DNA of 64,000 nt from Pseudomonas sp. IAC-BECa141. GTDB taxonomy: Bacteria; Pseudomonadota; Gammaproteobacteria; Pseudomonadales; Pseudomonadaceae. Positions within the stretch are counted from its first letter, which is position 1. Each line of letters starts with the position of its first letter. The stretch spans positions 3,782,001-3,846,000 of the forward strand of contig NZ_CP065410.1 of the NCBI RefSeq assembly GCF_020544405.1, in the 5' to 3' direction. Positions 1 to 64,000 of this stretch are shown piece after piece. Both the position numbers and the translations under genes were made by a program. Under the pieces are notes generated by a model, which searched no databases, was not told the DNA's origin, and worked only from the letters and a program-made list of their open reading frames with translations.

Positions 1-1024
1 CCAGTTCCTCCTCCAGCACACCGCGTTGCAGCAGGATCGAGGTCGCCGCGATCTTGCCGGCCAGCATCGCCGCTTCACCGCCGCGAATACCGCCCATGTC
101 ACCGGCCAGATGCACGTGGGGCTCGCTGCTTTGCTGCCAGATGTTGGCATTGGCGCGCAGGTAGCCGTCGTCGCTGAAGCCGTGATCCAGGCCCATCTGC
201 TGACTCAGCTGCGTACGCGGAATGAAGCCGTAGCCGACCGCCAGCGTCTTCGCTTCGAAGCGTTCGACGCGGCTCATGTCCGGCTCCCACGTTGCCGAGT
301 ACGGCGCCACGCTGACGCTTTTCAGTTCGCCTTCGCCGTGCGCTTGGACCACGCCCCAGCCGTAGTTCATCGGGATGCCGTGCAGTTTCAGATAAGCGAG
401 CATGCTCAAGCCATCGAGGAACAGCTGCGGCTTGTTCAGCAGTGCCAGACTTTCCTTGGCGATCTTGCCGAACGCACAGGCCTCGTAGACACCCGCCACA
501 CTGACGCCCGAGGCGTGCAACTGGGTCGCCACCAGTGGCAACAGCGGCCCGGTGCCGGCAATCACCACCGGCCCCTGCGGTTTGACCACGCCGCTTTTGA
601 TCTGCAATTGCAGACCGCCGAGCATGATCACACCGGGCAAGGTCCAGCCGGGAAACGGCACGCTGCGCTCGTGGCAACCGGCGGCCAGCAGCAACTGCGG
701 GTATCGGATTTCGTGCAAACGCTCGTCGCCGTCCAGCACCACCAGCGAGCGCGTGCCTTCGGCGCCGACCACGCGGTGGTTGAGACGCACGTCGATCAGC
801 CCGGACTGCTCCTGAAAATCACCGTGCAATTTGCCCAGCGCCTCGGAATAACGCGGCCCCAGATAATCCAGCTGCACCCCGTCACGCAGCGGTCCGCGAT
901 AGACCACGCCGCCAAGACGCGAAGCTTCTTCAAGCAAGGTGCAGCGCACCCCGTGCAGGGCCAGTTCGATGGCTGCGGCCATTCCCGCCGGGCCACCGCC
1001 GACGATCACCGGATGCGGGCTCAT
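1..1024 (-). CDS. NAD(P)/FAD-dependent oxidoreductase, HcnB/opine-oxidase A type (3' end outside window)
   Basis: The minus-strand frame starts at ATG 1024 and runs off the left edge. The N-terminus reads MSPHPVIVGGGPAGMAAAIE, a Rossmann dinucleotide-binding loop (GGGPAG at residues 9-14). Later come AAGCHERSVPFPGW, typical of the HcnB/OoxA/SoxA-like family, and LAGDMGGIRGGEAA, an FAD-contacting segment. Its start overlaps the stop of the upstream 2Fe-2S gene in an ATGA arrangement, so the two are translationally coupled. Members of this family form amine, opine or glycine dehydrogenase complexes with a small ferredoxin-like subunit and usually a DAO-like subunit. The substrate cannot be read from sequence. 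Confidence 0.88.
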   Translation of the reverse strand, partial: MSPHPVIVGGGPAGMAAAIELALHGVRCTLLEEASRLGGVVYRGPLRDGVQLDYLGPRYSEALGKLHGDFQEQSGLIDVRLNHRVVGAEGTRSLVVLDGDERLHEIRYPQLLLAAGCHERSVPFPGWTLPGVIMLGGLQLQIKSGVVKPQGPVVIAGTGPLLPLVATQLHASGVSVAGVYEACAFGKIAKESLALLNKPQLFLDGLSMLAYLKLHGIPMNYGWGVVQAHGEGELKSVSVAPYSATWEPDMSRVERFEAKTLAVGYGFIPRTQLSQQMGLDHGFSDDGYLRANANIWQQSSEPHVHLAGDMGGIRGGEAAMLAGKIAATSILLQRGVLEEEL

Positions 1025-1284
1025 ACCACCTCCTGCCCGTGAATACGGTTGACCTGGGTTTCGATCAACATGCCCTCGCGCACCACGGTCTGGCAGGCGC
1101 GGCGCTTGTGCCGGCCATTGATTTTCACCAGGCAGCACTGGCACACGCCCATGCCGCAATAGGCACCGCTGATCTGGTTGTGATCGTTGCGCGCGACCTG
1201 GCGCACGCCGAGGGACTGAATGACGCTGAGCACGGTTTCGCCAATGGCGGCGGTGACCGGCTGGCCGTTGATGTGGACAGTCAT
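1021..1284 (-). CDS. Small (2Fe-2S)-binding subunit of an FAD dehydrogenase complex
   Basis: This is a ferredoxin-like small subunit (HcnA/OoxX type) carrying a 2Fe-2S cluster for the adjacent FAD subunit. The cysteine motif is GAYCGMGVCQCC, with a further Cys in RRACQTVV. I chose ATG 1284 because the family begins with a short beta-strand like MTVHINGQPV. In-frame ATGs at 1335 and 1347 would add 17 to 21 residues, and no start has a clear Shine-Dalgarno sequence. It overlaps the FAD subunit gene by 4 bp (ATGA), indicating one operon. The exact start is uncertain; the family call is firm. Confidence 0.82.
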   Translation of the reverse strand: MTVHINGQPVTAAIGETVLSVIQSLGVRQVARNDHNQISGAYCGMGVCQCCLVKINGRHKRRACQTVVREGMLIETQVNRIHGQEVV

Positions 1285-1595
1285 ATCCGCCTGCGTCAAA
1301 GGCTGGATATCGAAGGTTCTTTCTAGGCAGTGCATTGCAATGATCATCCGTGAAAAGGTTCAGGTGAGGTTGAAACAGCTCCTTGCTGCACTACACCTCG
1401 CCGGCTCGTGGGGGTTATCGCTCTCTATCGGGCCGGCAGGTTATTCCTGCTCGCGCAGCAAAGTGCGCGCAAGCAATGTAGTCGATCCAGCGGCAAGGGC
1501 CTAGAAATTTCACGGTAGGGGATATTGCGCCGACGAATATTGATCCACGCCATGGAAATGACTGGTCGGTTCTGCGCCTTCGGCTCGCGCAGACA
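1285..1595. other. Intergenic region with no supported gene
   Basis: About 310 bp lie upstream of the 2Fe-2S/FAD operon. I see no convincing ORF, RNA fold or strong promoter here. It presumably holds the operon's promoter on the minus strand. Confidence 0.5.
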
Positions 1596-1630
1596 GCAAA
1601 AAGCCGCTTCAACCCGAAGGTGGAAGCGGC
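1596..1630 (-). terminator. Rho-independent terminator
   Basis: On the minus strand GCCGCTTC (1630-1623) pairs with GAAGCGGC (1610-1603) and is followed by a T run (1602-1598). It lies just downstream of the 24-codon gene at 1652-1726 and would end that transcript. Confidence 0.8.
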
Positions 1631-1651
1631 CAAGGCATATGCCTCAAGTAA

Positions 1652-1726
1652 TCAGTGCACGAACAGGGCGATCAGGATGATGATCGGGATTGGAACGCCG
1701 AGGAAAAACAGCAGTAGTGAGCGCAT
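1652..1726 (-). CDS. 24-residue hydrophobic membrane peptide
   Basis: The peptide begins MRSLLLFFLGVPIP, is almost wholly hydrophobic and ends in FVH before TGA (1654-1652). It can form a single membrane helix with a positive N-terminus and a Pro-Ile-Pro kink. A strong ribosome-binding site (AAGGAGA) lies about 6 bases before ATG 1726, and a good terminator follows at 1596-1630. It lies 15 bp downstream of the membrane-protein gene at 1742-2680, so both are probably co-transcribed. The function is unknown. The strong RBS, flanking terminator and clean hydrophobic composition support a real gene. Confidence 0.7.
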   Translation of the reverse strand: MRSLLLFFLGVPIPIIILIALFVH

Positions 1727-1741
1727 GGTGGTTCTCCTTGA

Positions 1742-2680
1742 TTAACGGACTGGCGGCAGCGTGGTCGTGGTGTAGGTTTCGACTTCGACGTACTCGACCG
1801 CATCCCGGCGGCGACCGCCGAAGGTGGCCGAGAGACTGGCGAAGAACGCACCGGCCAGCAGTGCGATGAACATCCACAGCGAAGTCCAGGCAGCGACTTT
1901 GGCGGCGGTGTCGGCAGCTTGTTGCGCTTTAACCTTGGCGTCGGCGATTGCCTTCTGGGTGCGGGCGTAGATTTCATCGACCCGACGTTCGGCGTCGGCC
2001 TGGGTCAGGTTGGTACGCTGGGCGACCAGTTGGGCGAGGTAGCTACGGTCTTCGGCGCTGAGCTGACCGTTGGCCAGGCTCTGGGCGAAGATCCGGGTCA
2101 CGGTGCCACGGGCGGCGTCATCGCTGACGGCGGCGGGACGATCGTCGCGGAACAGGCTGTCGACGAAGTAGCCGTACTGATCGCTGTCAGTGTTGGACGC
2201 TGCGGTGCCGGCTGCTTGGGTCATCGCACTGGCTGCGCCACCGGCAACGCTTGCACCGGCCTGCACACCGCCGCTGACGATGCTGCTGACCGAACCGACC
2301 ACCAGCGTCGCGGTAACCAGCGTTGCTACGCACCAGGCGAGGAAGCCATGGGCGGTATCGCGAAAGTACACTTCGTCACCGTGCATGTTGGCCCATTTCA
2401 CCCGCAGGCGACCGGCGATGTAGCCACCCAGTCCCGAAGCGATGATTTGTGTGGCGGCCAGCCAGATGATGGTTGAAATGCCCAGGCCCTTGGCACTGAC
2501 GCCCTCACCGGCCCAGGGTGAAACGGCGGAGAAGCCCAGACCGAAACCCAACAGCACCAGAATCAGCGACAGTGCCGCTGCAGCGGCAGCCCCTGCGAAA
2601 ATCGCGCCCCAGGACACCCCTGAGACGTTGCTCGACTCTCCTTCGTAGGCAGGATAAAACCCATCAGAGGATCTATTCAT
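1742..2680 (-). CDS. Multi-pass inner-membrane protein of unknown function
   Basis: This 312-residue protein starts at MNRSSDGFYPAYEG (ATG 2680, with GGAG upstream). Hydrophobic stretches appear near residues 22-50 (WGAIFAGAAAAAALSLILVL), 65-85, 108-140 (LAWCVATLVTATLVVGSV) and near the C-terminus (WTSLWMFIALLAGAFFASL). Between the third and fourth lies a soluble, Ala/Gln/Arg-rich segment of about 110 residues that is probably alpha-helical. The last helix is followed by a basic GGRRRD and an acidic tail. A longer in-frame start at 2761 is possible, but its extra residues look non-coding. It is followed by the 24-residue peptide gene. No enzymatic motif is visible. Confidence 0.8.
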   Translation of the reverse strand: MNRSSDGFYPAYEGESSNVSGVSWGAIFAGAAAAAALSLILVLLGFGLGFSAVSPWAGEGVSAKGLGISTIIWLAATQIIASGLGGYIAGRLRVKWANMHGDEVYFRDTAHGFLAWCVATLVTATLVVGSVSSIVSGGVQAGASVAGGAASAMTQAAGTAASNTDSDQYGYFVDSLFRDDRPAAVSDDAARGTVTRIFAQSLANGQLSAEDRSYLAQLVAQRTNLTQADAERRVDEIYARTQKAIADAKVKAQQAADTAAKVAAWTSLWMFIALLAGAFFASLSATFGGRRRDAVEYVEVETYTTTTLPPVR

Positions 2681-2734
2681 TGTTGTAGTGCTCCAGGGAT
2701 GAAAAATGGTGTTACAACTCGTCATCAGAGGAAT

Positions 2735-2751
2735 TGCAGTGACCGTGCCAG
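2735..2751 (-). promoter_or_regulatory. Candidate sigma-54 (-24/-12) promoter
   Basis: The minus strand reads CTGGCACGGTCACTGCA, a GG-N10-GC arrangement matching the RpoN consensus TGGCACG-N4-TTGC except for one T-to-C change. It lies about 55 to 70 bases upstream of ATG 2680, giving a short leader. No activator site was identified. This is a pattern match only. Confidence 0.35.
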
Positions 2752-2977
2752 TCGCCAACATTAAATAATTCGTTTTAATTCAATCAGTTAAAAATTATGA
2801 ACTTCCCAGGACCATGCAATTTGCAACAACGGGTCGATATCAGCGGGTTTTATGCATTGGCACAAAAGCCGCGCCATCGCGTTTCTATCCGCTAAAACAT
2901 GAAAGTTAATTTAAAGCGCCAGCGCAAAATCTTGGCAAAATGCTGCCATTGCGTTTGAACAGACCAGCAGGCCCACC

Positions 2978-3661
2978 ATGACTCGCATCCTGACCATCGA
3001 AGACGACGCCGTGACCGCCCGGGAAATTGTCGCCGAACTGAGCAGCCACGGCCTCGACGTGGACTGGGTCGACAACGGCCGTGAAGGCCTGGACCGCGCC
3101 GTCAGCGGCAACTACGACCTGATCACCCTTGACCGCATGCTGCCGGAACTCGATGGCCTGGCCATCGTCACCACCCTGCGCACCATGGGCGTGGCCACAC
3201 CGATCCTGATGATCAGCGCCCTCTCCGACGTCGACGAGCGCGTGCGCGGCTTGCGCGCCGGTGGCGATGACTACCTGACCAAACCGTTCGCCACCGATGA
3301 AATGGCCGCCCGGGTTGAAGTGTTGCTGCGCCGGCAGAACAGCAACGGCGCCCAACCGACCACCTTGCAGGTGGCGGATCTGCAACTCGACCTGATCAGC
3401 CACGAAGCCCGTCGCGCCGAACAGGTGCTGACGCTGCTGCCGACCGAGTACAAATTGCTGGAGTTTCTGATGCGCAACAGCGGCCAGATCCTGTCGCGGA
3501 TGATGATTTTCGAGGAAGTCTGGGGCTATCACTTCGATCCCGGCACCAACCTGATCGACGTGCACATCGGCCGCCTGCGCAAGAAGATCGACCCGCCGGG
3601 CAATGTCCCGCTGATCCGCACAGTGCGAGGCTCGGGTTATGTCATTGCCGAACCCGTCTGA
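2978..3661 (+). CDS. OmpR-family DNA-binding response regulator
   Basis: This 227-residue protein has a receiver domain (1-120) with acidic pair E8/D9-D10, phospho-acceptor D52 (TLDRMLPELDG), the SALSD switch region near 80 and K102 (YLTKPF). A winged-helix effector domain follows, with signatures LLPTEYKLLEFLMRN, IFEEVWGYHFDPGTN and HIGRLRKKID. It is the regulator partner of the overlapping sensor kinase gene at 3639. The intergenic region upstream (2760-2930) is AT-rich and could hold autoregulatory sites. The stimulus is not evident. Confidence 0.95.
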   Translation: MTRILTIEDDAVTAREIVAELSSHGLDVDWVDNGREGLDRAVSGNYDLITLDRMLPELDGLAIVTTLRTMGVATPILMISALSDVDERVRGLRAGGDDYLTKPFATDEMAARVEVLLRRQNSNGAQPTTLQVADLQLDLISHEARRAEQVLTLLPTEYKLLEFLMRNSGQILSRMMIFEEVWGYHFDPGTNLIDVHIGRLRKKIDPPGNVPLIRTVRGSGYVIAEPV

Positions 3662-5033
3662 CGGTTGGCGCTCCTCCAGCAGCCGCTTGCTGGCGCTGTA
3701 CAGTTCGTTGTTCGTGGCGTGGAGTGCGATCCTGATGGGGGTCATGTACTTCGAGGTTTCCGGTTATCTCGACAACCTCGCCAAGCATTCGCTGATGCAA
3801 CGTCAGCATCTGTTTTCGCACTTTCGCGGCGATCAACTGGAAGACGCGCTCGCCGCCAGCATGACCTTCGACATTCGCGGCATCGACGCCTATGGCCTGT
3901 TTGACGCCCAGCACCGCTACCTCGGCGGCGCGTTGCAGAAGATCCCCGAAGGGCTGCCGCTGGACGGCAAGATCCACATGCTCAGTGAATGCGCCGACTC
4001 CGACGATCCGACCCTGCCCAATGACAGTTGCGACGCGGTCGCCACCCCGACCCGCGACGGCCGCTGGCTGGTGCTGCTGCGGGACAACGGTTCGCTGTTC
4101 GCGGTGACGAAAATCATTCTGCATGCGTTGTTCTGGGGCGTATCGCTGACGATTGTGCCGGGGATCATCGGCTGGCATTTGCTGCGCCGTCGGCCGCTGC
4201 GGCGGATTCGGGCGATCCAGGCCAGCGCCCAGTCGATTGTCGCCGGCGACCTGACTCACCGTTTGCCGCTGTCCAATCGCCGCGATGAGCTGGACATGCT
4301 CGCCGCCATCGTCAACGCCATGCTCGATCGCATCGAGCGCCTGATGAATGAAGTCAAAGGCGTGTGCGACAACATCGCCCATGACCTGCGCACCCCGCTG
4401 ACCCGTTTGCGGGCGCAGTTGTATCGCATGCAGCAACAGGCCGGCGAAGGCTCGCCGGAAGCGGCGCAACTGGATCTGGTGCTGGCCGAGGCCGATACGC
4501 TGATGGCACGGTTTCGCGGGTTGCTGAGAATTTCGGAACTTGAGGATCGTCAGCGGCGCTCGGGGTTTGTCGAGCTTGATCCGGTGTTGTTGTTGCAGGA
4601 ACTGCACGAATTCTATCTGCCGCTGGCCGAAGACGACGAGCTGCGTTTCGAGCTGAACATGCCAGAAACCCTGCCCATGCTGAACGGTGACCGGGCGTTG
4701 CTGTTTGAAGCCCTGGCGAACCTGTTGAGCAACTCGATCAAGTTCACCCCGGCCGGTGGCACGGTGGTGTTGCGCGGGGTCAATGATGCGGGGCATACGC
4801 GGATCGAAGTGCATGACTCCGGCCCCGGCATTCCCGAATCCGAGCGGGAGGCGGTGTTCCAGCGTTTCTACCGCGCCGAGGGCGGGCAACTGCAAAATGG
4901 TTTTGGCTTGGGGCTGTCGATCGTCGCGGCGATCGTCAACCTGCACGGGTTCAGCCTTGAGGTGGGACGCAGCGATCTGGGCGGGGCGAAGCTGGTGCTG
5001 GATTGTCGGCAGAGCCTGATTTCACAGGCTTGA
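3639..5033 (+). CDS. Two-component sensor histidine kinase
   Basis: This 464-residue inner-membrane kinase has TM1 at about 16-40, a periplasmic sensor region at 41-155 with three Cys (118, 131 and nearby), TM2 at 157-182 and HAMP at 183-236. The dimerisation/H-box is CDNIAHDLRTPLTRLRAQL with phospho-acceptor H248. The ATPase domain shows an N-box (ANLLSNSIKF), G1 (HDSGPGIPESE) and G2 (GFGLGLSIV). Its ATG lies 23 bp inside the end of the response-regulator gene, so the two are translationally coupled. The transcript runs into a REP palindrome at 5042. The ligand is unknown. Confidence 0.95.
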   Translation: MSLPNPSDGWRSSSSRLLALYSSLFVAWSAILMGVMYFEVSGYLDNLAKHSLMQRQHLFSHFRGDQLEDALAASMTFDIRGIDAYGLFDAQHRYLGGALQKIPEGLPLDGKIHMLSECADSDDPTLPNDSCDAVATPTRDGRWLVLLRDNGSLFAVTKIILHALFWGVSLTIVPGIIGWHLLRRRPLRRIRAIQASAQSIVAGDLTHRLPLSNRRDELDMLAAIVNAMLDRIERLMNEVKGVCDNIAHDLRTPLTRLRAQLYRMQQQAGEGSPEAAQLDLVLAEADTLMARFRGLLRISELEDRQRRSGFVELDPVLLLQELHEFYLPLAEDDELRFELNMPETLPMLNGDRALLFEALANLLSNSIKFTPAGGTVVLRGVNDAGHTRIEVHDSGPGIPESEREAVFQRFYRAEGGQLQNGFGLGLSIVAAIVNLHGFSLEVGRSDLGGAKLVLDCRQSLISQA

Positions 5034-5041
5034 CCTTCATA

Positions 5042-5153
5042 GATCGTTCCCACGCTCTGCGTGGGAATGCAGCCCGGGACGCTCCGCGTCCCTTCCAGAG
5101 CTGGAACGCGGAGCGTCCCTTGAGGCATTCCCACGCAGAGCGTGGGAACGATC
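5042..5153. repeat. REP doublet (REPIN-like) of the GTTCCCACGC class
   Basis: A perfect 29-bp inverted repeat (5042-5070 and 5125-5153, core GTTCCCACGCTCTGCGTGGG) encloses a second palindrome pair, GGGACGCTCCGCGTCCC (5076-5092) and CGGAGCGTCCC (5109-5119). It occupies the gap between the convergent kinase and SRPBCC genes, a usual REP location, and may act as a bidirectional transcript stop. A single-unit relative lies at 40283. Confidence 0.85.
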
Positions 5154-5160
5154 AACAAAC

Positions 5161-5571
5161 TCAGGTGGGGTAGTTGGCGCGCAGCGCTTCGAGCCCGCCC
5201 TGATAGACGCCGCTGAACAACGCCACCACTTCCTCATCGCTCACGCCCTTGGCCGTGAAGCGCCCCGACCACGTCACCCGCGCGCCCTGCCCCTGGGCTT
5301 CAACACGAATCGTCGCCAGATAATCGGTGGCCGGAAACGGTGCCTGCAGAATCGAATAGCTGTAGGTTTTGCCCGCGTTATCGAACGTCTCCAGACGCTC
5401 GACCACCACCGCGCCGTCAGCAGTTTGCAAAGTGCGCACGCGCCCGCCTTCGCTCAGTTCGCTGTTGAGAATGAACGGCAGCCAGTCCGGCAAGGTGTTG
5501 AAGCCGCCAATCAATTGCCAGACCTGATCGGCCGAAGCCGGGATGTCGATCGTTGCCGATGCTGTTGCCAT
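5161..5571 (-). CDS. SRPBCC (START/Bet v1-like) family protein
   Basis: This 136-residue protein begins MATASATIDIPASADQVWQL and continues FNTLPDWLPF. That is the usual N-terminal strand, helix and W-x-D pocket entrance of polyketide-cyclase/dehydrase-type SRPBCC proteins. The pattern of beta strands continues to the C-terminal helix (VVALFSGVYQGGLEALRANY). Such proteins bind small hydrophobic ligands. It lies 25 bp downstream of an SDR dehydrogenase gene on the same strand, so the two probably act on related substrates. No catalytic assignment is possible. Confidence 0.88.
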   Translation of the reverse strand: MATASATIDIPASADQVWQLIGGFNTLPDWLPFILNSELSEGGRVRTLQTADGAVVVERLETFDNAGKTYSYSILQAPFPATDYLATIRVEAQGQGARVTWSGRFTAKGVSDEEVVALFSGVYQGGLEALRANYPT

Positions 5572-5596
5572 AAATGAAAAGTCTCTCTCAATGAAT

Positions 5597-6394
5597 TCAG
5601 ATAGTCAGGCTGTCGACCACGCCGCCGTCGACCCGCAACGCGGCGCCGGTGGTGGCCGAGGACAGCGGTGAAGCGATGTAGGTGACCAGGTGCGCGACCT
5701 CTTCGACATCCGCCACACGCTGGATGATCGAGCTCGGACGGGCCCGGCGAACAAACGCGTCTGCCTCGTCCCGCAGGCTGCGGCCAGACTCGGCGGCGGC
5801 ATCCTTGAGCATTTCCTCGACTCCGTCGGTCAAGGTCGGCCCGGGCAGGATCGCGTTGACCGTCACCCCGGTGCCCGCCAGGCGTTTGGCCAGGCCATGG
5901 GACACCGCGAGGTTGGCGCTTTTGGTCACGCCGTAGTTGATCATGTCGGCCGGGGTAGCCACGCCGGATTCCGAAGACAGGAAAATCACCCGGCCCCAGC
6001 CCTGCTCGACCATCGCCGGTACGTAATGCCGCGACAGGCGCACGCCGGAGATCACGTTGATTTCATAAAAGCGCGTCCACTCATCGTCCGGCGCGTCGAA
6101 AAAATCCACGGCGTTGTAAATCCCGAGATTGTTCACCAGGATGTCGGCTTTCGGTTCGGCGGCGAACAGTTTCTGCGCGCCTTCGGCCGTGCCCAGATCC
6201 GCCGTCAGACCGCGCAGTTGCGCGCCCGGCACCTTGTCGCGAATGCTTGCCAGCGCCTGCTCGACCTTGGCCGCGTCGCGACCGATCACCACCACCGTAG
6301 CGCCTGCCTCGGCCAGCGACTGGCAGATGCCCAAACCGATGCCCGCCGTGCTGCCGCTGACAATCGCCAGTTTTCCGCTCAGATCGATCTTCAT
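5597..6394 (-). CDS. Short-chain dehydrogenase/reductase (SDR) family oxidoreductase
   Basis: This classical SDR has 265 residues. The cofactor motif GSTAGIGLGI is at residues 14-23, the NNLG structural motif near 89-92, the catalytic Ser in IFLSSESG, and the YGVTK catalytic Tyr/Lys near 155-159. ILPGPTLTDG follows and a C-terminal GGAxRVDGG-like end closes the fold. An Arg in VIGRDAAK after strand 2 suggests NADP preference. It is probably co-transcribed with the SRPBCC gene downstream. The substrate is unknown. Confidence 0.93.
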   Translation of the reverse strand: MKIDLSGKLAIVSGSTAGIGLGICQSLAEAGATVVVIGRDAAKVEQALASIRDKVPGAQLRGLTADLGTAEGAQKLFAAEPKADILVNNLGIYNAVDFFDAPDDEWTRFYEINVISGVRLSRHYVPAMVEQGWGRVIFLSSESGVATPADMINYGVTKSANLAVSHGLAKRLAGTGVTVNAILPGPTLTDGVEEMLKDAAAESGRSLRDEADAFVRRARPSSIIQRVADVEEVAHLVTYIASPLSSATTGAALRVDGGVVDSLTI

Positions 6395-6612
6395 GCTTTC
6401 ACCTCATCAATGGGTAATGGTGCACGTCAGGACACCCGTTTCGCTTCACGCATGGCCTGCCAGAAACCGGCCGGACCGGCCAGCGAGAATTGTAGTGCAG
6501 TCGCCTTGATATCGACGCCATGGATTGCGGCGATGTGGATTTCGAGTGTGGGGAATTGAAGTGGGCGGTGGAGCTGGACGGAGCCGGCGGTCAACGCGCA
6601 ATCCCTGAGCGC
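6395..6612. other. Region with an orphan open fragment, no intact gene
   Basis: Between the SDR gene and the dehydratase remnant the minus strand stays open for about 60 codons, ending at TGA 6429-6427 with a protein-like tail (AGPAGFWQAMREAKRVS). There is no ATG, no ribosome-binding site and no recognised family. It may be the 3' end of another deleted gene or the SDR leader. A TACAAT hexamer lies within it on the minus strand. Confidence 0.35.
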
Positions 6613-6765
6613 TCAAATCCCCATCCGCGCCCACTCCCCCAACCGTTGCGCACTGATACTCACCCCCGAGCCGCACGTTTGCTAGTTTCCCAGCTTCAGC
6701 CAGATGCGCCGGGATGCGGTCGACAGACTTGGATGGACGATCAGCGGCGTGCGGATGTACAGCAT
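6613..6765 (-). pseudogene. Deletion remnant of a PLP-dependent serine/threonine dehydratase-like gene
   Basis: ATG 6765, preceded by GGGAG, opens a frame reading MLYIRTPLIVHPSLSTASRR and then IWLKLGN before TAG. This is the start of PLP fold-type II dehydratases, which continue WLKLENLQPSGSFK. Immediately downstream another frame reads CGSGVSISAQRLGEWARMGI and stops. It matches the usual C-terminus of the same family (CGGVSISAQRL). The middle of about 270 codons, including the PLP lysine, is missing. Both ends of one gene are therefore joined by an internal deletion. The product cannot be functional. Confidence 0.7.
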
Positions 6766-6897
6766 GGCGGACTCCCGAAGCGGCGAATCGGATGATCGGA
6801 AGGTCTCAGCCTGGAGTTTGGACCACGGCCCTGCCAGCGGTTAAACGCCGGGGATCGTGCCGGGATCTACACTGAACGGAACAGCCGTGAGGTGCCT

Positions 6898-7557
6898 ATG
6901 AAAATGTCAGCGCAAATGACCGTGGTCGCAGTGCTCGCCACCCTTGCCTATCTGGGCCTGGCGATGTGGGGCATCGGTGGCGTGGCGGTGTTTTTTTCTC
7001 ACGGGGCGCTGGTCGTGGTGGCGCTGGCCACGCTGGCCATGGTGGTGGCGTCGCTGTTCACGGAAGTGAACCTGAGCACCGGCGAACGCGAGGATCGGGC
7101 CAATCGCTGGGTGATTCCGGCGTTCGCGGTGATCGGTCTCGTTAGTGCCGTTCTGCCGGCTTACTGCGACCGCATCGGTTTCTGGACCATCGGCCGCGAA
7201 GGCACCCGCTGGTTGGGAGCGTTGCTGTTCATTGTCGGTGGCGTGTTGCGCTTGTGGCCGGTGTTTGTGCTTGGCAATCGGTTCAGCGGGCTGGTGGCGA
7301 TTCAGCCGGGGCATCGGCTGGTGACCGAGGGCATTTATCGGCATCTGCGCAACCCCAGTTATCTGGGGCTGGTGATCAATGCGATCGGCTGGGCGCTGGC
7401 GTTTCGCTCGGTGGTCGGCCTGTTGCTGGCAGCGCTGACGCTGATCCCGCTGATCGCCCGCATCCACTCCGAAGAGGCCTTGCTGCGCACGCAGTTCGGC
7501 GCCGAATACGACGCCTATTGCGCGCGCAGCTGGCGCTTGGTGCCCGGTGTTTATTGA
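6898..7557 (+). CDS. Isoprenylcysteine carboxyl methyltransferase (ICMT)-family membrane protein
   Basis: This 219-residue integral membrane protein has about five hydrophobic segments. The conserved C-terminal block EGIYRHLRNPSYLGLV followed by EEALLRTQFGAEYDAYCARS is typical of bacterial ICMT/PEMT-like methyltransferases that bind S-adenosylmethionine at the membrane. ATG 6898 is chosen over GTG 6892 because GAGG sits 6 bases before it. Bacterial homologues have varied or unknown acceptors. The 3' end overlaps the convergent HAD gene by 7 bp. Confidence 0.88.
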   Translation: MKMSAQMTVVAVLATLAYLGLAMWGIGGVAVFFSHGALVVVALATLAMVVASLFTEVNLSTGEREDRANRWVIPAFAVIGLVSAVLPAYCDRIGFWTIGREGTRWLGALLFIVGGVLRLWPVFVLGNRFSGLVAIQPGHRLVTEGIYRHLRNPSYLGLVINAIGWALAFRSVVGLLLAALTLIPLIARIHSEEALLRTQFGAEYDAYCARSWRLVPGVY

Positions 7558-8219
7558 GGTTGCAGGCGCAACTGGCCGTCGCTGTCGATGTTCAGCGTGA
7601 GGTCGCGGTAGCTGGCGATGGTCGCGTGGGCGGTTTCAAGCGGATGCTGGTGAGTCGTGGTGATGATCATCAACAGCGCACCGGCGGCTTCAGCGGCTTG
7701 AATACCGACGGTGGCGTCTTCGAAGATCAGGCAGTCCGCCGGTTCCAGGCCCATACGCTTGGCCGCCAGCCGATAACCGGCCGGATCAGGTTTGCCAGCG
7801 GTCACGTCCTCGGCGGTGACCATCACCGTCGGTTCAGGAATCCCTGCCGCCGCCATCCGCCGCAACGCCAGGTCCCGAGGCGCCGAAGTCACCATGGCCC
7901 AGCGATCCGCCGGCAACGACTTGAGAAACGCCGCCGCACCGGGGATTTCGACAATGCCTTCGACGTCTTCGATTTCCGCCTCGGTGATGAACGCCGCTTG
8001 CGCCTCGGCGTCCACGCCCGGCAGGTTCAAACGCGTGATGGTGTCGATGGCGCGCGCTCCGTGGATGGTCGGCAGGAACGTGTCGACGTCCACCCCGTGG
8101 CGCACGGCCCAGGCGGACCAGATTCGCTCGGCAGCGGCAATGGAGTTGAGGACGGTGCCGTCCATGTCGAACAGGAACGCGCCGAACGCGCGATTGAAAA
8201 CAGCATCGTGAGCAGACAA
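7551..8219 (-). CDS. HAD-superfamily sugar-phosphatase-like hydrolase
   Basis: About 222 residues. HAD motif I is FLFDMDGTVLNS (nucleophile and acid/base Asp pair), motif II is MVTSAPR, motif III is the Lys in AGKPDPAGYR, and motif IV is IFEDATVGIQAA. A helical cap sits between motifs I and II, as in subfamily IA phosphatases such as 2-deoxyglucose-6-phosphatase. I place the start at TTG 8219 because GAGGAAG lies 8 bases upstream; the in-frame residues before it look untranslated. The 3' end overlaps the ICMT gene. The substrate is probably a small phosphorylated sugar or polyol (inference). Confidence 0.88.
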   Translation of the reverse strand: MSAHDAVFNRAFGAFLFDMDGTVLNSIAAAERIWSAWAVRHGVDVDTFLPTIHGARAIDTITRLNLPGVDAEAQAAFITEAEIEDVEGIVEIPGAAAFLKSLPADRWAMVTSAPRDLALRRMAAAGIPEPTVMVTAEDVTAGKPDPAGYRLAAKRMGLEPADCLIFEDATVGIQAAEAAGALLMIITTTHQHPLETAHATIASYRDLTLNIDSDGQLRLQPQ

Positions 8220-8249
8220 AAGATTACTTCCTCGCAAAGGGCCCGCTCG

Positions 8250-8276
8250 CAAAAGGCCGGGCAACGATGCCCGGCA
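8250..8276 (-). terminator. Rho-independent terminator of the receiver-protein gene
   Basis: On the minus strand GCCGGGCA pairs with TGCCCGGC (8275-8268 with 8263-8256), followed by CTTTT. It lies 20 bp beyond the stop of the gene at 8298-8711. Confidence 0.7.
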
Positions 8277-8297
8277 ATGTAGCACTTGCGAGACGCT

Positions 8298-8711
8298 TCA
8301 GTGCAGCCGCGGCGCCTTGGATTTGAACGCACCGTCGACGCAATCGAGCAACTGCCCGATGGCCCAGGGCTTCTTGATGAACGCCACCGGATGCTTCACG
8401 CCCGAGGTTTCCGGTGTTTCATAGCCGGACATGACCATCACCGGTTTGTCCGGCCAGCGATCACCGACCAGATTGGCCAGGTCGGCGCCGTTAAGCGTGC
8501 CGGGCATAGTGATATCGGTCAGCAACAGCGCGACTTCCGGCGCGTGCTCCTCCAGGTATTGCGACGCCGCATCGGCGCTGGTCTGCGGCTCTACCTTGAA
8601 ACCTTCCTCCTGAAGAATTTCGCACAGAAACTCCAGAATCAACGGATCGTCTTCCACTACCAGAATCAACCCGTCAGGAAGGTGCGCGCTCGACGACGGA
8701 ACTGGACACAT
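8298..8711 (-). CDS. Stand-alone response-regulator receiver protein
   Basis: About 137 residues form a single CheY-like domain with no output domain. Acidic residues are at E20-D22 (VVEDDPL), the phospho-acceptor is D66 (LLLTDITMPG), the switch Ser is in MVMSGYE, and the Lys is in FIKKPW. ATG 8711 is used because it is preceded by GGGAG and yields a protein that begins just before the receiver fold. No kinase gene is adjacent, so it is an orphan that probably receives phosphate from a hybrid kinase elsewhere. Confidence 0.88.
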   Translation of the reverse strand: MCPVPSSSAHLPDGLILVVEDDPLILEFLCEILQEEGFKVEPQTSADAASQYLEEHAPEVALLLTDITMPGTLNGADLANLVGDRWPDKPVMVMSGYETPETSGVKHPVAFIKKPWAIGQLLDCVDGAFKSKAPRLH

Positions 8712-8899
8712 GAACTGGCACTCCCTGAACAACATGAACATTTTCAGCGGATTGAACCCGCTGCTTATCTGGTATGAGCGACACCTTGTACAGAAATTCA
8801 TTTTAGATACAGGTCTTTTCGATAACGTCGGTCGGCGAGCCCTCGTCACGGCCTGTTTGTGGTTAAAATGCCCGCCCTTTTGCTGGCCGATTCCGATTG

Positions 8900-9841
8900 A
8901 TGAACCCTCAAGCCCTCGCCACTCTTCACACCCATCTGCTCACGGCGCTGACGTCGGCACCGACCGAAACCCGGCGCCTGTTCCATGGGCGCGGACGTTG
9001 CTGGCCGGGGCTGGAGCAAGTCACCGTGGACTGGCTGCAGGGCGTGGTGCTGGTGTCGCTGTTCAAGGAGCCCGAGGCTTCGCAGCTGGAAGACCTTAAA
9101 CGTCTGTTGCTGGAGATCACCGATTCAGAGCAATGGCAGCAATCCGGCGCCCATACTTTGTTGATCCAGCACCGTTACTTGCCGCAAAGCACCGCCGAAT
9201 GGCTGCTGGGGGACGAGATCGACGAAATGACCATCGTCGAGGGCGGGTTGAAATACCGCGTGGACCTGGGCCGCAAGCAGAACGCCGGGCTGTTCCTCGA
9301 CATGCGTTATGGCCGCAACTGGGTGCGCGAACAAGCGGCGGGCAAACGGGTGCTGAACCTGTTCGCCTACACCTGCGGCTTCTCGGTGGCGGCCATCGAG
9401 GGCGGCGCCAGCCATGTAGTCAACCTCGACATGTCCCGCGCCGCCCTGAGCCGGGGCCGCGACAATCACCGGTTGAACGGGCATGACCTGAGCAAGGTGA
9501 GTTTCCTGGGCCATGACCTGTTCAAATCCTGGGGCAAGGTGATCAACAGCGGCCCGTACGATTTGGTGATCATCGACCCGCCGTCGTTCCAGAAAGGCAG
9601 TTTTCTGCTGACCAAGGATTACCGGCGTGTGCTGCGTCGTCTGCCGGAACTGCTCACCGCGCAAGGCACGGTGCTGGCGTGCATGAACGATCCTTCGTTC
9701 GGTTCGGACTTCCTGATCGACGGCGTAACCCAGGAAGCGCCAAGCCTGCGCTTCGAGCAAAGGTTGGAGAATCCGCCGGAGTTTCCCGATGTCGATCCTG
9801 AAAGCGGCCTGAAGGCGCTGCTGTTCAAGCAGATCGGCTGA
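8900..9841 (+). CDS. Class I SAM-dependent methyltransferase, RlmI/RlmK-like
   Basis: 313 residues. The C-terminal half has the methyltransferase signature AGLFLDMRYGRNWVRE, VLNLFAYTCGFSVAA (SAM-binding motif I), VVNLDMSRAAL (acidic loop) and VIIDPPSFQKGSF (motif IV, DPPSF). This pattern is typical of the family that makes 5-methylcytosine or N-methylguanine in 23S rRNA. The N-terminal half lacks a recognisable PUA domain, unlike RlmI. ATG 8900 is the start; TTG 8897 is just ahead in frame. The rRNA target is inferred only from the family. Confidence 0.88.
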   Translation: MNPQALATLHTHLLTALTSAPTETRRLFHGRGRCWPGLEQVTVDWLQGVVLVSLFKEPEASQLEDLKRLLLEITDSEQWQQSGAHTLLIQHRYLPQSTAEWLLGDEIDEMTIVEGGLKYRVDLGRKQNAGLFLDMRYGRNWVREQAAGKRVLNLFAYTCGFSVAAIEGGASHVVNLDMSRAALSRGRDNHRLNGHDLSKVSFLGHDLFKSWGKVINSGPYDLVIIDPPSFQKGSFLLTKDYRRVLRRLPELLTAQGTVLACMNDPSFGSDFLIDGVTQEAPSLRFEQRLENPPEFPDVDPESGLKALLFKQIG

Positions 9842-9846
9842 CCCCG

Positions 9847-10620
9847 TCAGCGCGGGCGCAATACCAGCGCAAACAACTCGCCATGCCCGGTGACGTTGAG
9901 CTTGTGATAGAGATTGCGCCGGTGCACCTTTACGGTCTCCGGCGAAATGTTCATGTGCTGGGCGATCGCCTTGCTGGAAAAGCCCTGGAGAATCAGGCGC
10001 GCCGTGTCGATTTCGCGCACAGTCAGGCGGGCGTCGAAGCGGTCGAGCAGCGCCGCAATATCACCGACCGGCGCCTCGACCGCTGCGCCTTGCGGCGGCA
10101 TCAACTGCACATGCCGGCGCATCGCTGACAGCACCCAGTCCCGCACGCAGAGCAGGCGCCCCTGCTCCTGCAAACTGAACGCCGTCGAGCGGCCCATCGA
10201 CAAGCCCAGCACGCCGTCATCGAGATTGACCAGAAATTGCAGCTCATCCGCGCCGACCACCGAACGGAAGTAGCTCTGGTAGTACTCGCTGTGCAGAAAC
10301 TGGTCCGGCGCCACGGCCGCGAGGCTGTGCAGACCGTCGGCGATCCCGGCGACGGCGGCCTGATAGAACGGATCAAGCAGGTACATGCCGGCACAGTAAC
10401 CGGCCAGTTCTTCCTGCTCGTCGGCGCGACCCTGGCTGTCGAAGTCGATCAGCAATTGCGGCGCCCGCCCCGCCTGCATCACCGCCACCAGCGCATTGTC
10501 CAGCGGCACCAGCAACCGCAGCGTATCCACCAGCGCCCGCCAGAAACCGTCCTGACCGACCGTTGCGAACACCCGCGACAGGCTCTGATGCACCGGCAAT
10601 TCCTGCAGCAACGCGTCCAC
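9847..10620 (-). CDS. LuxR-family helix-turn-helix transcriptional regulator
   Basis: 257 residues. The C-terminal HTH reads LTVREIDTARLILQGFSSKA and NISPETVKVHRRNLYHKLNV, the standard GerE/LuxR DNA-binding domain at about 195-250. The N-terminal 190 residues form a sensor region without the autoinducer-binding signature. The start is GTG 10620. It is divergent from the polyamine-binding-protein/P1-peptidase operon at 10733, which it probably controls. The shared intergenic region is only 112 bp. Confidence 0.9.
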   Translation of the reverse strand: MDALLQELPVHQSLSRVFATVGQDGFWRALVDTLRLLVPLDNALVAVMQAGRAPQLLIDFDSQGRADEQEELAGYCAGMYLLDPFYQAAVAGIADGLHSLAAVAPDQFLHSEYYQSYFRSVVGADELQFLVNLDDGVLGLSMGRSTAFSLQEQGRLLCVRDWVLSAMRRHVQLMPPQGAAVEAPVGDIAALLDRFDARLTVREIDTARLILQGFSSKAIAQHMNISPETVKVHRRNLYHKLNVTGHGELFALVLRPR

Positions 10621-10732
10621 GCACTACCCCTTTTGAGTAACCCATGATGGGAATGGGTGCGGTGCGGCCCGCCCGATAGGCTGACCACTCCTGTTCATCA
10701 CCGGCCTGCCAACAGGCCAGGAGTGCCGCATC

Positions 10733-11836
10733 ATGCGTGGTCATCGTGGGTATATCAACCTGGGGCTGATGGGCGTTTTGTCCGCAGCGCTGAGTGCGCA
10801 GGCGGCCGATGCGCCGAGCGTGCATGTCTACAACTGGTACGACTACATCGGCCCGAACACCCTGCATGACTTCAAGCGTGACAGCGGTATCGAACCGGTC
10901 TACGACACCTTCGACAGCGCCGAGGTGCTGGAAGGCAAACTGATGACCAGCCGCAGCGGCTACGACGTGGTGGTGGCGAGCAACTTCAGCCTGCCGACCC
11001 TGATCAAGGCCGGCGCCCTCGCCCCGTTGCCCCGCGAACAACTGCCGGGCTGGAAGAACCTTGACAACGATCTGCTCGGCAAACTGGCCAACAACGACCC
11101 CGGCAACCAGTACGCCGTGCCGTATCTGTGGGGCACCAACGGCATCGGCTACAACGTCGACAAGGTGCGTGCCTTGCTGGGCGACAAGGCGCCAGTGGAT
11201 TCCTGGGATCTGGTGTTCAAGGAAGAAAACCTGGCCAGGCTCGGCGAATGAGGCGTGGCGATGCTTGATTCGCCGTCGGAAATGCTCCCGGTCGCGCTGC
11301 ACTACCTCGGCCTGCCGCCGAACAGCACCAACGCCGCGGACTATCAGAAAGCCGAAGCGCTGCTGCTGAAACTGCGCCCGCACATCGCCTATTTCAATTC
11401 CTCGAAATTCATCAGCGATCTGTCCAACGGCAACATTTGCGTGGCAGTCGGCTGGTCCGGCGCGATGCTCGAAGCCAAGACCAACGCCGAGCAGGCCGGC
11501 AACGGCGTGAAAATTCAGTACAGCCTGCCGAAGGAAGGCGCGCCGGTGTGGTTCGACACGCTGGTGTTGCTCAAGGACGCGCCGCATCCGGCTCAAGGTC
11601 TCGCGTTCATTGACTATTTGCTGCGGCCCGAAGTGATTGCGCCGGTCAGCGATCACCTTTCCTACCCCAATGGCAATCGCGCCGCCACGGCACTGGTTGC
11701 CCGGACCACTCGCGACAACCCGGCGGTTTACCCGTCCGCCACGGCGATGGCCACGTTGTACACCCTCGAGCCATTGCCCAAAGCCACCGAGCGAGTGCGC
11801 ACGCGGGTCTGGAGCAAGATCAAGAATGGCCAGTAA
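10733..11836 (+). pseudogene. Polyamine ABC transporter periplasmic binding protein (PotF/SpuE-like), interrupted by in-frame TGA
   Basis: One continuous frame of 368 codons encodes a PotF-like protein. It has a signal peptide ending SAQA, then VHVYNWYDYIGPNTL, YAVPYLWGTNGIGYN, LLKLRPHIAYFNSS, NICVAVGWSGAM and YLLRPEVIAPVSDH. It is broken by TGA at 11249-11251, codon 173. Homologues read CGVA-LD at this point and here TGA is followed by GVAMLDSPSEM, so TGA replaces a Cys codon (TGC). In PotF that Cys pairs with the one in ICVA. Translation would give a 172-residue fragment, and reinitiation at GTG 11255 or ATG 11261 would lack a signal peptide. No permease or ATPase gene is adjacent. Confidence 0.85.
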
Positions 11837-11876
11837 CAACTGTTCAAATCACTGCCTTCCAATAGAGAGAACATCA

Positions 11877-12995
11877 ATGAAACCACGTGCCCGCGATCTC
11901 CATATCCGCATCGGCCAATTGCAGCCCGGCCCGCTCAACGCCATCACCGACGTACCCGGCGTACGGGTCGGCCACAGCAACGTGCGCGGCCGCAGCGCCA
12001 GCGGTCGTGACATTTGCACCGGCGTCACCCTGATCGAACCCCGCGTCGGTTCGACCAACGCGCAACCGTGTTTCGCTGGCGTTCATGTACTCAACGGCAA
12101 CGGCGATGCCACAGGGCTGGAATGGATTCGTGAGGCCGGCCTGCTGACCAGTCCGATCGCCTTCACCAACACCCACAGCCTGGGTGTGGTGCGCGATGCC
12201 TTGATCGAACTGGATCGCGAGCAGCAACCGGACGACGGTCGGCTCTACTGGAACATGCCGGTAGTGCTGGAAACCTTCGATGGTCTGCTCAACGACATCA
12301 ACGGCTTTCATGTGCAGCCCAGACATGTGGCCGAAGCGCTGAACAATGCCGTTGACGGCCCTGTGCAGGAAGGCGCGGTGGGCGGTGGCAGCGGCATGAT
12401 CTGCCATGAATTCAAGGGCGGGATCGGCACCGCATCACGCCGATTGAGCAAGGCTCAGGGTGGCTGGACGGTGGGCGCCATCGTCCAGGCCAACCACGGG
12501 ATTCGCAGCGAGTTGCGGGTCGACGGCTACCCGGTCGGGCGTTACATGGAACAGGCGGATTCGCCGTTCCTGCGCGCTTCGTTGCCGCATCCGGGCATGG
12601 GCTCGATCGTCGTGTGCCTGGCCACCGATGCGCCGTTGCTGCCGCATCAATGCACGCGGCTGGCGCAACGGGCGAGCCTCGGTCTGGCGCGCACCGGCGG
12701 CGGCAACGAGGATCACAGCGGCGACATTTTCATCGCCTTCGCCACCGGCAATGATCATGTTCCGCCCGCCGCCTATGAAGGCAAAGGTGCACCGATCTGC
12801 GACGGCCTGCGCATGGTCAACAACGACCACATCAGCGAGCTGTTTCTGGCGGCGACCGAGGCGGTGGAAGAAGCGATCATCAACGCCTTGCTGGCCAGCG
12901 ACAGTACCGAAGGCAACGGGCATTCGGTGCCGGGGCTGGATGCTGCCACCCTGCTCGCAGCCCTCGAAAAAGCCGGCTGGCCGGGCGCTCGCTGA
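11877..12995 (+). CDS. P1 family (S58, DmpA-like) self-processing aminopeptidase
   Basis: 372 residues beginning MKPRARDLHIRIGQLQPGPL, with NAITDVPGVRVGH typical of the DmpA/L-aminopeptidase D-esterase family. These N-terminal-nucleophile enzymes cleave themselves between Gly and Ser. The site here is GMGSIVVCLATDAPL, predicted cut G242/S243, with S243 the nucleophile of the beta chain. VGGGSGMICHEFKGGIGTAS is also conserved. It lies 40 bp after the interrupted binding-protein gene and is likely in the same operon, facing the LuxR gene. The substrate is probably a small peptide or amide; the role with a polyamine-type binding protein is inference. No signal peptide is seen. Confidence 0.92.
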   Translation: MKPRARDLHIRIGQLQPGPLNAITDVPGVRVGHSNVRGRSASGRDICTGVTLIEPRVGSTNAQPCFAGVHVLNGNGDATGLEWIREAGLLTSPIAFTNTHSLGVVRDALIELDREQQPDDGRLYWNMPVVLETFDGLLNDINGFHVQPRHVAEALNNAVDGPVQEGAVGGGSGMICHEFKGGIGTASRRLSKAQGGWTVGAIVQANHGIRSELRVDGYPVGRYMEQADSPFLRASLPHPGMGSIVVCLATDAPLLPHQCTRLAQRASLGLARTGGGNEDHSGDIFIAFATGNDHVPPAAYEGKGAPICDGLRMVNNDHISELFLAATEAVEEAIINALLASDSTEGNGHSVPGLDAATLLAALEKAGWPGAR

Positions 12996-13058
12996 CACGC
13001 TGATGCCCCTGGGGTGGAGGGAGCCGCCCGCGCCTCAAATGCAGGTGACTGACGGTAC

Positions 13059-13087
13059 TTGAGCACATAACCTCACCTTCCTACGAT
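13059..13087 (+). promoter_or_regulatory. Sigma-70-type promoter of candidate small RNA
   Basis: TTGAGC (13059-13064) is separated by 17 bp from TACGAT (13082-13087). Predicted transcription start is about 13094, directly at the first stem of the RNA below. The region lies between the P1 peptidase stop and the convergent TetR gene, with no ORF. Confidence 0.55.
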
Positions 13088-13093
13088 GGAGTT

Positions 13094-13234
13094 ACGCAAT
13101 CGCCTGGGCCACCAGGCTGCTGCGTAGGTGCGGGTGCTCTGAACCCCAATCAAGCCCGCACCTGGCTTCATGCGCATCTTGAGCCTCGCGGGCTCTACTT
13201 CCTCCCCATCAAAGAGTCTTGAGGCTCTTTTTTT
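13094..13234 (+). ncRNA. Candidate structured small regulatory RNA (about 140 nt) with an anti-Shine-Dalgarno loop
   Basis: Four stems follow one another. A nested stem pairs ACGCA/TGCGT (13094-13098/13121-13125) around CCTGG/CCAGG (13103-13107/13112-13116). A perfect 9-bp stem pairs AGGTGCGGG with CCCGCACCT (13126-13134/13155-13163). A third pairs GAGCC with GGCTC (13181-13185/13191-13195). The terminator AAAGAGTC/GGCTCTTT is at 13211-13230 with six T. The unpaired linker ACTTCCTCCCCATC (13197-13210) is complementary to strong Shine-Dalgarno sequences, the likely target-binding seed. No ORF spans it. A promoter and terminator bound it precisely. I do not recognise it as a named Pseudomonas RNA. 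Confidence 0.6.
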
Positions 13235-13245
13235 GTCTCTGAAAA

Positions 13246-13872
13246 TCAGCGTTCGGGTTCGCGACGGATCGAACGCCATGCGGCCTGGGCCAGCAATTCG
13301 CGATACGCCTTCGGGCTGCCCTGCACTCGCCCGGACAGCCACGCCCGGCAATAGCTGTCGGCCTGACCGACGATCAGCGACGGCAACAGTTCGGCCGGGC
13401 ACTCGTTGAGTTCAGCGGCGCGTCCGGACTCGGCCAGCCAGTTGCGCAGGCCCAGATTGCGGGTCTTGTTGCGCTCGGCCAGTTCATCCTTGTGCGGGCC
13501 CCGGGTCACGGCATAACGCGCGTGATACTGGAACCGCGCCCATTCAGGCTGGTTCTCGACCCAATCCACGTAGCTGTAGACCAGCGCCTGCACGCCCTCT
13601 TCGGTGGTCGTCGCCTGCGCCAGATAGGCGTCACGCAGGCGCGCCTGATCCTCCAGCGCGGTGAAGAACAACGCGGCCACCAGTCCTTCCTTGTTGCCGA
13701 AATGGTGGTAAATCGCCCCGACGCTGGTGTCGCACTCGGCACGGATCATTTCGATGGTGGTGGCCTCGATGCCTTGCTCGTTGAACAGGCGCAAGGCCTT
13801 GCGAAAGATGTCGCGCTTGAGTTCGGCGCGGCGGCCGGGGTAGCTGCGTTCGAGTAGATCTGCGGTGTCCAT
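13246..13872 (-). CDS. TetR/AcrR family transcriptional regulator
   Basis: About 208 residues from ATG 13872 (an alternative ATG at 13902 adds 10). The HTH is at about 15-60, with RDIFRKALRLFNEQGIEATT, CDTSVGAIYHHFGNKEGLVA. The remainder is the ligand-binding helical domain. It is divergent from the hotdog gene at 14028. A perfect 14-bp inverted repeat, its likely operator, lies between them. The 3' end faces the candidate small RNA terminator. Confidence 0.93.
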   Translation of the reverse strand: MDTADLLERSYPGRRAELKRDIFRKALRLFNEQGIEATTIEMIRAECDTSVGAIYHHFGNKEGLVAALFFTALEDQARLRDAYLAQATTTEEGVQALVYSYVDWVENQPEWARFQYHARYAVTRGPHKDELAERNKTRNLGLRNWLAESGRAAELNECPAELLPSLIVGQADSYCRAWLSGRVQGSPKAYRELLAQAAWRSIRREPER

Positions 13873-13958
13873 GGGCGTTGAAAATCCGGGTAAAGGGCAC
13901 ATCGGTGCCGGTCATCGAAACGCGCACAGGTTGACAGATTTCCCGCGGACAGAATACC

Positions 13959-13991
13959 GTTCCGTTACAGAACATTATTCTGTAACGGAAC
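13959..13991. promoter_or_regulatory. Perfect 14-bp inverted repeat, probable TetR operator
   Basis: GTTCCGTTACAGAA (13959-13972) and TTCTGTAACGGAAC (13978-13991) are exact reverse complements with a 5-bp spacer. A further half-site TTCTGTAA follows near 13996. A TTGACA hexamer is at 13931. It sits between divergent TetR and DUF4442 genes, 37 bp before ATG 14028, so binding would block transcription of at least the hotdog gene. Confidence 0.8.
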
Positions 13992-14027
13992 ATCATTCTG
14001 TAAATTTCTAACCGCGAGGCTTCTTCC

Positions 14028-14468
14028 ATGAGTCAGTTTCTCAGCATGTTCAACAGCGTCGGTTCCCAGGCGTTCAGCCAGATGGCCTGCCAGGTCGCGC
14101 CGTACTTCAGCACCATCAACCCGCTGGTGACTGAATTGCGCGCCGGTTCGGCGCAAGTACAAGTGCCGTTTCGCCGCGAGATCACCAACCACCTCGGCAC
14201 CGTGCATGCCATCGCCCTGTGCAATGCCGCCGAACTGGCGGCCGGGATGATGACCGACGTGTCGATTCCCGCCGGCGCGCGCTGGATTCCCAAAGGCATG
14301 ACCGTCGAATACCTGGCCAAGGCCAAGACCGACGTGACCGCCGTGGCCAATGGCGACGGGCTGGACTGGCAGACCGAAGGCGACAAGATCGTGCCGGTGG
14401 ATGTCCATGATGCCGAGGGCAAGAAAGTGTTTACGGCGCGCATCACCATGAACGTGAAACTGTCCTGA
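14028..14468 (+). CDS. DUF4442 / hotdog-fold thioesterase-like protein
   Basis: 146 residues. The pattern NHLGTVHAIALCNAAELAAG followed by a beta-rich C-terminus with MTVEYLAKAKTD is that of the DUF4442 branch of the hotdog superfamily. Proteins of this group are assumed to act on acyl-CoA or acyl-carrier substrates, but few are characterised. It is controlled, by context, by the divergent TetR regulator and the operator at 13959-13991. A good terminator follows at 14482. Confidence 0.85.
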   Translation: MSQFLSMFNSVGSQAFSQMACQVAPYFSTINPLVTELRAGSAQVQVPFRREITNHLGTVHAIALCNAAELAAGMMTDVSIPAGARWIPKGMTVEYLAKAKTDVTAVANGDGLDWQTEGDKIVPVDVHDAEGKKVFTARITMNVKLS

Positions 14469-14481
14469 TATCACCGGCACA

Positions 14482-14519
14482 AAAAAGCCCTTGCTGCGCT
14501 GATCGCAACAAGGGCTTTT
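14482..14519. terminator. Bidirectional Rho-independent terminator
   Basis: AAAAGCCCTTG (14483-14493) pairs with CAAGGGCTTTT (14509-14519), with A/T tracts on both sides. It serves the converging DUF4442 and GNAT genes. Confidence 0.9.
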
Positions 14520-14535
14520 GCCGTTTCGAAGAGAA

Positions 14536-15222
14536 TCAGTGAACGGTCAGGCGCTGGCGGACAAATTCTTCAGTGCGCCGAGTGACCTGATCCAGATGCC
14601 GGTCGCGCTGTTTCTCCGCATCGAGCATTGCCCGTTTGCCGTGTTTTTGCAGCAGGTAGGTGTGGATTTGCTGCACTTCCAGTGAGCGGTAGATCGGTGT
14701 GGTGTCGATGAAACCGCGCAGCCCGTTGCTGCGGTAATGCCGGGTGCTCATCAGCACCTGCGTCTCCAATCGACCCAGCACTTCAAAGCCCAGCGCCTCG
14801 AAATACGGCACCTTGCCGACGCTGCAGGTCAACTCGGCATGGGGGTAACGCGCCACCATGTCCGCGATCAACGAACGGCCCACGCCCTGACGCCGATGCC
14901 CCTCGCGCACCGCCAGATAGGCCACGTTGCACGCCTCCCAATCGCCCTGCACCGGCAGGTACAACAGGAAGCCGGTCACCTGCTCCGGATCATCGTCGTC
15001 GGTGGCCACCAGCAGTTCCACTTCTGTGCCCTTCTCGCCGTTCAATGCCTCCAGATACAGATGCACCTCGTAGCCCACCGCGTACTGATAGACGTTGTAC
15101 AGCAGGTTGCTCGGGCCGAGGCCGATGGCACTGATGTCGGTCAGGTTATCGACCACCATCTGCAGGATCTGGCTGTTGACACCTTCGGGGCATGGGGATT
15201 TGTAGTGGGTGATGCGGGGCAT
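14536..15222 (-). CDS. GNAT family N-acetyltransferase
   Basis: 228 residues from ATG 15222 (GGAG upstream). The acetyl-CoA pyrophosphate loop is seen in AVREGHRRQGVGRSLIADMV, preceded by the strand VAYL and followed by VPYFEALGFEVLGR, the usual C-terminal GNAT strand and Tyr region. A C-terminal extension of about 60 residues is helical and charged (DAEKQRDRHLDQVTRRTEEF). The acceptor is unknown. A longer in-frame start at 15249 is less likely. Confidence 0.88.
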   Translation of the reverse strand: MPRITHYKSPCPEGVNSQILQMVVDNLTDISAIGLGPSNLLYNVYQYAVGYEVHLYLEALNGEKGTEVELLVATDDDDPEQVTGFLLYLPVQGDWEACNVAYLAVREGHRRQGVGRSLIADMVARYPHAELTCSVGKVPYFEALGFEVLGRLETQVLMSTRHYRSNGLRGFIDTTPIYRSLEVQQIHTYLLQKHGKRAMLDAEKQRDRHLDQVTRRTEEFVRQRLTVH

Positions 15223-15404
15223 GGCGGGCGGACTCCAACGGTAAAACACAAGTTGCCGCGCAGCTTTAGCGACCGGCGAACCGCGACATCATACCTTGTG
15301 CAAGCCTGACAAAAATTTCATCTGCCCGAGAACGGACTTTTCGCCGATTTGGCGTCCAATTTTCAGCTGCTTTGATTTCCCGACGCAGGCCTTGAGGAGC
15401 TGTC

Positions 15405-15632
15405 ATGAACGTTCCGCGTTCCCCGAAAACCATGAAACCCTTGCTCGCTGCCACGCTGGTGGCAATCGCTTTGTCAGGCTGTGTCGTCGAACCGGCTCGC
15501 CCGCATCGGCCACCCCCGATCGTCGAAGTGGTTCCGGCAATGCCTGCGCCGGGCTATCACTGGGTCGCCGGGCATTACCGCTGGGCCGGCAACCAATGGC
15601 GCTGGATGCCGGGGCACTGGCGGGCGTATTGA
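15405..15632 (+). CDS. Small lipoprotein with Trp-rich WxxGxW-type repeats
   Basis: 75 residues. A lipoprotein signal ends at the lipobox ALSGC (Cys 26). After a proline-rich stretch (RPHRPPPIVEVVP) come YHWVAGHYRW and QWRWMPGHW, copies of the W-x-x-G-x-W motif found in small envelope proteins annotated as YXWGXW-repeat proteins. GAGGAG precedes ATG 15405. It is likely anchored in the outer membrane; its function is unknown. Confidence 0.85.
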   Translation: MNVPRSPKTMKPLLAATLVAIALSGCVVEPARPHRPPPIVEVVPAMPAPGYHWVAGHYRWAGNQWRWMPGHWRAY

Positions 15633-15638
15633 GGCCGG

Positions 15639-16196
15639 TCACTGCGCGGGGGTAACGACCTTGAACTTGATGTCGATATCCTTCGACACCACGGTATCGG
15701 CCCACTCCCCCGCGCCGAGGCCGAACTCGTCGCGCTTGAGCACCAGTTCGCCGTCGAAGATGCCGATGCTGCTGTCGGGCTTGAGCTGCACCGGCACCTG
15801 CACCTCCCGGGTGATGCCTTTGAGGGTGAGGTGGCCGTCGACCAGATAACGGTTGTCCCCGGCCGGGCTGAAGCGGGTCGATTCGAACACTGCCACCGGG
15901 AATTTTTCGGTGTCGAACCATGCCGGTTTCACCAGTTCGGTGTTGGCGTCTTCACTGCCGGCGTCGATGCTGGTGAGGTCGATGTGCAGTGTGGTGCGGG
16001 CACTGGCGAGGTTGTCGGTGTCGAAATCCAGCGTCGCGTCGAACTTGCCGAACGTGCCGTACATCCGCGAGCCCATCTGGTTGTAAGTGAAACTGATCTG
16101 GCTGGCGGTGGTATTGACCCGGGTGTACTCAACCGCCTGCGCGGCAGGGACGACGATCAAGCAACACGCGGCCGCCAACAACAATCGAATCGACAT
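15639..16196 (-). CDS. YceI family periplasmic protein
   Basis: 185 residues from ATG 16196 (GGAG upstream), with a signal peptide ending VPAAQA. The mature part (VEYTRVNTTASQISFTYNQ, then LTLKGITREVQVPV) is the YceI lipocalin-like beta-barrel, which binds long isoprenoid or amide lipids in structurally known members. The gene converges with the small lipoprotein gene, leaving only 6 bp between stops. The physiological role is uncertain. Confidence 0.93.
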   Translation of the reverse strand: MSIRLLLAAACCLIVVPAAQAVEYTRVNTTASQISFTYNQMGSRMYGTFGKFDATLDFDTDNLASARTTLHIDLTSIDAGSEDANTELVKPAWFDTEKFPVAVFESTRFSPAGDNRYLVDGHLTLKGITREVQVPVQLKPDSSIGIFDGELVLKRDEFGLGAGEWADTVVSKDIDIKFKVVTPAQ

Positions 16197-16287
16197 GGAA
16201 TGCTCCGGCGCCCGATGGGTCTCGAATGACTTAAGCAAACATCCGGCGGTTACGCCAGCCTCGCCAATATCTACCCGGATCGCTTCA

Positions 16288-17643
16288 TCACACCAATCGC
16301 TCGATCTTCTGATGCTTCCAGACCCGCGTGTAATACAGCGTCTGCAACACCAGCATCCCCAGATACGCGATCGGAAACGCCATCCACACGCCCTGCAGAC
16401 CGAACTGCCCGTCCAGCCAGTAGGCCGCCGGCAATTGCACGCCGAGCACGCAGATGATCGCCACGCCCACCGGCACCAGCACCGTGCCGCTGGCGCGCAT
16501 GATGCCGCCGATGATCGCCTGGAAACCGAAGATCAGCAGGCTCCACAACATGATGTGCAACAGGTGTTCGGCCATCGCCCGGGTCGAGTCTTCGGTCAGG
16601 AACAGCCCGAGCAACCAGTGCGACAACAGGTAACCCGACAGGATCAGACCACCGGTCAGGCACACGTTGATCCACAGCCCGGTGCGCAGGATCGGGCCCA
16701 TCCGCTCCAGCCGTCCGGCGCCGATCGCCTGGGCGCCGAGGATCGACGCGGTGATCGCAATCGACAGCGCCGGAAACTGCACGTAGTTGACGATCTGCGT
16801 GACCGCGCCATACGCCGCCGTCGCCTGCGAGCCGTGCTGGTTGACCAGCGCCAGAATCACCAGCTCCGACAGCGACAGCACGATCATTTGCACCCCGGTG
16901 GGCAGACCGATACGCAGCACTTTGCCGAGAATCGCGCCGTCCAGTCGCAGCGACGCGAAAAACTCGCGATCCGGCGCCAGCGGATGGCCCTTGCGGATCA
17001 GGCTCCATGACAGCCACGCCATCGCCGCCAGCGTTCCGGCCAGGCCTGCGAACGCCGCGCTCTGAATGCCCAGTTGCGGCAGGCCGAACCAGCCACGAAT
17101 GAACGCCGGGGTCAGCGCCAGCCCGACAATGGTCGACAATAACAGCGCCAGCATCGGCGACAGCGTGTCGCTCACCCCACGCAACAACTGGGTGAACAGC
17201 ACGTACACCAGCACAACCGGCAAGGTCCACATCATCACCCGGGCATAGGCCACCGCATCATCCAGCACATCCGTCGGCGTCCCCAACCCCTGCAAGGCCT
17301 GGCGCGCAAACACACTGCCCAGCACCGCCGCCACCAGCCCGATCAATACCCCCAGCAACAGCGTCGCCCCGGCAATCGCCTTGACCATATGCGACTCACG
17401 CGCCCCCCACGCCTGACCGATCAGCACCCCTGCCCCGGCGCCCAGTCCGATGACCAGCGCGATGAAGAAAAAGATGATCGGAAACATGCCGGACACCGCC
17501 GCCAGCGCCTGCGTGCCGAGCATCTGGCCGATGTAGATGCTGTTGACCGTGCCTGACATCGATTGCAGGAAGTTCGACAGCACCATTGGGGCCAGGAACA
17601 GCAGGTAGGTTTTCCAGAGGGGGGAATGAGCGGGGGTTTGCAT
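16288..17643 (-). CDS. MATE family multidrug/cation efflux transporter
   Basis: 451 residues with twelve hydrophobic segments in two homologous halves. MATE features include APMVLSNFLQSMSGTVNSIY at the N-terminus, the repeated G-AGVLIGQAWGA motif, and FPALSIAITASILGAQAIGA at the start of the second half. Members couple Na+ or H+ entry to export of cationic drugs. No regulator is adjacent. The substrate is not predictable. Confidence 0.93.
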   Translation of the reverse strand: MQTPAHSPLWKTYLLFLAPMVLSNFLQSMSGTVNSIYIGQMLGTQALAAVSGMFPIIFFFIALVIGLGAGAGVLIGQAWGARESHMVKAIAGATLLLGVLIGLVAAVLGSVFARQALQGLGTPTDVLDDAVAYARVMMWTLPVVLVYVLFTQLLRGVSDTLSPMLALLLSTIVGLALTPAFIRGWFGLPQLGIQSAAFAGLAGTLAAMAWLSWSLIRKGHPLAPDREFFASLRLDGAILGKVLRIGLPTGVQMIVLSLSELVILALVNQHGSQATAAYGAVTQIVNYVQFPALSIAITASILGAQAIGAGRLERMGPILRTGLWINVCLTGGLILSGYLLSHWLLGLFLTEDSTRAMAEHLLHIMLWSLLIFGFQAIIGGIMRASGTVLVPVGVAIICVLGVQLPAAYWLDGQFGLQGVWMAFPIAYLGMLVLQTLYYTRVWKHQKIERLV

Positions 17644-17791
17644 TGAGGATCCATCTCGGGGCAGGAGCTGATGACAGAGTCTAAGGTATGCAATGCCGTT
17701 CAGGTCGTACCCGTTTGCATTAAAACTTCGTAATCTGCACCTCGACCCATCTGCATAGTCTTTCCATCACGACAGGAAGTGAATCCCTCCC

Positions 17792-18358
17792 ATGCGCCGT
17801 TCCCCGTTTCTGCTGAGCTGCACTTTATTGACTGTACTGGCGTCGACTGCCCACGCCAGCCCTGCGCCCTCGCCCGAGGTAGTGCAAGGATTGATGAACA
17901 CCCTGAACGAACGCCTGAACATCGGTGACCTCGTCGCCCTGACCAAATGGGACAGCGGCAAGCCGATCCAGGACAGTCCCCGTGAAGCGCAGGTGCTCGA
18001 CAACGCGCGCAAGCTCGCCACCGAACGCCAGCTCGACCCGGAAGACGTCGCGCAGTTGATCGCCGCGCAGATTGAGGCCAACAAACTGGTGCAGTACGGT
18101 TTGCTCGCACAATGGCAAGCGGCCGGTGCGGCGCCCGATACGCCGCGCCCGGATCTGGGCAAGCAGATTCGCCCGCGTCTGGATGAGTTGCAAACCCGTC
18201 TGTTGCAGCAATATGCCGACTTCACACCCTACCGCCACGACCCGAACTGTCCGGCGTGGCTGGCCAAGGCGCGCACCGGTCTGAGTCGTGATGCACTGCA
18301 TGATCTGGCATTGATCCGCGCCACCGGAGAGCTGTGCATTCGGCCGCTGGCGCCCTAG
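17792..18358 (+). CDS. Periplasmic chorismate mutase (AroQ gamma class)
   Basis: 188 residues with a signal peptide cleaved near ASTAHA/SPAP. The rest is an all-helical AroQ-fold enzyme that converts chorismate to prephenate. R41, K52, D61 and R64 (NERLNIGDLVALTKWDSGKP, then DSPREAQVL) are spaced like the active-site residues of the secreted Mycobacterium tuberculosis enzyme. AAQIEANKLVQYG gives the second conserved helix. Secreted chorismate mutases have no clear role in tyrosine or phenylalanine synthesis in the cytoplasm. There is no adjacent aromatic-pathway gene. Confidence 0.9.
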   Translation: MRRSPFLLSCTLLTVLASTAHASPAPSPEVVQGLMNTLNERLNIGDLVALTKWDSGKPIQDSPREAQVLDNARKLATERQLDPEDVAQLIAAQIEANKLVQYGLLAQWQAAGAAPDTPRPDLGKQIRPRLDELQTRLLQQYADFTPYRHDPNCPAWLAKARTGLSRDALHDLALIRATGELCIRPLAP

Positions 18359-18484
18359 AACAAGGGTCCTGGCATTCATTGCTGGCGTCGATAGTCACCA
18401 TCACGTCAATGAAGTTCTCATAAAAAATCCGCGGCGTAACATCCGCTCCATACCCAACAAACAACACCCCTGGAGCACACGATC

Positions 18485-18964
18485 ATGAAACGCCAAATCC
18501 TTCTCGGCATCGCTTTCTCGGTTCTTGCAGTCAACGCTTTTGCAGCCAAACCCGCCCACACCATGATCGCCGAAGGCGGTTCGGACCGGTTGATTGAAAG
18601 TCGTGTGGCTGAGGGTGGTTCGGATCGTTTGATCGAACGTCGCGTTGCTGAAGGTGGCGCTGATCGTCTGATCGAACGCCGTGTGGCTGAAGGTGGCGCT
18701 GATCGACTGATCGAACGTCGTGTGGCTGAAGGTGGCGCTGATCGCCTGATTGAACGTCGCGTTGCTGAAGGTGGCGCTGATCGCCTGATTGAACGTCGTG
18801 TGGCTGAAGGTGGCGCTGATCGCCTGATTGAACGTCGTGTGGCTGAAGGTGGCGCTGATCGTTTGATCGAACGCCGTGTGGCTGAAGGTGGTGCTGATCG
18901 TTTGATCGAGCGTCGTGTGGCTGAAGGTGGCGCTGATCGCCTGATCGAACGTCGCGTTGCCTGA
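18485..18964 (+). CDS. Secreted tandem-repeat protein (ten 13-residue units)
   Basis: 159 residues. A signal peptide (MKRQILLGIAFSVLAVNAFA) precedes AKPAHTM, then ten units of consensus VAEGGADRLIERR and a final VA. The first unit is IAEGGSDRLIESR, the second carries Ser for Ala, and the rest are identical in protein. Each unit has balanced charge (E, D, E against three R). A strong RBS (CTGGAG) precedes the ATG and a strong terminator follows, so it is a complete single-gene unit. The mature product is a small periplasmic or secreted repeat polypeptide. I do not recognise a characterised family. Confidence 0.85.
   Translation: MKRQILLGIAFSVLAVNAFAAKPAHTMIAEGGSDRLIESRVAEGGSDRLIERRVAEGGADRLIERRVAEGGADRLIERRVAEGGADRLIERRVAEGGADRLIERRVAEGGADRLIERRVAEGGADRLIERRVAEGGADRLIERRVAEGGADRLIERRVA
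18566..18955 (+). repeat. Minisatellite: ten copies of a 39-bp unit
   Basis: The unit (core GTGGCTGAAGGTGGCGCTGA) is repeated ten times in frame inside the gene at 18485. Copies differ mainly at synonymous third positions (CGT/CGC, GTG/GTT, ATC/ATT, CTG/TTG), which shows protein-level constraint. Copy number can change in 39-bp, frame-preserving steps. Confidence 0.95.
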
Positions 18965-18990
18965 GTCCAACGCTCTAAGGCTGCACAAAC

Positions 18991-19021
18991 AAAAAGCCCG
19001 GCCTGATCAGCCGGGCTTTTT
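18991..19021 (+). terminator. Rho-independent terminator (bidirectional form)
   Basis: AAAAAGCCCGGC (18991-19002) pairs with GCCGGGCTTTTT (19010-19021). It ends the repeat-protein transcript and can also serve the cytochrome gene on the other strand. Confidence 0.9.
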
Positions 19022-19102
19022 CACGTCCAACCGGTGCTTACTGCACCGTTTCAGTTTGATCACGTCACCGAAGATTCTGGTGTTGTAACCGGTCAGCCGC
19101 GA

Positions 19103-19489
19103 CTACTCGGACTGAAATGTCTGCAAATACGCCAACAAATTATCAATCTTCTCCTCGTCACTCAGCCCCCAAAAGATCATCCGAGTCCCCGGCACCACGC
19201 CCTTCGGATCTTTCAGATACTTCGTCAACGTTTCACGATCCCAGGTCAGGCCGGAGTTTTTCATGGCGTCGGAGTACACGTAATTCGCCGACGTCCCCGC
19301 TTGGCGGCCGATGATGCCGTTGAGTTCCGGGCCGAAGCCCGGGCGGGCGGATTCGCCGACCTGATGGCAACCGCCGCACAGGCGCGGGAAGATGTTTGCG
19401 CCGGCCTCGGCGTCACCGGCTGCCAGTGTCGGCGTGCTGAAAAGGCCTGCGTTGAGGATCAGGGCGAGAGCGAATGCAGCGTTTTTCAT
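19103..19489 (-). CDS. Class I c-type cytochrome, periplasmic
   Basis: 128 residues from ATG 19489, with a signal peptide ending PTLA. There is one haem-binding motif, CGGCH, and the distal Met ligand is probably in PGTRMIFWG. The remaining pattern (GFGPELNGIIGRQAGTSANY, TKYLKDPKGVVPG) matches cytochrome c2/c550-type electron carriers. An in-frame ATG at 19540 would add 17 non-signal-like residues and is not used. It lies downstream of the MocR gene on the same strand; no redox partner is adjacent. Confidence 0.92.
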   Translation of the reverse strand: MKNAAFALALILNAGLFSTPTLAAGDAEAGANIFPRLCGGCHQVGESARPGFGPELNGIIGRQAGTSANYVYSDAMKNSGLTWDRETLTKYLKDPKGVVPGTRMIFWGLSDEEKIDNLLAYLQTFQSE

Positions 19490-19546
19490 CAGGGGTTTTT
19501 CCAGATCGTCGGCGGCGCCAAGGGTAATCGGGCGCGGCAAGTTGCG

Positions 19547-20878
19547 CTACAGGTAGGCGCCCACCACCTGACGGACTTTGAGCAAGGCTTGACGCAGGAC
19601 AAGCATGTCCACCGACCCCAGCGCCAGACGAATTGCGTGGGGCACATGGGCGGACACAGTGAAGGGTTCTGCGGTGGTGACGGAAACCTGTTCGTGCATC
19701 AACTCGACCACGATATGGTCGGCCCGGACATCTTCCGGCAGCGGCAGCCAAAGAAAATACGAAGAGGGATGGCCCACGGTCGGCAGGCCGTCGAGGATCT
19801 GCGCGGCCAGGGTTTGCCGGGCCCGAGCGTCGCTACGCTTTTGTGCTTCGAGCAAGGTGACGGTGCCGTCGTCCAGCCAGCCGCAGGCGATGGCGGTCAT
19901 CACGCCAGGCGTGTTCCAGGTGGTGGCGCGGATGATCCGCTCCAGTGCCGCCACCCGCTCGATCGGCACGGCGATGAAGCCTACGCGCAGGCCGGTGGCG
20001 ATGTTTTTCGACAGGCCTGAAACGTAGACCGTGCGCTCCGGTGCCAGAACCGCCAACGGGGGCGGTGGGGTATCGACAAGAAAGGCGTAGGCAGCGTCTT
20101 CGATGATCGTCAGATCATGCCGGCGGGCAATCGCGATCAAGTCCTCACGTTGCTCCAGAGGCATCACCCAGCCCAGTGGATTGTGCAGGGTCGGCATGCT
20201 GTACACCGCACGCACCGGGCGCTGGCGGCAGAGTTTGTCGAGGGCCGCCAGATCGGGGCCCTGCTCATTGACGGGAATCGCCACCACTTCAAGGTGCAGC
20301 GCTTCGGCCAACACTTTGAATCCGGAATAGGTCAAGGCGTCAGCGGCGATCACATCACCGGGTTTGAGCAAGGCCATCAGCGTCACCGCCAGCCCTTGCT
20401 GGGCACCGTTGACGATCAGCACCTGCTCGGCCTCGACATTCAAGTCCCGTGTCTGCAGGTGTCGTGCCACCGAGGCCCGCTCATGCTGGCGACCGGCGTG
20501 GGGCTGGTAACGCAGCAGCGCTTCGAGGTCGCCGGACAACGCGAGTTGCCGCAACGCGGTGCGCAGCAGCTCGGCCTGCCCCGGCAATGACGGGTAATTG
20601 AAGTTGAGGTCGATCATGCCGACCGCGATATCTTTCTGATCGATGCCCTGCCCCGGCAACAACGAGGTTTCCCGCACGAAGGTGCCGCGCCCGGCTTCGC
20701 CGCTGACCAGACCCATGGCCTCAAGCTCGGCATACACCCGCGACGCGGTAACCAGCGCCAGTCCTTCGCTGGCCGCCAGTTGTCGGTGAGTCGGCAAACG
20801 CGTGCCGGGCAGCAGGCGACCGGCACGAATGTCAGCCGCATAGGTGTCGACGAGGGTTTTGTAACGGGAGCGCGGCAT
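19547..20878 (-). CDS. MocR-type regulator: GntR winged helix fused to PLP aminotransferase-like domain
   Basis: 443 residues from ATG 20878. The N-terminal GntR HTH (about 1-70) includes LPTHRQLAASEGLALVTASR. The C-terminal fold-type I aminotransferase domain has VNGAQQGLAV, YSMPTLHNPLG, IIEDAAYAFL and the PLP Lys in VSGLSKNIATGLRVGF. In PdxR, GabR and other MocR proteins, PLP binding controls DNA binding. It is divergent from the EamA transporter at 20968, a typical MocR arrangement, and probably regulates it. No Shine-Dalgarno sequence is obvious. Confidence 0.92.
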   Translation of the reverse strand: MPRSRYKTLVDTYAADIRAGRLLPGTRLPTHRQLAASEGLALVTASRVYAELEAMGLVSGEAGRGTFVRETSLLPGQGIDQKDIAVGMIDLNFNYPSLPGQAELLRTALRQLALSGDLEALLRYQPHAGRQHERASVARHLQTRDLNVEAEQVLIVNGAQQGLAVTLMALLKPGDVIAADALTYSGFKVLAEALHLEVVAIPVNEQGPDLAALDKLCRQRPVRAVYSMPTLHNPLGWVMPLEQREDLIAIARRHDLTIIEDAAYAFLVDTPPPPLAVLAPERTVYVSGLSKNIATGLRVGFIAVPIERVAALERIIRATTWNTPGVMTAIACGWLDDGTVTLLEAQKRSDARARQTLAAQILDGLPTVGHPSSYFLWLPLPEDVRADHIVVELMHEQVSVTTAEPFTVSAHVPHAIRLALGSVDMLVLRQALLKVRQVVGAYL

Positions 20879-20903
20879 GTCGGGCTGTATCCATGACAAT
20901 TCT

Positions 20904-20932
20904 TTGATTGTGCTGATTCTCGACCCTAGGAT
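20904..20932 (+). promoter_or_regulatory. Candidate promoter of the EamA transporter gene
   Basis: TTGATT (20904-20909) and TAGGAT (20927-20932) are spaced 17 bp apart, with a predicted start near 20938. They lie in the 89-bp gap shared with the divergent MocR gene, whose own operator must overlap this element. Confidence 0.45.
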
Positions 20933-20967
20933 TGTTGCAACGCAACCCACCTCTGAGCGCAACGCGT

Positions 20968-21861
20968 ATGGAACGAACCACCCAATTCGGCACCCCGGCG
21001 CTGGAAAAAACCAGCGGCTGGATCAACGGCTTCATCGGCGTTGTGATCTTCAGCGGGTCGTTGCCGGCCACGCGGCTGGCAGTGCTGGAATTCGACCCGG
21101 TGTTTCTCACGGTCATCCGCGCAACCATCGCCGGCGTCCTGGCGTTATGTCTGCTGTGGCTGTTTCGCGAACGGCACCCGGCGCGGGACCAGTGGTTGTC
21201 ATTGCTGATTGTCGCGCTGGGTGTGGTCGTGGGTTTCCCGTTGTTGACGGCCCTGGCGCTGCAATACGTAACGTCGGCGCATTCCATTGTGTTTGTAGGA
21301 TTGCTGCCGCTGGCGACGGCAATTTTCGGCGTACTGCGCGGCGGTGAACGACCGCGTCCGGTGTTCTGGATTTTTTCGGTATTGGGCAGTTCGCTGGTGA
21401 CGGGTTTTGCGATCTCGCAAGGACTGACCGCCTCGCCCACCGGCGATCTGCTGATGCTGGCGGCGATTCTCGCCTGCGGCCTCGGTTACGCCGAAGGCGC
21501 CAAACTGTCGCGCACCCTCGGCGGCTGGCAGGTGATCTGTTGGGCGCTGGTGCTGTCGTTGCCGGTGATGGCCATGCTGAGTGTGTGGCTGGCGCCCGCC
21601 TCGCTCAGCGGTATCAGCCTGTCGGCGTGGGTGAGCCTGGCCTACGTTTCGCTGTTCAGCATGCTGATCGGTTTTGTGTTCTGGTATCGCGGGCTGGCGC
21701 AGGGCGGGATTGCGGCGGTCGGACAGCTGCAATTGCTGCAGCCGTTTTTTGGCCTGGCACTGGCCGCGACCTTGCTCCATGAGCACGTCAGCGCGGGCAT
21801 GCTGGTGGTCACGCTGGGGGTGATCCTGTGCGTGGCCGGGGCAAAGAAATTCGCCAGATAG
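20968..21861 (+). CDS. DMT superfamily (EamA domain) transporter
   Basis: 297 residues from ATG 20968, with ten transmembrane helices in two EamA repeats. GFIGVVIFSGSLPATRLAV starts the first and SLAYVSLFSMLIGFVFWYRG and LLQPFFGLALAATLLHE mark the second. Such proteins commonly export amino acids or other metabolites. Pairing with a MocR (PLP-binding) regulator suggests an amino-acid or vitamin B6-related substrate, but that is inference. Confidence 0.9.
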   Translation: MERTTQFGTPALEKTSGWINGFIGVVIFSGSLPATRLAVLEFDPVFLTVIRATIAGVLALCLLWLFRERHPARDQWLSLLIVALGVVVGFPLLTALALQYVTSAHSIVFVGLLPLATAIFGVLRGGERPRPVFWIFSVLGSSLVTGFAISQGLTASPTGDLLMLAAILACGLGYAEGAKLSRTLGGWQVICWALVLSLPVMAMLSVWLAPASLSGISLSAWVSLAYVSLFSMLIGFVFWYRGLAQGGIAAVGQLQLLQPFFGLALAATLLHEHVSAGMLVVTLGVILCVAGAKKFAR

Positions 21862-21864
21862 TTT

Positions 21865-22686
21865 TCAGCTTGCGCCGGATTTCCATTCCCGCGGGCTGAG
21901 CCCGGTCTTGCGCCGAAACGCCCGGGCCAGCGCCGAGGGACTTTCATAACCGACCTCTTCGGCGATCAGGGCAATCGGTCGTCCCTCGCGCAGGCGTTTC
22001 TGCGCGAGGCTGATCCGCCAATTCACCAGATAATCCACCGGCGTCTGCCCCACCACCCGCCGAAAGTGTTCGGCGAAACCGGCGCGGGACAGGTTGGCGG
22101 CACTCGCCAGTTCAGCGACGCTCCAGGCCTTGGCCGGTTGGTCGTGCATCAGGTTCAAGGCTCGGGAAATCTTCGGATCCGCCAGTCCCGCCATCATGCC
22201 CGGCTGCTGGTGGCGACTGCTGATGAGGTGGCGCAACAACAGAATCACCAGCAATTCGAATAGCCGATCCATCACCGCTTCGCGCCCGCAATGGCCATCG
22301 AACGCTTCCTTGAACAGCCACTCCAGGGTGTTGGCCATTTCGGGAAGGTCGGCGAGTTTCAGCACCAGATAATCCGGCAGCGCTGCCGCGAGGGCATTAC
22401 CCGCGCCGCCGTCGAACGTCAGCGATGCGCACACCAATTGCGTGCCCATGGCTTCGTTGGCGAACAAGCGATGGGCCATGGGGCGGGGGAAAAAGATCAG
22501 GGTCGGTTCATTGAGCGAGATTTCAGGATCATTGCCCGGTTTGAGCAGCAGCTCCCCCGCCTGCAACAGATGCACATGCCCGCACACCTGATCGCCGCCG
22601 TAGGCGCTCACCCCGCAAAACGTGCCGCTGTGAAAGGTGCCGGCATTGACGCCGAAATGGCTGAGTAACGTAGAAAGGCGATCCAT
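21865..22686 (-). CDS. AraC family transcriptional regulator (cupin-type sensor)
   Basis: 273 residues from ATG 22686. The N-terminal region (MDRLSTLLSHFGVNAGTFHS, then HLLQAGELLLKPG) is the AraC cupin_6-type domain. Two C-terminal HTH motifs are visible: WSVAELASAANLSRAGFAEH and ALIAEEVGYESPSALARAF, followed by GLSPREWK. It is divergent from the AhpD-like gene at 22821 and is the obvious candidate regulator. Confidence 0.92.
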   Translation of the reverse strand: MDRLSTLLSHFGVNAGTFHSGTFCGVSAYGGDQVCGHVHLLQAGELLLKPGNDPEISLNEPTLIFFPRPMAHRLFANEAMGTQLVCASLTFDGGAGNALAAALPDYLVLKLADLPEMANTLEWLFKEAFDGHCGREAVMDRLFELLVILLLRHLISSRHQQPGMMAGLADPKISRALNLMHDQPAKAWSVAELASAANLSRAGFAEHFRRVVGQTPVDYLVNWRISLAQKRLREGRPIALIAEEVGYESPSALARAFRRKTGLSPREWKSGAS

Positions 22687-22820
22687 GACTGATTCTCGCA
22701 ACGACAGGTTTGGACGGTCTGTCGCATATCCTCGACGATTTGCACCCAAAGCACCAGCCGCGTTCCGTAGCATTCACTCCATCCCCGGCGCACTTCGCAC
22801 CGGACTTTTGGAGAATCACC

Positions 22821-23345
22821 ATGAGCCGCATCGCCCCTCTCAGCCTCGAAACCGCCACCGACGCCACTCGCCCGACACTTGAAGGCGTGCAGAAAAAAAT
22901 CGGCTTCCTGCCCAATATGTTCAAGACCCTGGCCACCGCGCCCGTTGCGCTGGATGCCTACGTACAAATCTCGGCAACCTTGGGCAAAACGTCCCTGAGC
23001 GCCAAGGAAAAAGAGGCGGTGTATCTGGCCACCTCGCAAGTCAACGGTTGCGATTATTGCCTGGCGGCGCACACCCTGTTCGCCAGCAAGGCCGGGCTGG
23101 CAGCAGAGGAAATCATCGAAGCACGTCACGGTCGATTGAATGCTTTTGCCACCCTCGCCCATCAACTGACCGAAACCCGTGGTCATCTGAGCGATGAACA
23201 GATCGCCGCCGCCCGCGCTGCCGGCATCGACGACAAGAAGATCATCGAAGTGATCGCCATCGTCGCCGCGCAGACCCTCACCAACTACCTGAACAACGCG
23301 GCGCTGACCGACATCGATTTCCCCGCCATTGAAAATCCAGCGTAA
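22821..23345 (+). CDS. Carboxymuconolactone decarboxylase-family / AhpD-like protein
   Basis: 174 residues from ATG 22821 (TTGGAG upstream). The redox motif is NGCDYCLAAHT, the C-x-x-C-x3-H of AhpD-type alkylhydroperoxidase proteins, within an all-helical CMD fold. LGKTSLSAKEKEAVYLATSQ precedes it as in the family. It may act as a peroxidase or thiol-dependent detoxification enzyme. An AraC regulator is divergent, and a REP doublet begins 11 bp after the stop. Confidence 0.92.
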   Translation: MSRIAPLSLETATDATRPTLEGVQKKIGFLPNMFKTLATAPVALDAYVQISATLGKTSLSAKEKEAVYLATSQVNGCDYCLAAHTLFASKAGLAAEEIIEARHGRLNAFATLAHQLTETRGHLSDEQIAAARAAGIDDKKIIEVIAIVAAQTLTNYLNNAALTDIDFPAIENPA

Positions 23346-23355
23346 TGCAAAAAAC

Positions 23356-23445
23356 TGTGGGAGCGAGCTTGCTCGCGATGGCGGTGGATCAGTCGGCATC
23401 TTTGTCGATTGATACTCCGCTATCGCGAGCAAGCTCGCTCCCACA
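23356..23445. repeat. REP doublet (REPIN) of the GTGGGAGCGAGC class
   Basis: TGTGGGAGCGAGCTTGCTCG... (23356-23379) has its exact reverse complement at 23422-23445. Each arm is itself a hairpin (GAGCGAGCTTGCTCGC). The spacer is 42 bp. It separates the convergent AhpD-like and SulP genes. A second element with identical arms is at 28363-28452. Confidence 0.9.
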
Positions 23446-23471
23446 TTGAATTTTGTACTGCGTAGGACGCG

Positions 23472-24917
23472 TCAGTCGTGATCGACCCCGGCGCGTTTCA
23501 GCAACTTCTTGCAGCGCTCGGACAGGTGAAACACCTGCAACTGCTTGCCGGCCTTGGCGTAGCGTTCACGCAGGGTTTTCAGCGCCGCGATGGCCGAGTA
23601 ATCGACGAAGCTCAGGTGCCGGCAATCCAGCGTCACCCGCTGCGGGTCGTTGGCCGGGTCGAACTGATTGAGGAACGGCGTGGTCGAGGCAAAGAACAGC
23701 GTGCCGTGCAGGCGATAGAGTTTGCTGCCGTCCGCTTCCAGATGTTCGTCGGCGTACAGCTCGCGCGCTTGCTGCCAGGCAAAATTCAACGCCGCGATAA
23801 TGATCCCGCACAAGACCGCCGTGGCCAGGTCGGTGAACACGGTGATGGTCGTTACCGCGATGATCACCAGCACATCGTTGAGCGGCACTTTGTTCAGCAC
23901 CCTCAATGACGCCCAGGCGAAAGTCTGTTGCGACACCACGAACATCACCCCCACCAATGCCGCCAGCGGAATCCGCTCGATCAGCGGCGACAGAAACAGG
24001 ATGAACAGCAGAATCAACACACCCGCCACTACGCCGGACAAGCGTCCGCGTCCGCCGGAGCTGAGGTTGATCACAGTCTGGCCAATCATTGCGCAACCAC
24101 CCATGCCGCCGAACGCGCCGGAGACTACGTTTGCCGCGCCCAGCGCCACACACTCGCGATCCGGGTAGCCACGGGTTTCGGTGATTTCGTCGGTGAGGTT
24201 GAGGGTCAGCAGGGTTTCCAGCAGGCCGACCAGCGCCATCAGAATCGCGTAAGGCGCGATGATGCGCAGGGTGTCCAGCGTCCACGGGATGTCCGGCAAG
24301 GCGAACGTCGGCAAGCCGCCGGCGATGTGCGCCATGTCGCCGAGGGTACGGGTCGGCAGACCGAGCACATAAACCAGCAAACCGACGCCGAGGATCGCCA
24401 CCAGCGCCGGCGGCACAGCCCGGGTCAGGCGTGGCAATACATAGACGATGGCCATGGTCAGCAGCACCAGCCCGGTCATCAGGTACAACGGCGTGCCGCT
24501 GAGCCACTGCTCACCGCTCTTGAAATGCTCCAGTTGCGCCAGCGCAATGATGATCGCCAGACCGTTGACGAACCCGAGCATCACCGGGTGCGGCACCATG
24601 CGCACCAGTTTGCCCAGTCGCAACAGACCGAACGCCATCATGATCAAACCGCCGAGCAATACCGTCGCCAGCAGATACTGCACACCGTGCTGCACCACCA
24701 GCGCGACGATCACCACCGCCATCGAACCGGCGGCCCCGGAAACCATGCCCGGCCGGCCACCGAACAACGCGGTCAACGTGCAAATGATGAAGGCGCCGTA
24801 CAGGCCCATCAGCGGATTGAGATGAGCCACCAGCGCAAACGCAATGCATTCGGGCAACAGGGCAAACGAGGTGGTGAGTCCGGCCAGGACATCGGCGCGC
24901 AGACGAATCGGTTTCAT
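23472..24917 (-). CDS. SulP family anion transporter with STAS domain
   Basis: 481 residues. The N-terminal domain (about 1-375) has the SLC26 signatures VLAGLTTSFALLPECIAFAL, MGLYGAFIICTLTALFGG and GGMGGCAMIGQTVINLSSGG. The C-terminal STAS domain (about 390-481) includes LDCRHLSFVDYSAIAALKTL. Members transport sulfate, bicarbonate or dicarboxylates. No carbonic anhydrase gene is adjacent, so the substrate is open. A perfect 10-bp dyad lies just upstream of ATG 24917. Confidence 0.92.
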   Translation of the reverse strand: MKPIRLRADVLAGLTTSFALLPECIAFALVAHLNPLMGLYGAFIICTLTALFGGRPGMVSGAAGSMAVVIVALVVQHGVQYLLATVLLGGLIMMAFGLLRLGKLVRMVPHPVMLGFVNGLAIIIALAQLEHFKSGEQWLSGTPLYLMTGLVLLTMAIVYVLPRLTRAVPPALVAILGVGLLVYVLGLPTRTLGDMAHIAGGLPTFALPDIPWTLDTLRIIAPYAILMALVGLLETLLTLNLTDEITETRGYPDRECVALGAANVVSGAFGGMGGCAMIGQTVINLSSGGRGRLSGVVAGVLILLFILFLSPLIERIPLAALVGVMFVVSQQTFAWASLRVLNKVPLNDVLVIIAVTTITVFTDLATAVLCGIIIAALNFAWQQARELYADEHLEADGSKLYRLHGTLFFASTTPFLNQFDPANDPQRVTLDCRHLSFVDYSAIAALKTLRERYAKAGKQLQVFHLSERCKKLLKRAGVDHD

Positions 24918-24954
24918 GGCTTACCTGACAGAGCGGCCGACGGGCGCGGCCGCA

Positions 24955-25012
24955 TGCATTTGCGCAAAAGAGCGCTGCGGAAAAAGAGGGTTGCGGATGT
25001 TACGCAAATGCA
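24955..25012. repeat. Perfect 10-bp inverted repeat upstream of the SulP gene
   Basis: TGCATTTGCG (24955-24964) and CGCAAATGCA (25003-25012) are exact reverse complements 38 bp apart, 38 to 95 bp before the SulP start. This could be paired operator half-sites or an mRNA leader stem. No known consensus is matched. Confidence 0.5.
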
Positions 25013-25091
25013 CCGGCGTGGGCCAGTGATCGCTGACATCCGCTGGCGTGCGCTCTATGCTGACGCGCTGTTTCAGGCTATGGAGCCCAGG

Positions 25092-25388
25092 ATGCCGACC
25101 GAATTGACCAGCCGCGAAGTGTGCCAGCGATTGCGCGATGCCGCGTTGGGCGTGTGTACCTTGCGGGTGACGAGCGCGCGAGCGGATCGGGTGTCGGTCG
25201 AAATCGAAGGCTGGCGTTTGCAGCTGGACTTCGACGGCCAGCGCCTGCATCACTGCGCTGATTGTTTTTGCCCGGACGGCCGCCAATGGACCCTCGACAC
25301 CCGGCAGCGTTTCGGCACCGATCCGGTGAGCCTGTTAAGTACCTGGGAACTGGCGCAGATCGAGGGCTTGTTGCGGCAACGTGAATGA
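25092..25388 (+). CDS. Hypothetical cytoplasmic protein (98 aa)
   Basis: The protein begins MPTELTSREVCQRLRDAALG and is rich in beta-forming stretches (VSVEIEGWRLQLDFDG). A small Cys/His cluster (HHCADCFCPDG) could bind metal but lacks a full zinc-site pattern. GGAG lies 6 bases before ATG 25092; an ATG at 25080 is possible. The C-terminus ends in a helix (STWELAQIEGLLRQRE). I do not recognise a characterised family. It stands alone between SulP and a lipoprotein gene. Confidence 0.72.
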   Translation: MPTELTSREVCQRLRDAALGVCTLRVTSARADRVSVEIEGWRLQLDFDGQRLHHCADCFCPDGRQWTLDTRQRFGTDPVSLLSTWELAQIEGLLRQRE

Positions 25389-25463
25389 GGCGGCGAAGAC
25401 AGTTGCCCAATGATGGCACTCTGCCCATAATTCGCCCCCCTCTTCTACGCGCAAGGAACTGCC

Positions 25464-26009
25464 GTGAAAAAATCGCTGCTGTTGGTCCCGCTGTTTGCTC
25501 TGCTCCTGCAAGGCTGTGGCATGACCATGACCCGCTACGAGCCAAGCTTCGACAACGTTCAAAAGCTCAAGCAAACCCCGCCGCTGCACGCGATCAGCAA
25601 TCCGCAGGTCACTGCCGAATCGGGCGAAGGCTCGTTGATGGTCCGCGCCAACCCGATCAAGTCGCCGACAGGCAGCATCCCGGCGCATATCCAGGACGCA
25701 ATCACCGAAGAACTGCGCAAGGCCGGTCTGCTTGATCCGCAGGCGACGCGTCATCTGCAAGTGCTGGTGGTGAAAAACCAGTTGAACGCCGGTATGGGCA
25801 CAGGTGACGGCACCATCGCTGCGCGCTTCACCCTGCGCAATGGCAACGATGTGGTGTACGACGCCACCAAAGATGTCAGCCATCAGTGGAACAGCAGCTT
25901 TTTCGGCTTTATCGCGATCCCCAACGCGACCAACGCCTACAACCCGATGCTGCAGGACTTGCTGAAGAATCTGTACAGCGATCCACAGTTCATCCAGGCC
26001 CTGAAGTAA
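25464..26009 (+). CDS. Putative lipoprotein
   Basis: 181 residues with a lipoprotein signal (MKKSLLLVPLFALLLQGC, lipobox Cys 18). The mature part contains IPAHIQDAITEELRKAGLL and LQVLVVKNQLNAGMGTGDGT, resembling small outer-membrane lipoproteins with a YajG-like alpha/beta layout (tentative). It converges with another lipoprotein gene of similar size, separated by a shared terminator. Function unknown. Confidence 0.82.
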   Translation: MKKSLLLVPLFALLLQGCGMTMTRYEPSFDNVQKLKQTPPLHAISNPQVTAESGEGSLMVRANPIKSPTGSIPAHIQDAITEELRKAGLLDPQATRHLQVLVVKNQLNAGMGTGDGTIAARFTLRNGNDVVYDATKDVSHQWNSSFFGFIAIPNATNAYNPMLQDLLKNLYSDPQFIQALK

Positions 26010-26013
26010 GGGC

Positions 26014-26045
26014 AAAAAAAGAGCCGCGATTGCGGCTCTTTTTTT
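26014..26045. terminator. Bidirectional Rho-independent terminator
   Basis: GAGCCGC (26021-26027) pairs with GCGGCTC (26032-26038), flanked by seven A and seven T. It serves both converging lipoprotein genes. Confidence 0.93.
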
Positions 26046-26061
26046 GCTGCTGTCTCGTGCG

Positions 26062-26676
26062 TCAGATACCCGAATATTTCGGACGGTTGCTGTCGGCCCA
26101 CTCCTTGAGCAACGCATTGACCTGCCGAGTGAACGTATCGGTCACCGCCGCTTTCGGCGTATTGAACGCCAGCGGAAGGAACCAGATGCCCATCCAGGTG
26201 CCGACCGCGTCATGGTTGCTGGCGGTGGACAACGGCTGGCCTTGCTGATCGAGAGTTTCCAGGCTCATGGTGTATTGGTCGGTGGCGTAGGCCGGAATGA
26301 TCGTCATGCTCAGGCCACTGATGAACGCCAGCACCATCTGACCGCCATTCGGTGGATGGTTGTACATTTTCAGACGCAGACTGTAGTCACCTGGCTGCTT
26401 CTCGAACTGGTCGAAGGTGACACGACCGAACAAACCGGAATCCTTCAGGACGGTTTGCAATTGCGGTTTGAGCATCTCCCGAGCTTGCGGCATTTCCACG
26501 GCGGAAGCGCTTTTCGGCTCGCCCTGGTAGAAGTCGAAATCCACATAGACATTTGGCTTGTTGGCATAGCTGGCCATCGATGGCAGCGTGACCGGGGCCA
26601 CTTCGTCCTTGGTGAAACTGGCACAGCCACCCAGCGCGAGCACCAGACCCAGCGCAAGGATTTTCCCGAATTGCAT
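26062..26676 (-). CDS. Putative lipoprotein
   Basis: 204 residues with a lipoprotein signal ending LALGGC (Cys 18). The mature protein has a strand-rich first half (PNVYVDFDFYQGEPKSAS), a repeat-like FDQFEKQPGDYSLRLKMYNH, a hydrophobic segment (GGQMVLAFISGLSMTIIPAY) that could insert in or lie on a membrane, and a C-terminal helix (TFTRQVNALLKEWAD). No named domain is recognised with confidence. It converges with the lipoprotein gene at 25464. Confidence 0.8.
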   Translation of the reverse strand: MQFGKILALGLVLALGGCASFTKDEVAPVTLPSMASYANKPNVYVDFDFYQGEPKSASAVEMPQAREMLKPQLQTVLKDSGLFGRVTFDQFEKQPGDYSLRLKMYNHPPNGGQMVLAFISGLSMTIIPAYATDQYTMSLETLDQQGQPLSTASNHDAVGTWMGIWFLPLAFNTPKAAVTDTFTRQVNALLKEWADSNRPKYSGI

Positions 26677-26793
26677 GATGTCGTCCCTAAAATGATATCA
26701 AAGAGCCTCCATTGCGGAGCGCCGGGGGCGGATTCTAGTGATGGTCTACGTTCGGGGAAAGACCTGATTCGGGAAAAACCTGAAAAAGCCGAT

Positions 26794-27252
26794 TCAGCTT
26801 TGACGCAAATCGAGGGTGTACGTGTAATAGGCCGTATCACGCACCCAGCCAAGTGATTCGTACAAACCCTGGGCGGTGAAATTGTCGGTGGCGGTTTCCA
26901 GCACCAGCCCTTTGGCGCCGGTATTGACGGCAAAGTCGCGGGCGGTGTTCATCAATAGCCGCCCGACTCCACGGTCCCGAGAGGCCGGCGTGGTGAACAG
27001 GTCGCTGAGCAGCCAGGTGCGATGGGCGTCTATCGAAGAGAACGTCGGGTATAGCTGGACGAATCCCAGCGCCTCACCACTTTCATCCTCAACCAGAAAA
27101 ATCGCCGATTCATTGCCGGTCATGCGCTCGGCGATGAAGGCCCGCGATTGCTCGAGATTTGACGGCTGGCCATAAAAACCACGATAGGCGTCGAACAGCT
27201 TCGCCACCGCGTCGAGGTGAATCGTCGTGGCGCGCAGTGCCTGAAGGGGCAT
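26794..27252 (-). CDS. GNAT family N-acetyltransferase
   Basis: 152 residues from ATG 27252, preferred over 27258 because AGGA is 8 bases upstream. It shows a complete GNAT fold: FLVEDESGEALGFVQLYP, the acetyl-CoA loop SRDRGVGRLLMNTARDFA, and the C-terminal LETATDNFTAQGLYESLGW. The acceptor is unknown. It is divergent from a TetR gene at 27353, which may regulate it. Confidence 0.9.
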   Translation of the reverse strand: MPLQALRATTIHLDAVAKLFDAYRGFYGQPSNLEQSRAFIAERMTGNESAIFLVEDESGEALGFVQLYPTFSSIDAHRTWLLSDLFTTPASRDRGVGRLLMNTARDFAVNTGAKGLVLETATDNFTAQGLYESLGWVRDTAYYTYTLDLRQS

Positions 27253-27352
27253 TGTCATTTTCCTGAGGTTACCGAAACTGATACCAGCATAGCGCTGAGG
27301 AACAAGTTCGCTGGCCCAATCGCTATATAGTTTTGTATATTGCGAACCCGCA

Positions 27353-28018
27353 ATGGCCAGACCCTTCATGCCGTCCATGAGCAGCATCCGCGAACGCAAC
27401 CAGCAACTGATCCTGGCCGCCGCCAGCGAGGAATTCGCCGCCAACGGCTTCGACGCGACCCAGACCCGCGACATCGCCGCTCGCGCCGGTGTACCCAAAG
27501 CCAACCTGTATTACTACTTCCAGAGCAAGGAAAACCTCTACGGCAAAGTGCTGCTCGGCTTTATCGAACCGTTGCTGGAAGCCTCGGCGGTACTGCGCGA
27601 AAGTGACGATCCGCTGATCGGCCTGCGCGCCTACGTCGCCGCCCGCATCCGCATCGCCCGCGAATATCCGGCAATTGCCAAAGTGTTCAGCGGCGAGTTG
27701 CTGCTCGGCGGTCGCCAACTGCCCGACGAATGCCGCGACCTGCTGCACGGCGAAGCCCGGCGCAATGTCGAGTGCCTGCGCAGCTGGATCGACCGTGGGC
27801 TGCTGGCGCCGGTCGCTCCCGAGCATTTGATGTTGTTCATCTGGTCGGCGACGCGCACCTACACCAACATTGGCTGGCAGATGGGGCGCATCACCGGGCG
27901 GGAAGTGCCGCAGGATGAGGACTATGCGTTGGCGGCGGAGACGATTACGCGGTTGGTGCTGAGCGGTGCGGTGTCCGAGCCGGTGAGCGATGTTCGCAGG
28001 TTGATGTTTGCGACTTGA
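27353..28018 (+). CDS. TetR/AcrR family transcriptional regulator
   Basis: 221 residues. The HTH is at about 25-65: EEFAANGFDATQTRDIAARA then GVPKANLYYYFQSKENLYG. The ligand domain resembles the RutR-like C-terminal group (ARIRIAREYPAIAKVFSGEL, FIWSATRTYTNIGWQ). No clear Shine-Dalgarno sequence precedes ATG 27353, and in-frame ATGs at 27368 and 27377 are alternatives. A near-palindromic ATATAGTTTTGTATAT at 27324-27339 just upstream may be its own operator. Target genes are uncertain. Confidence 0.9.
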   Translation: MARPFMPSMSSIRERNQQLILAAASEEFAANGFDATQTRDIAARAGVPKANLYYYFQSKENLYGKVLLGFIEPLLEASAVLRESDDPLIGLRAYVAARIRIAREYPAIAKVFSGELLLGGRQLPDECRDLLHGEARRNVECLRSWIDRGLLAPVAPEHLMLFIWSATRTYTNIGWQMGRITGREVPQDEDYALAAETITRLVLSGAVSEPVSDVRRLMFAT

Positions 28019-28075
28019 TTTCAGGCGGTCGCAATATGCCTTCGCTTATTCCCGACGTCATTCAAGGAGCAACAC

Positions 28076-28348
28076 ATGGCCGAGTCAGATATTCACTTGT
28101 CGGGCAGTTCGGACACAGAATCCTTCAAGCGCATCGCCGATGAGCTCCAGCAGACGCTGAGCGGAACCTGGACAACCCAGGCCAGCGGTCTGGATCAGTG
28201 TTACTGGGACCTGGCAGTCGACGGTCAGGTGATCACCCTTCACCTGGAGCATCACCTGGGGATCATGTTGCTGGTGGAGGACGCGGATCCGCAGTGGGTA
28301 GAATCGGAGCGGTTTCAGGCCGTGGTGCGGCGGTTGCAAATGGCGTGA
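28076..28348 (+). CDS. Hypothetical protein (90 aa)
   Basis: A compact protein starting MAESDIHLSGSSDTESFKRI, with a helix (FKRIADELQQTLSGTW) followed by beta strands (CYWDLAVDGQVITLHLEHHL, GIMLLVED) and a C-terminal helix. This is reminiscent of the DUF3630-type small proteins (tentative). AAGGAG is well placed before ATG 28076. It ends 14 bp before a REP doublet. No function is known. Confidence 0.78.
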   Translation: MAESDIHLSGSSDTESFKRIADELQQTLSGTWTTQASGLDQCYWDLAVDGQVITLHLEHHLGIMLLVEDADPQWVESERFQAVVRRLQMA

Positions 28349-28362
28349 TTCACACGCGTCAG

Positions 28363-28452
28363 TGTGGGAGCGAGCTTGCTCGCGATAAGGGCAGCACATT
28401 CAACATCATCGGTGACTGAACGAATGCCATCGCGAGCAAGCTCGCTCCCACA
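28363..28452. repeat. REP doublet (REPIN) of the GTGGGAGCGAGC class
   Basis: Arms at 28363-28386 and 28429-28452 are exact reverse complements and identical to the arms at 23356-23445. Overall length (90 bp) and spacer length (42 bp) also match, while the spacer sequences differ. It lies between converging genes. Confidence 0.9.
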
Positions 28453-28469
28453 ATGACTGTGATAACCCA

Positions 28470-29003
28470 TCAGAACGTAATCTGGGCCGCCGGCTTCACA
28501 TCGATCCGCGCCACGGAACCGCTCAGATGCGCCCAATCCTTGTTGTACTCGGCGATGATGTCTTCGGCGCTCATGTTGCCGTTGTCGACCGTCGTATGGG
28601 CGTCGGCCGCCAGTTCCACGTCGTACCCCAGCTGGTGGGCCTGACGCACGGTGGCGTTGACGCAGTAATCGGTTTGCATACCGCAGATCACCAGGCGGTC
28701 GAAGTCCTCCCGGGGGATCAGTTTCTGCAGGTTGGTCTGGTAGAACGAGTCGTTGGCAGTCTTGTCGACGCGCACATCGCCGGGCGCGGTTTCCAGTCCT
28801 TCAGCCAGTTGCCAGCCTTCGGCACCGTGAGCGAACGGGCTGTCCTTTTCGCTGTGCTGGATCAGCACCACCGGAATGCCCGACTTGCGGGCGCGGGCGC
28901 TGAGGCCGTTGATGGTGTCGATTACCCGCTTGGCGTCGTGGCACTCGTACTCGCCTGCGCACAGGGCGCGCTGGACATCGATGATCAGCAATGCGGTGGT
29001 CAT
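28470..29003 (-). CDS. Isochorismatase-family cysteine hydrolase
   Basis: 177 residues from ATG 29003 (AAGGAAGG upstream). The catalytic triad of the family is present: D9 (IIDVQ), K81 (VDKTANDSF) and C114 (GMQTDYCVN). The cis-peptide CGMQTDYCV context favours amidohydrolase or nicotinamidase-like activity over non-catalytic members. It follows ggt on the same strand by 65 bp, but an opposing hairpin separates them. The substrate is unknown. Confidence 0.93.
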   Translation of the reverse strand: MTTALLIIDVQRALCAGEYECHDAKRVIDTINGLSARARKSGIPVVLIQHSEKDSPFAHGAEGWQLAEGLETAPGDVRVDKTANDSFYQTNLQKLIPREDFDRLVICGMQTDYCVNATVRQAHQLGYDVELAADAHTTVDNGNMSAEDIIAEYNKDWAHLSGSVARIDVKPAAQITF

Positions 29004-29033
29004 GGTGAGCCTTCCTTGATCGGTCCTTGAGAC

Positions 29034-29061
29034 AGGGGCGGACGTGTGCCCGCCCCTTTTT
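29034..29061 (+). terminator. Terminator-like hairpin in plus orientation
   Basis: GGGGCGG (29035-29041) pairs with CCGCCCC (29050-29056), followed by five T on the plus strand. Both flanking genes are on the minus strand, where no U tract follows the stem. It would stop antisense transcription or act as a stem in the leader of the isochorismatase-family gene. Confidence 0.4.
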
Positions 29062-29068
29062 ACTCCGC

Positions 29069-30796
29069 TCAGTAACCCAATGACAACCCGGTGTTGCGCC
29101 GTGGATCGTTGGCGCCGTAGAAGCGGTTCTTGCCGACCGGTTTGCCACCCAGCGACGGTGCACCGACCAGAATCGCGGCGATATGGTTGGCGTCCTGCGG
29201 CCCGGCGAACTTGTGGCCCCAGCTCTCGAGGATCTTCTTCGTGTCGGGGCTGGCGGCGAAGTCTTCGAGATTGGTTTCCTCCGGCATCCACTGCTGGTGG
29301 AAGCGCGGCGCGTCGACCGCCTCCTGCAGGCCCATGCCGTAGTCGATGACGTTGAGCATGGTCAGCAACGTCGCGGTGATGATGCGACTGCCGCCCGGCG
29401 TACCGACCACCATCACCACCTTGCCGTCCTTGGTGACGATGGTCGGGCTCATCGATGACAGCGGCGCCTTGCCCGGGGCGATAGCGTTGGCTTCACCCTG
29501 CACCAGGCCGTACATGTTCGGCACGCCGACCTTGGAAGTGAAGTCGTCCATTTCATCGTTGAGGATCACCCCGGTCTTGCTCGCCATCACGCCCGCGCCG
29601 AACCAGTCGTTGAGGGTGTAGGTGACCGAGACCGCGTTGCCCCATTTGTCGACGATTGAGTAGTGCGTGGTGTTGCTGCCTTCATGAGGTGCGACACCGG
29701 GTTTGAGCTCCGCCGACACGCCGGCCTTCTGCGGCTGGATCGCGTTACGCAGTTTGGTTGCGTAGTTCTTGTCCAGCAGGTGCTCGATCGGGTTTTTCAC
29801 AAAGTCCGGGTCGCCCAGGTAGCTGTTGCGATCCACGTACGCGTGGCGCATCGCCTCGATCTGGTAGTGCATGCCCTGGGCCGAATGGAAGCCCAGATCC
29901 TTCATCGGGTAGCCTTCGAGAATGTTCATGATCTGGCAGATCACCACCCCGCCGGAGCTCGGTGGTGGTGCCGACACAACGTGGTAGCCACGATAGTCGC
30001 ACTCCACCGGGGCCAGTTCGCGGGTCTTGTATTTGTCGAGGTCGGCCTGGGTGATGATGCCCTTGTTGGCCTGGCTGGACGTCACGATGGCGTCGGCCAC
30101 CCAGCCTTTGTAGAAGCCATCGGCGCCTTTTTCGGAAATGGTGCGCAGGGTTTTGCCCAGATCCTTCTGCACCAGTTTCTGCCCGACCTGCATCGGCTCG
30201 CCGTTGCTCAGGAAGATCGCGCCGGAATCCTTGATGTCCTTCTTGAACACGTCGGTAGCGTACTCCAGCAGTTCGACGTCGCCCTGTTGCAGCTCGAAAC
30301 CTTCTTCCGCCAGTTTGATCGCCGGGGCAATCATGTCCTTGCGCGGTTTGGTGCCGTACTTGCTCAGCGCCAGCTCCATGCCGGACACGGTGCCCGGAAC
30401 GCCCACCGCGAGGTGGCCACGGGTACTCAGGTCCGGAATGACGTTGCCGTCCTTGTCCAGGTACATGTTGGCCGTTGCGGCCAGCGGGGCTTTTTCCCGG
30501 AAGTCGAGGAAGGTCTTGCGTCCGTCCGCCAGTTGAATGGTCATGAAACCACCGCCACCGAGGTTACCCGCCGCCGGGTAAACCACCGCCAGTGCATAAC
30601 CCACGGCGACCGCCGCATCCACCGCGTTGCCACCACTTTTCAAGACGTCGACGCCCACGTGAGTGGCCAGGTGCTGGGCGGTGACCACCATGCCGTTTTC
30701 GGCGGCAACCGGGGCAACCGAAGCGGCGTGGGCCATCAGGCAGCTCAGCGCCAATGAGGTCGCAATCAGCGATTTGGCAAAAGGTTCGTACTTCAT
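29069..30796 (-). CDS. ggt: Gamma-glutamyltransferase (glutathione hydrolase), periplasmic
   Basis: 575 residues from ATG 30796, with a signal peptide ending MAHA. It is an N-terminal-nucleophile enzyme made as a precursor that cuts itself before the catalytic Thr in EGSNTTHYSIVD. It transfers or hydrolyses the gamma-glutamyl group of glutathione in the periplasm. Other family marks are GGNAVDAAVAVGYALAVVYP, GNLGGGGFMTIQ, APPPSSGGVVICQ and GTPGGSRIITAT. Divergent from ogt. Length and motif order are complete. Confidence 0.96.
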   Translation of the reverse strand: MKYEPFAKSLIATSLALSCLMAHAASVAPVAAENGMVVTAQHLATHVGVDVLKSGGNAVDAAVAVGYALAVVYPAAGNLGGGGFMTIQLADGRKTFLDFREKAPLAATANMYLDKDGNVIPDLSTRGHLAVGVPGTVSGMELALSKYGTKPRKDMIAPAIKLAEEGFELQQGDVELLEYATDVFKKDIKDSGAIFLSNGEPMQVGQKLVQKDLGKTLRTISEKGADGFYKGWVADAIVTSSQANKGIITQADLDKYKTRELAPVECDYRGYHVVSAPPPSSGGVVICQIMNILEGYPMKDLGFHSAQGMHYQIEAMRHAYVDRNSYLGDPDFVKNPIEHLLDKNYATKLRNAIQPQKAGVSAELKPGVAPHEGSNTTHYSIVDKWGNAVSVTYTLNDWFGAGVMASKTGVILNDEMDDFTSKVGVPNMYGLVQGEANAIAPGKAPLSSMSPTIVTKDGKVVMVVGTPGGSRIITATLLTMLNVIDYGMGLQEAVDAPRFHQQWMPEETNLEDFAASPDTKKILESWGHKFAGPQDANHIAAILVGAPSLGGKPVGKNRFYGANDPRRNTGLSLGY

Positions 30797-30932
30797 GAGT
30801 CGGTCTCTTCTTTTTATAAGGTAGGAAAGCGCTTCAAGAGCATCAGCCAGTATGGTCGCGTTTACGGTTTGCGCCTCCCCGATCCGGCAGTATGCTGGGC
30901 GCAGTTTTCGCCCCCGTACCGGAGTTTTTTCC

Positions 30933-31448
30933 ATGGCCTACACGTTCATCACCCTGCCCTCGCCCGTCGGTGAGTTGAAGCTGGTCGCGAACGGTTCACG
31001 TCTGGCCGCCATCCTCTGGGAAAACGACAAACCGAACCGGGTGCGCCTCGGACCGATGAGCGAGGCACCGGACAACCCGGTGTTGATGAAAACCGCGCGA
31101 CAGCTGGAAGAATATTTTGCAGGCACGCGAAACGCGTTCGATCTGGAGCTGGACTTTGCCGGCACCGAGTTCCAGAAAAAAGTCTGGGCCGCACTACTCA
31201 CCATTCCGTTTGGCGAAACCCGCACCTACCGCCAGATCGCCGAACAGATCGGCCATCCGAGCGCGGTGCGTGCGGTCGGCGCGGCAAACGGGCGCAATCC
31301 GATTTCGATCATCGCGCCGTGCCATCGAGTCATCGGCGCATCAGGAAAACTGACCGGGTTTGCCGGAGGCCTGGAAGCCAAGGAGCGCTTGCTGACCCTT
31401 GAGGGTGGCCAGTGGTCGGACATTGGCAAAACCGGTGATCTGTTTTAA
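30933..31448 (+). CDS. ogt: Methylated-DNA-[protein]-cysteine S-methyltransferase
   Basis: 171 residues from ATG 30933 (GGAG 9 bases upstream). Suicide repair of O6-methylguanine: the acceptor Cys is C130 in IIAPCHRVIG, with the helix-turn-helix TYRQIAEQIGHPSAVRAVGA and the Asn hinge (ANGRNPIS). There is no Ada-type regulatory domain, so it is an Ogt-type enzyme. Its stop overlaps the convergent nudK stop by 4 bp. Confidence 0.95.
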   Translation: MAYTFITLPSPVGELKLVANGSRLAAILWENDKPNRVRLGPMSEAPDNPVLMKTARQLEEYFAGTRNAFDLELDFAGTEFQKKVWAALLTIPFGETRTYRQIAEQIGHPSAVRAVGAANGRNPISIIAPCHRVIGASGKLTGFAGGLEAKERLLTLEGGQWSDIGKTGDLF

Positions 31449-32035
31449 CCGCCAAACAGGTTATTCATCGCCGCATATTGCAGCAGCATGATGGTCTTGG
31501 CATCGCAGATCTCACCACGCTGGAACGCCGCCAGCGCGTCGTCGAAACGCCACTCCAGCACTTCAAGTTCTTCGGTCTCCTCTTCCAGACCGCCCCCTTC
31601 ACTGACCTTTGACGAGGCATCGTACTCGGCGATGAAAAAGTGCAACTTCTCGGTCACCGAGCCGGGACTCATGTAGGCCTCGAACACCTTCTTCACGTCA
31701 TGCACGCGGTACCCGGTTTCTTCCTCGGCTTCGTCACGGATGCGCTGCTCAGGCGCCGCACCTTCAAGCAACCCGGCCGCCACTTCAATCAGCAAACCGT
31801 CGTGACCGTTGACGAACACCGGCAGGCGGAATTGTCGGGTCAGCACCACGGTGCGTTGCTCGCGGTTGAACAGCAGAATCGCCGCGCCATTGCCACGGTC
31901 GTAGACCTCGCGCGTCTGACGCTGCCAGTCACCGTTGTTGCGGCGATAGTCGAAGGTGATTTTCTTCAGCAGATACCAGTCGTGGGACAACACCTGGGTA
32001 TCGACGATGTTGACCCGCTCGGTTGTGTTGGACAT
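31445..32035 (-). CDS. nudK: Nudix hydrolase, GDP-mannose pyrophosphatase NudK-like
   Basis: 196 residues. The N-terminal part (WYLLKKITFDYRRNNGDWQR then TREVYDRGNGAAILL) and a near-consensus Nudix box (GLLEGAAPEQ with RDEAEEETGY) followed by MSPGSVTEKLHFFIAEYD match NudK/ADP-ribose-pyrophosphatase-like enzymes. Its likely role is hydrolysis of sugar nucleotides such as GDP-mannose. Convergent and overlapping with ogt. Confidence 0.88.
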   Translation of the reverse strand: MSNTTERVNIVDTQVLSHDWYLLKKITFDYRRNNGDWQRQTREVYDRGNGAAILLFNREQRTVVLTRQFRLPVFVNGHDGLLIEVAAGLLEGAAPEQRIRDEAEEETGYRVHDVKKVFEAYMSPGSVTEKLHFFIAEYDASSKVSEGGGLEEETEELEVLEWRFDDALAAFQRGEICDAKTIMLLQYAAMNNLFGG

Positions 32036-32104
32036 GACGCCTGATCCTTTTTGTCATTCGGAAGATGGCCATGGTAGGTGAAATGATGCGAACCGCCGAC
32101 GAAA

Positions 32105-32132
32105 AAAAGCCCGGCAGCGCTACCGGGCTTTT
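32105..32132 (-). terminator. Rho-independent terminator of the chitinase/LPMO operon
   Basis: AAAAGCCCGG (32105-32114) pairs with CCGGGCTTTT (32123-32132). Seven T follow on the minus strand (complement of 32108-32102). It lies 10 bp beyond the chitinase stop. Confidence 0.88.
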
Positions 32133-32142
32133 ACTTCATTGA

Positions 32143-33204
32143 CTACTGATGAGCCACGTTCACGGTTGCTGCATCAGTGCCCTGCGCCGCAAACGGCGCC
32201 CCGTGAATCAGCGGTCCATAACGCCGACTGAACTCCCAGTTGTACGACACGCGATCCTTGCTGGTGCCGTTATCCCAGTTCACCGACCAGGTCATCAGCC
32301 CCTTGATCGGATGCCCTTTGACCGCCAGGCGTTTCATCGCGTTACCAACCACGGTCTTGTCGATCACGTAACCGGTGGCAGCGGCATCGACGTTGGCCGG
32401 CAGGCCGATGACGAATTTGTCCGCCGGGATCTTCGTGAAACCGCGAGTGCCGGTCACCAGGCTTTCGGTCAGGTAATAGAGGAAGTCCTCTTTCATCGCG
32501 TCGTTGTTCTGGGCGATCCACGCTCCATTGCCGTTATTGGCTTCCGGCACCCAGACCCCGTCGCCACCCTGGTTGTAGAACTGCGGAGCGATGAAGTCGT
32601 AATAACCTTCCAGCGCCTGCAAGTAACCGGCGTATTTGCCGGAGGTGGTCAGGTACGGAAACTCCGGCGCCATGCTGATGATGAAATGCTTGCCTTGGCC
32701 GGCGTAGTGATCCTTGACCAGTTTCAGTGCGGCGGGCAGGACGGTCTTGTTGGCAGCGAAATCAATCGCGCTCTGTTCAAGATCGATGTCCAGGCCGTCG
32801 AAGCCGTAGGTTTCCACCAGACGGATGATTTCATTGGCCAGCGGTTGCTCCTGGCCGGCGCGCAAGTCGATGTGCGCATCGGCACCGCCCAGGGAAATCA
32901 GAACGGCCCGCCCCTGACTGTTGAGCACGCCAACCTGACGGCGGAACTCGGCATCGGAGACGTTGAACGGCTTGAAGGTCGGAATCCCGCTGCCCTTCAT
33001 GAAGGCCACCGCGACCACGTTGTATTCCTTCGGCACGTTTTCCAGAGCGATGTTGGCGAACTGGCCGCGCTGGTAACCATCGCTCGGTCCGGCTGGCCAG
33101 TTGTGCCAGAAGCCCATGAGGATCTTCTTGCCGGCAAGTGTCGGCATCAGCGACGCCGCGTCACTGGCCTGGTTTTTCAATAGGGTGAAGTCGATGTTTG
33201 ACAT
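32143..33204 (-). CDS. Glycoside hydrolase family 18 chitinase, no signal peptide
   Basis: 353 residues from ATG 33204 (AAGGA upstream). GH18 marks are ILISLGG-like VLISLGGADA (102-110) and the catalytic DGLDIDLEQ (136-144), with E143 the proton donor. YYDFIAPQFYNQGGDG and GLMTWSVNWDNG complete the barrel. It hydrolyses chitin or related beta-1,4-GlcNAc polymers. The N-terminus MSNIDFTLLKNQASDA is hydrophilic, so no Sec or Tat signal is visible. It follows the LPMO gene by 40 bp, forming an oxidative plus hydrolytic chitin-degrading pair. Confidence 0.95.
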   Translation of the reverse strand: MSNIDFTLLKNQASDAASLMPTLAGKKILMGFWHNWPAGPSDGYQRGQFANIALENVPKEYNVVAVAFMKGSGIPTFKPFNVSDAEFRRQVGVLNSQGRAVLISLGGADAHIDLRAGQEQPLANEIIRLVETYGFDGLDIDLEQSAIDFAANKTVLPAALKLVKDHYAGQGKHFIISMAPEFPYLTTSGKYAGYLQALEGYYDFIAPQFYNQGGDGVWVPEANNGNGAWIAQNNDAMKEDFLYYLTESLVTGTRGFTKIPADKFVIGLPANVDAAATGYVIDKTVVGNAMKRLAVKGHPIKGLMTWSVNWDNGTSKDRVSYNWEFSRRYGPLIHGAPFAAQGTDAATVNVAHQ

Positions 33205-33244
33205 GTTCTAATCCTTCAGAACCTGTGGGTTTGATGTTGCGGGC

Positions 33245-33880
33245 TTATTTGAAGTCCACATCGAAGGCCTGATAGAAGGCGTTGCCGGTGTTGGCGACGA
33301 TCCACATCAGGACAATGACGTGATGCCCCTGCTTGTTGCCGGGAAGTTTTACGGCGTGGTTGACCTTGGCTTTCAATTCCGCCGAGTGACTGTAATAAGG
33401 CACTTGCGGATAGAAATCCTCGGCGAACGGCTGCGCCTCCAGTTGCGCTCGCGTGATGCGTTGTTTCGGGTCCCAGCCATCCTTGGTGATCAGCCAGCGG
33501 TAACCGCGGGTGGTGTGCGGCGCGGTGTACTCCCACTTGACCTCAAGGGTCTGGCCGGGGGTGACATTGAGCAGCGGCCAGGAGAACGGACGTCCGAGTT
33601 TCTTGCTCATTTCTTCTGCGGTGAAGTTCACGCAATCACGTGCGTCGTTCTTGCCGCCACTGAGAATATAGCCGTCGGCAGGCGGCACGACGCTCGGATT
33701 GTCGCTTTCGAATGGCGCGGGAAACGGGCCGGCCGCGAGTGCCGGGAAGTTCTTGCCGCCTTCCATTTCATTGACCTGCCAGCCGCCGAGCAATCCTTGC
33801 TCGATGGCCACCGCACCGCGGCTTGCAGGGGAAATGACGCGACCGTGTCGCAGTTGGGTTTGAGCTTGTGGTTGATTCAT
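33245..33880 (-). CDS. AA10-type lytic polysaccharide monooxygenase (chitin-active type), no signal peptide
   Basis: 211 residues from ATG 33880 (GGAG 9 bases upstream). The copper His brace of AA10 enzymes is recognisable: His 12 in LRHGRVISPASRG and His in EYTAPHTTRGYRW, with the axial aromatic in NAFYQAFDVDF. In secreted LPMOs the first His is exposed by signal-peptidase cleavage. Here only MNQPQAQTQLR precedes it, with no hydrophobic core. A different processing step or unprocessed release is needed. First gene of the operon; a LexA-type box lies 132 bp upstream. Confidence 0.92.
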   Translation of the reverse strand: MNQPQAQTQLRHGRVISPASRGAVAIEQGLLGGWQVNEMEGGKNFPALAAGPFPAPFESDNPSVVPPADGYILSGGKNDARDCVNFTAEEMSKKLGRPFSWPLLNVTPGQTLEVKWEYTAPHTTRGYRWLITKDGWDPKQRITRAQLEAQPFAEDFYPQVPYYSHSAELKAKVNHAVKLPGNKQGHHVIVLMWIVANTGNAFYQAFDVDFK

Positions 33881-34011
33881 GTTTTTCACTCCGTTGATTT
33901 AAGAACTCTCCTGTCCAAGGAGAGGCCTTCAAGCTAACGGAGGGGGATTTTTTGTCCATCGGCGGTTTTGTCGCAGTCTGCCTCGACGAAATCCGAAAAA
34001 CGCCGAAAACA

Positions 34012-34027
34012 CTGTATATAAACACAG
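34012..34027. promoter_or_regulatory. Perfect LexA (SOS) box
   Basis: CTGTATATAAACACAG fits CTGT-N8-ACAG exactly, with an AT-rich centre. TATATA at 34015-34020 could be the -10 of a promoter toward the LPMO gene, with TTCATC as a weak -35 on the minus strand. The only genes nearby are LPMO-GH18 (ATG 33880, minus) and the 3' end of the hemerythrin gene. Confidence 0.6.
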
Positions 34028-34103
34028 TTCATTGCGATGAAGCTCACTCAACGCATGGCAAAAGGACTACACCGCGTTATTGCAAAAACCTGCATTCAGC
34101 GGT

Positions 34104-34541
34104 TCAGGAAAGCTGTGCCCTGAACTCCTTTTCATATTGCCCGGCGAGCTGTTCCTTTTGCTTGTCGTCGAGCAGCTTGCCGGCCATCTGGAAGAACTTC
34201 TGCTCTTCTTCCTGCAGGTGGTGATGGACCTTCTCCGAAAGCTTTTTCGCCGTGGCCAGCCAGGCCGGACTGGACATCTCGATCTCGTCGAGTTCTTCCA
34301 TCATCTCGTCCATTTCATGGTGTTCGGCAATGGCATGGCGGCTGAGGTCGATACCGTTGTCGAACTCCATCAGCGGGATATAGAAGTGGCGCTCTTCGGC
34401 CGTTTCGTGGGCCTGCAGCTCAGCCTTCAACTGCTTGTAGGCCTCGACCCTTTCCGGGGTGTCGCCGCTGGTCTCGATCAACGATTTCGCGTAGGTCCGC
34501 TGACGGTCGTGGCTTTCACGAAGGGCTTCGAAAATGTTCAT
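34104..34541 (-). CDS. Hemerythrin HHE domain-containing protein
   Basis: 145 residues, all helical. Candidate di-iron ligands are in ESHDRQR, QAHETAEERHFYIP, AEHHEMDEMMEEL and KVHHHLQEEEQKFF, giving the H-x-x-x-E pattern of HHE proteins. These bind O2 or NO, or store iron, in the cytoplasm. Single-gene unit. The region between it and the LPMO gene holds the LexA-type box. Confidence 0.92.
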   Translation of the reverse strand: MNIFEALRESHDRQRTYAKSLIETSGDTPERVEAYKQLKAELQAHETAEERHFYIPLMEFDNGIDLSRHAIAEHHEMDEMMEELDEIEMSSPAWLATAKKLSEKVHHHLQEEEQKFFQMAGKLLDDKQKEQLAGQYEKEFRAQLS

Positions 34542-34678
34542 GGAATCTCCCAGGCAAACGCGTTCCGGATGGACGCCCTAAAGGGCTAGACCCCGGCACA
34601 ACAGCGACGGTTCCAAGCGTTTGCCTGAATCGGCTGCGGCGCGATAGGCTGCCGATTCATTACTACAAGGAAGACAAC

Positions 34679-35104
34679 ATGACGTTGCGGATCGAGCTGT
34701 CACAAGCCCCCACCGAAGAACAGCGCGCAGCCATCCTGGCGCCCCTGCGTGCCCATAACATCGCCAAGGCCGGGCCTTCGCTGTACGAACCGGTCGCTCT
34801 GCTGGTGCGCGACGATAACGACGCGATCCTCGGTGGCCTTTATGGGCACACGTTCTATCGGTGGCTGTTTATCGAGTTGCTGGCGGTGCCGGAGGAAGGT
34901 CGGGGACAGGGAATCGGCTCGAAGCTGATGCAGATGGTCGAGCAATTCGCCCGGGAAAAAGACTGCGTAGGGATCTGGCTCGATACCTTTGATTTTCAGG
35001 CGCCCGGGTTCTACAAAAAACTGGGGTATACCGAGTGTGGCGAGATTGCGGATTACCCGCTGGGGCACAAGCGGCATTTCTTCCAGAAGCGCTTGATTGA
35101 TTGA
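34679..35104 (+). CDS. GNAT family N-acetyltransferase
   Basis: 141 residues from ATG 34679 (AAGGAAGA upstream). The acetyl-CoA loop is VPEEGRGQGIGSKLMQMVEQ, the acidic strand 4 is FIELLAV, and WLDTFDFQAPGFYKKLGY is the typical C-terminal block of single-domain GNATs. It ends HKRHFFQKRL. The acceptor is unknown. Adjacent genes give no clue. Confidence 0.9.
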   Translation: MTLRIELSQAPTEEQRAAILAPLRAHNIAKAGPSLYEPVALLVRDDNDAILGGLYGHTFYRWLFIELLAVPEEGRGQGIGSKLMQMVEQFAREKDCVGIWLDTFDFQAPGFYKKLGYTECGEIADYPLGHKRHFFQKRLID

Positions 35105-35168
35105 ATTCAGCGCCCCTCGCCCGCAGGCTGGCGCGGGGCGCGTAGCGTCAACGCATCCAGCTGCCTCT

Positions 35169-35519
35169 TTACAGACAGGTTGCCAGTGCCGCCAAGCGGC
35201 GCTTGGCCACAAAATCATCCTTCTGCGCGTAGTAATTCAGCACGGTGCCGGACGCCTCCGTGGTCAAGTCGACAAACGACTCCGCCGAGCGCGTATAGAC
35301 CGTCGAACCGCCCTTCTTGCCCGGTTGCAGATACGCCGCCGCGTCCACGCCGAACACCGCTTCGTCCTGCCAGGCGAATTGCACACACCGGGCCACGTCT
35401 TTTTCGGGCTTGTCCGAATTCAGGGTCTTGTAAGGGGTTTGCGTGCGGGCGTCTTCCATCGCCGAACCCGCGCAACCGGCCAGCAGGGTTGCCGCCAGTG
35501 CCACCATCAGCATTCGCAT
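35169..35519 (-). CDS. Small putative lipoprotein
   Basis: 116 residues with a lipoprotein signal MRMLMVALAATLLAGC (Cys 16). The mature part (TPYKTLNSDKPEKDVARCVQ, VYTRSAESFVDLTTEASGTV) has two further Cys, one in ARCVQFAW and the C-terminal ATCL, that could form a disulfide in the periplasm. It has no recognised domain and is flanked by unrelated plus-strand genes. Confidence 0.82.
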   Translation of the reverse strand: MRMLMVALAATLLAGCAGSAMEDARTQTPYKTLNSDKPEKDVARCVQFAWQDEAVFGVDAAAYLQPGKKGGSTVYTRSAESFVDLTTEASGTVLNYYAQKDDFVAKRRLAALATCL

Positions 35520-35654
35520 TGCATTCGCTCATTCGGAAAAAAGCGGACTGTATCACCGCAACGCCAAAAAACGTTCTGCTTTACTGCATTTAGAGCGCGA
35601 CACAGGGCGGCCGCTGCGGCACATTAACGGTCATCAGCCTTACAAGGAAAGCCC

Positions 35655-35984
35655 ATGGCGCCTACTGAACAGCGACACGAACAGGCCCTGAAACTGTTTC
35701 TCGAAGCGCATGCGGAACTGCGCGAAACCCTCGACCACCTCAACCCGCTACTGGCCCAGGCCAAGGGCGAAACCCAGGCGCAGTACCGCGAAGAACGGCT
35801 GCACGAAGCTTTCGAAGCCGAGGCCGAAAGCCAAGGGTTGTTTGCCTGGGAACTGACGTTGCAGCTCACCGCCGCGACGCCCGAGGAGTACCAGGCGCAA
35901 CGCCTGGAAGTGCATCGCGAAGTAGCGGAAATGGCCGGGATGGACTGGCTGGAATATTGCGATCTGTATGGCATAGAACCGTAA
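35655..35984 (+). CDS. Hypothetical helical protein (109 aa)
   Basis: A strongly charged, alpha-helical protein starting MAPTEQRHEQALKLFLEAHA, rich in Glu and Gln, with no transmembrane segment. EEYQAQRLEVHREVAEMAGM near the C-terminus is a second amphipathic helix. Possibly a small cytoplasmic DUF6388-type protein (tentative). ACAAGGAAAG precedes the start. Function unknown. Confidence 0.78.
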   Translation: MAPTEQRHEQALKLFLEAHAELRETLDHLNPLLAQAKGETQAQYREERLHEAFEAEAESQGLFAWELTLQLTAATPEEYQAQRLEVHREVAEMAGMDWLEYCDLYGIEP

Positions 35985-36008
35985 CCCCTGCACAAGGATG
36001 CTGCCTCG

Positions 36009-36710
36009 ATGCTGCCTTCCACCTCGACCCACCGCGCCAGCCCCGGACATCTTCACATACAGAAATGGCGCGGCCGTGTTGGCCTGGCACTGGTTGCCTG
36101 TCTGTCGGTATTGGCCGGCATGACCGACGCCATCGGCTTCATGGCCAGCGGCGATTTCGTTTCCTTCATGAGCGGCAACACAACGCGACTGGCAGTGGCG
36201 ATCAGCGAGGGTGACAGCGGACTGACATTGAGGCTGATCCTGCTGGTGGCGACGTTCATTGTCGGCAATGCCCTGGGTGTCGTGGTCAGCCGACTGGGCG
36301 GACGGCGTGCGCTGCCATTGCTGCTGTCTATCGCCGCTCTGCTCTGTTTGGCGGCCTGGCCCTTTGACACGCAACTGCCTGCCCTGCTGGCGGCGATCAT
36401 TGCGATGGGCATGCTCAACGCAGCGGTGGAAGAAGTGAACGGTCTGCCGGTCGGGCTGACGTATGTCACCGGCGCACTGTCACGATTCGGCCGGGGATTG
36501 GGGCGGTGGGTGCTAGGCGAACGGCGAAGTGGCTGGCGGGTGCAACTGGTGCCGTGGAGCGGGATGCTGGTCGGGGCCATTCTGGGGGCGGTGCTGGAAC
36601 ATCATCTGGGGCTCAAGGCGATGTTGGTCAGCGGACTGTTTGCTGGCGTTCTGGGGCTGCTGACCCTGAAAATTCCGCGGCGCTGGCAGTTGGGCTACAT
36701 GCCGCGCTGA
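36009..36710 (+). CDS. YoaK/DUF1275 family membrane protein
   Basis: 233 residues with about six transmembrane helices. The family signature AGMTDAIGFMASGDFVSFMS followed by GNTTRLAVA is clear, as is GLPVGLTYVTGALSRFGRGL in the second half. The family's function is not established. It starts 24 bp after the preceding gene on the same strand and may be co-transcribed with it. No good Shine-Dalgarno sequence lies directly upstream. Confidence 0.88.
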   Translation: MLPSTSTHRASPGHLHIQKWRGRVGLALVACLSVLAGMTDAIGFMASGDFVSFMSGNTTRLAVAISEGDSGLTLRLILLVATFIVGNALGVVVSRLGGRRALPLLLSIAALLCLAAWPFDTQLPALLAAIIAMGMLNAAVEEVNGLPVGLTYVTGALSRFGRGLGRWVLGERRSGWRVQLVPWSGMLVGAILGAVLEHHLGLKAMLVSGLFAGVLGLLTLKIPRRWQLGYMPR

Positions 36711-36810
36711 CAGCCTCCTGTTCGCATCGAGACGGGCGCGGGAAACATCGACTTCGCCGCCCCGCCGAGAAAGCTTTATCATGGCCGCAGTTTTGCTGAT
36801 CGAGTCCGTC

Positions 36811-37203
36811 ATGAAGTTCGCCATTGCGCTGTTTTCCGCCGCCCATGCGCCGTCCTCGCGCCGCGCCCTGCTGTTCGCCCAGGCTGCGCTGGCCGGCGGG
36901 CATGAGATTGTCCGGCTGTTTTTCTATCAGGACGGGGTCCACAACGCGTCCGACGCCGTGGTCACGCCGCAGGACGAACTGGACCTGCCCAAGCAGTGGC
37001 GAACCTTCATCACCGAACAAAACCTCGACGGCGTGGTGTGCATCGCCGCGGCCCTGCGCCGTGGCGTGTTGAATGCCGAGGAAGCCGGACGTTATCAGCG
37101 TGACGCCGTGGCAGTCAGCGCACCGTGGGAATTGTCCGGCCTCGGTCAGTTGCATGACGCGGTGCAGGATGCCGACCGCCTGATCTGTTTCGGAGGCGCA
37201 TGA
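36811..37203 (+). CDS. tusD: Sulfurtransferase complex subunit TusD
   Basis: 130 residues from ATG 36811, DsrE fold. TusD accepts persulfide sulfur from TusA in the TusBCD complex, for later use by MnmA in 2-thiolation of tRNA wobble uridine. The active Cys is in DGVVCIAAALRRG. First gene of tusDCBE, one base before tusC. mnmA itself is at 59199. Confidence 0.93.
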   Translation: MKFAIALFSAAHAPSSRRALLFAQAALAGGHEIVRLFFYQDGVHNASDAVVTPQDELDLPKQWRTFITEQNLDGVVCIAAALRRGVLNAEEAGRYQRDAVAVSAPWELSGLGQLHDAVQDADRLICFGGA

Positions 37204-37204
37204 C

Positions 37205-37561
37205 ATGGCCAAGTCCCTTCTGATTATCAGCCGTCAATCGCCGTGGTCCGGCCCCGGCGCCCGCGAAGCGCTGGACATCGTGCTGGCCGGTGGCGCGTTC
37301 GATCTGCCGATCGGCCTGCTGTTTCTCGACGACGGCGTGTTGCAACTCGCCGCCGGGCAGAATGCCAAGGCCCTGCAACAGAAAGACCTGAGCGCCAACC
37401 TGCAAGCATTGCCAATGTTCGGTGTCGAAGAGCTGTTCTACTGCGCCGACAGCGCCAGTGCTCGCGGCCTCGTCAATCGTTCGCTGGACGAGGCGCAGCC
37501 TTTGACCGCCGAGCAAATCACCGCCCTCATTGACCGTTACGACCAGGTGATCACCCTCTGA
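37205..37561 (+). CDS. tusC: Sulfurtransferase complex subunit TusC
   Basis: 118 residues starting MAKSLLIISRQSPWSGPGAR, DsrF/TusC type. GLLFLDDGVLQLAAGQ and MFGVEELFYCADSASARGL are conserved. It forms the heterohexamer with TusB and TusD in the cytoplasm. Its TGA overlaps the first base of tusB ATG, indicating translational coupling. Confidence 0.93.
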   Translation: MAKSLLIISRQSPWSGPGAREALDIVLAGGAFDLPIGLLFLDDGVLQLAAGQNAKALQQKDLSANLQALPMFGVEELFYCADSASARGLVNRSLDEAQPLTAEQITALIDRYDQVITL

Positions 37562-37854
37562 TGTCGACTCTGCATGTGTTGTCCCATTCCCCGTTCGGCG
37601 ACGAACGCCTGACCAGTTGCCTGCGTCTGCTGGGTGCCAGCGATGCGTTGTTGCTGTGTGGCGATGCCGCTTATGCGCTACAACCCGGCACTGCGCCGTT
37701 CAGTGCGCTGGAATTCCGCAAGGTGAAATTGTTCGTGCTGGCCGAAGATGCGCAAGCCCGCGCCGTGCAGGTTCCGGACTGGGCCGAAGCCATCGATTAC
37801 CCGGCCTTCGTCGAACTGTCGATCCACCACGCCAAGGTCAACAGCTGGCTATGA
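37561..37854 (+). CDS. tusB: Sulfurtransferase complex subunit TusB
   Basis: 97 residues starting MSTLHVLSHSPFGDERLTSC, DsrH/TusB type, ending YPAFVELSIHHAKVNSWL. That C-terminus is typical of TusB. LLLCGDAAYAL corresponds to the central strand and loop. Third subunit of TusBCD. It overlaps tusE by 4 bp (ATGA). Confidence 0.92.
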   Translation: MSTLHVLSHSPFGDERLTSCLRLLGASDALLLCGDAAYALQPGTAPFSALEFRKVKLFVLAEDAQARAVQVPDWAEAIDYPAFVELSIHHAKVNSWL

Positions 37855-38186
37855 GTGCGCTGACCGTCGGCGCTCGCGCCATTGAACTGGACAAGGACGG
37901 CTTTCTGGTCGACCTCAACGACTGGTCGGCCGAAGTCGCCAGCGCCCTCGCCGCTGCCGAAGACATCGAACTGAGCCCGGAACACTGGGAAGTCCTCGAG
38001 CTGCTGCGCAGCTTCTATGCCGAATTCCAGCTCTCCCCGGCCACCCGGCCGCTGATCAAGTACACCGCGCTCAAACTCGGCGCGGAGAAAGGCAACAGCC
38101 TGCACCTGAACCGACTGTTCAAAGGCACCCCTGCCAAACTCGCCGCGAAACTGGCGGGCCTGCCCAAACCGACGAATTGCCTATGA
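37851..38186 (+). CDS. tusE: Sulfur carrier TusE (DsrC family)
   Basis: 111 residues. DsrC-type protein that relays sulfur from TusBCD to MnmA. The essential penultimate Cys is present (PTNCL, C110) and the body matches the family (KDGFLVDLNDW, LSPEHWEVLELLRSFYAEFQ). The stop overlaps the start of the ybiB-like gene by 4 bp, so that gene belongs to the same transcript. Confidence 0.95.
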   Translation: MSALTVGARAIELDKDGFLVDLNDWSAEVASALAAAEDIELSPEHWEVLELLRSFYAEFQLSPATRPLIKYTALKLGAEKGNSLHLNRLFKGTPAKLAAKLAGLPKPTNCL

Positions 38187-39184
38187 CCGACTATCCAGCA
38201 CTGACCCTCGAAACGCCCGCCGAGCATCCGTTCGCCCAGTTCGTGCGTATCCTCGGCAAGGGCAAGCGCGGCGCCCGAGACCTGACCCGCGAGGAAGCCC
38301 GGCAAGCCATGGGCATGGTGCTCGATGAAGCGGTCGAGGAAACCCAGCTCGGCGCGTTCCTGATGTTGCTGCGGCACAAGGAAGAAAGCGCCGAGGAAAT
38401 GGCCGGCTTCACCGAAGCTCTGCGTGAACGCTTGCAGGCACCGGCACTGGACGTCGATCTGGACTGGCCGACCTACGCAGGCAAGAAGCGTCACCTGCCG
38501 TGGTATCTGCTGGCTGCCAAGTGCCTGGCGCAGAACGGCGTGCGCATCTTCATGCACGGGGGTGGCGCCCACACCGCCGGGCGTTTGTATTCCGAACAGT
38601 TGCTCGGTGAGCTGAACATTCCGCTGTGCCGCAACTGGCAGCAAGTCGGTGCGGCGCTGGATAACGGTGGCCTGGCGTTCATGCCACTGGTGGACTGGGC
38701 GCCGCAGCTGCAAAGGATGATCGACCTGCGCAATACCCTGGGTCTGCGCTCGCCGATCCATTCGCTGGCGCGAATCCTCAATCCACTGGGCGCGCGTTGC
38801 GGCCTGCAGAGTATTTTCCACCCCGGCTACCAAGCGGTGCATCGCGATGCCAGCGGCCTGCTCGGTGACACGGCGATCGTGATCAAGGGTGACGGCGGCG
38901 AAATCGAGATCAACCCGGATGCCGACAGTCACTTGTACGGCACCACCGGCGGCGAGAGCTGGGACGAGGAATGGCCGCAACTGTCGACGCAGCGTCATGT
39001 CAAACCGGCGTCGCTGGATGTCGAGCATCTGAAGGCGGTCTGGCGCGGCGATGTGGTCGACAGCTACCCGCAAATGGCGCTGATTTCGACCATGGCGCTG
39101 GCACTTCGTGGCCTTGGCCACTCCCGTGAACAGGCTTTCGAAACCGCCGAGAAATACTGGGCTGCGCGGGACAAATCGATTTAA
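38183..39184 (+). CDS. ybiB: YbiB-like (TrpD2) glycosyltransferase-family protein
   Basis: 333 residues from ATG 38183. It has the fold of anthranilate phosphoribosyltransferase (LTREEARQAMGMVLDEAVEE, MHGGGAHTAGRLYSEQLL, FHPGYQAVHRDASGLLGDTA), but the TrpD-specific PRPP motif GTGGD is not present. That places it with TrpD2/YbiB, which in E. coli binds nucleic acids rather than anthranilate. It overlaps tusE, so the cell couples its expression to the tRNA sulfur relay. The exact function is open. Confidence 0.88.
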   Translation: MTDYPALTLETPAEHPFAQFVRILGKGKRGARDLTREEARQAMGMVLDEAVEETQLGAFLMLLRHKEESAEEMAGFTEALRERLQAPALDVDLDWPTYAGKKRHLPWYLLAAKCLAQNGVRIFMHGGGAHTAGRLYSEQLLGELNIPLCRNWQQVGAALDNGGLAFMPLVDWAPQLQRMIDLRNTLGLRSPIHSLARILNPLGARCGLQSIFHPGYQAVHRDASGLLGDTAIVIKGDGGEIEINPDADSHLYGTTGGESWDEEWPQLSTQRHVKPASLDVEHLKAVWRGDVVDSYPQMALISTMALALRGLGHSREQAFETAEKYWAARDKSI

Positions 39185-39275
39185 CCGATCATTAACGCCC
39201 GATCTTTGCGCTTTTTGTTCGAACTCATCGGAATAGACTCGGCTCCAACGAATATTGGTTTATGGAGTCTTGATC

Positions 39276-40277
39276 ATGGGTTTACTCGTCGACGGCCGCT
39301 GGCAGGACAAGTGGTACGAAAGCAGCAAGGACGGCGCGTTCCAGCGTGAACAGGCGCAACGCCGCAATTGGGTCACTCGCAACGGCGAGCCGGGCCCCAG
39401 CGGTGAAGGCGGTTTTGCCGCCGAAGCCGGGCGTTATCACCTTTACGTCTCCCTGGCGTGTCCATGGGCTCATCGCACGCTGATCCTGCGCAAGCTCAAG
39501 GGCCTGGAAAGCCTGATCGACGTGTCAGTCGTCAGCTGGCTGATGCTGGAAAACGGCTGGACCTTCGACCAGAACCTCGGTTCGACCGGCGACAAACTCG
39601 ACCACTTCGATTTCATGCATCAGCGCTACACCGCCGACACCGCCGACTACACCGGCCGCGTCACCGTACCGGTGCTATGGGACAAGAAACTGAAACGTAT
39701 CGTCAGCAACGAATCGGCGGAGATCATCCGCATGTTCAACAGTGCCTTCGATGACTTGACCGGCAACGATCTGGACTTCTATCCGGCGCCATTGCGCGGC
39801 GAGATCGATGCGCTGAACGAGCGGATCTACCCTGCCGTGAACAACGGCGTGTATCGCGCCGGGTTCGCCACCTCGCAAAAAGCCTATGAAGAGGCGTTCG
39901 ACGATGTGTTTGCCGAACTGGATCATCTGGAGCAGGTTCTGGGCGCCAACCGTTATCTGACGGGCGAATACCTGACTGAGGCGGACGTGCGTCTGTTCAC
40001 CACGGTGATTCGTTTCGACGCGGTGTACCACGGGCACTTCAAATGCAATCTGCGGCGGATCAGCGATTATCCGAACCTGTCGAACTGGCTGCGGGAGATG
40101 TACCAGTGGCCGGGCATTGCCGAGACCGTGGATTTCCAGCACATCAAGAATCATTACTACGGCAGCCACAAGACCATCAACCCGACCGGAGTTGTGCCGA
40201 AGGGGCCGAAGCAGGATTTCACTGTTGCCCATGACCGGAACCGGTTGAGCGGGAAAGGGATCTGGCGCAGAGGTTGA
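39276..40277 (+). CDS. Glutathionyl-hydroquinone reductase (Xi-class GST, YqjG/ECM4 type)
   Basis: 333 residues from ATG 39276 (GGAG 9 bases upstream). The catalytic motif is SLACPWAHRTLILRKLKG; CPWA with an active Cys defines S-glutathionyl-hydroquinone reductases rather than ordinary GSTs. The C-terminal helical domain carries RYLTGEYLTEADVRLFTTVI, and HYYGSHKTINPTGVVPKGP is the characteristic end. It reduces glutathionylated (chloro)hydroquinones. A REP unit follows the stop. Confidence 0.93.
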   Translation: MGLLVDGRWQDKWYESSKDGAFQREQAQRRNWVTRNGEPGPSGEGGFAAEAGRYHLYVSLACPWAHRTLILRKLKGLESLIDVSVVSWLMLENGWTFDQNLGSTGDKLDHFDFMHQRYTADTADYTGRVTVPVLWDKKLKRIVSNESAEIIRMFNSAFDDLTGNDLDFYPAPLRGEIDALNERIYPAVNNGVYRAGFATSQKAYEEAFDDVFAELDHLEQVLGANRYLTGEYLTEADVRLFTTVIRFDAVYHGHFKCNLRRISDYPNLSNWLREMYQWPGIAETVDFQHIKNHYYGSHKTINPTGVVPKGPKQDFTVAHDRNRLSGKGIWRRG

Positions 40278-40282
40278 AAGCA

Positions 40283-40311
40283 GGATTGTTCCCACAGCGT
40301 GGGAACAATCC
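40283..40311. repeat. Single REP unit / terminator-like palindrome
   Basis: GGATTGTTCCCAC and GTGGGAACAATCC are exact reverse complements around AGC. It is a shortened relative of the GTTCCCACGC element at 5042. It sits between the converging reductase and cysG genes and may stop both transcripts. Confidence 0.75.
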
Positions 40312-40322
40312 CTTCAGAGTCG

Positions 40323-41716
40323 TCAGATTTGACCCTGAGCGCCCTCGAACCAGGCCAGTTTCTCGCGCAGTTGCACCACTTCGCCGACGATCACCAGCGT
40401 CGGCGCATGCACTTCATGCTCCGCCACCAGACGCGGCAGGTCGGCCAACGTGCCGGTGAAGACTCGCTGATTGACCGTGGTGCCCTGCTGGATCAGCGCG
40501 GCCGGCGTTTCGGCTGCACGACCATGCTTGATCAACTGCTCGCAAATGATCGGCAACCCCACCAGGCCCATGTAGAACACCAGCGTCTGCGCCGGCGCGA
40601 CGAGGTCGGCCCATGGCAGATCGCTGGAACCGTCCTTCAGGTGGCCGGTGACGAAACGCACCGACTGCGCGTAATCGCGATGAGTCAGCGGAATCCCGGC
40701 ATACGCCGCGCAACCGCTGGCCGCCGTGATGCCCGGCACCACCTGGAACGGGATGCCATGGGCCGCCAGTTCCTCGATCTCTTCGCCGCCACGGCCGAAG
40801 ATGAACGGATCCCCGCCCTTCAACCGCACCACGCGCTTGCCGGCCTTGGCCAGATTCACCAGTTGCTGGTTGATCTGATCCTGCGGCACGGCGTGATCGG
40901 CGCGTCGCTTGCCGACGTAGACCCGCTCGGCATCGCGGCGGCAAAGCTCAAGAATCGCCGGAGCCACCAAGCGGTCGTACAGCACCACATCGGCTTGCTG
41001 CATCAGACGCAAGGCGCGGAAGGTCAGCAGATCCGGATCGCCCGGCCCTGCGCCCACCAGATAAACCTCGCCGGTGGTTACGCTCGCTTCGCCGTCGATT
41101 TTCGCCTGCAACAGACGCTCGGCCTCGGCGCCCTGCCCAGCCAGCTGGCGATCGGCAATCGGCCCCTGGAACACGTCCTCCCAAAAACCGCGACGTTGCT
41201 GCACATCGGGAAACAGGCCTTTGACCTGATCGCGAAACCGTGCGGCCAGACCGGCCAGATGGCCGTAGGTCGAAGGAATCCAGGTTTCGATCTTGGCGCG
41301 GATCAACCGGGCCAGCACCGGCGCATCGCCGCCACTGGAGACCGCGATGATCAGCGGCGAACGATCGACAATTGCCGGGAAGATCACGCTGCACAACGCT
41401 GGCGCATCCACCACATTGACCGGTACGCAACGCCGATGAGCATCGGCGGAGACCTGCGCGTTCAACGCTTCGTCATCGGTGGCGGCAATGATCAGCCCGC
41501 AACCGTCCAGATCCGTTTCGGCGTAGCCACGCAGCAGGCATTCGCCACCGCTGGCGGCAACCAGTTCGCGCAGTTGCGCTTCGATTTCAGGTGCAACCAC
41601 CCGCAGCAGCGCACCGGCATCGGCCAGCAGGCGGGACTTGCGCAAGGCAATCTCCCCCCACCGACAACCAACACACGACTGCCGCGCAGGTTGTGAAACA
41701 GCGGCAGATATTTCAT
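40323..41716 (-). pseudogene. cysG: Siroheme synthase CysG with a one-base frameshift near the N-terminus
   Basis: CysG is trifunctional: precorrin-2 dehydrogenase and ferrochelatase at the N-terminus, uroporphyrinogen-III methyltransferase at the C-terminus. ATG 41716 opens [20 protein letters not shown], then the frame goes wrong in a G run (six C at 41654-41659 on plus). The correct frame resumes with the residues after GGGEIAL ([13 protein letters not shown]) and continues intact to [31 protein letters not shown] and the stop. One extra G would restore 464 residues. In-frame starts after the shift (TTG 41645) would lose the NAD-binding glycine loop. This is a true mutation, slippage site or sequencing error. 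Confidence 0.88.
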
Positions 41717-43009
<1,293 letters not shown>

Positions 43010-43012
43010 TTA

Positions 43013-43387
43013 TCAAAGTTTGGTCAGGGACAGGCCGGCCCAGGTCGCGAGCAGCCCGCCGAATACGCTGATGGCCGCATAGCCCAGGGCCAGCGGCACC
43101 TGCCCGCTTTCCAGCAGGCGCACCGTATCCAGTGAAAAGGATGAAAAAGTCGTCAGCCCCCCGAGGAAGCCGACCAGCAACCCGGCACGTACCTCGATCG
43201 GCACTTCCGGGCGTATCAAAAACAGGCCGTACAACACGCCAATCAGCAGGCAGCCCACGATATTAACGGCCAGCGTCGCGGTATAGAAGTGCCGCGGCCA
43301 ATTGGCGTTGACCCAATTGCCGGTGGCGAAGCGCAACAAGGTGCCGGCAATCCCGCCGACGGAGACTGCAACGATCAATGGAACCAC
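43013..43387 (-). CDS. crcB: Fluoride ion channel CrcB/Fluc
   Basis: 124 residues with four transmembrane helices. [31 protein letters not shown] and [20 protein letters not shown] (the Na+/F- site region with the Phe box) define CrcB. The dual-topology dimer exports fluoride. The start is GTG 43387, overlapping the rarA TAG by one base. No fluoride riboswitch was seen, as expected for an internal operon gene. Confidence 0.94.
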
Positions 43388-44709
43388 TATTTTCTCCGCT
43401 GCCGGGGGCTTAAACGATCAAGTTGGGCGAGATGGTTGAGCTTTTCGCCGATCTTCAACTCCAGGCCACGGGGCACCGGTTGGTAGAACGGAATCGGGTC
43501 GAGTTCTTCCGGGAAATAGTCTTCGCCGGCCGCGTAAGCATCCGGTTCGTCGTGGGCGTAACGATATTCGTCGCCGTAGCCCAATTGCTTCATCAATTTG
43601 GTCGGTGCATTGCGCAGGTGCAGCGGCACTTCCAGTGAACCATGCTCGGCGGCGGCGCGCAGCGCGGTCTTGAAGCCCATGTACACCGCATTGCTTTTCG
43701 GCGCACACGCCAGATAAGTGATGGCCTGAGCCACTGCCAACTCACCTTCCGGGCTGCCAAGACGTTCCTGCACTTCCCACGCGGCCAGGCACAGGCTCAG
43801 GGCGCGAGGATCGGCGTTGCCGATATCTTCACTGGCCATGCGCACTACGCGCCGAGCCAGGTAAAGCGGATCGCAGCCGCCATCGATCATTCGCGCAAAC
43901 CAGTACAACGCGCCGTCAGGATTGGAACCGCGCACTGACTTGTGCAGCGCGGAAATCTGATCGTAGAACGCTTCGCCGCCCTTGTCGAAACGCCGGCGAG
44001 TGTCGCCGAGCAGGCTCTGCAGCAACTCGGTGCCCATTTCGCTGTGGTCTTCGGCCAGATCCGAGGCATTTTCCAGCAGGTTCAGCAGGCGCCGGCCATC
44101 GCCATCGGCGGCGGACAGCAACATCTGAAAGCCTTCATCGCTGAGGGTCAGATGACGCTTGCCCAGACCACGCTCTTCAGTCAGCGCGCGATGCACCAGT
44201 TTGCGCAACGCCGCTTCGTCGAGGCTCTTGAGCACGTAGACCCGCGCCCGCGACAGCAATGCATTGTTCAGTTCGAAAGAAGGGTTTTCGGTGGTGGCGC
44301 CAATGAAGATCAGCGTGCCGTCTTCAACGTACGGCAGGAAGGCGTCCTGTTGAGACTTGTTGAAACGGTGCACTTCATCGACAAACAGAATCGTGCGCTT
44401 GCCGTACTGGCCGGCCTGCTGCTTGGCGATTTCCACCGCCTGACGGATCTCCTTGACCCCGGCCAGGACTGCCGAGACCGTTTCGAAGTGCGCATCCGAA
44501 ACTTCCGCCAGCAACCGCGCCAGCGTGGTTTTGCCCACGCCCGGCGGGCCCCAGAAGATCATCGAATGCAGGGCACCCTGCTCCAGTGCTTCGCGTAAAG
44601 GCTTGCCGCGAGCGAGCACGTGTTCCTGACCGACGTACTCATCCAGATTGGTCGCCCGTAAACGGGCGGCCAGTGGCTGGGCAATCGGTGCACTGCGAAA
44701 CAGATCCAT
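43387..44709 (-). CDS. rarA: Replication-associated recombination protein A (MgsA/RarA)
   Basis: 440 residues from ATG 44709 (GTG 44712 just ahead). AAA+ ATPase of the clamp-loader clade: Walker [18 protein letters not shown], Walker [21 protein letters not shown], sensor 1 [13 protein letters not shown]. The C-terminal tetramerisation domain includes [20 protein letters not shown]. It acts at stalled replication forks with SSB. It lies 25 bp after lolA. Confidence 0.96.
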
Positions 44710-44733
44710 CACGAACCGTTGAAACCTCTGTGT

Positions 44734-45354
44734 TTATTCCTGGATCACATCGGCACCCTTCGGGATGTCGAACTTGAACTTCGATGCCGGGACCGCTTCG
44801 TTGGCCTTCACACCGGTAAACAGGATGTTGGTGCGCTGGCCGACGCTGTCGATCAGTTGCATGTCATTGACCAGACCGTTGCGGAACGACAGGCGCAGGC
44901 TGTCGAACAGGGTGTCCTTGGTTTTCGGCTTCAGGGTGAAGTCGATCACGCCACCGGCCTCTTTAGCGGTGATGTCGAAGCTCTGGCTGATCTTCGATAC
45001 GTCGCCGGACAGCAACAGGGCTGGAGTCTGAGTCAGGCGCTCATCGAGCTTCTTGATGGTGGCCTGTTCCAGATCCGGGTCCCACAGGGTGACTTTCTTG
45101 CCGTCGGACACCATGGTCTGCTCGGCTGGCGCATTGGTGTGCCAGTAGAACAGGCCCGGGCGCTGCAGGGTCATGTCGCCGGTGGTTTCCTGCAACTGGG
45201 TGCCACTGCCGTCGAGGGTCAGTTGGGAAAAGTTGGCAGTCAGAGTCTTGGATGTTTCGAGCAATTGGGTCAGGCGAGCCACATCCTTGTCATCGGCGTG
45301 AGCCGTGAGGGTGGTCAGAGCCAGTACCGGCAGCAACATGCGGATAAGACGCAT
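44734..45354 (-). CDS. lolA: Outer-membrane lipoprotein carrier protein LolA
   Basis: 206 residues from ATG 45354 (GAGG upstream), with a signal peptide ending TAHA. It is a periplasmic chaperone that carries lipoproteins from LolCDE to LolB. Family features are [53 protein letters not shown] and the C-terminal [14 protein letters not shown]. Located between ftsK and rarA as in other Pseudomonas. Confidence 0.96.
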
Positions 45355-45432
45355 GGGAGTCCTCTTGAATACTCGTGGGAAAGTGGACGGCGCTTCATGC
45401 ACCGTCCATTGCATTTGGATCAGGGTATCGAA

Positions 45433-47841
45433 TCAGTCGCGTACCGGGCCAGGGGCCAGAACTTCGCGGGAACCGTTGGTGTTCATGGACGTCACGACCC
45501 CGGCCATTTCCATGGCTTCGATCATGCGCGCGGCACGGTTGTAACCGATCTTCAGCTTGCGCTGCACAGCGGAGATGGAGGCGCGGCGACTTTCCAGTAC
45601 GAACTGCACGGCTTCGTCGTACAGCGCGTCGGCTTCCGGATCGTCGCCGTCTCCGCCGCCGCTGCTGCCTTCGAAACCACTGCCCGCCTCCTCGACACCG
45701 TTGAGGATGTCGTCGTTGTATTCCGGTGCGCCGCGCAGTTTCCAGGCTTCTACCACCCGGTGAACTTCATCGTCGGACACGAATGCGCCATGAACCCGGA
45801 TCGGCAGACTGGTGCCCGGCGGCATGTAGAGCATGTCACCGTGACCAAGCAATTGTTCGGCGCCGCCCTGGTCGATGATGGTTCGGGAGTCGATCTTGCT
45901 CGATACCTGGAACGCCATCCGCGTCGGGATGTTGGCCTTGATCAGACCCGTGATCACGTCCACCGACGGCCGCTGGGTCGCGAGGATCAGGTGGATACCG
46001 GCCGCACGCGCCTTCTGGGCGATACGGGCGATCAGTTCTTCTACCTTCTTGCCGACGATCATCATCATGTCGGCAAACTCGTCCACGACCACAACGATGG
46101 TCGGCAGCTTCTGCAACAGCGGCGCTTCGTCGTGGATGCTTTCGCGTTTGTACAGCGGATCGCTCAGCGGTTCGCCGGCGTCCTGGGCTTCCTTGACCTT
46201 GGCGTTGAAGCCGGACAGGTTTCGCACGCCCATCTTCGCCATCAGCTTGTAGCGGCGCTCCATCTCGGCAACGCTCCAGCGCAGGGCGTTGGCGGCGTCC
46301 TTCATGTCGGTCACGACCGGGCACAGCAGGTGCGGAATGCCTTCGTAGATCGACAGTTCAAGCATTTTCGGGTCGATCATGATCAGCTTGGCGTCGTCCG
46401 GACCGGACTTGAACAGGATCGACAGAATCATCGCGTTCACGCCCACCGACTTACCGGAACCGGTGGTACCGGCTACCAGCAAGTGCGGCATCTTCGCCAG
46501 GTCGGTGATGACCGGCTTGCCGCCGATGTCGTGGCCCAGGGCCAGAGTGACCGGCGACTTGAAGTTGTCGTATTCGGATGTCGACAGCACTTCTGAGAAG
46601 CGCACGATCTGTCGGTCTTCGTTGGGAATTTCGATACCGACCGTGGTCTTGCCAGGAATCACTTCCACCACCCGGACGCTGGTCACGGCCAGCGAACGTG
46701 CAAGGTCTTTCGCCAGGTTGGCGATACGGCTGACCTTCACGCCTGCAGCAGGCTGGATCTCGTAACGGGTAATGACCGGGCCGGGATGGATGGAATCCAC
46801 GGTGACTTCGACGCCGAATTCCTTGAGCTTGATCTCCAGCAAGTGGCCGACCGCCGCCAGGGATTCGGGCGAATAATTGAGTTGTTTCTTTTCCGCAGGG
46901 TCGAGAATCGAGATCGGTGGCAAGGTGCCTTCGACGGCGCTGTCGACAAACAACGGCACCTGTTTCTCTTTCTGCACGCGCTTGCTCGGCTCCGGCGCCT
47001 TGACCGGGGCCGGGGCGATGACCGGCGGCACCTGTTTCTCGCGCTCGGACATGTGCTTGCTCAGGGCCTGCTCGCGCTCGATCAGACGCTCCTTGACCTT
47101 GGCCTGCTCGCGCTTGTCGGTGACGGTCGGTGCAACCACGTCATGCACTCGATCATCGACTTCACGCAATTGCGCGACCAGTTGCTTGCGCTCGGTACGC
47201 GCCGACCACCAGCGGTTGACCGCGCCCTGGAACAGTTCGAACAGGTCGAGGGTGATCTTGCCGGTGATGTCCATCACCTTGAACCACGACAGGTCAGTGA
47301 ACACCGTCAGCCCGAACAGGAACAGCGCGATGAACAGCAAAGTGCTGCCCTGTATGTTCAGAGCATTGCGGGCCAGGTCACCGAGGCTTTCACCCAGCGC
47401 ACCGCCGGCGCCAGCGGGCAAACCAGTGGCCGCATGGAAGTGGATGTGCGCCAGCGCGGCGCCGGACAACACCAGGAACACCAGGCCAATCAGGCGCCAG
47501 GAAAACAGCCAGCCGCTCCACTGCCATGGCTCGTGACGCTGACGGAAGATCTGATACGCCTTGATCGCCAGCAGCAACGGGAAGATATACGCGAAGTAAC
47601 CCAGCACCATGAACAGGATGTCGGCGCTGTAGGAGCCGGCCGGACCGCCGAAGTTCTGCACATCGTCGATCTTGCTGTTGTGGCTCCAGCCTGGATCGTC
47701 CTTGCCGTAAGTTAGCAACGCCATCATCAGGAACAGGCACAAGGCGCCGATGGCGATCAATGCACCTTCCTTGAGCCGGTAGTGCAACTGTTGACGCCAG
47801 AGCGGAACGACTGTTTTTGGTGCTTCCGTGGATTTCTTCAA
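45433..47841 (-). CDS. ftsK: DNA translocase FtsK
   Basis: 802 residues. N-terminal four-helix membrane anchor (about 25-200) at the septum, then a short charged linker, then the RecA-like motor with Walker [20 protein letters not shown] and Walker [14 protein letters not shown]. The C-terminal gamma winged helix ([20 protein letters not shown]) reads KOPS sequences. It moves chromosome dimers to dif for XerCD. The linker is short (about 200 residues), as usual for Pseudomonas. Confidence 0.97.
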
Positions 47842-48362
47842 AACGCTTCTTTTCCTGCGCCAGAGGCGCGTCCATCTATTGAATGACGATAAAAAACTGC
47901 CCGATCCAGGCAGGTAAAAAAATGACGGGCGAAACGGAGACTACTTTTAACACTGCGCCCCGCCTTTTATAAACACGGTACGCGGCGAATATTCTGTAAC
48001 AGCCCGGCATTGTACGGGTTTGCGCGTTCGACGCCATGCTTCGCGGCCCCTGGTTCAAGCATAGCCAAAGGCACAAGGCCCGGCGTTCAATTTGAGCATG
48101 CATTGTCTTTTGTGACAAAGGCTTATGAGGTGTATTTGATGAACGTAGCGAAGCATTCGCGCCTCATCCCCCCTGAGCGCCACACATTGGCATCGGTCAC
48201 CTTGCCCGCAGCGGTGTTGCGCCCGATTACGACCGCATCCGGATGCTCAAGTTGCAGCAGCCCAATCATCCCACTGCAACGGAGGACATTCGCGTCATTT
48301 CCCGGCACACTTTACCGCGGGCCCAGCGCCCACCGCCCTCCCCTTCTGCAAGCCCGGACGCC
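47842..48362. other. 520-bp gap between ftsK and aat; trxB absent, possible 5' remnant
   Basis: In P. aeruginosa and many fluorescent pseudomonads trxB (thioredoxin reductase) lies here. No intact ORF is present. At 48139 an ATG with a well-placed GAGG (48127-48130) opens MNVAKHSRLI, resembling the usual TrxB start M-x-x-x-(K/R)HSR(V/L)I, after which similarity stops. The ftsK promoter must lie in 47842-48000. A short minus-strand frame at 48123-48308 is not convincing. Confidence 0.5.
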
Positions 48363-49043
48363 ATGCTGACTTGGTTACAACGCAATTCACTGACTTTCCC
48401 GCCACTGGAAAAGGCCATGCGCGATCCCAACGGATTGCTGGCGGCCGGTGGCGACCTGTCCGCCGATCGCCTGATCCAGGCGTATCGCCACGGCTGCTTT
48501 CCATGGTTTTCCGAAGGTCAGCCGATTCTCTGGTGGTCGCCGGATCCGCGCACCGTACTTTTTCCCGACGAACTGCACGTCTCGCGCAGCCTCGGAAAAT
48601 TGATGCGCAAACAGCGTTATCAAGTGACCTTCGATCAGGATTTCGAAGCGGTAATCCGTGCCTGTGCCGCTCCCCGGGATTACGCCGACGGCACCTGGAT
48701 CACCGAAGCGATGCAGGACGCTTATGTCGAATTGCATCGACGCGGCTTTGCTCATTCAGTGGAAGTCTGGGATGAGGGCGAACTGGTCGGCGGCCTGTAC
48801 GGTCTGGCGATGGGGCAACTGTTCTTCGGTGAGTCGATGTTCAGCCGCGCGGACAATGCCTCCAAGTACGGTTTTGCGACGCTGGTGCAACATCTGAAAG
48901 AAGCGGGTTTCGTATTGATTGACTGCCAGATGCCTACCGATCACCTGCACAGCCTCGGCGCCCGGGCCATTTCACGGCAGACATTCGCCGAATACCTGGC
49001 CCGGCACCTCGACCAACCCAATCATGCAACCTGGGTTTGCTGA
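48363..49043 (+). CDS. aat: Leucyl/phenylalanyl-tRNA-protein transferase
   Basis: 226 residues from ATG 48363. It attaches Leu or Phe from tRNA to N-terminal Lys or Arg of proteins, creating N-degrons. Signatures are [55 protein letters not shown] and [19 protein letters not shown]. The degrons are read by ClpS and degraded by ClpAP, both encoded downstream (50306-52990). Confidence 0.96.
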
Positions 49044-49102
49044 GCGACTTTTGCGCGCGTGGCTTACACTTAATTTCACCAGCTTACCCTTGAGGGTTGA
49101 TC

Positions 49103-49810
49103 ATGACCGAGTTGGCGCGGTTGAAGTTTTATGCCACTCAGCCTCACTCTTGCAGTTATCTGCCCGAGGAACAGGCGACGACCCTGTTTCTCGACCCGAG
49201 CCAGCCCATGGATGTGCATGTCTACGCAGACCTGTCAGAAATGGGCTTTCGTCGCAGCGGCGACCATCTGTACCGCCCGCATTGCCAGAATTGCAATGCT
49301 TGCGTGCCGGCGCGCATCCCGGTGGCGCAGTTCACCCCCAACCGTCAGCAAAAACGCATTTTCAAACGCAACATCGATTTGCAGGTGCGCCCGGTCAAGC
49401 CGGCATTCAGCGAAGAATACTTCGACCTCTATCAGCGCTACATCGAACAGCGCCACGCCGACGGCGACATGTACCCGCCGAGCCGGGATCAATTCTCGAC
49501 TTTTCTGGTACGCGACCTGCCCTTCTCACGCTTTTACGAGTTCCGGCTCGACGGACGGTTACTGGCGGTTGCCGTGACCGATCTGCTGCCCAACGGACTG
49601 TCGGCGGTCTATACCTTCTACGAACCGCAGGAAGAACGCCGCAGCCTGGGGCGCTACGCGATCCTCTGGCAAATCGCCGAAGCCCGGCGCCTGGGGCTTG
49701 AGGCGGTGTACCTTGGCTACTGGATCAAAAACTGCAAAAAGATGAACTACAAGACCCAATATCGGCCTATCGAACTGCTGATCAACCAGCGCTGGGTCAT
49801 CCTGAACTAA
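49103..49810 (+). CDS. bpt: Aspartate/glutamate leucyltransferase (bacterial Ate-like, Bpt)
   Basis: 235 residues from ATG 49103. It transfers Leu to N-terminal Asp or Glu, a second N-degron branch. The N-terminal Cys cluster [18 protein letters not shown] and the C-terminal acyltransferase part ([39 protein letters not shown]) are both complete. It follows aat by 59 bp, probably in one operon. Confidence 0.94.
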
Positions 49811-49828
49811 ACGCAAACCCTAAACCCC

Positions 49829-49858
49829 TTGGCGTAAACCCCATTTTTCGGGCACAAT
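49829..49858 (+). promoter_or_regulatory. Candidate sigma-70 promoter for infA
   Basis: TTGGCG (49829-49834), an 18-bp spacer and CACAAT (49853-49858). Predicted start about 49865, giving a 58-nt leader before ATG 49923. Confidence 0.5.
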
Positions 49859-49922
49859 GCACGCCGCTTTTGCCTGGCGCAGTTGCACCGGGCCATTCAC
49901 TGGACACCGAGGGCTTTACTGC

Positions 49923-50141
49923 ATGTCGAAAGAAGACAGCTTCGAAATGGAAGGCACTGTCGTCGACACCCTGCCAAACACCATGTTTCGCGTGGAATTG
50001 GAAAATGGGCACGTCGTAACCGCGCATATCTCCGGCAAGATGCGCAAGAACTACATTCGTATTCTTACCGGTGACAAAGTGCGCGTCGAGCTGACGCCCT
50101 ATGACTTGAGCAAAGGGCGTATTACTTACCGCGCTCGCTAA
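49923..50141 (+). CDS. infA: Translation initiation factor IF-1
   Basis: 72 residues, the standard length, starting [20 protein letters not shown] and ending [16 protein letters not shown]. Single S1-like OB fold that binds the 30S A site during initiation. Conserved IF-1 segments are [20 protein letters not shown] and ILTGDKV. Followed by a strong terminator. Confidence 0.98.
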
Positions 50142-50155
50142 TCAAGTCAATACAG

Positions 50156-50183
50156 AACGCCCGGCTTAATGCCGGGCGTTTTT
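50156..50183 (+). terminator. Rho-independent terminator of infA
   Basis: AACGCCCGGC (50156-50165) pairs with GCCGGGCGTT (50171-50180), followed by a T run. Confidence 0.92.
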
Positions 50184-50201
50184 GTCTGTGCGTTTTTTGA
50201 G

Positions 50202-50245
50202 TTTGGGTGTATATCCGTTGCTGCGGTAACGGCTATACACCCAAA
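50202..50245. repeat. 18-bp imperfect inverted repeat between two terminators
   Basis: TTTGGGTGTATATCCGTT (50202-50219) and AACGGCTATACACCCAAA (50228-50245) match at 17 of 18 positions with an 8-bp loop. It lies between the infA and clpA terminators and has no T tract, so it is not itself a terminator. The part GTGTATATCCGTTGCTGCGG resembles a dispersed Pseudomonas repeat as I remember it (not verified). Confidence 0.65.
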
Positions 50246-50257
50246 ACCGCAGACAGC

Positions 50258-50281
50258 AAAAAGGCACCAAAAGGCGCCTTT
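50258..50281 (-). terminator. Rho-independent terminator of clpA
   Basis: On the minus strand GGCGCC, a TTTT loop, then GGTGCC are followed by five T (complement of 50262-50258). It lies 25 bp downstream of the clpA stop. Confidence 0.85.
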
Positions 50282-50305
50282 CGCTTTACAACAGACCAAC
50301 AACCA

Positions 50306-52576
50306 TCAGGCCATTTCCGCAGTAGTCTCGAAGTCAAACGTCAGCTCACCATCCTTGATGTCGATGTGAACCACACCGCCATGCTCGGCCAGTTCGCCAA
50401 ACAGAATCTCCTCCGCCAGCGGACGTTTGATCTTGTCCTGGATCAGACGCGCCATCGGACGAGCGCCCATGGCCGAATCGTAACCACCGGCCGCCAGCCA
50501 GCTGCGCGCCGCATCGGTAACTTCCAGAAGCACACGCTTGTCTTCCAGCTGCGCCTGAAGCTCGGTGAGGAACTTGTCCACCACGCTTTTGATGACCTCA
50601 TGACTGAGGCGACCAAACTGAATGATGGTATCCAGACGGTTGCGGAATTCCGGCGTGAAGCTCTTCTTGATCACTTCCATCGCATCGGAGGAGTGGTCCT
50701 GATGGGTGAAACCGATCGAGGCACGCGCCGCCGTTTCAGCACCGGCGTTGGTGGTCATGATCACGATCACGTTGCGGAAATCCGCCTTGCGCCCGTTGTT
50801 GTCGGTCAGCGTACCGTGGTCCATCACCTGCAGCAGCAGGTTGAAGACTTCCGGATGCGCCTTCTCGATTTCATCGAGCAGCAATACGCAATGCGGTTGC
50901 TTGGTGATCGCCTCGGTCAACAGACCGCCCTGGTCGAAACCGACATAACCCGGAGGTGCACCGATCAGACGCGATACGGTGTGGCGCTCCATGTACTCGG
51001 ACATGTCGAAGCGAACCAGCTCAATGCCCAAGGCCTTGGCCAGTTGACGCGCGGCTTCGGTTTTACCGACACCGGTCGGACCTGCAAACAGGAACGAACC
51101 GACAGGCTTGTCAGGCGACTTGAGACCGGCACGGGACAGTTTGATCGCGGTCGACAGCGAATCGATCGCCGCGTCCTGACCGAACACCGTCAGTTTCAGG
51201 TCACGCTCGAGGTTGCGCAGCAGTTCCTTGTCGGAGCTGGTGACATGCTTCGGAGGAATCCGCGCGATTTTCGCCACGATGTCCTCGACCTCAGACACTT
51301 CGATGCGCTTCACACGCTTCTCGACCGGTTGCAGACGCTGGAAAGCGCCAGCCTCGTCGATCACATCGATGGCCTTGTCCGGCATGTGCCGGTCATTGAT
51401 GTAGCGCGAAGCCAGTTCCGCAGCGGCGCGCAGCGACTCATCGCTGTATTCGATGTTGTGGTGCTGTTCGAAACGACCTTTCAGGCCACGCAGGATACCG
51501 ATGGTGTCTTCCACCGACGGCTCGACGACGTCGACCTTCTGGAAGCGCCGTGCCAGAGCACGGTCTTTTTCGAAAATGCCACGGAATTCCTGGAACGTGG
51601 TCGAGCCGATGCAGCGAATGTCGCCAGACGACAGCAGCGGCTTGAGCAGGTTCGAGGCATCCATCACGCCACCGGACGCAGCACCCGCACCGATAATGGT
51701 GTGGATTTCGTCGATGAACAGGATCGCCTGCGGACGTTTTTTCAGTTCGCTGAGCAACGCCTTGAAGCGCTTCTCGAAATCACCGCGATACTTGGTACCC
51801 GCGAGCAAAGCACCCAGATCAAGGGAATAAACGACGCTGTTGGCCAGCAGGTCCGGCACCTGGTTGTCGACGATGCGCTTGGCCAGGCCTTCGGCAATCG
51901 CGGTTTTACCCACGCCCGCCTCGCCTACCAGCAGCGGATTGTTCTTGCGACGACGCGCGAGAATCTGCGCCACACGCTCGACTTCCGTTTCACGCCCAAC
52001 CAGCGGATCGATCCGGCCCTGGCGCGCGAGTTCGTTGAGATTGCTGGCATACGCATCCAGCGGATTGCCTGAAGAAGAAGACTCACCGCCCTCGTCGTCC
52101 TGCATATCTTGTTCACCTTCAGAGTGATCGCCATGCCCCGGCACTTTGGAAATGCCGTGAGCGATGTAATTGACGACATCAATGCGTGCAACGCTCTGCT
52201 GTTTCAGCAGGAACACCGCCTGACTCTCTTGCTCACTGAAGATTGCAACCAGCACGTTGGCGCCGGTCACTTCGCGCTTGCCCGAGCTCTGCACATGAAA
52301 GACAGCACGTTGCAGCACACGCTGGAAGCCCAGGGTTGGCTGGGTTTCGCGATCCTCGTCGTGGACGGGGATCAGTGGCGTGGTGGAGTCGATGAACTCC
52401 TGCAGGTCGTGCTTGAGTTTGTCGAGGTTTGCGCCGCAGGCACGCAATACAGTGGCGGCAGCCTCATTGTCCAATAGGGCCAGCAGCAGGTGTTCGACGG
52501 TCATGAATTCATGACGCTTCGAACGAGCCTCCTTGAAGGCAAGATTGAGGGTGACTTCGAGCTCGCGGTTTAACAT
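50306..52576 (-). CDS. clpA: ATP-dependent Clp protease ATP-binding subunit ClpA
   Basis: 756 residues, full length. N-domain (1-145, MLNRELEVTLNLAFKEARSK) that docks ClpS; D1 AAA+ with Walker A VGEAGVGKTAIAEGLAKRI and LFIDEIHTIIGAGAASGG; D2 with FAGPTGVGKTEAARQLAKAL and LLLDEIEKAHPEVFNLLLQ. It unfolds substrates for ClpP. An acidic stretch (GEQDMQDDEGGE) links N-domain and D1. Lies 30 bp after clpS. Confidence 0.97.
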   Translation of the reverse strand: MLNRELEVTLNLAFKEARSKRHEFMTVEHLLLALLDNEAAATVLRACGANLDKLKHDLQEFIDSTTPLIPVHDEDRETQPTLGFQRVLQRAVFHVQSSGKREVTGANVLVAIFSEQESQAVFLLKQQSVARIDVVNYIAHGISKVPGHGDHSEGEQDMQDDEGGESSSSGNPLDAYASNLNELARQGRIDPLVGRETEVERVAQILARRRKNNPLLVGEAGVGKTAIAEGLAKRIVDNQVPDLLANSVVYSLDLGALLAGTKYRGDFEKRFKALLSELKKRPQAILFIDEIHTIIGAGAASGGVMDASNLLKPLLSSGDIRCIGSTTFQEFRGIFEKDRALARRFQKVDVVEPSVEDTIGILRGLKGRFEQHHNIEYSDESLRAAAELASRYINDRHMPDKAIDVIDEAGAFQRLQPVEKRVKRIEVSEVEDIVAKIARIPPKHVTSSDKELLRNLERDLKLTVFGQDAAIDSLSTAIKLSRAGLKSPDKPVGSFLFAGPTGVGKTEAARQLAKALGIELVRFDMSEYMERHTVSRLIGAPPGYVGFDQGGLLTEAITKQPHCVLLLDEIEKAHPEVFNLLLQVMDHGTLTDNNGRKADFRNVIVIMTTNAGAETAARASIGFTHQDHSSDAMEVIKKSFTPEFRNRLDTIIQFGRLSHEVIKSVVDKFLTELQAQLEDKRVLLEVTDAARSWLAAGGYDSAMGARPMARLIQDKIKRPLAEEILFGELAEHGGVVHIDIKDGELTFDFETTAEMA

Positions 52577-52606
52577 AGCTTCACCTCATACCCAAGTGGT
52601 CGGCGA

Positions 52607-52990
52607 TTAACCGTCCTTCTCGATTTCACAGAGTAGCGGATGCTGGCTTTCCCTGGCGTACTGGTTGACCTGCATGGCCTTTGTCTCGGCGATGTCGCGG
52701 GTAAACACTCCACATACTGCCCGCCCTTCTGTGTGGACGGCCAGCATGACCTTGGTCGCCAGCTCGCGATTCAGGTTAAAAAACACCTCGAGCACTTCGA
52801 CGACGAAATCCATCGGTGTGTAGTCATCATTGAACAAAACCACCTTGTACATCGGCGGCGCCTGTAACGCGGGCTTTGCTTCCTGAACAGCAACGCCTGC
52901 CGAATCGTCGTCGTGCTCCTGTGGAAGATCCTTTTGGAGAAGCGGGCGATCCTGATTGAATGTTAGTCGAATCTGGCTGATTGCATGCAT
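52607..52990 (-). CDS. clpS: ATP-dependent Clp protease adaptor ClpS
   Basis: 127 residues. Flexible N-terminal tail (1-45), then the N-degron-binding core with [20 protein letters not shown] (Asn-Asp pair that holds the substrate amino terminus), [20 protein letters not shown] and [20 protein letters not shown]. It hands N-degron proteins made by Aat and Bpt to ClpA. Same operon as clpA. Confidence 0.97.
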
Positions 52991-53214
52991 GGAAAGAAAG
53001 GTTCGTCAGTTGTGCAAATACAGTGGTGGGGGCGGCTTGACACGTTTTCAACTCCGACTGCCCGGTCACCTTGACTATCGGGAAAACGGTGTTACAACCA
53101 ATAGAACCCACAGTGGGGAAAAAAGATCCGCGGAGTCAATCTTTTTAACGGATTCGACTGCGGATGAATTGGATGATACTCCAGCGATGGAGACTGTTGC
53201 AGAGGGATTTGAGC

Positions 53215-53496
53215 ATGGCTGTCGGCAAGGTGAAATGGTTCAACAATGCCAAGGGGTTCGGTTTCATCAACACCGACTCCCGCGAGGGGAAGGACGAGGA
53301 CGGCAAAGAGATCGATTTCTTTGCCCACTACTCCGCCATTGAAATGGACGGATACAAAACCCTCAAAGCCGGGCAAATCGTCAAATTCGAGATCGTGCAA
53401 GGGCCCAAAGGCCTGCATGCCACAAAAATTCAGAATGCCGACGCTGCAAAAGATGCCGCCTCGACCGCTGTTCAGCATCAGTCAGTGACCAGTTGA
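53215..53496 (+). CDS. cspD: Cold-shock domain protein CspD
   Basis: 93 residues from ATG 53215. Single cold-shock domain with RNP1 KGFGFI in [20 protein letters not shown] and RNP2-like [10 protein letters not shown], plus a C-terminal tail rich in Ala and Gln ([16 protein letters not shown]). CspD proteins bind single-stranded DNA and slow replication in stationary phase. Divergent from clpS with a 224-bp gap, the conserved arrangement. Confidence 0.95.
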
Positions 53497-53522
53497 AGCA
53501 ACACGGACACCTGCCAGAAAGC

Positions 53523-53558
53523 AAACCGCCCGGCTCGATCACTCGAGCCGGGCGGTTT
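53523..53558. terminator. Bidirectional Rho-independent terminator (cspD / icd)
   Basis: AAACCGCCCGGCTCGA (53523-53538) and TCGAGCCGGGCGGTTT (53543-53558) are exact reverse complements with a 4-nt loop, between converging cspD and icd. Confidence 0.92.
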
Positions 53559-53574
53559 CGTTGCAGCTGCCTTT

Positions 53575-54831
53575 TTACATGTGCTTGACGATCGCCTCAC
53601 CGAAGCCCGAAGAAGATACCAGCGTGGCGCCTTCCATCAGACGTTCGAAGTCGTAGGTCACGGTTTTGGCCTTGATGGCGCCGTTGGTGCCCTTGATGAT
53701 CAGGTCGGCCGCCTCGGTCCAGCCCAGGTGGCGCAGCATCATCTCCGCCGACAGAATCACCGAGCCCGGGTTGACCTGGTCCTTGCCGGCATATTTCGGC
53801 GCAGTACCGTGGGTCGCCTCGAACATGGCCACGGTGTCGGACAGGTTGGCACCCGGCGCGATACCGATACCGCCCACTTCCGCCGCCAGGGCGTCGGACA
53901 GGTAGTCACCGTTGAGATTGAGGGTGGCGATCACGTCGTATTCGGCCGGACGCAGCAGGATCTGCTGAAGCATGGCGTCGGCAATGGCGTCCTTGACGAC
54001 GACTTCGCGGCCGGTTTTCGGGTTCTTGAACTTCATCCATGGGCCGCCATCCAGCAGCTCGGCGCCGAATTCTTCCTTCGCCACCTCGTAACCCCAGTCC
54101 TTGAAGGCACCTTCGGTGAATTTCATGATGTTGCCCTTGTGCACGATGGTCAGCGACTTGCGGTCGTTGTCCACCACGTACTGCAGGGCCTTGCGCACCA
54201 GACGCTTGGTGCCTTCCTTGGAAACAGGCTTGATGCCGATACCGCAATCCTGGTCGAAACGGATCTTGGTGACGCCCATTTCTTCTTTCAGGAACTTGAT
54301 GACCTTGGTGGCCTCAGGCGAGCCGGCCTTCCATTCGATACCGGCATAAATGTCTTCGGAGTTCTCGCGGAAAATCACCATGTCGACGTCGCCAGGCTTT
54401 TTAACCGGGCTTGGCACGCCGTCGAACCACACCACCGGACGCAGGCAGACATAGAGATCGAGCTGTTGACGCAGGGCAACGTTGAGGGAGCGGATACCAC
54501 CACCGACCGGAGTGGTCAGCGGGCCTTTGATGGAAACCACGTAATCCTTGACGGCGTCCAGGGTTTCCTGGGGCAGCCAGGTGTCCTGGTCATAAACCTG
54601 AGTTGCTTTTTCGCCAGCATAAACCTCCATCCAGGAAATCTTGCGCTTGCCCCCGTAGGCTTTTTCTACGGCAGCATCAACCACTTTGATCATCACAGGG
54701 CTGACGTCGACGCCAATGCCGTCACCTTCGATGAAGGGAATGATCGGGTTATCAGGGACATTGAGAGAATGGTCTGCATTGACGGTGATTTTGTCGCCGA
54801 CGGCTGGAACCTGAATCTTCTTGTAACCCAT
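53575..54831 (-). CDS. icd: NADP-dependent isocitrate dehydrogenase, homodimeric type
   Basis: 418 residues from ATG 54831 (GGAG upstream). Oxidative decarboxylation of isocitrate to 2-oxoglutarate in the TCA cycle. The phosphorylation/substrate loop [20 protein letters not shown] contains the Ser targeted by AceK in E. coli. NADP-site and metal residues lie in [18 protein letters not shown] and [19 protein letters not shown]. Divergent from the monomeric enzyme gene idh, 481 bp apart. Confidence 0.97.
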
Positions 54832-57538
<2,707 letters not shown>

Positions 57539-57557
57539 GGTTGTAAAGGGAACTTCA

Positions 57558-57591
57558 CAAACCCCGGCCATGCGCCGGGGTTTGTTTTTTT
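57558..57591 (+). terminator. Rho-independent terminator of idh
   Basis: CAAACCCCGGC (57558-57568) pairs with GCCGGGGTTTG (57574-57584), followed by seven T. Confidence 0.95.
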
Positions 57592-57949
57592 CAAAAGGTT
57601 GAAATTTTGTTTTCGGTCTTACTTACCCCCCCGAGAATCGAGCGCCTTATTCCACATCGTCGCAATGGACGATCGCAAAAAAGCATAATCAACTGTCAAA
57701 GTTGACAGGTCACAAGACTCGAGCAAGCCACTAATCTCAGAACACTCGAAATAAAATATCTGCCACCTCACTCACGCTCCCGATAACACAAAACACCGAA
57801 ATAGCCGGCCGGCCATTACTCCGGAATCAATAATAAAAAACGAGCGAGTCGAATCAACACCTTGCATCCCCGATGCAGACATCCGAGCCCAACAAAAACT
57901 TTGAGAGACAACTTTTTCAGATACCTTTAAACCTCGCAAGGAGATAAAA
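57592..57949. other. AT-rich intergenic segment with one palindrome
   Basis: About 360 bp, clearly richer in A and T than the flanking core genes, with no supported ORF. CTGTCAA-AG-TTGACAG at 57693-57708 is a 7-bp-arm palindrome that may be a protein-binding site. It leads into the unknown secreted-protein gene at 57950 and looks like part of the same insertion. Confidence 0.5.
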
Positions 57950-58615
57950 ATGAAACCGTCGAGCCTACTCACCAGCTTTGCATTGGCCGCACTTATATCT
58001 TCAGCATCTGCCGACACTCTCTCATGGAATGACCCGGCAATCAGTGATGGACCATGCACTGACCCTCCCGCCCTCCAGGTCCCTATGCAACTCTTCAACA
58101 CTCTGAAAGGCCTGCCACAAGGTTTCAGAGTTTATTTACCTTTTGGAAATCAGGCGTATTACCGCTGGATCCATCAAAAAATAAATGGTGGCATGGCTGC
58201 GACAGACGAATCCCAGATTCTGGCAACCAAACCCCGGGTGACTTTCCCGGACTTGCTGGCACCCATATTTTGGGCAGTGGGAAAAGTTGATGTCTACGAT
58301 CACAACCCCGTCGATAAATGGTATTACGTACAAGCCATCCCCAAGAATCTCATCGCCACAGACTTGAGTGTCAACATTGTCAATCCAAGTCCAGGATCTG
58401 CGCCTTATGGATTTGGAGGCACGAACATTCCATCTCGGTATATTTGGGCGGACCCCTACGCACTTGTCGAGTGGCACTGCTTTGCGGGCAACGTTCAAGT
58501 CTTTAATGTAATTTCATTAATACCCGCACTTACGAACGAACAGATTTCAAAAATCTCGACTTTCCTGAAAAGTTATGGCTTTCAATCAAAAAACTTTATG
58601 AGCATGCCTTATTAA
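57950..58615 (+). CDS. Secreted protein of unknown function, atypical composition
   Basis: 221 residues with a clear signal peptide (MKPSSLLTSFALAALISSAS, cut near SSASA/DTLS) and AAGGAGA before the ATG. The mature part is rich in Pro, Tyr and Trp (LQVPMQLFNTLKGLPQGFRV, WYYVQAIPKNLIATDLSVNI) and has two Cys (in GPCTDPP and WHCFAG) that could form one disulfide. AT-rich codon use (TTA, ATA, AAA) contrasts with idh and nudJ, suggesting transfer. No family is recognised. It stands alone between conserved core genes. Confidence 0.82.
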   Translation: MKPSSLLTSFALAALISSASADTLSWNDPAISDGPCTDPPALQVPMQLFNTLKGLPQGFRVYLPFGNQAYYRWIHQKINGGMAATDESQILATKPRVTFPDLLAPIFWAVGKVDVYDHNPVDKWYYVQAIPKNLIATDLSVNIVNPSPGSAPYGFGGTNIPSRYIWADPYALVEWHCFAGNVQVFNVISLIPALTNEQISKISTFLKSYGFQSKNFMSMPY

Positions 58616-58692
58616 GCAGACTTGCATGAATCGGTTGAGGACTACGACGCCTTGTTGTTTACTTGCGCCCCTCCCCCGAGCAAGAGCAGTCC

Positions 58693-59139
58693 ATGAACTG
58701 GCAACCCCACATCACCGTCGCTACCATCGTCGAGGACAACGGTCGTTTCCTGATGGTCGAGGAACACAAGGCCGGGCGTAACGTGCTCAATCAGCCTGCC
58801 GGCCATCTGGATCCGGACGAAACCCTGATCGAAGCCGCCGTGCGCGAAACCCTCGAAGAAACCGGCTGGGATGTCGAACCCACCGCCGTGATCGGCATTT
58901 ATCTGTACACCGCACCGAGCAACGGCGTGACTTACCAACGCGTGTGCTTCAGCGCCAAAGCCGTCAAGCACCACCCGGATTATCAACTGGACGACGGCAT
59001 CGTCGGCGCCAAGTGGCTGACCCGCGACGAATTATTGGCCCAGCGCGATAACTGGCGCAGCGAGCTGATCATCCGTTGCATCGATGATTATCTGGCCGGC
59101 AATCGCTTCGGCCTCGAACTGATCCGCCCTTCCCTTTAG
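58693..59139 (+). CDS. nudJ: Nudix hydrolase, NudJ-type
   Basis: 148 residues from ATG 58693. A complete Nudix box, GHLDPDETLIEAAVRETLEE then TGW, fits G-x5-E-x7-R-E-U-x-E-E-x-G-U apart from Thr at the hydrophobic position. MNWQPHITVATIVEDNGRFL and LNQPAGHL match NudJ, which hydrolyses HMP-pyrophosphate and nucleoside di/triphosphates. It precedes mnmA by 59 bp, as in other Pseudomonas. Confidence 0.9.
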   Translation: MNWQPHITVATIVEDNGRFLMVEEHKAGRNVLNQPAGHLDPDETLIEAAVRETLEETGWDVEPTAVIGIYLYTAPSNGVTYQRVCFSAKAVKHHPDYQLDDGIVGAKWLTRDELLAQRDNWRSELIIRCIDDYLAGNRFGLELIRPSL

Positions 59140-59198
59140 CCTTGAGGGCGTGAGCCTGATAGAATCGCGTCCTTTTTCAAGACACTCATTGAATCCCT

Positions 59199-60323
59199 AT
59201 GCGTGATCCAGCCCCTTCTGACACATCCAAGAAGCGCGTCATTGTCGGCATGTCCGGCGGCGTGGACTCTTCCGTTTCCGCTCTCCTGCTGATCGAGCAG
59301 GGCTATGAAGTGGAAGGCCTGTTCATGAAGAACTGGGAAGAAGACGACGGAACGGAATACTGCACCGCCATGGACGACCTGGCGGATGCACAGGCCGTGT
59401 GCGACAAGATCGGTATCAAGCTGCACACCGCCAACTTCGCCGCCGAGTACTGGGACAACGTGTTCGAGCACTTCCTGGCCGAATACAAGGCCGGCCGCAC
59501 GCCGAACCCGGACATCCTGTGCAACCGCGAGATCAAGTTCAAGGCGTTCCTCGACTACGCCATGATGCTCGGCGCGGACCTGATCGCCACCGGTCACTAC
59601 GTGCGCCGCCGCGACATCGATGGCCGCACCGAACTGCTCAAGGGCCTGGATCCGAACAAGGATCAGAGCTACTTCCTGCACGCTGTCGGCGGTGAACAGA
59701 TCGCCAAGACCCTGTTCCCGGTCGGCGAGCTGGAAAAACCGGAAGTCCGTGCCATTGCCGAGAAATACGAGCTGGCGACCGCCAAGAAGAAGGATTCCAC
59801 CGGGATCTGCTTCATCGGCGAGCGCCGTTTCAGCGATTTCCTCAAGCAATACCTGCCGGCACAGCCGGGCGAGATCAAGACCACCGAAGGCGAAGTCATC
59901 GGCCGTCACCACGGCTTGATGTATCACACCATCGGCCAGCGCCAAGGCCTGGGCATCGGCGGACTGAAAGACGCTGGCGACGAGCCGTGGTACGTGCTGC
60001 GCAAGGATCTGGACACCAACGAGCTGATCGTCGGCCAGGGCAACAACCATCCGTGGCTGTTCTCCAGCGCCCTGCTCGCTTCGGAAATCTATTGGGTCAA
60101 CCCGATCGATCTGAGCCAGCCGCTGCGCCTGACTGCCAAGGTCCGTTATCGCCAGAGCGATCAGGCCTGCACCCTGGAAAAAACCGCAACCGGTTATCGC
60201 GCCGTGTTCGACGAGCCGCAACGCGCGGTCACGCCGGGCCAGTCGGTGGTGTTCTATGACGGAGAAATCTGCCTCGGTGGCGGCGTGATCGAAGTTGCCG
60301 AGCCGTGGAGCGGCCTGGCATGA
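59199..60323 (+). CDS. mnmA: tRNA-specific 2-thiouridylase MnmA
   Basis: 374 residues. Makes 2-thiouridine at position 34 of tRNA Lys, Glu and Gln, using sulfur from TusE. PP-loop [18 protein letters not shown] (about 14-31) binds ATP. The catalytic cysteines are in [14 protein letters not shown] and [11 protein letters not shown]. Target-recognition and beta-barrel domains complete the length. The stop overlaps hflD (ATGA). Confidence 0.97.
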
Positions 60324-60943
60324 GCCCGACTCAGGAGCAACTGACGGCGCTGGGCGGCGTGTTTCTCGCCGCCGTGCTGGTGGACCGGATCGCCAAGACC
60401 GGCCAGACCAACGAGGCCGGCCTGAGCTGCATGCTCGGCAGTCTGCTGGTTCGCGACCCGAAAGACACCCTGGATGTGTACGGCGGCGACGATATCAACC
60501 TGCGCGAAGGTTACCGCGCGCTGATCGGCGCCCTCGAGCGCGATCCGAGCACCTTGCAGCGCGAACCGCTGCGCTACGCGTTGTCGATGCTTGGCCTCGA
60601 GCGACAGCTGGCCAAACGCGACGACATGCTCGATGTGATCGGCAAGCGTTTGCCGCAGATCCAGTCGCAGGTCGAGCATTTCGGCCCGGCCCACGAAAAC
60701 GTGATCGCGGCCTGCGGCGCGCTGTATCAGGACACCCTGAGCACGTTGCGCCAACGCATTCAGGTGCACGGCGACATGCGCAATCTGCAGCAGCCGAGCA
60801 ATGCCTCGAAGATCCGCGCCCTGTTGCTCGCCGGCATTCGCTCGGCACGCCTGTGGCGTCAGCTCGGCGGTCATCGCTGGCAGTTGGTCGTGAGTCGGCG
60901 CAAGTTGCTCAAAGAGCTGTATCCGTTGATGCGCAGCGAGTAA
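60320..60943 (+). CDS. hflD: High-frequency lysogenization protein HflD homolog
   Basis: 207 residues from ATG 60320. All-helical: [60 protein letters not shown] and [19 protein letters not shown] match HflD. In E. coli it binds lambda CII at the membrane; its role in Pseudomonas is not established. Translationally coupled to mnmA. Confidence 0.95.
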
Positions 60944-60983
60944 ATCGCCGCGCAATAAAAGCCTTGTAGGCTGTAACGCGTAA

Positions 60984-62441
<1,458 letters not shown>

Positions 62442-62463
62442 TCGACTGCTTGACCCGTTTGAG

Positions 62464-62488
62464 ACGCCCGGCCGCGCCGGGCGTTTTT
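62464..62488 (+). terminator. Rho-independent terminator of purB
   Basis: ACGCCCGGC (62464-62472) pairs with GCCGGGCGT (62476-62484), followed by T run. Confidence 0.9.
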
Positions 62489-62527
62489 ATTCCCGTCTGA
62501 AAAATGCTTTTTTTCAATAGGTTACAT

Positions 62528-63703
62528 ATGAATCCCGATATTCCTCTTCAACTTCTGGGTGGTCTTACGGCGCGCGAATTCATGCGCGATTACTGGCAGA
62601 AAAAACCACTGCTGATCCGCCAGGCGATCCCTGATTTCGAAAGCCCGATCGACGCCGACGAACTCGCCGGCCTGGCCCTGGAAGAAGAAGTCGAATCGCG
62701 CCTGGTGATCGAGCACGGCGAGCGACCTTGGGAACTGCGTCGCGGCCCGTTCGCCGAAGACGAATTCAGCAAGCTGCCGGAGCGCGACTGGACCCTGCTG
62801 GTGCAAGCGGTCGATCAGTTCGTGCCGGAAGTCAGCGAGCTGCTGGAAAACTTCCGCTTCCTGCCGAGCTGGCGCGTCGACGACGTGATGATCAGCTTCG
62901 CCGCCCCGGGTGGCAGCGTCGGCCCGCATTTCGACAACTACGACGTGTTCCTGCTGCAAGGCCACGGCAAGCGCAACTGGAAAATCGGCCAGATGTGCGA
63001 TTCGGAAAGCCCGCTGCTGCAACACGCAGACCTGCGCATCCTCGCCGAATTCCACGAGACCGAAGAGTGGGTCCTGGAACCGGGCGACATGCTCTACCTG
63101 CCGCCGCGCCTGGCTCACTGCGGCGTTGCCGTCGATGACTGCATGACCTACTCGGTCGGCTTCCGCGCACCAAGCGCCGCTGAAGTACTGACCCACTTCA
63201 CCGACTTCCTCAGCCAGTTCCTGACTGACGAAGAGCGCTACACCGACGCCGACGCCAAACCGGTCAGCGACGATCCACATCAGATCCAGCACGATGCCCT
63301 CGATCGTCTGAAAGCGCTGCTCGCCGAGCACATGAGCGACGAACGCCTGTTGCTGACCTGGTTCGGCCAGTACATGACCGAGCCGCGCTATCCAGAGCTG
63401 GTGGTAGGCCCGGAAGAAGTCGAGGAAGAAGACCTTCTCGGTGCGCTCGAAGACGGCGCCATCCTGATCCGCAACCCGAGCGCGCGCCTGGCGTGGTCGG
63501 ACGTCGATGACGATCTGCTGCTGTTCGCCAGCGGCCAGAGCCGATACCTGCCGGGCAAGCTGCGTGAATTGCTGAAGCTGATCTGCTCCGCCGACGCCCT
63601 GCACACCGACAACCTTGGTGAGTGGCTGAGCGACGAAGACGGTCGCGGCCTGCTGTGCGAACTGGTCAAACAGGGCAGTCTGGGGTTCGCCGACGATGAA
63701 TAA
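62528..63703 (+). CDS. roxA: JmjC-type ribosomal protein oxygenase RoxA (YcfD)
   Basis: 391 residues from ATG 62528. A Fe(II)/2-oxoglutarate oxygenase that in E. coli hydroxylates an Arg of ribosomal protein L16. The iron ligands are H134 and D136 (GPHFDNYDVF) and H197 (RLAHCGV). LFxxDxW-like FMRDYWQKKPLLIRQ at the start and the helical dimerisation plus winged-helix C-terminus fit the family. It overlaps the following GNAT gene by 8 bp. Confidence 0.92.
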   Translation: MNPDIPLQLLGGLTAREFMRDYWQKKPLLIRQAIPDFESPIDADELAGLALEEEVESRLVIEHGERPWELRRGPFAEDEFSKLPERDWTLLVQAVDQFVPEVSELLENFRFLPSWRVDDVMISFAAPGGSVGPHFDNYDVFLLQGHGKRNWKIGQMCDSESPLLQHADLRILAEFHETEEWVLEPGDMLYLPPRLAHCGVAVDDCMTYSVGFRAPSAAEVLTHFTDFLSQFLTDEERYTDADAKPVSDDPHQIQHDALDRLKALLAEHMSDERLLLTWFGQYMTEPRYPELVVGPEEVEEEDLLGALEDGAILIRNPSARLAWSDVDDDLLLFASGQSRYLPGKLRELLKLICSADALHTDNLGEWLSDEDGRGLLCELVKQGSLGFADDE

Positions 63704-64000
63704 GATTCGCGTACGTGTTGCAGACTGGCAAAAGGACAACGCCGAGATCCGCCGCATTCGCGAAACGGTGTTCATTGCCGAACAATCGGTTCCACCCGAG
63801 CTTGAGTGGGACGCCGATGACGCCACGGCGGTGCATTTCCTGGCTTTCGAAGGCGACTTTCCGATCGGCACCGCCCGCCTTTTGCCCGACGGGCATGTTG
63901 GCCGGGTTTCGGTACTGAAGGACTGGCGCGGGCTGAAGGTCGGCGATGCGCTGATGCAAGCGGTGATTGCCGAAGCGGAAGCGCGTGGCTTGAAGCAGCA
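63696..64000 (+). CDS. GNAT family N-acetyltransferase (3' end outside window)
   Basis: The first 101 residues are visible, starting MNKIRVRVADWQKDNAEIRR. IRRIRETVFIAEQSVPPELE is typical of the ElaA-like/YjcF-type GNAT branch. The acetyl-CoA-binding loop is in VSVLKDWRGLKVGDALMQAV. The start lies inside the end of roxA, so the two genes are coupled. The acceptor may be guessed only from the neighbour (ribosome modification) and is unproven. Confidence 0.9.
   Translation, partial: MNKIRVRVADWQKDNAEIRRIRETVFIAEQSVPPELEWDADDATAVHFLAFEGDFPIGTARLLPDGHVGRVSVLKDWRGLKVGDALMQAVIAEAEARGLKQ

Follow-up and report, generated by a model that had tools for sequence, protein, structure and literature searches.

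A predicted conserved, structured RNA of Pseudomonas with its own promoter and a putative anti-Shine-Dalgarno loop

A gene-free gap of 250 nt between the stop codon of an S58 peptidase gene (12995) and that of a convergent TetR gene (13246) very probably encodes a conserved, structured RNA with a promoter of its own. The gap belongs to a 64,000-nt stretch of Pseudomonas sp. IAC-BECa141 DNA (NZ_CP065410.1, positions 3,782,001 to 3,846,000), called the window here, and positions 13047-13234 carry a conserved promoter together with a predicted ~141-nt transcript and its intrinsic terminator. With lower but still favourable confidence, we propose from the sequence that this RNA is an anti-Shine-Dalgarno (anti-SD) base-pairing regulator, which would represent a new family of trans-acting, SD-blocking sRNAs. 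An initial annotation of this DNA had put forward a novel structured small RNA at the locus. Re-reading the sequence, we located the promoter, stems, anti-SD and terminator all at the positions claimed. The novelty is supported by the Rfam search, as no Rfam 15 family matches the locus (none reaches its gathering score anywhere in the window, and none matches 12900-13400 at E values up to 10). The claim of structure agrees with covariation in stems 1 and 2, and with a promoter, loop and terminator that are conserved against the flanks, which drift among relatives beyond the promoter and the RNA. The features are as follows.

13047..13063, plus strand: upstream element GACTnnYGGTACTTGAG, overlapping the -35 box; conserved, probable regulator site
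13059..13087, plus strand: sigma70-type promoter TTGAGC-N17-TACGAT
13094..13234, plus strand: predicted sRNA of ~141 nt; conserved with covariation, start predicted from the -10 box, matched by the covariance model
13094..13125, plus strand: hairpin 1, outer stem of 7 pairs with a variable top; both-side changes in 4 of 7 pairs
13127..13162, plus strand: hairpin 2, 9-bp stem (13127-13135/13154-13162), loop with conserved CUGAACCCC; both-side changes in 6 of 9 pairs
13181..13227, plus strand: 3' domain as a long hairpin (GAGCCUC with GAGGCUC, GGCUC with GAGU/GAGC); favoured in energy over the alternative
13181..13230, plus strand: alternative, less stable 3' fold, made of stem 3 (13181-13185/13191-13195) and a local terminator (13211-13230)
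13197..13210, plus strand: anti-SD seed ACUUCCUCCCCAUC (DNA: ACTTCCTCCCCATC); conserved, unpaired in silico
13228..13234, plus strand: U-run of the intrinsic terminator, seven T (seven U after the stem)

The annotated promoter is in place, with TTGAGC at 13059-13064, a spacer of 17 nt and TACGAT at 13082-13087, giving a predicted start at ~13094. All 52 full-length relatives have the 17-nt spacer. The -10 box reads TACGAT in 32 of these, TAGGAT in 18, TAAGAT in one and CATGAT in one. The boxes are sub-consensus, matching at 8 of 12 positions by manual count, and a consensus promoter scan at a threshold of 9 reported no promoter at the locus. Within the upstream element that overlaps the -35 box, 51 of 52 relatives have GGTACTTGAG without change (the exception, L058, has TTGAA), and 50 of 52 keep the GACT. 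The genome of the window holds one perfect GACTnnYGGTACTTGAG site and no site with one mismatch; allowing up to two mismatches, we counted 13 sites as compared with 49 for the reversed pattern. The element is probably the site of a dedicated regulator, and its conservation raises the question of which signal drives the RNA.

Folding the 141-nt strand, we obtained -60.7 kcal/mol (z -4.4), an energy that none of 200 dinucleotide shuffles reached. For comparison among relatives, the structural alignment and the covariance model were made from 51 distinct sequences, leaving out three truncated copies (L061-L063), a 24-nt match (L064) and one duplicate (L032, identical to L031). In the model-fitted alignment, which leans towards the structure, 97.7% of the cells pair. 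Both-side changes occur in 10 of 28 pairs (four in hairpin 1, six in hairpin 2 and none in the 3' domain), and all 500 shuffles fell short of the real alignment on each of five measures. When the partners were slid against each other, pairing dropped to 30-55%. The initial annotation had staked the structure on covariation, as opposed to free drift of the stems in relatives; stems 1 and 2 do covary, and the structure withstands this check.

We also applied a tree-based null, a purpose-written simulation run on alignment A1, in which we had manually shifted one gap in 17 of the 51 rows; in the model-fitted alignment, without the hand-moved gap, one hairpin-2 pair fails in 14 rows and another meets a gap in 15. 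Under this null, the hairpin-2 pair 43-75 ranks first of 10,878 column pairs with E = 0.115, and no other pair has an E value under 1 when all column pairs are counted. The hairpin-2 pairs 47-71 and 42-76 follow at E ~2. The top five also include 9-13 and 42-71, which fall in the same range but are not part of the structure. No pair of hairpin 1 is significant in this test. Rescaled to the nine hairpin-2 pairs, which had been proposed beforehand from one sequence, the values are ~1e-4 for 43-75 and ~2e-3 for each of 47-71 and 42-76.

Identity to the window was computed for the 25 of 51 relatives with enough S58 sequence, and averaged 61.6% at fourfold-degenerate sites of S58. The corresponding means were 58.8% for hairpin 1, 73.9% for hairpin 2, 83.6% for the 18-nt upstream/-35 segment, 90.2% for the 3' domain and 97.2% for the anti-SD loop. 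A promoter, seed loop and terminator that are kept, a drifting hairpin 1 and compensated stems together make the typical pattern of an sRNA gene. That the segment is conserved DNA that is never transcribed, or the remnant of a pseudogene, is very improbable. Such a reading could draw on three Pseudomonas genomes that have lost the 5' part of the RNA (L061 in G231, L062 in G036 and L063 in G199). In L063, the promoter is directly joined to the anti-SD loop-terminator region with no 5' hairpins; L061 and L062 no longer have a promoter, and their upstream sequence is presumably REP-like. However, compensatory base pairs, promoter spacing and a terminator are all kept, and constraint at the DNA level does not account for this.

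The 3' domain combines the terminator with the candidate seed. The terminator is one of two terminator-like sites in 801 bases, where shuffled sequence gives a mean of 0.4. With the 3' domain folded alone, the long hairpin is lower in energy than the local fold in 51 of 51 sequences, by 3.6-8.5 kcal/mol, and its probability is 0.994 in the full-length RNA of the window. The four successive stems of the initial annotation are present as elements, but the third stem and the terminator merge in the most stable fold. Likewise, the anti-SD is unpaired as annotated, yet not as a linker: in the most stable fold of 51 of 51 sequences, ACUUCCUCCCCAUC lies in the apical loop of the long terminator hairpin. 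Stem 3 and the terminator show no both-side changes and are nearly invariant, so that covariation cannot test them. In A1, columns 103, 138 and 139 have no partner in the local fold and are invariant in all 51 sequences, whereas the adjoining columns 104-106 vary; the long fold accounts for this, although other constraints could do so too. Neither fold pairs the anti-SD, whose mean unpaired probability is 1.00 in silico. Its core CTCCCCATC is exact in 49 of 51 sequences and the complete 14-mer in 37 of 51.

The 3' domain also bears on whether the transcript is a small-protein mRNA or a dual-function RNA, which is hardly credible. A frame of 79 aa does open at ATG 13170. However, this ATG (CATGCGC) is present in only 37 of 51 relatives, and one-base gaps within the 3' domain, at columns 104, 106, 117 and 127 in 14, 2, 6 and 3 of 51 rows, break the reading frames.

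We favour a stand-alone sRNA of ~141 nt, starting from its own sigma70-type promoter, which would carry a dedicated regulator site, as its conservation suggests. The two hairpins at the 5' end, which compensatory changes have preserved, would stabilise and space the molecule, while the 3' domain would terminate transcription and display the CU-rich anti-SD loop. This loop may pair with the ribosome-binding sites of several mRNAs and block 30S binding, probably with the assistance of Hfq on the U-rich tail. The RNA has in silico the attributes of a trans-acting sRNA, namely its own promoter, an intrinsic terminator, a gene-free gap and a conserved unpaired seed. The SD-occlusion reading follows the sRNAs with unpaired anti-SD motifs that are described, in excerpts of PMC10746234, as silencing by occlusion of the ribosome-binding site.

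The two 3' folds allow a different account, in which the 3' domain acts as a terminator that refolds by itself, and terminator and seed form one bistable device. The arms GAGCC, GGCUC, GAGC/GAGU and GGCUC would first make stem 3 and the local terminator, releasing the RNA, and would then rearrange into the long hairpin, locking the anti-SD as a kissing loop. Such an RNA would act as a competitor of the 16S anti-SD, with a weak damping effect on many mRNAs rather than strong silencing of a few, and a dedicated regulator would read the GACTnnYGGTAC site. This account, built on the modelled folds, is unlikely though not far-fetched. If the 3' domain does refold after termination, transcription termination would be linked to seed presentation.

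Another account, which we consider improbable, is that the RNA sequesters a protein, titrating RsmA/RsmE, Crc/Hfq or another reader of the 3' domain with no mRNA pairing. In the 3' domain, the sequence of the stem segments does not vary at all, which is more than pairing alone requires, and no strong conserved mRNA target was found, which both speak for a protein reader. RsmA/RsmE-type titration works through GGA motifs, of which RsmX, RsmY and RsmZ present several unpaired copies, and Crc/Hfq titration, as by CrcZ, works through A-rich repeats. In contrast, GGA is absent from 40 of 51 sequences, including the RNA of the window, and occurs once in each of the other 11, which together with the lack of an Rfam match sets the RNA apart from RsmX/RsmY/RsmZ. 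AAnAAnAA is absent from 51 of 51 sequences, which places the RNA outside the CrcZ type. Moreover, the conserved unpaired loop contains CCUCC, complementary to SD sequences.

Among described regulators, C-rich (UCCC) sRNAs of the Firmicutes such as RsaE and LhrC aim a C-rich loop at ribosome-binding sites. By description, the C-rich loop is a shared feature; the Pseudomonas locus matches no Rfam family. According to excerpts of PMC10746234 and PMC10253847, NfeR1 of Sinorhizobium meliloti, a member of the alpha-r14 or 'cuckoo' family together with CcsR of Rhodobacter, silences mRNAs at translation-initiation regions; the former source describes it as Hfq-independent. The RNA of the window resembles the cuckoo RNAs, as far as these excerpts describe them, in an anti-SD that is unpaired in a hairpin and in a sigma70-type promoter with a conserved upstream stretch. 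It differs in having one anti-SD loop, CUUCCUCCCC, in the terminator hairpin, whereas cuckoo RNAs have three equal CCUCCUCCC in three hairpins. By the definition in the excerpted text of PMC10746234, the RNA falls outside the cuckoo family, as CCUCCUCCC is absent from it, and the cuckoo RNAs belong to another class of bacteria. Within Pseudomonas, excerpts of PMC8395346 describe ErsA and ReaL of P. aeruginosa as repressing mRNA translation by pairing, with ErsA dependent on AlgU and ReaL on RpoD/RpoS; this described regulation sets them apart from our RNA, whose upstream element differs. RsmX, RsmY and RsmZ are structured sRNAs of the P. fluorescens group, according to the abstract of PMC7911923. 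Searching open PMC for the loop in RNA letters, we found one match, which by its title concerns a human microRNA; in DNA letters, none was relevant by title among the matches listed. The consulted portions of the Pseudomonas sRNA and anti-SD literature in open PMC, including PMC7324555, contained no report tied to this RNA, and transcriptome supplements may list it unnamed.

By sequence searches, the RNA family is confined to one Pseudomonas branch in the genomes searched. Performing blastn on 298 Pseudomonas genomes, we find a match in 56, the window's own included (52 full length, three with the 3' part only and one of 24 nt). The covariance model, run on 398 Pseudomonas genomes of which most were also among those 298, matches 73: 66 full length (at least 128 bits), three truncated (46-65 bits) and four weak (20-27 bits). 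Most sampled Pseudomonas species are therefore without the RNA. The genome of the window has one copy by this model, matching genomes in the model searches carry a single copy each, and most copies share a common neighbourhood. A family sample (148 genomes, 19 genera) gave seven matches, three strong ones in Pseudomonas and four others at 20-29 bits, and a class sample (274 genomes) gave five, the window's own and four at 17.5-31 bits. Outside Pseudomonas, no match exceeded 31 bits in these two samples, with the proviso that model searches over more than 40 genomes used stricter filters by which weak matches can be lost. A pattern scan of GTDB representatives, whose pattern was made from the 3' core and cannot find diverged forms, returned 95 stretches. 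Eighty were taken as loci (79 titled Pseudomonas and one Bacteroidales): 75 carry the full RNA, two are cut by the stretch end, two are degenerate and one, the Bacteroidales locus, is without a match. These loci overlap with the genome survey, and the two surveys are thus not independent. The branch with the RNA comprises records titled P. koreensis, mandelii, jessenii, frederiksbergensis, umsongensis and others. An origin from a phage or plasmid was rejected, since neither collection holds a match to the RNA. The work adds an RNA family absent from Rfam 15, with an alignment, a structure and a covariance model, in plant- and soil-associated Pseudomonas.

The gene setting at the GTDB loci speaks to a cis-acting role, in which the RNA would either serve a downstream gene as leader or attenuator, or be an antisense or 3'-UTR RNA of the convergent TetR. 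In the window, the RNA ends 12 nt from the TetR stop, and the two alternative 3' folds recall attenuators. However, TetR was found at 29 of 80 loci and is convergent each time, so the RNA is no leader for TetR; at the other 51 loci it was not found, an absence that is not always informative in stretches of up to 8 kb. The gene downstream of the RNA varies between relatives. By mechanical frames, the longest frame near the RNA end is opposite in strand to the RNA in 33 of 51 relatives and shares its strand in 17; one relative has no such frame. Also, the RNA has its own terminator. We regard a cis-acting role as quite improbable and retain the trans-acting, SD-blocking reading. S58 was found at 51 of 80 loci, in all 51 upstream and on the RNA's own strand. 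At L010 and L017, an additional TetR-like gene, which shares 29-31% identity with the TetR of the window, lies upstream on the RNA's strand; the S58-to-RNA gap of the window is too short for such a gene.

Targets were sought in 14 sRNA-bearing genomes with the patterns GATGGGGAG-N3-12-ATG and TGGGGAGGA-N2-11-ATG. A frame of at least 150 aa follows in 11 of 59 checked pattern rows, some of which repeat one gene. In the genome of the window, the core complement precedes an ATG at five sites, one of them at a credible gene start; the TGGGGAGGA form gave no match before an ATG there. The credible candidate, located at G000:C1:548175 on the minus strand, has a perfect 9-nt seed match and encodes a protein of 217 aa whose match to Kdo/WaaP kinase is weak. 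A homologue is present in 29 of 30 genomes, and a close orthologue (at least 87%) in four, all sRNA-bearing, out of 15 sRNA-bearing genomes searched. The seed site is kept in four of four close orthologues (duplex -19 to -20 kcal/mol) and in none of 25 diverged homologues. As a core target, this candidate was rejected, its site being limited to the close orthologues; the gene and its seed site may have been inherited together.

With up to two mismatches, GATGGGGAGGAAG occurs at 143 sites in the genome of the window, against 63 for the reversed pattern. None of the 30 sites examined among these 143 lies before an ATG-started frame of at least 60 aa, and six of the 30 precede GTG/TTG frames, mostly within longer open frames. 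Seed-complement searches in the window's genome and sRNA-bearing relatives revealed no convincing conserved mRNA target. Within the window's genome, they yield one credible gene start, whose site is kept only in close orthologues. The annotated trans-acting mRNA silencing is consistent with the exposed anti-SD, and this one candidate is what the searches supply for it. These results fit a short-seed, multi-target action, or targets beyond this screen. The frozen loop raises the question of how a near-generic SD complement selects its targets. At L203 (G241) and L209 (G275), GATGGGGAG stands before the start codon of a lipoprotein-like gene, presumably CsgG-like, as a possible further target.

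Some of the weak model matches (17.5-31 bits) were followed further, with alignments inspected for the best six. L300 was rejected as a homologue, lying antisense within a 541-aa frame that resembles what we take to be a chemotaxis receptor. L096 and L098 were rejected for having no anti-SD in a terminator-hairpin loop, and L301 because it aligns without a U-run. In L100 (1497-1610, minus strand; genome G595, from a different family within the class), a long terminator-like hairpin has GCUCUACUUCCUCCCC on its loop side, a run it has in common with the Pseudomonas RNA. The L100 segment is absent from two other genomes of that family, and L100 thus remains a lead.

Elsewhere in the window, a periplasmic solute-binding protein gene (10733-11836, plus strand; SBP_bac_1/SBP_bac_8 on its first part) contains a single in-frame TGA at 11249-11251. 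The frame is open on both sides of this TGA, which suggests a recent pseudogene or an error in the sequence.
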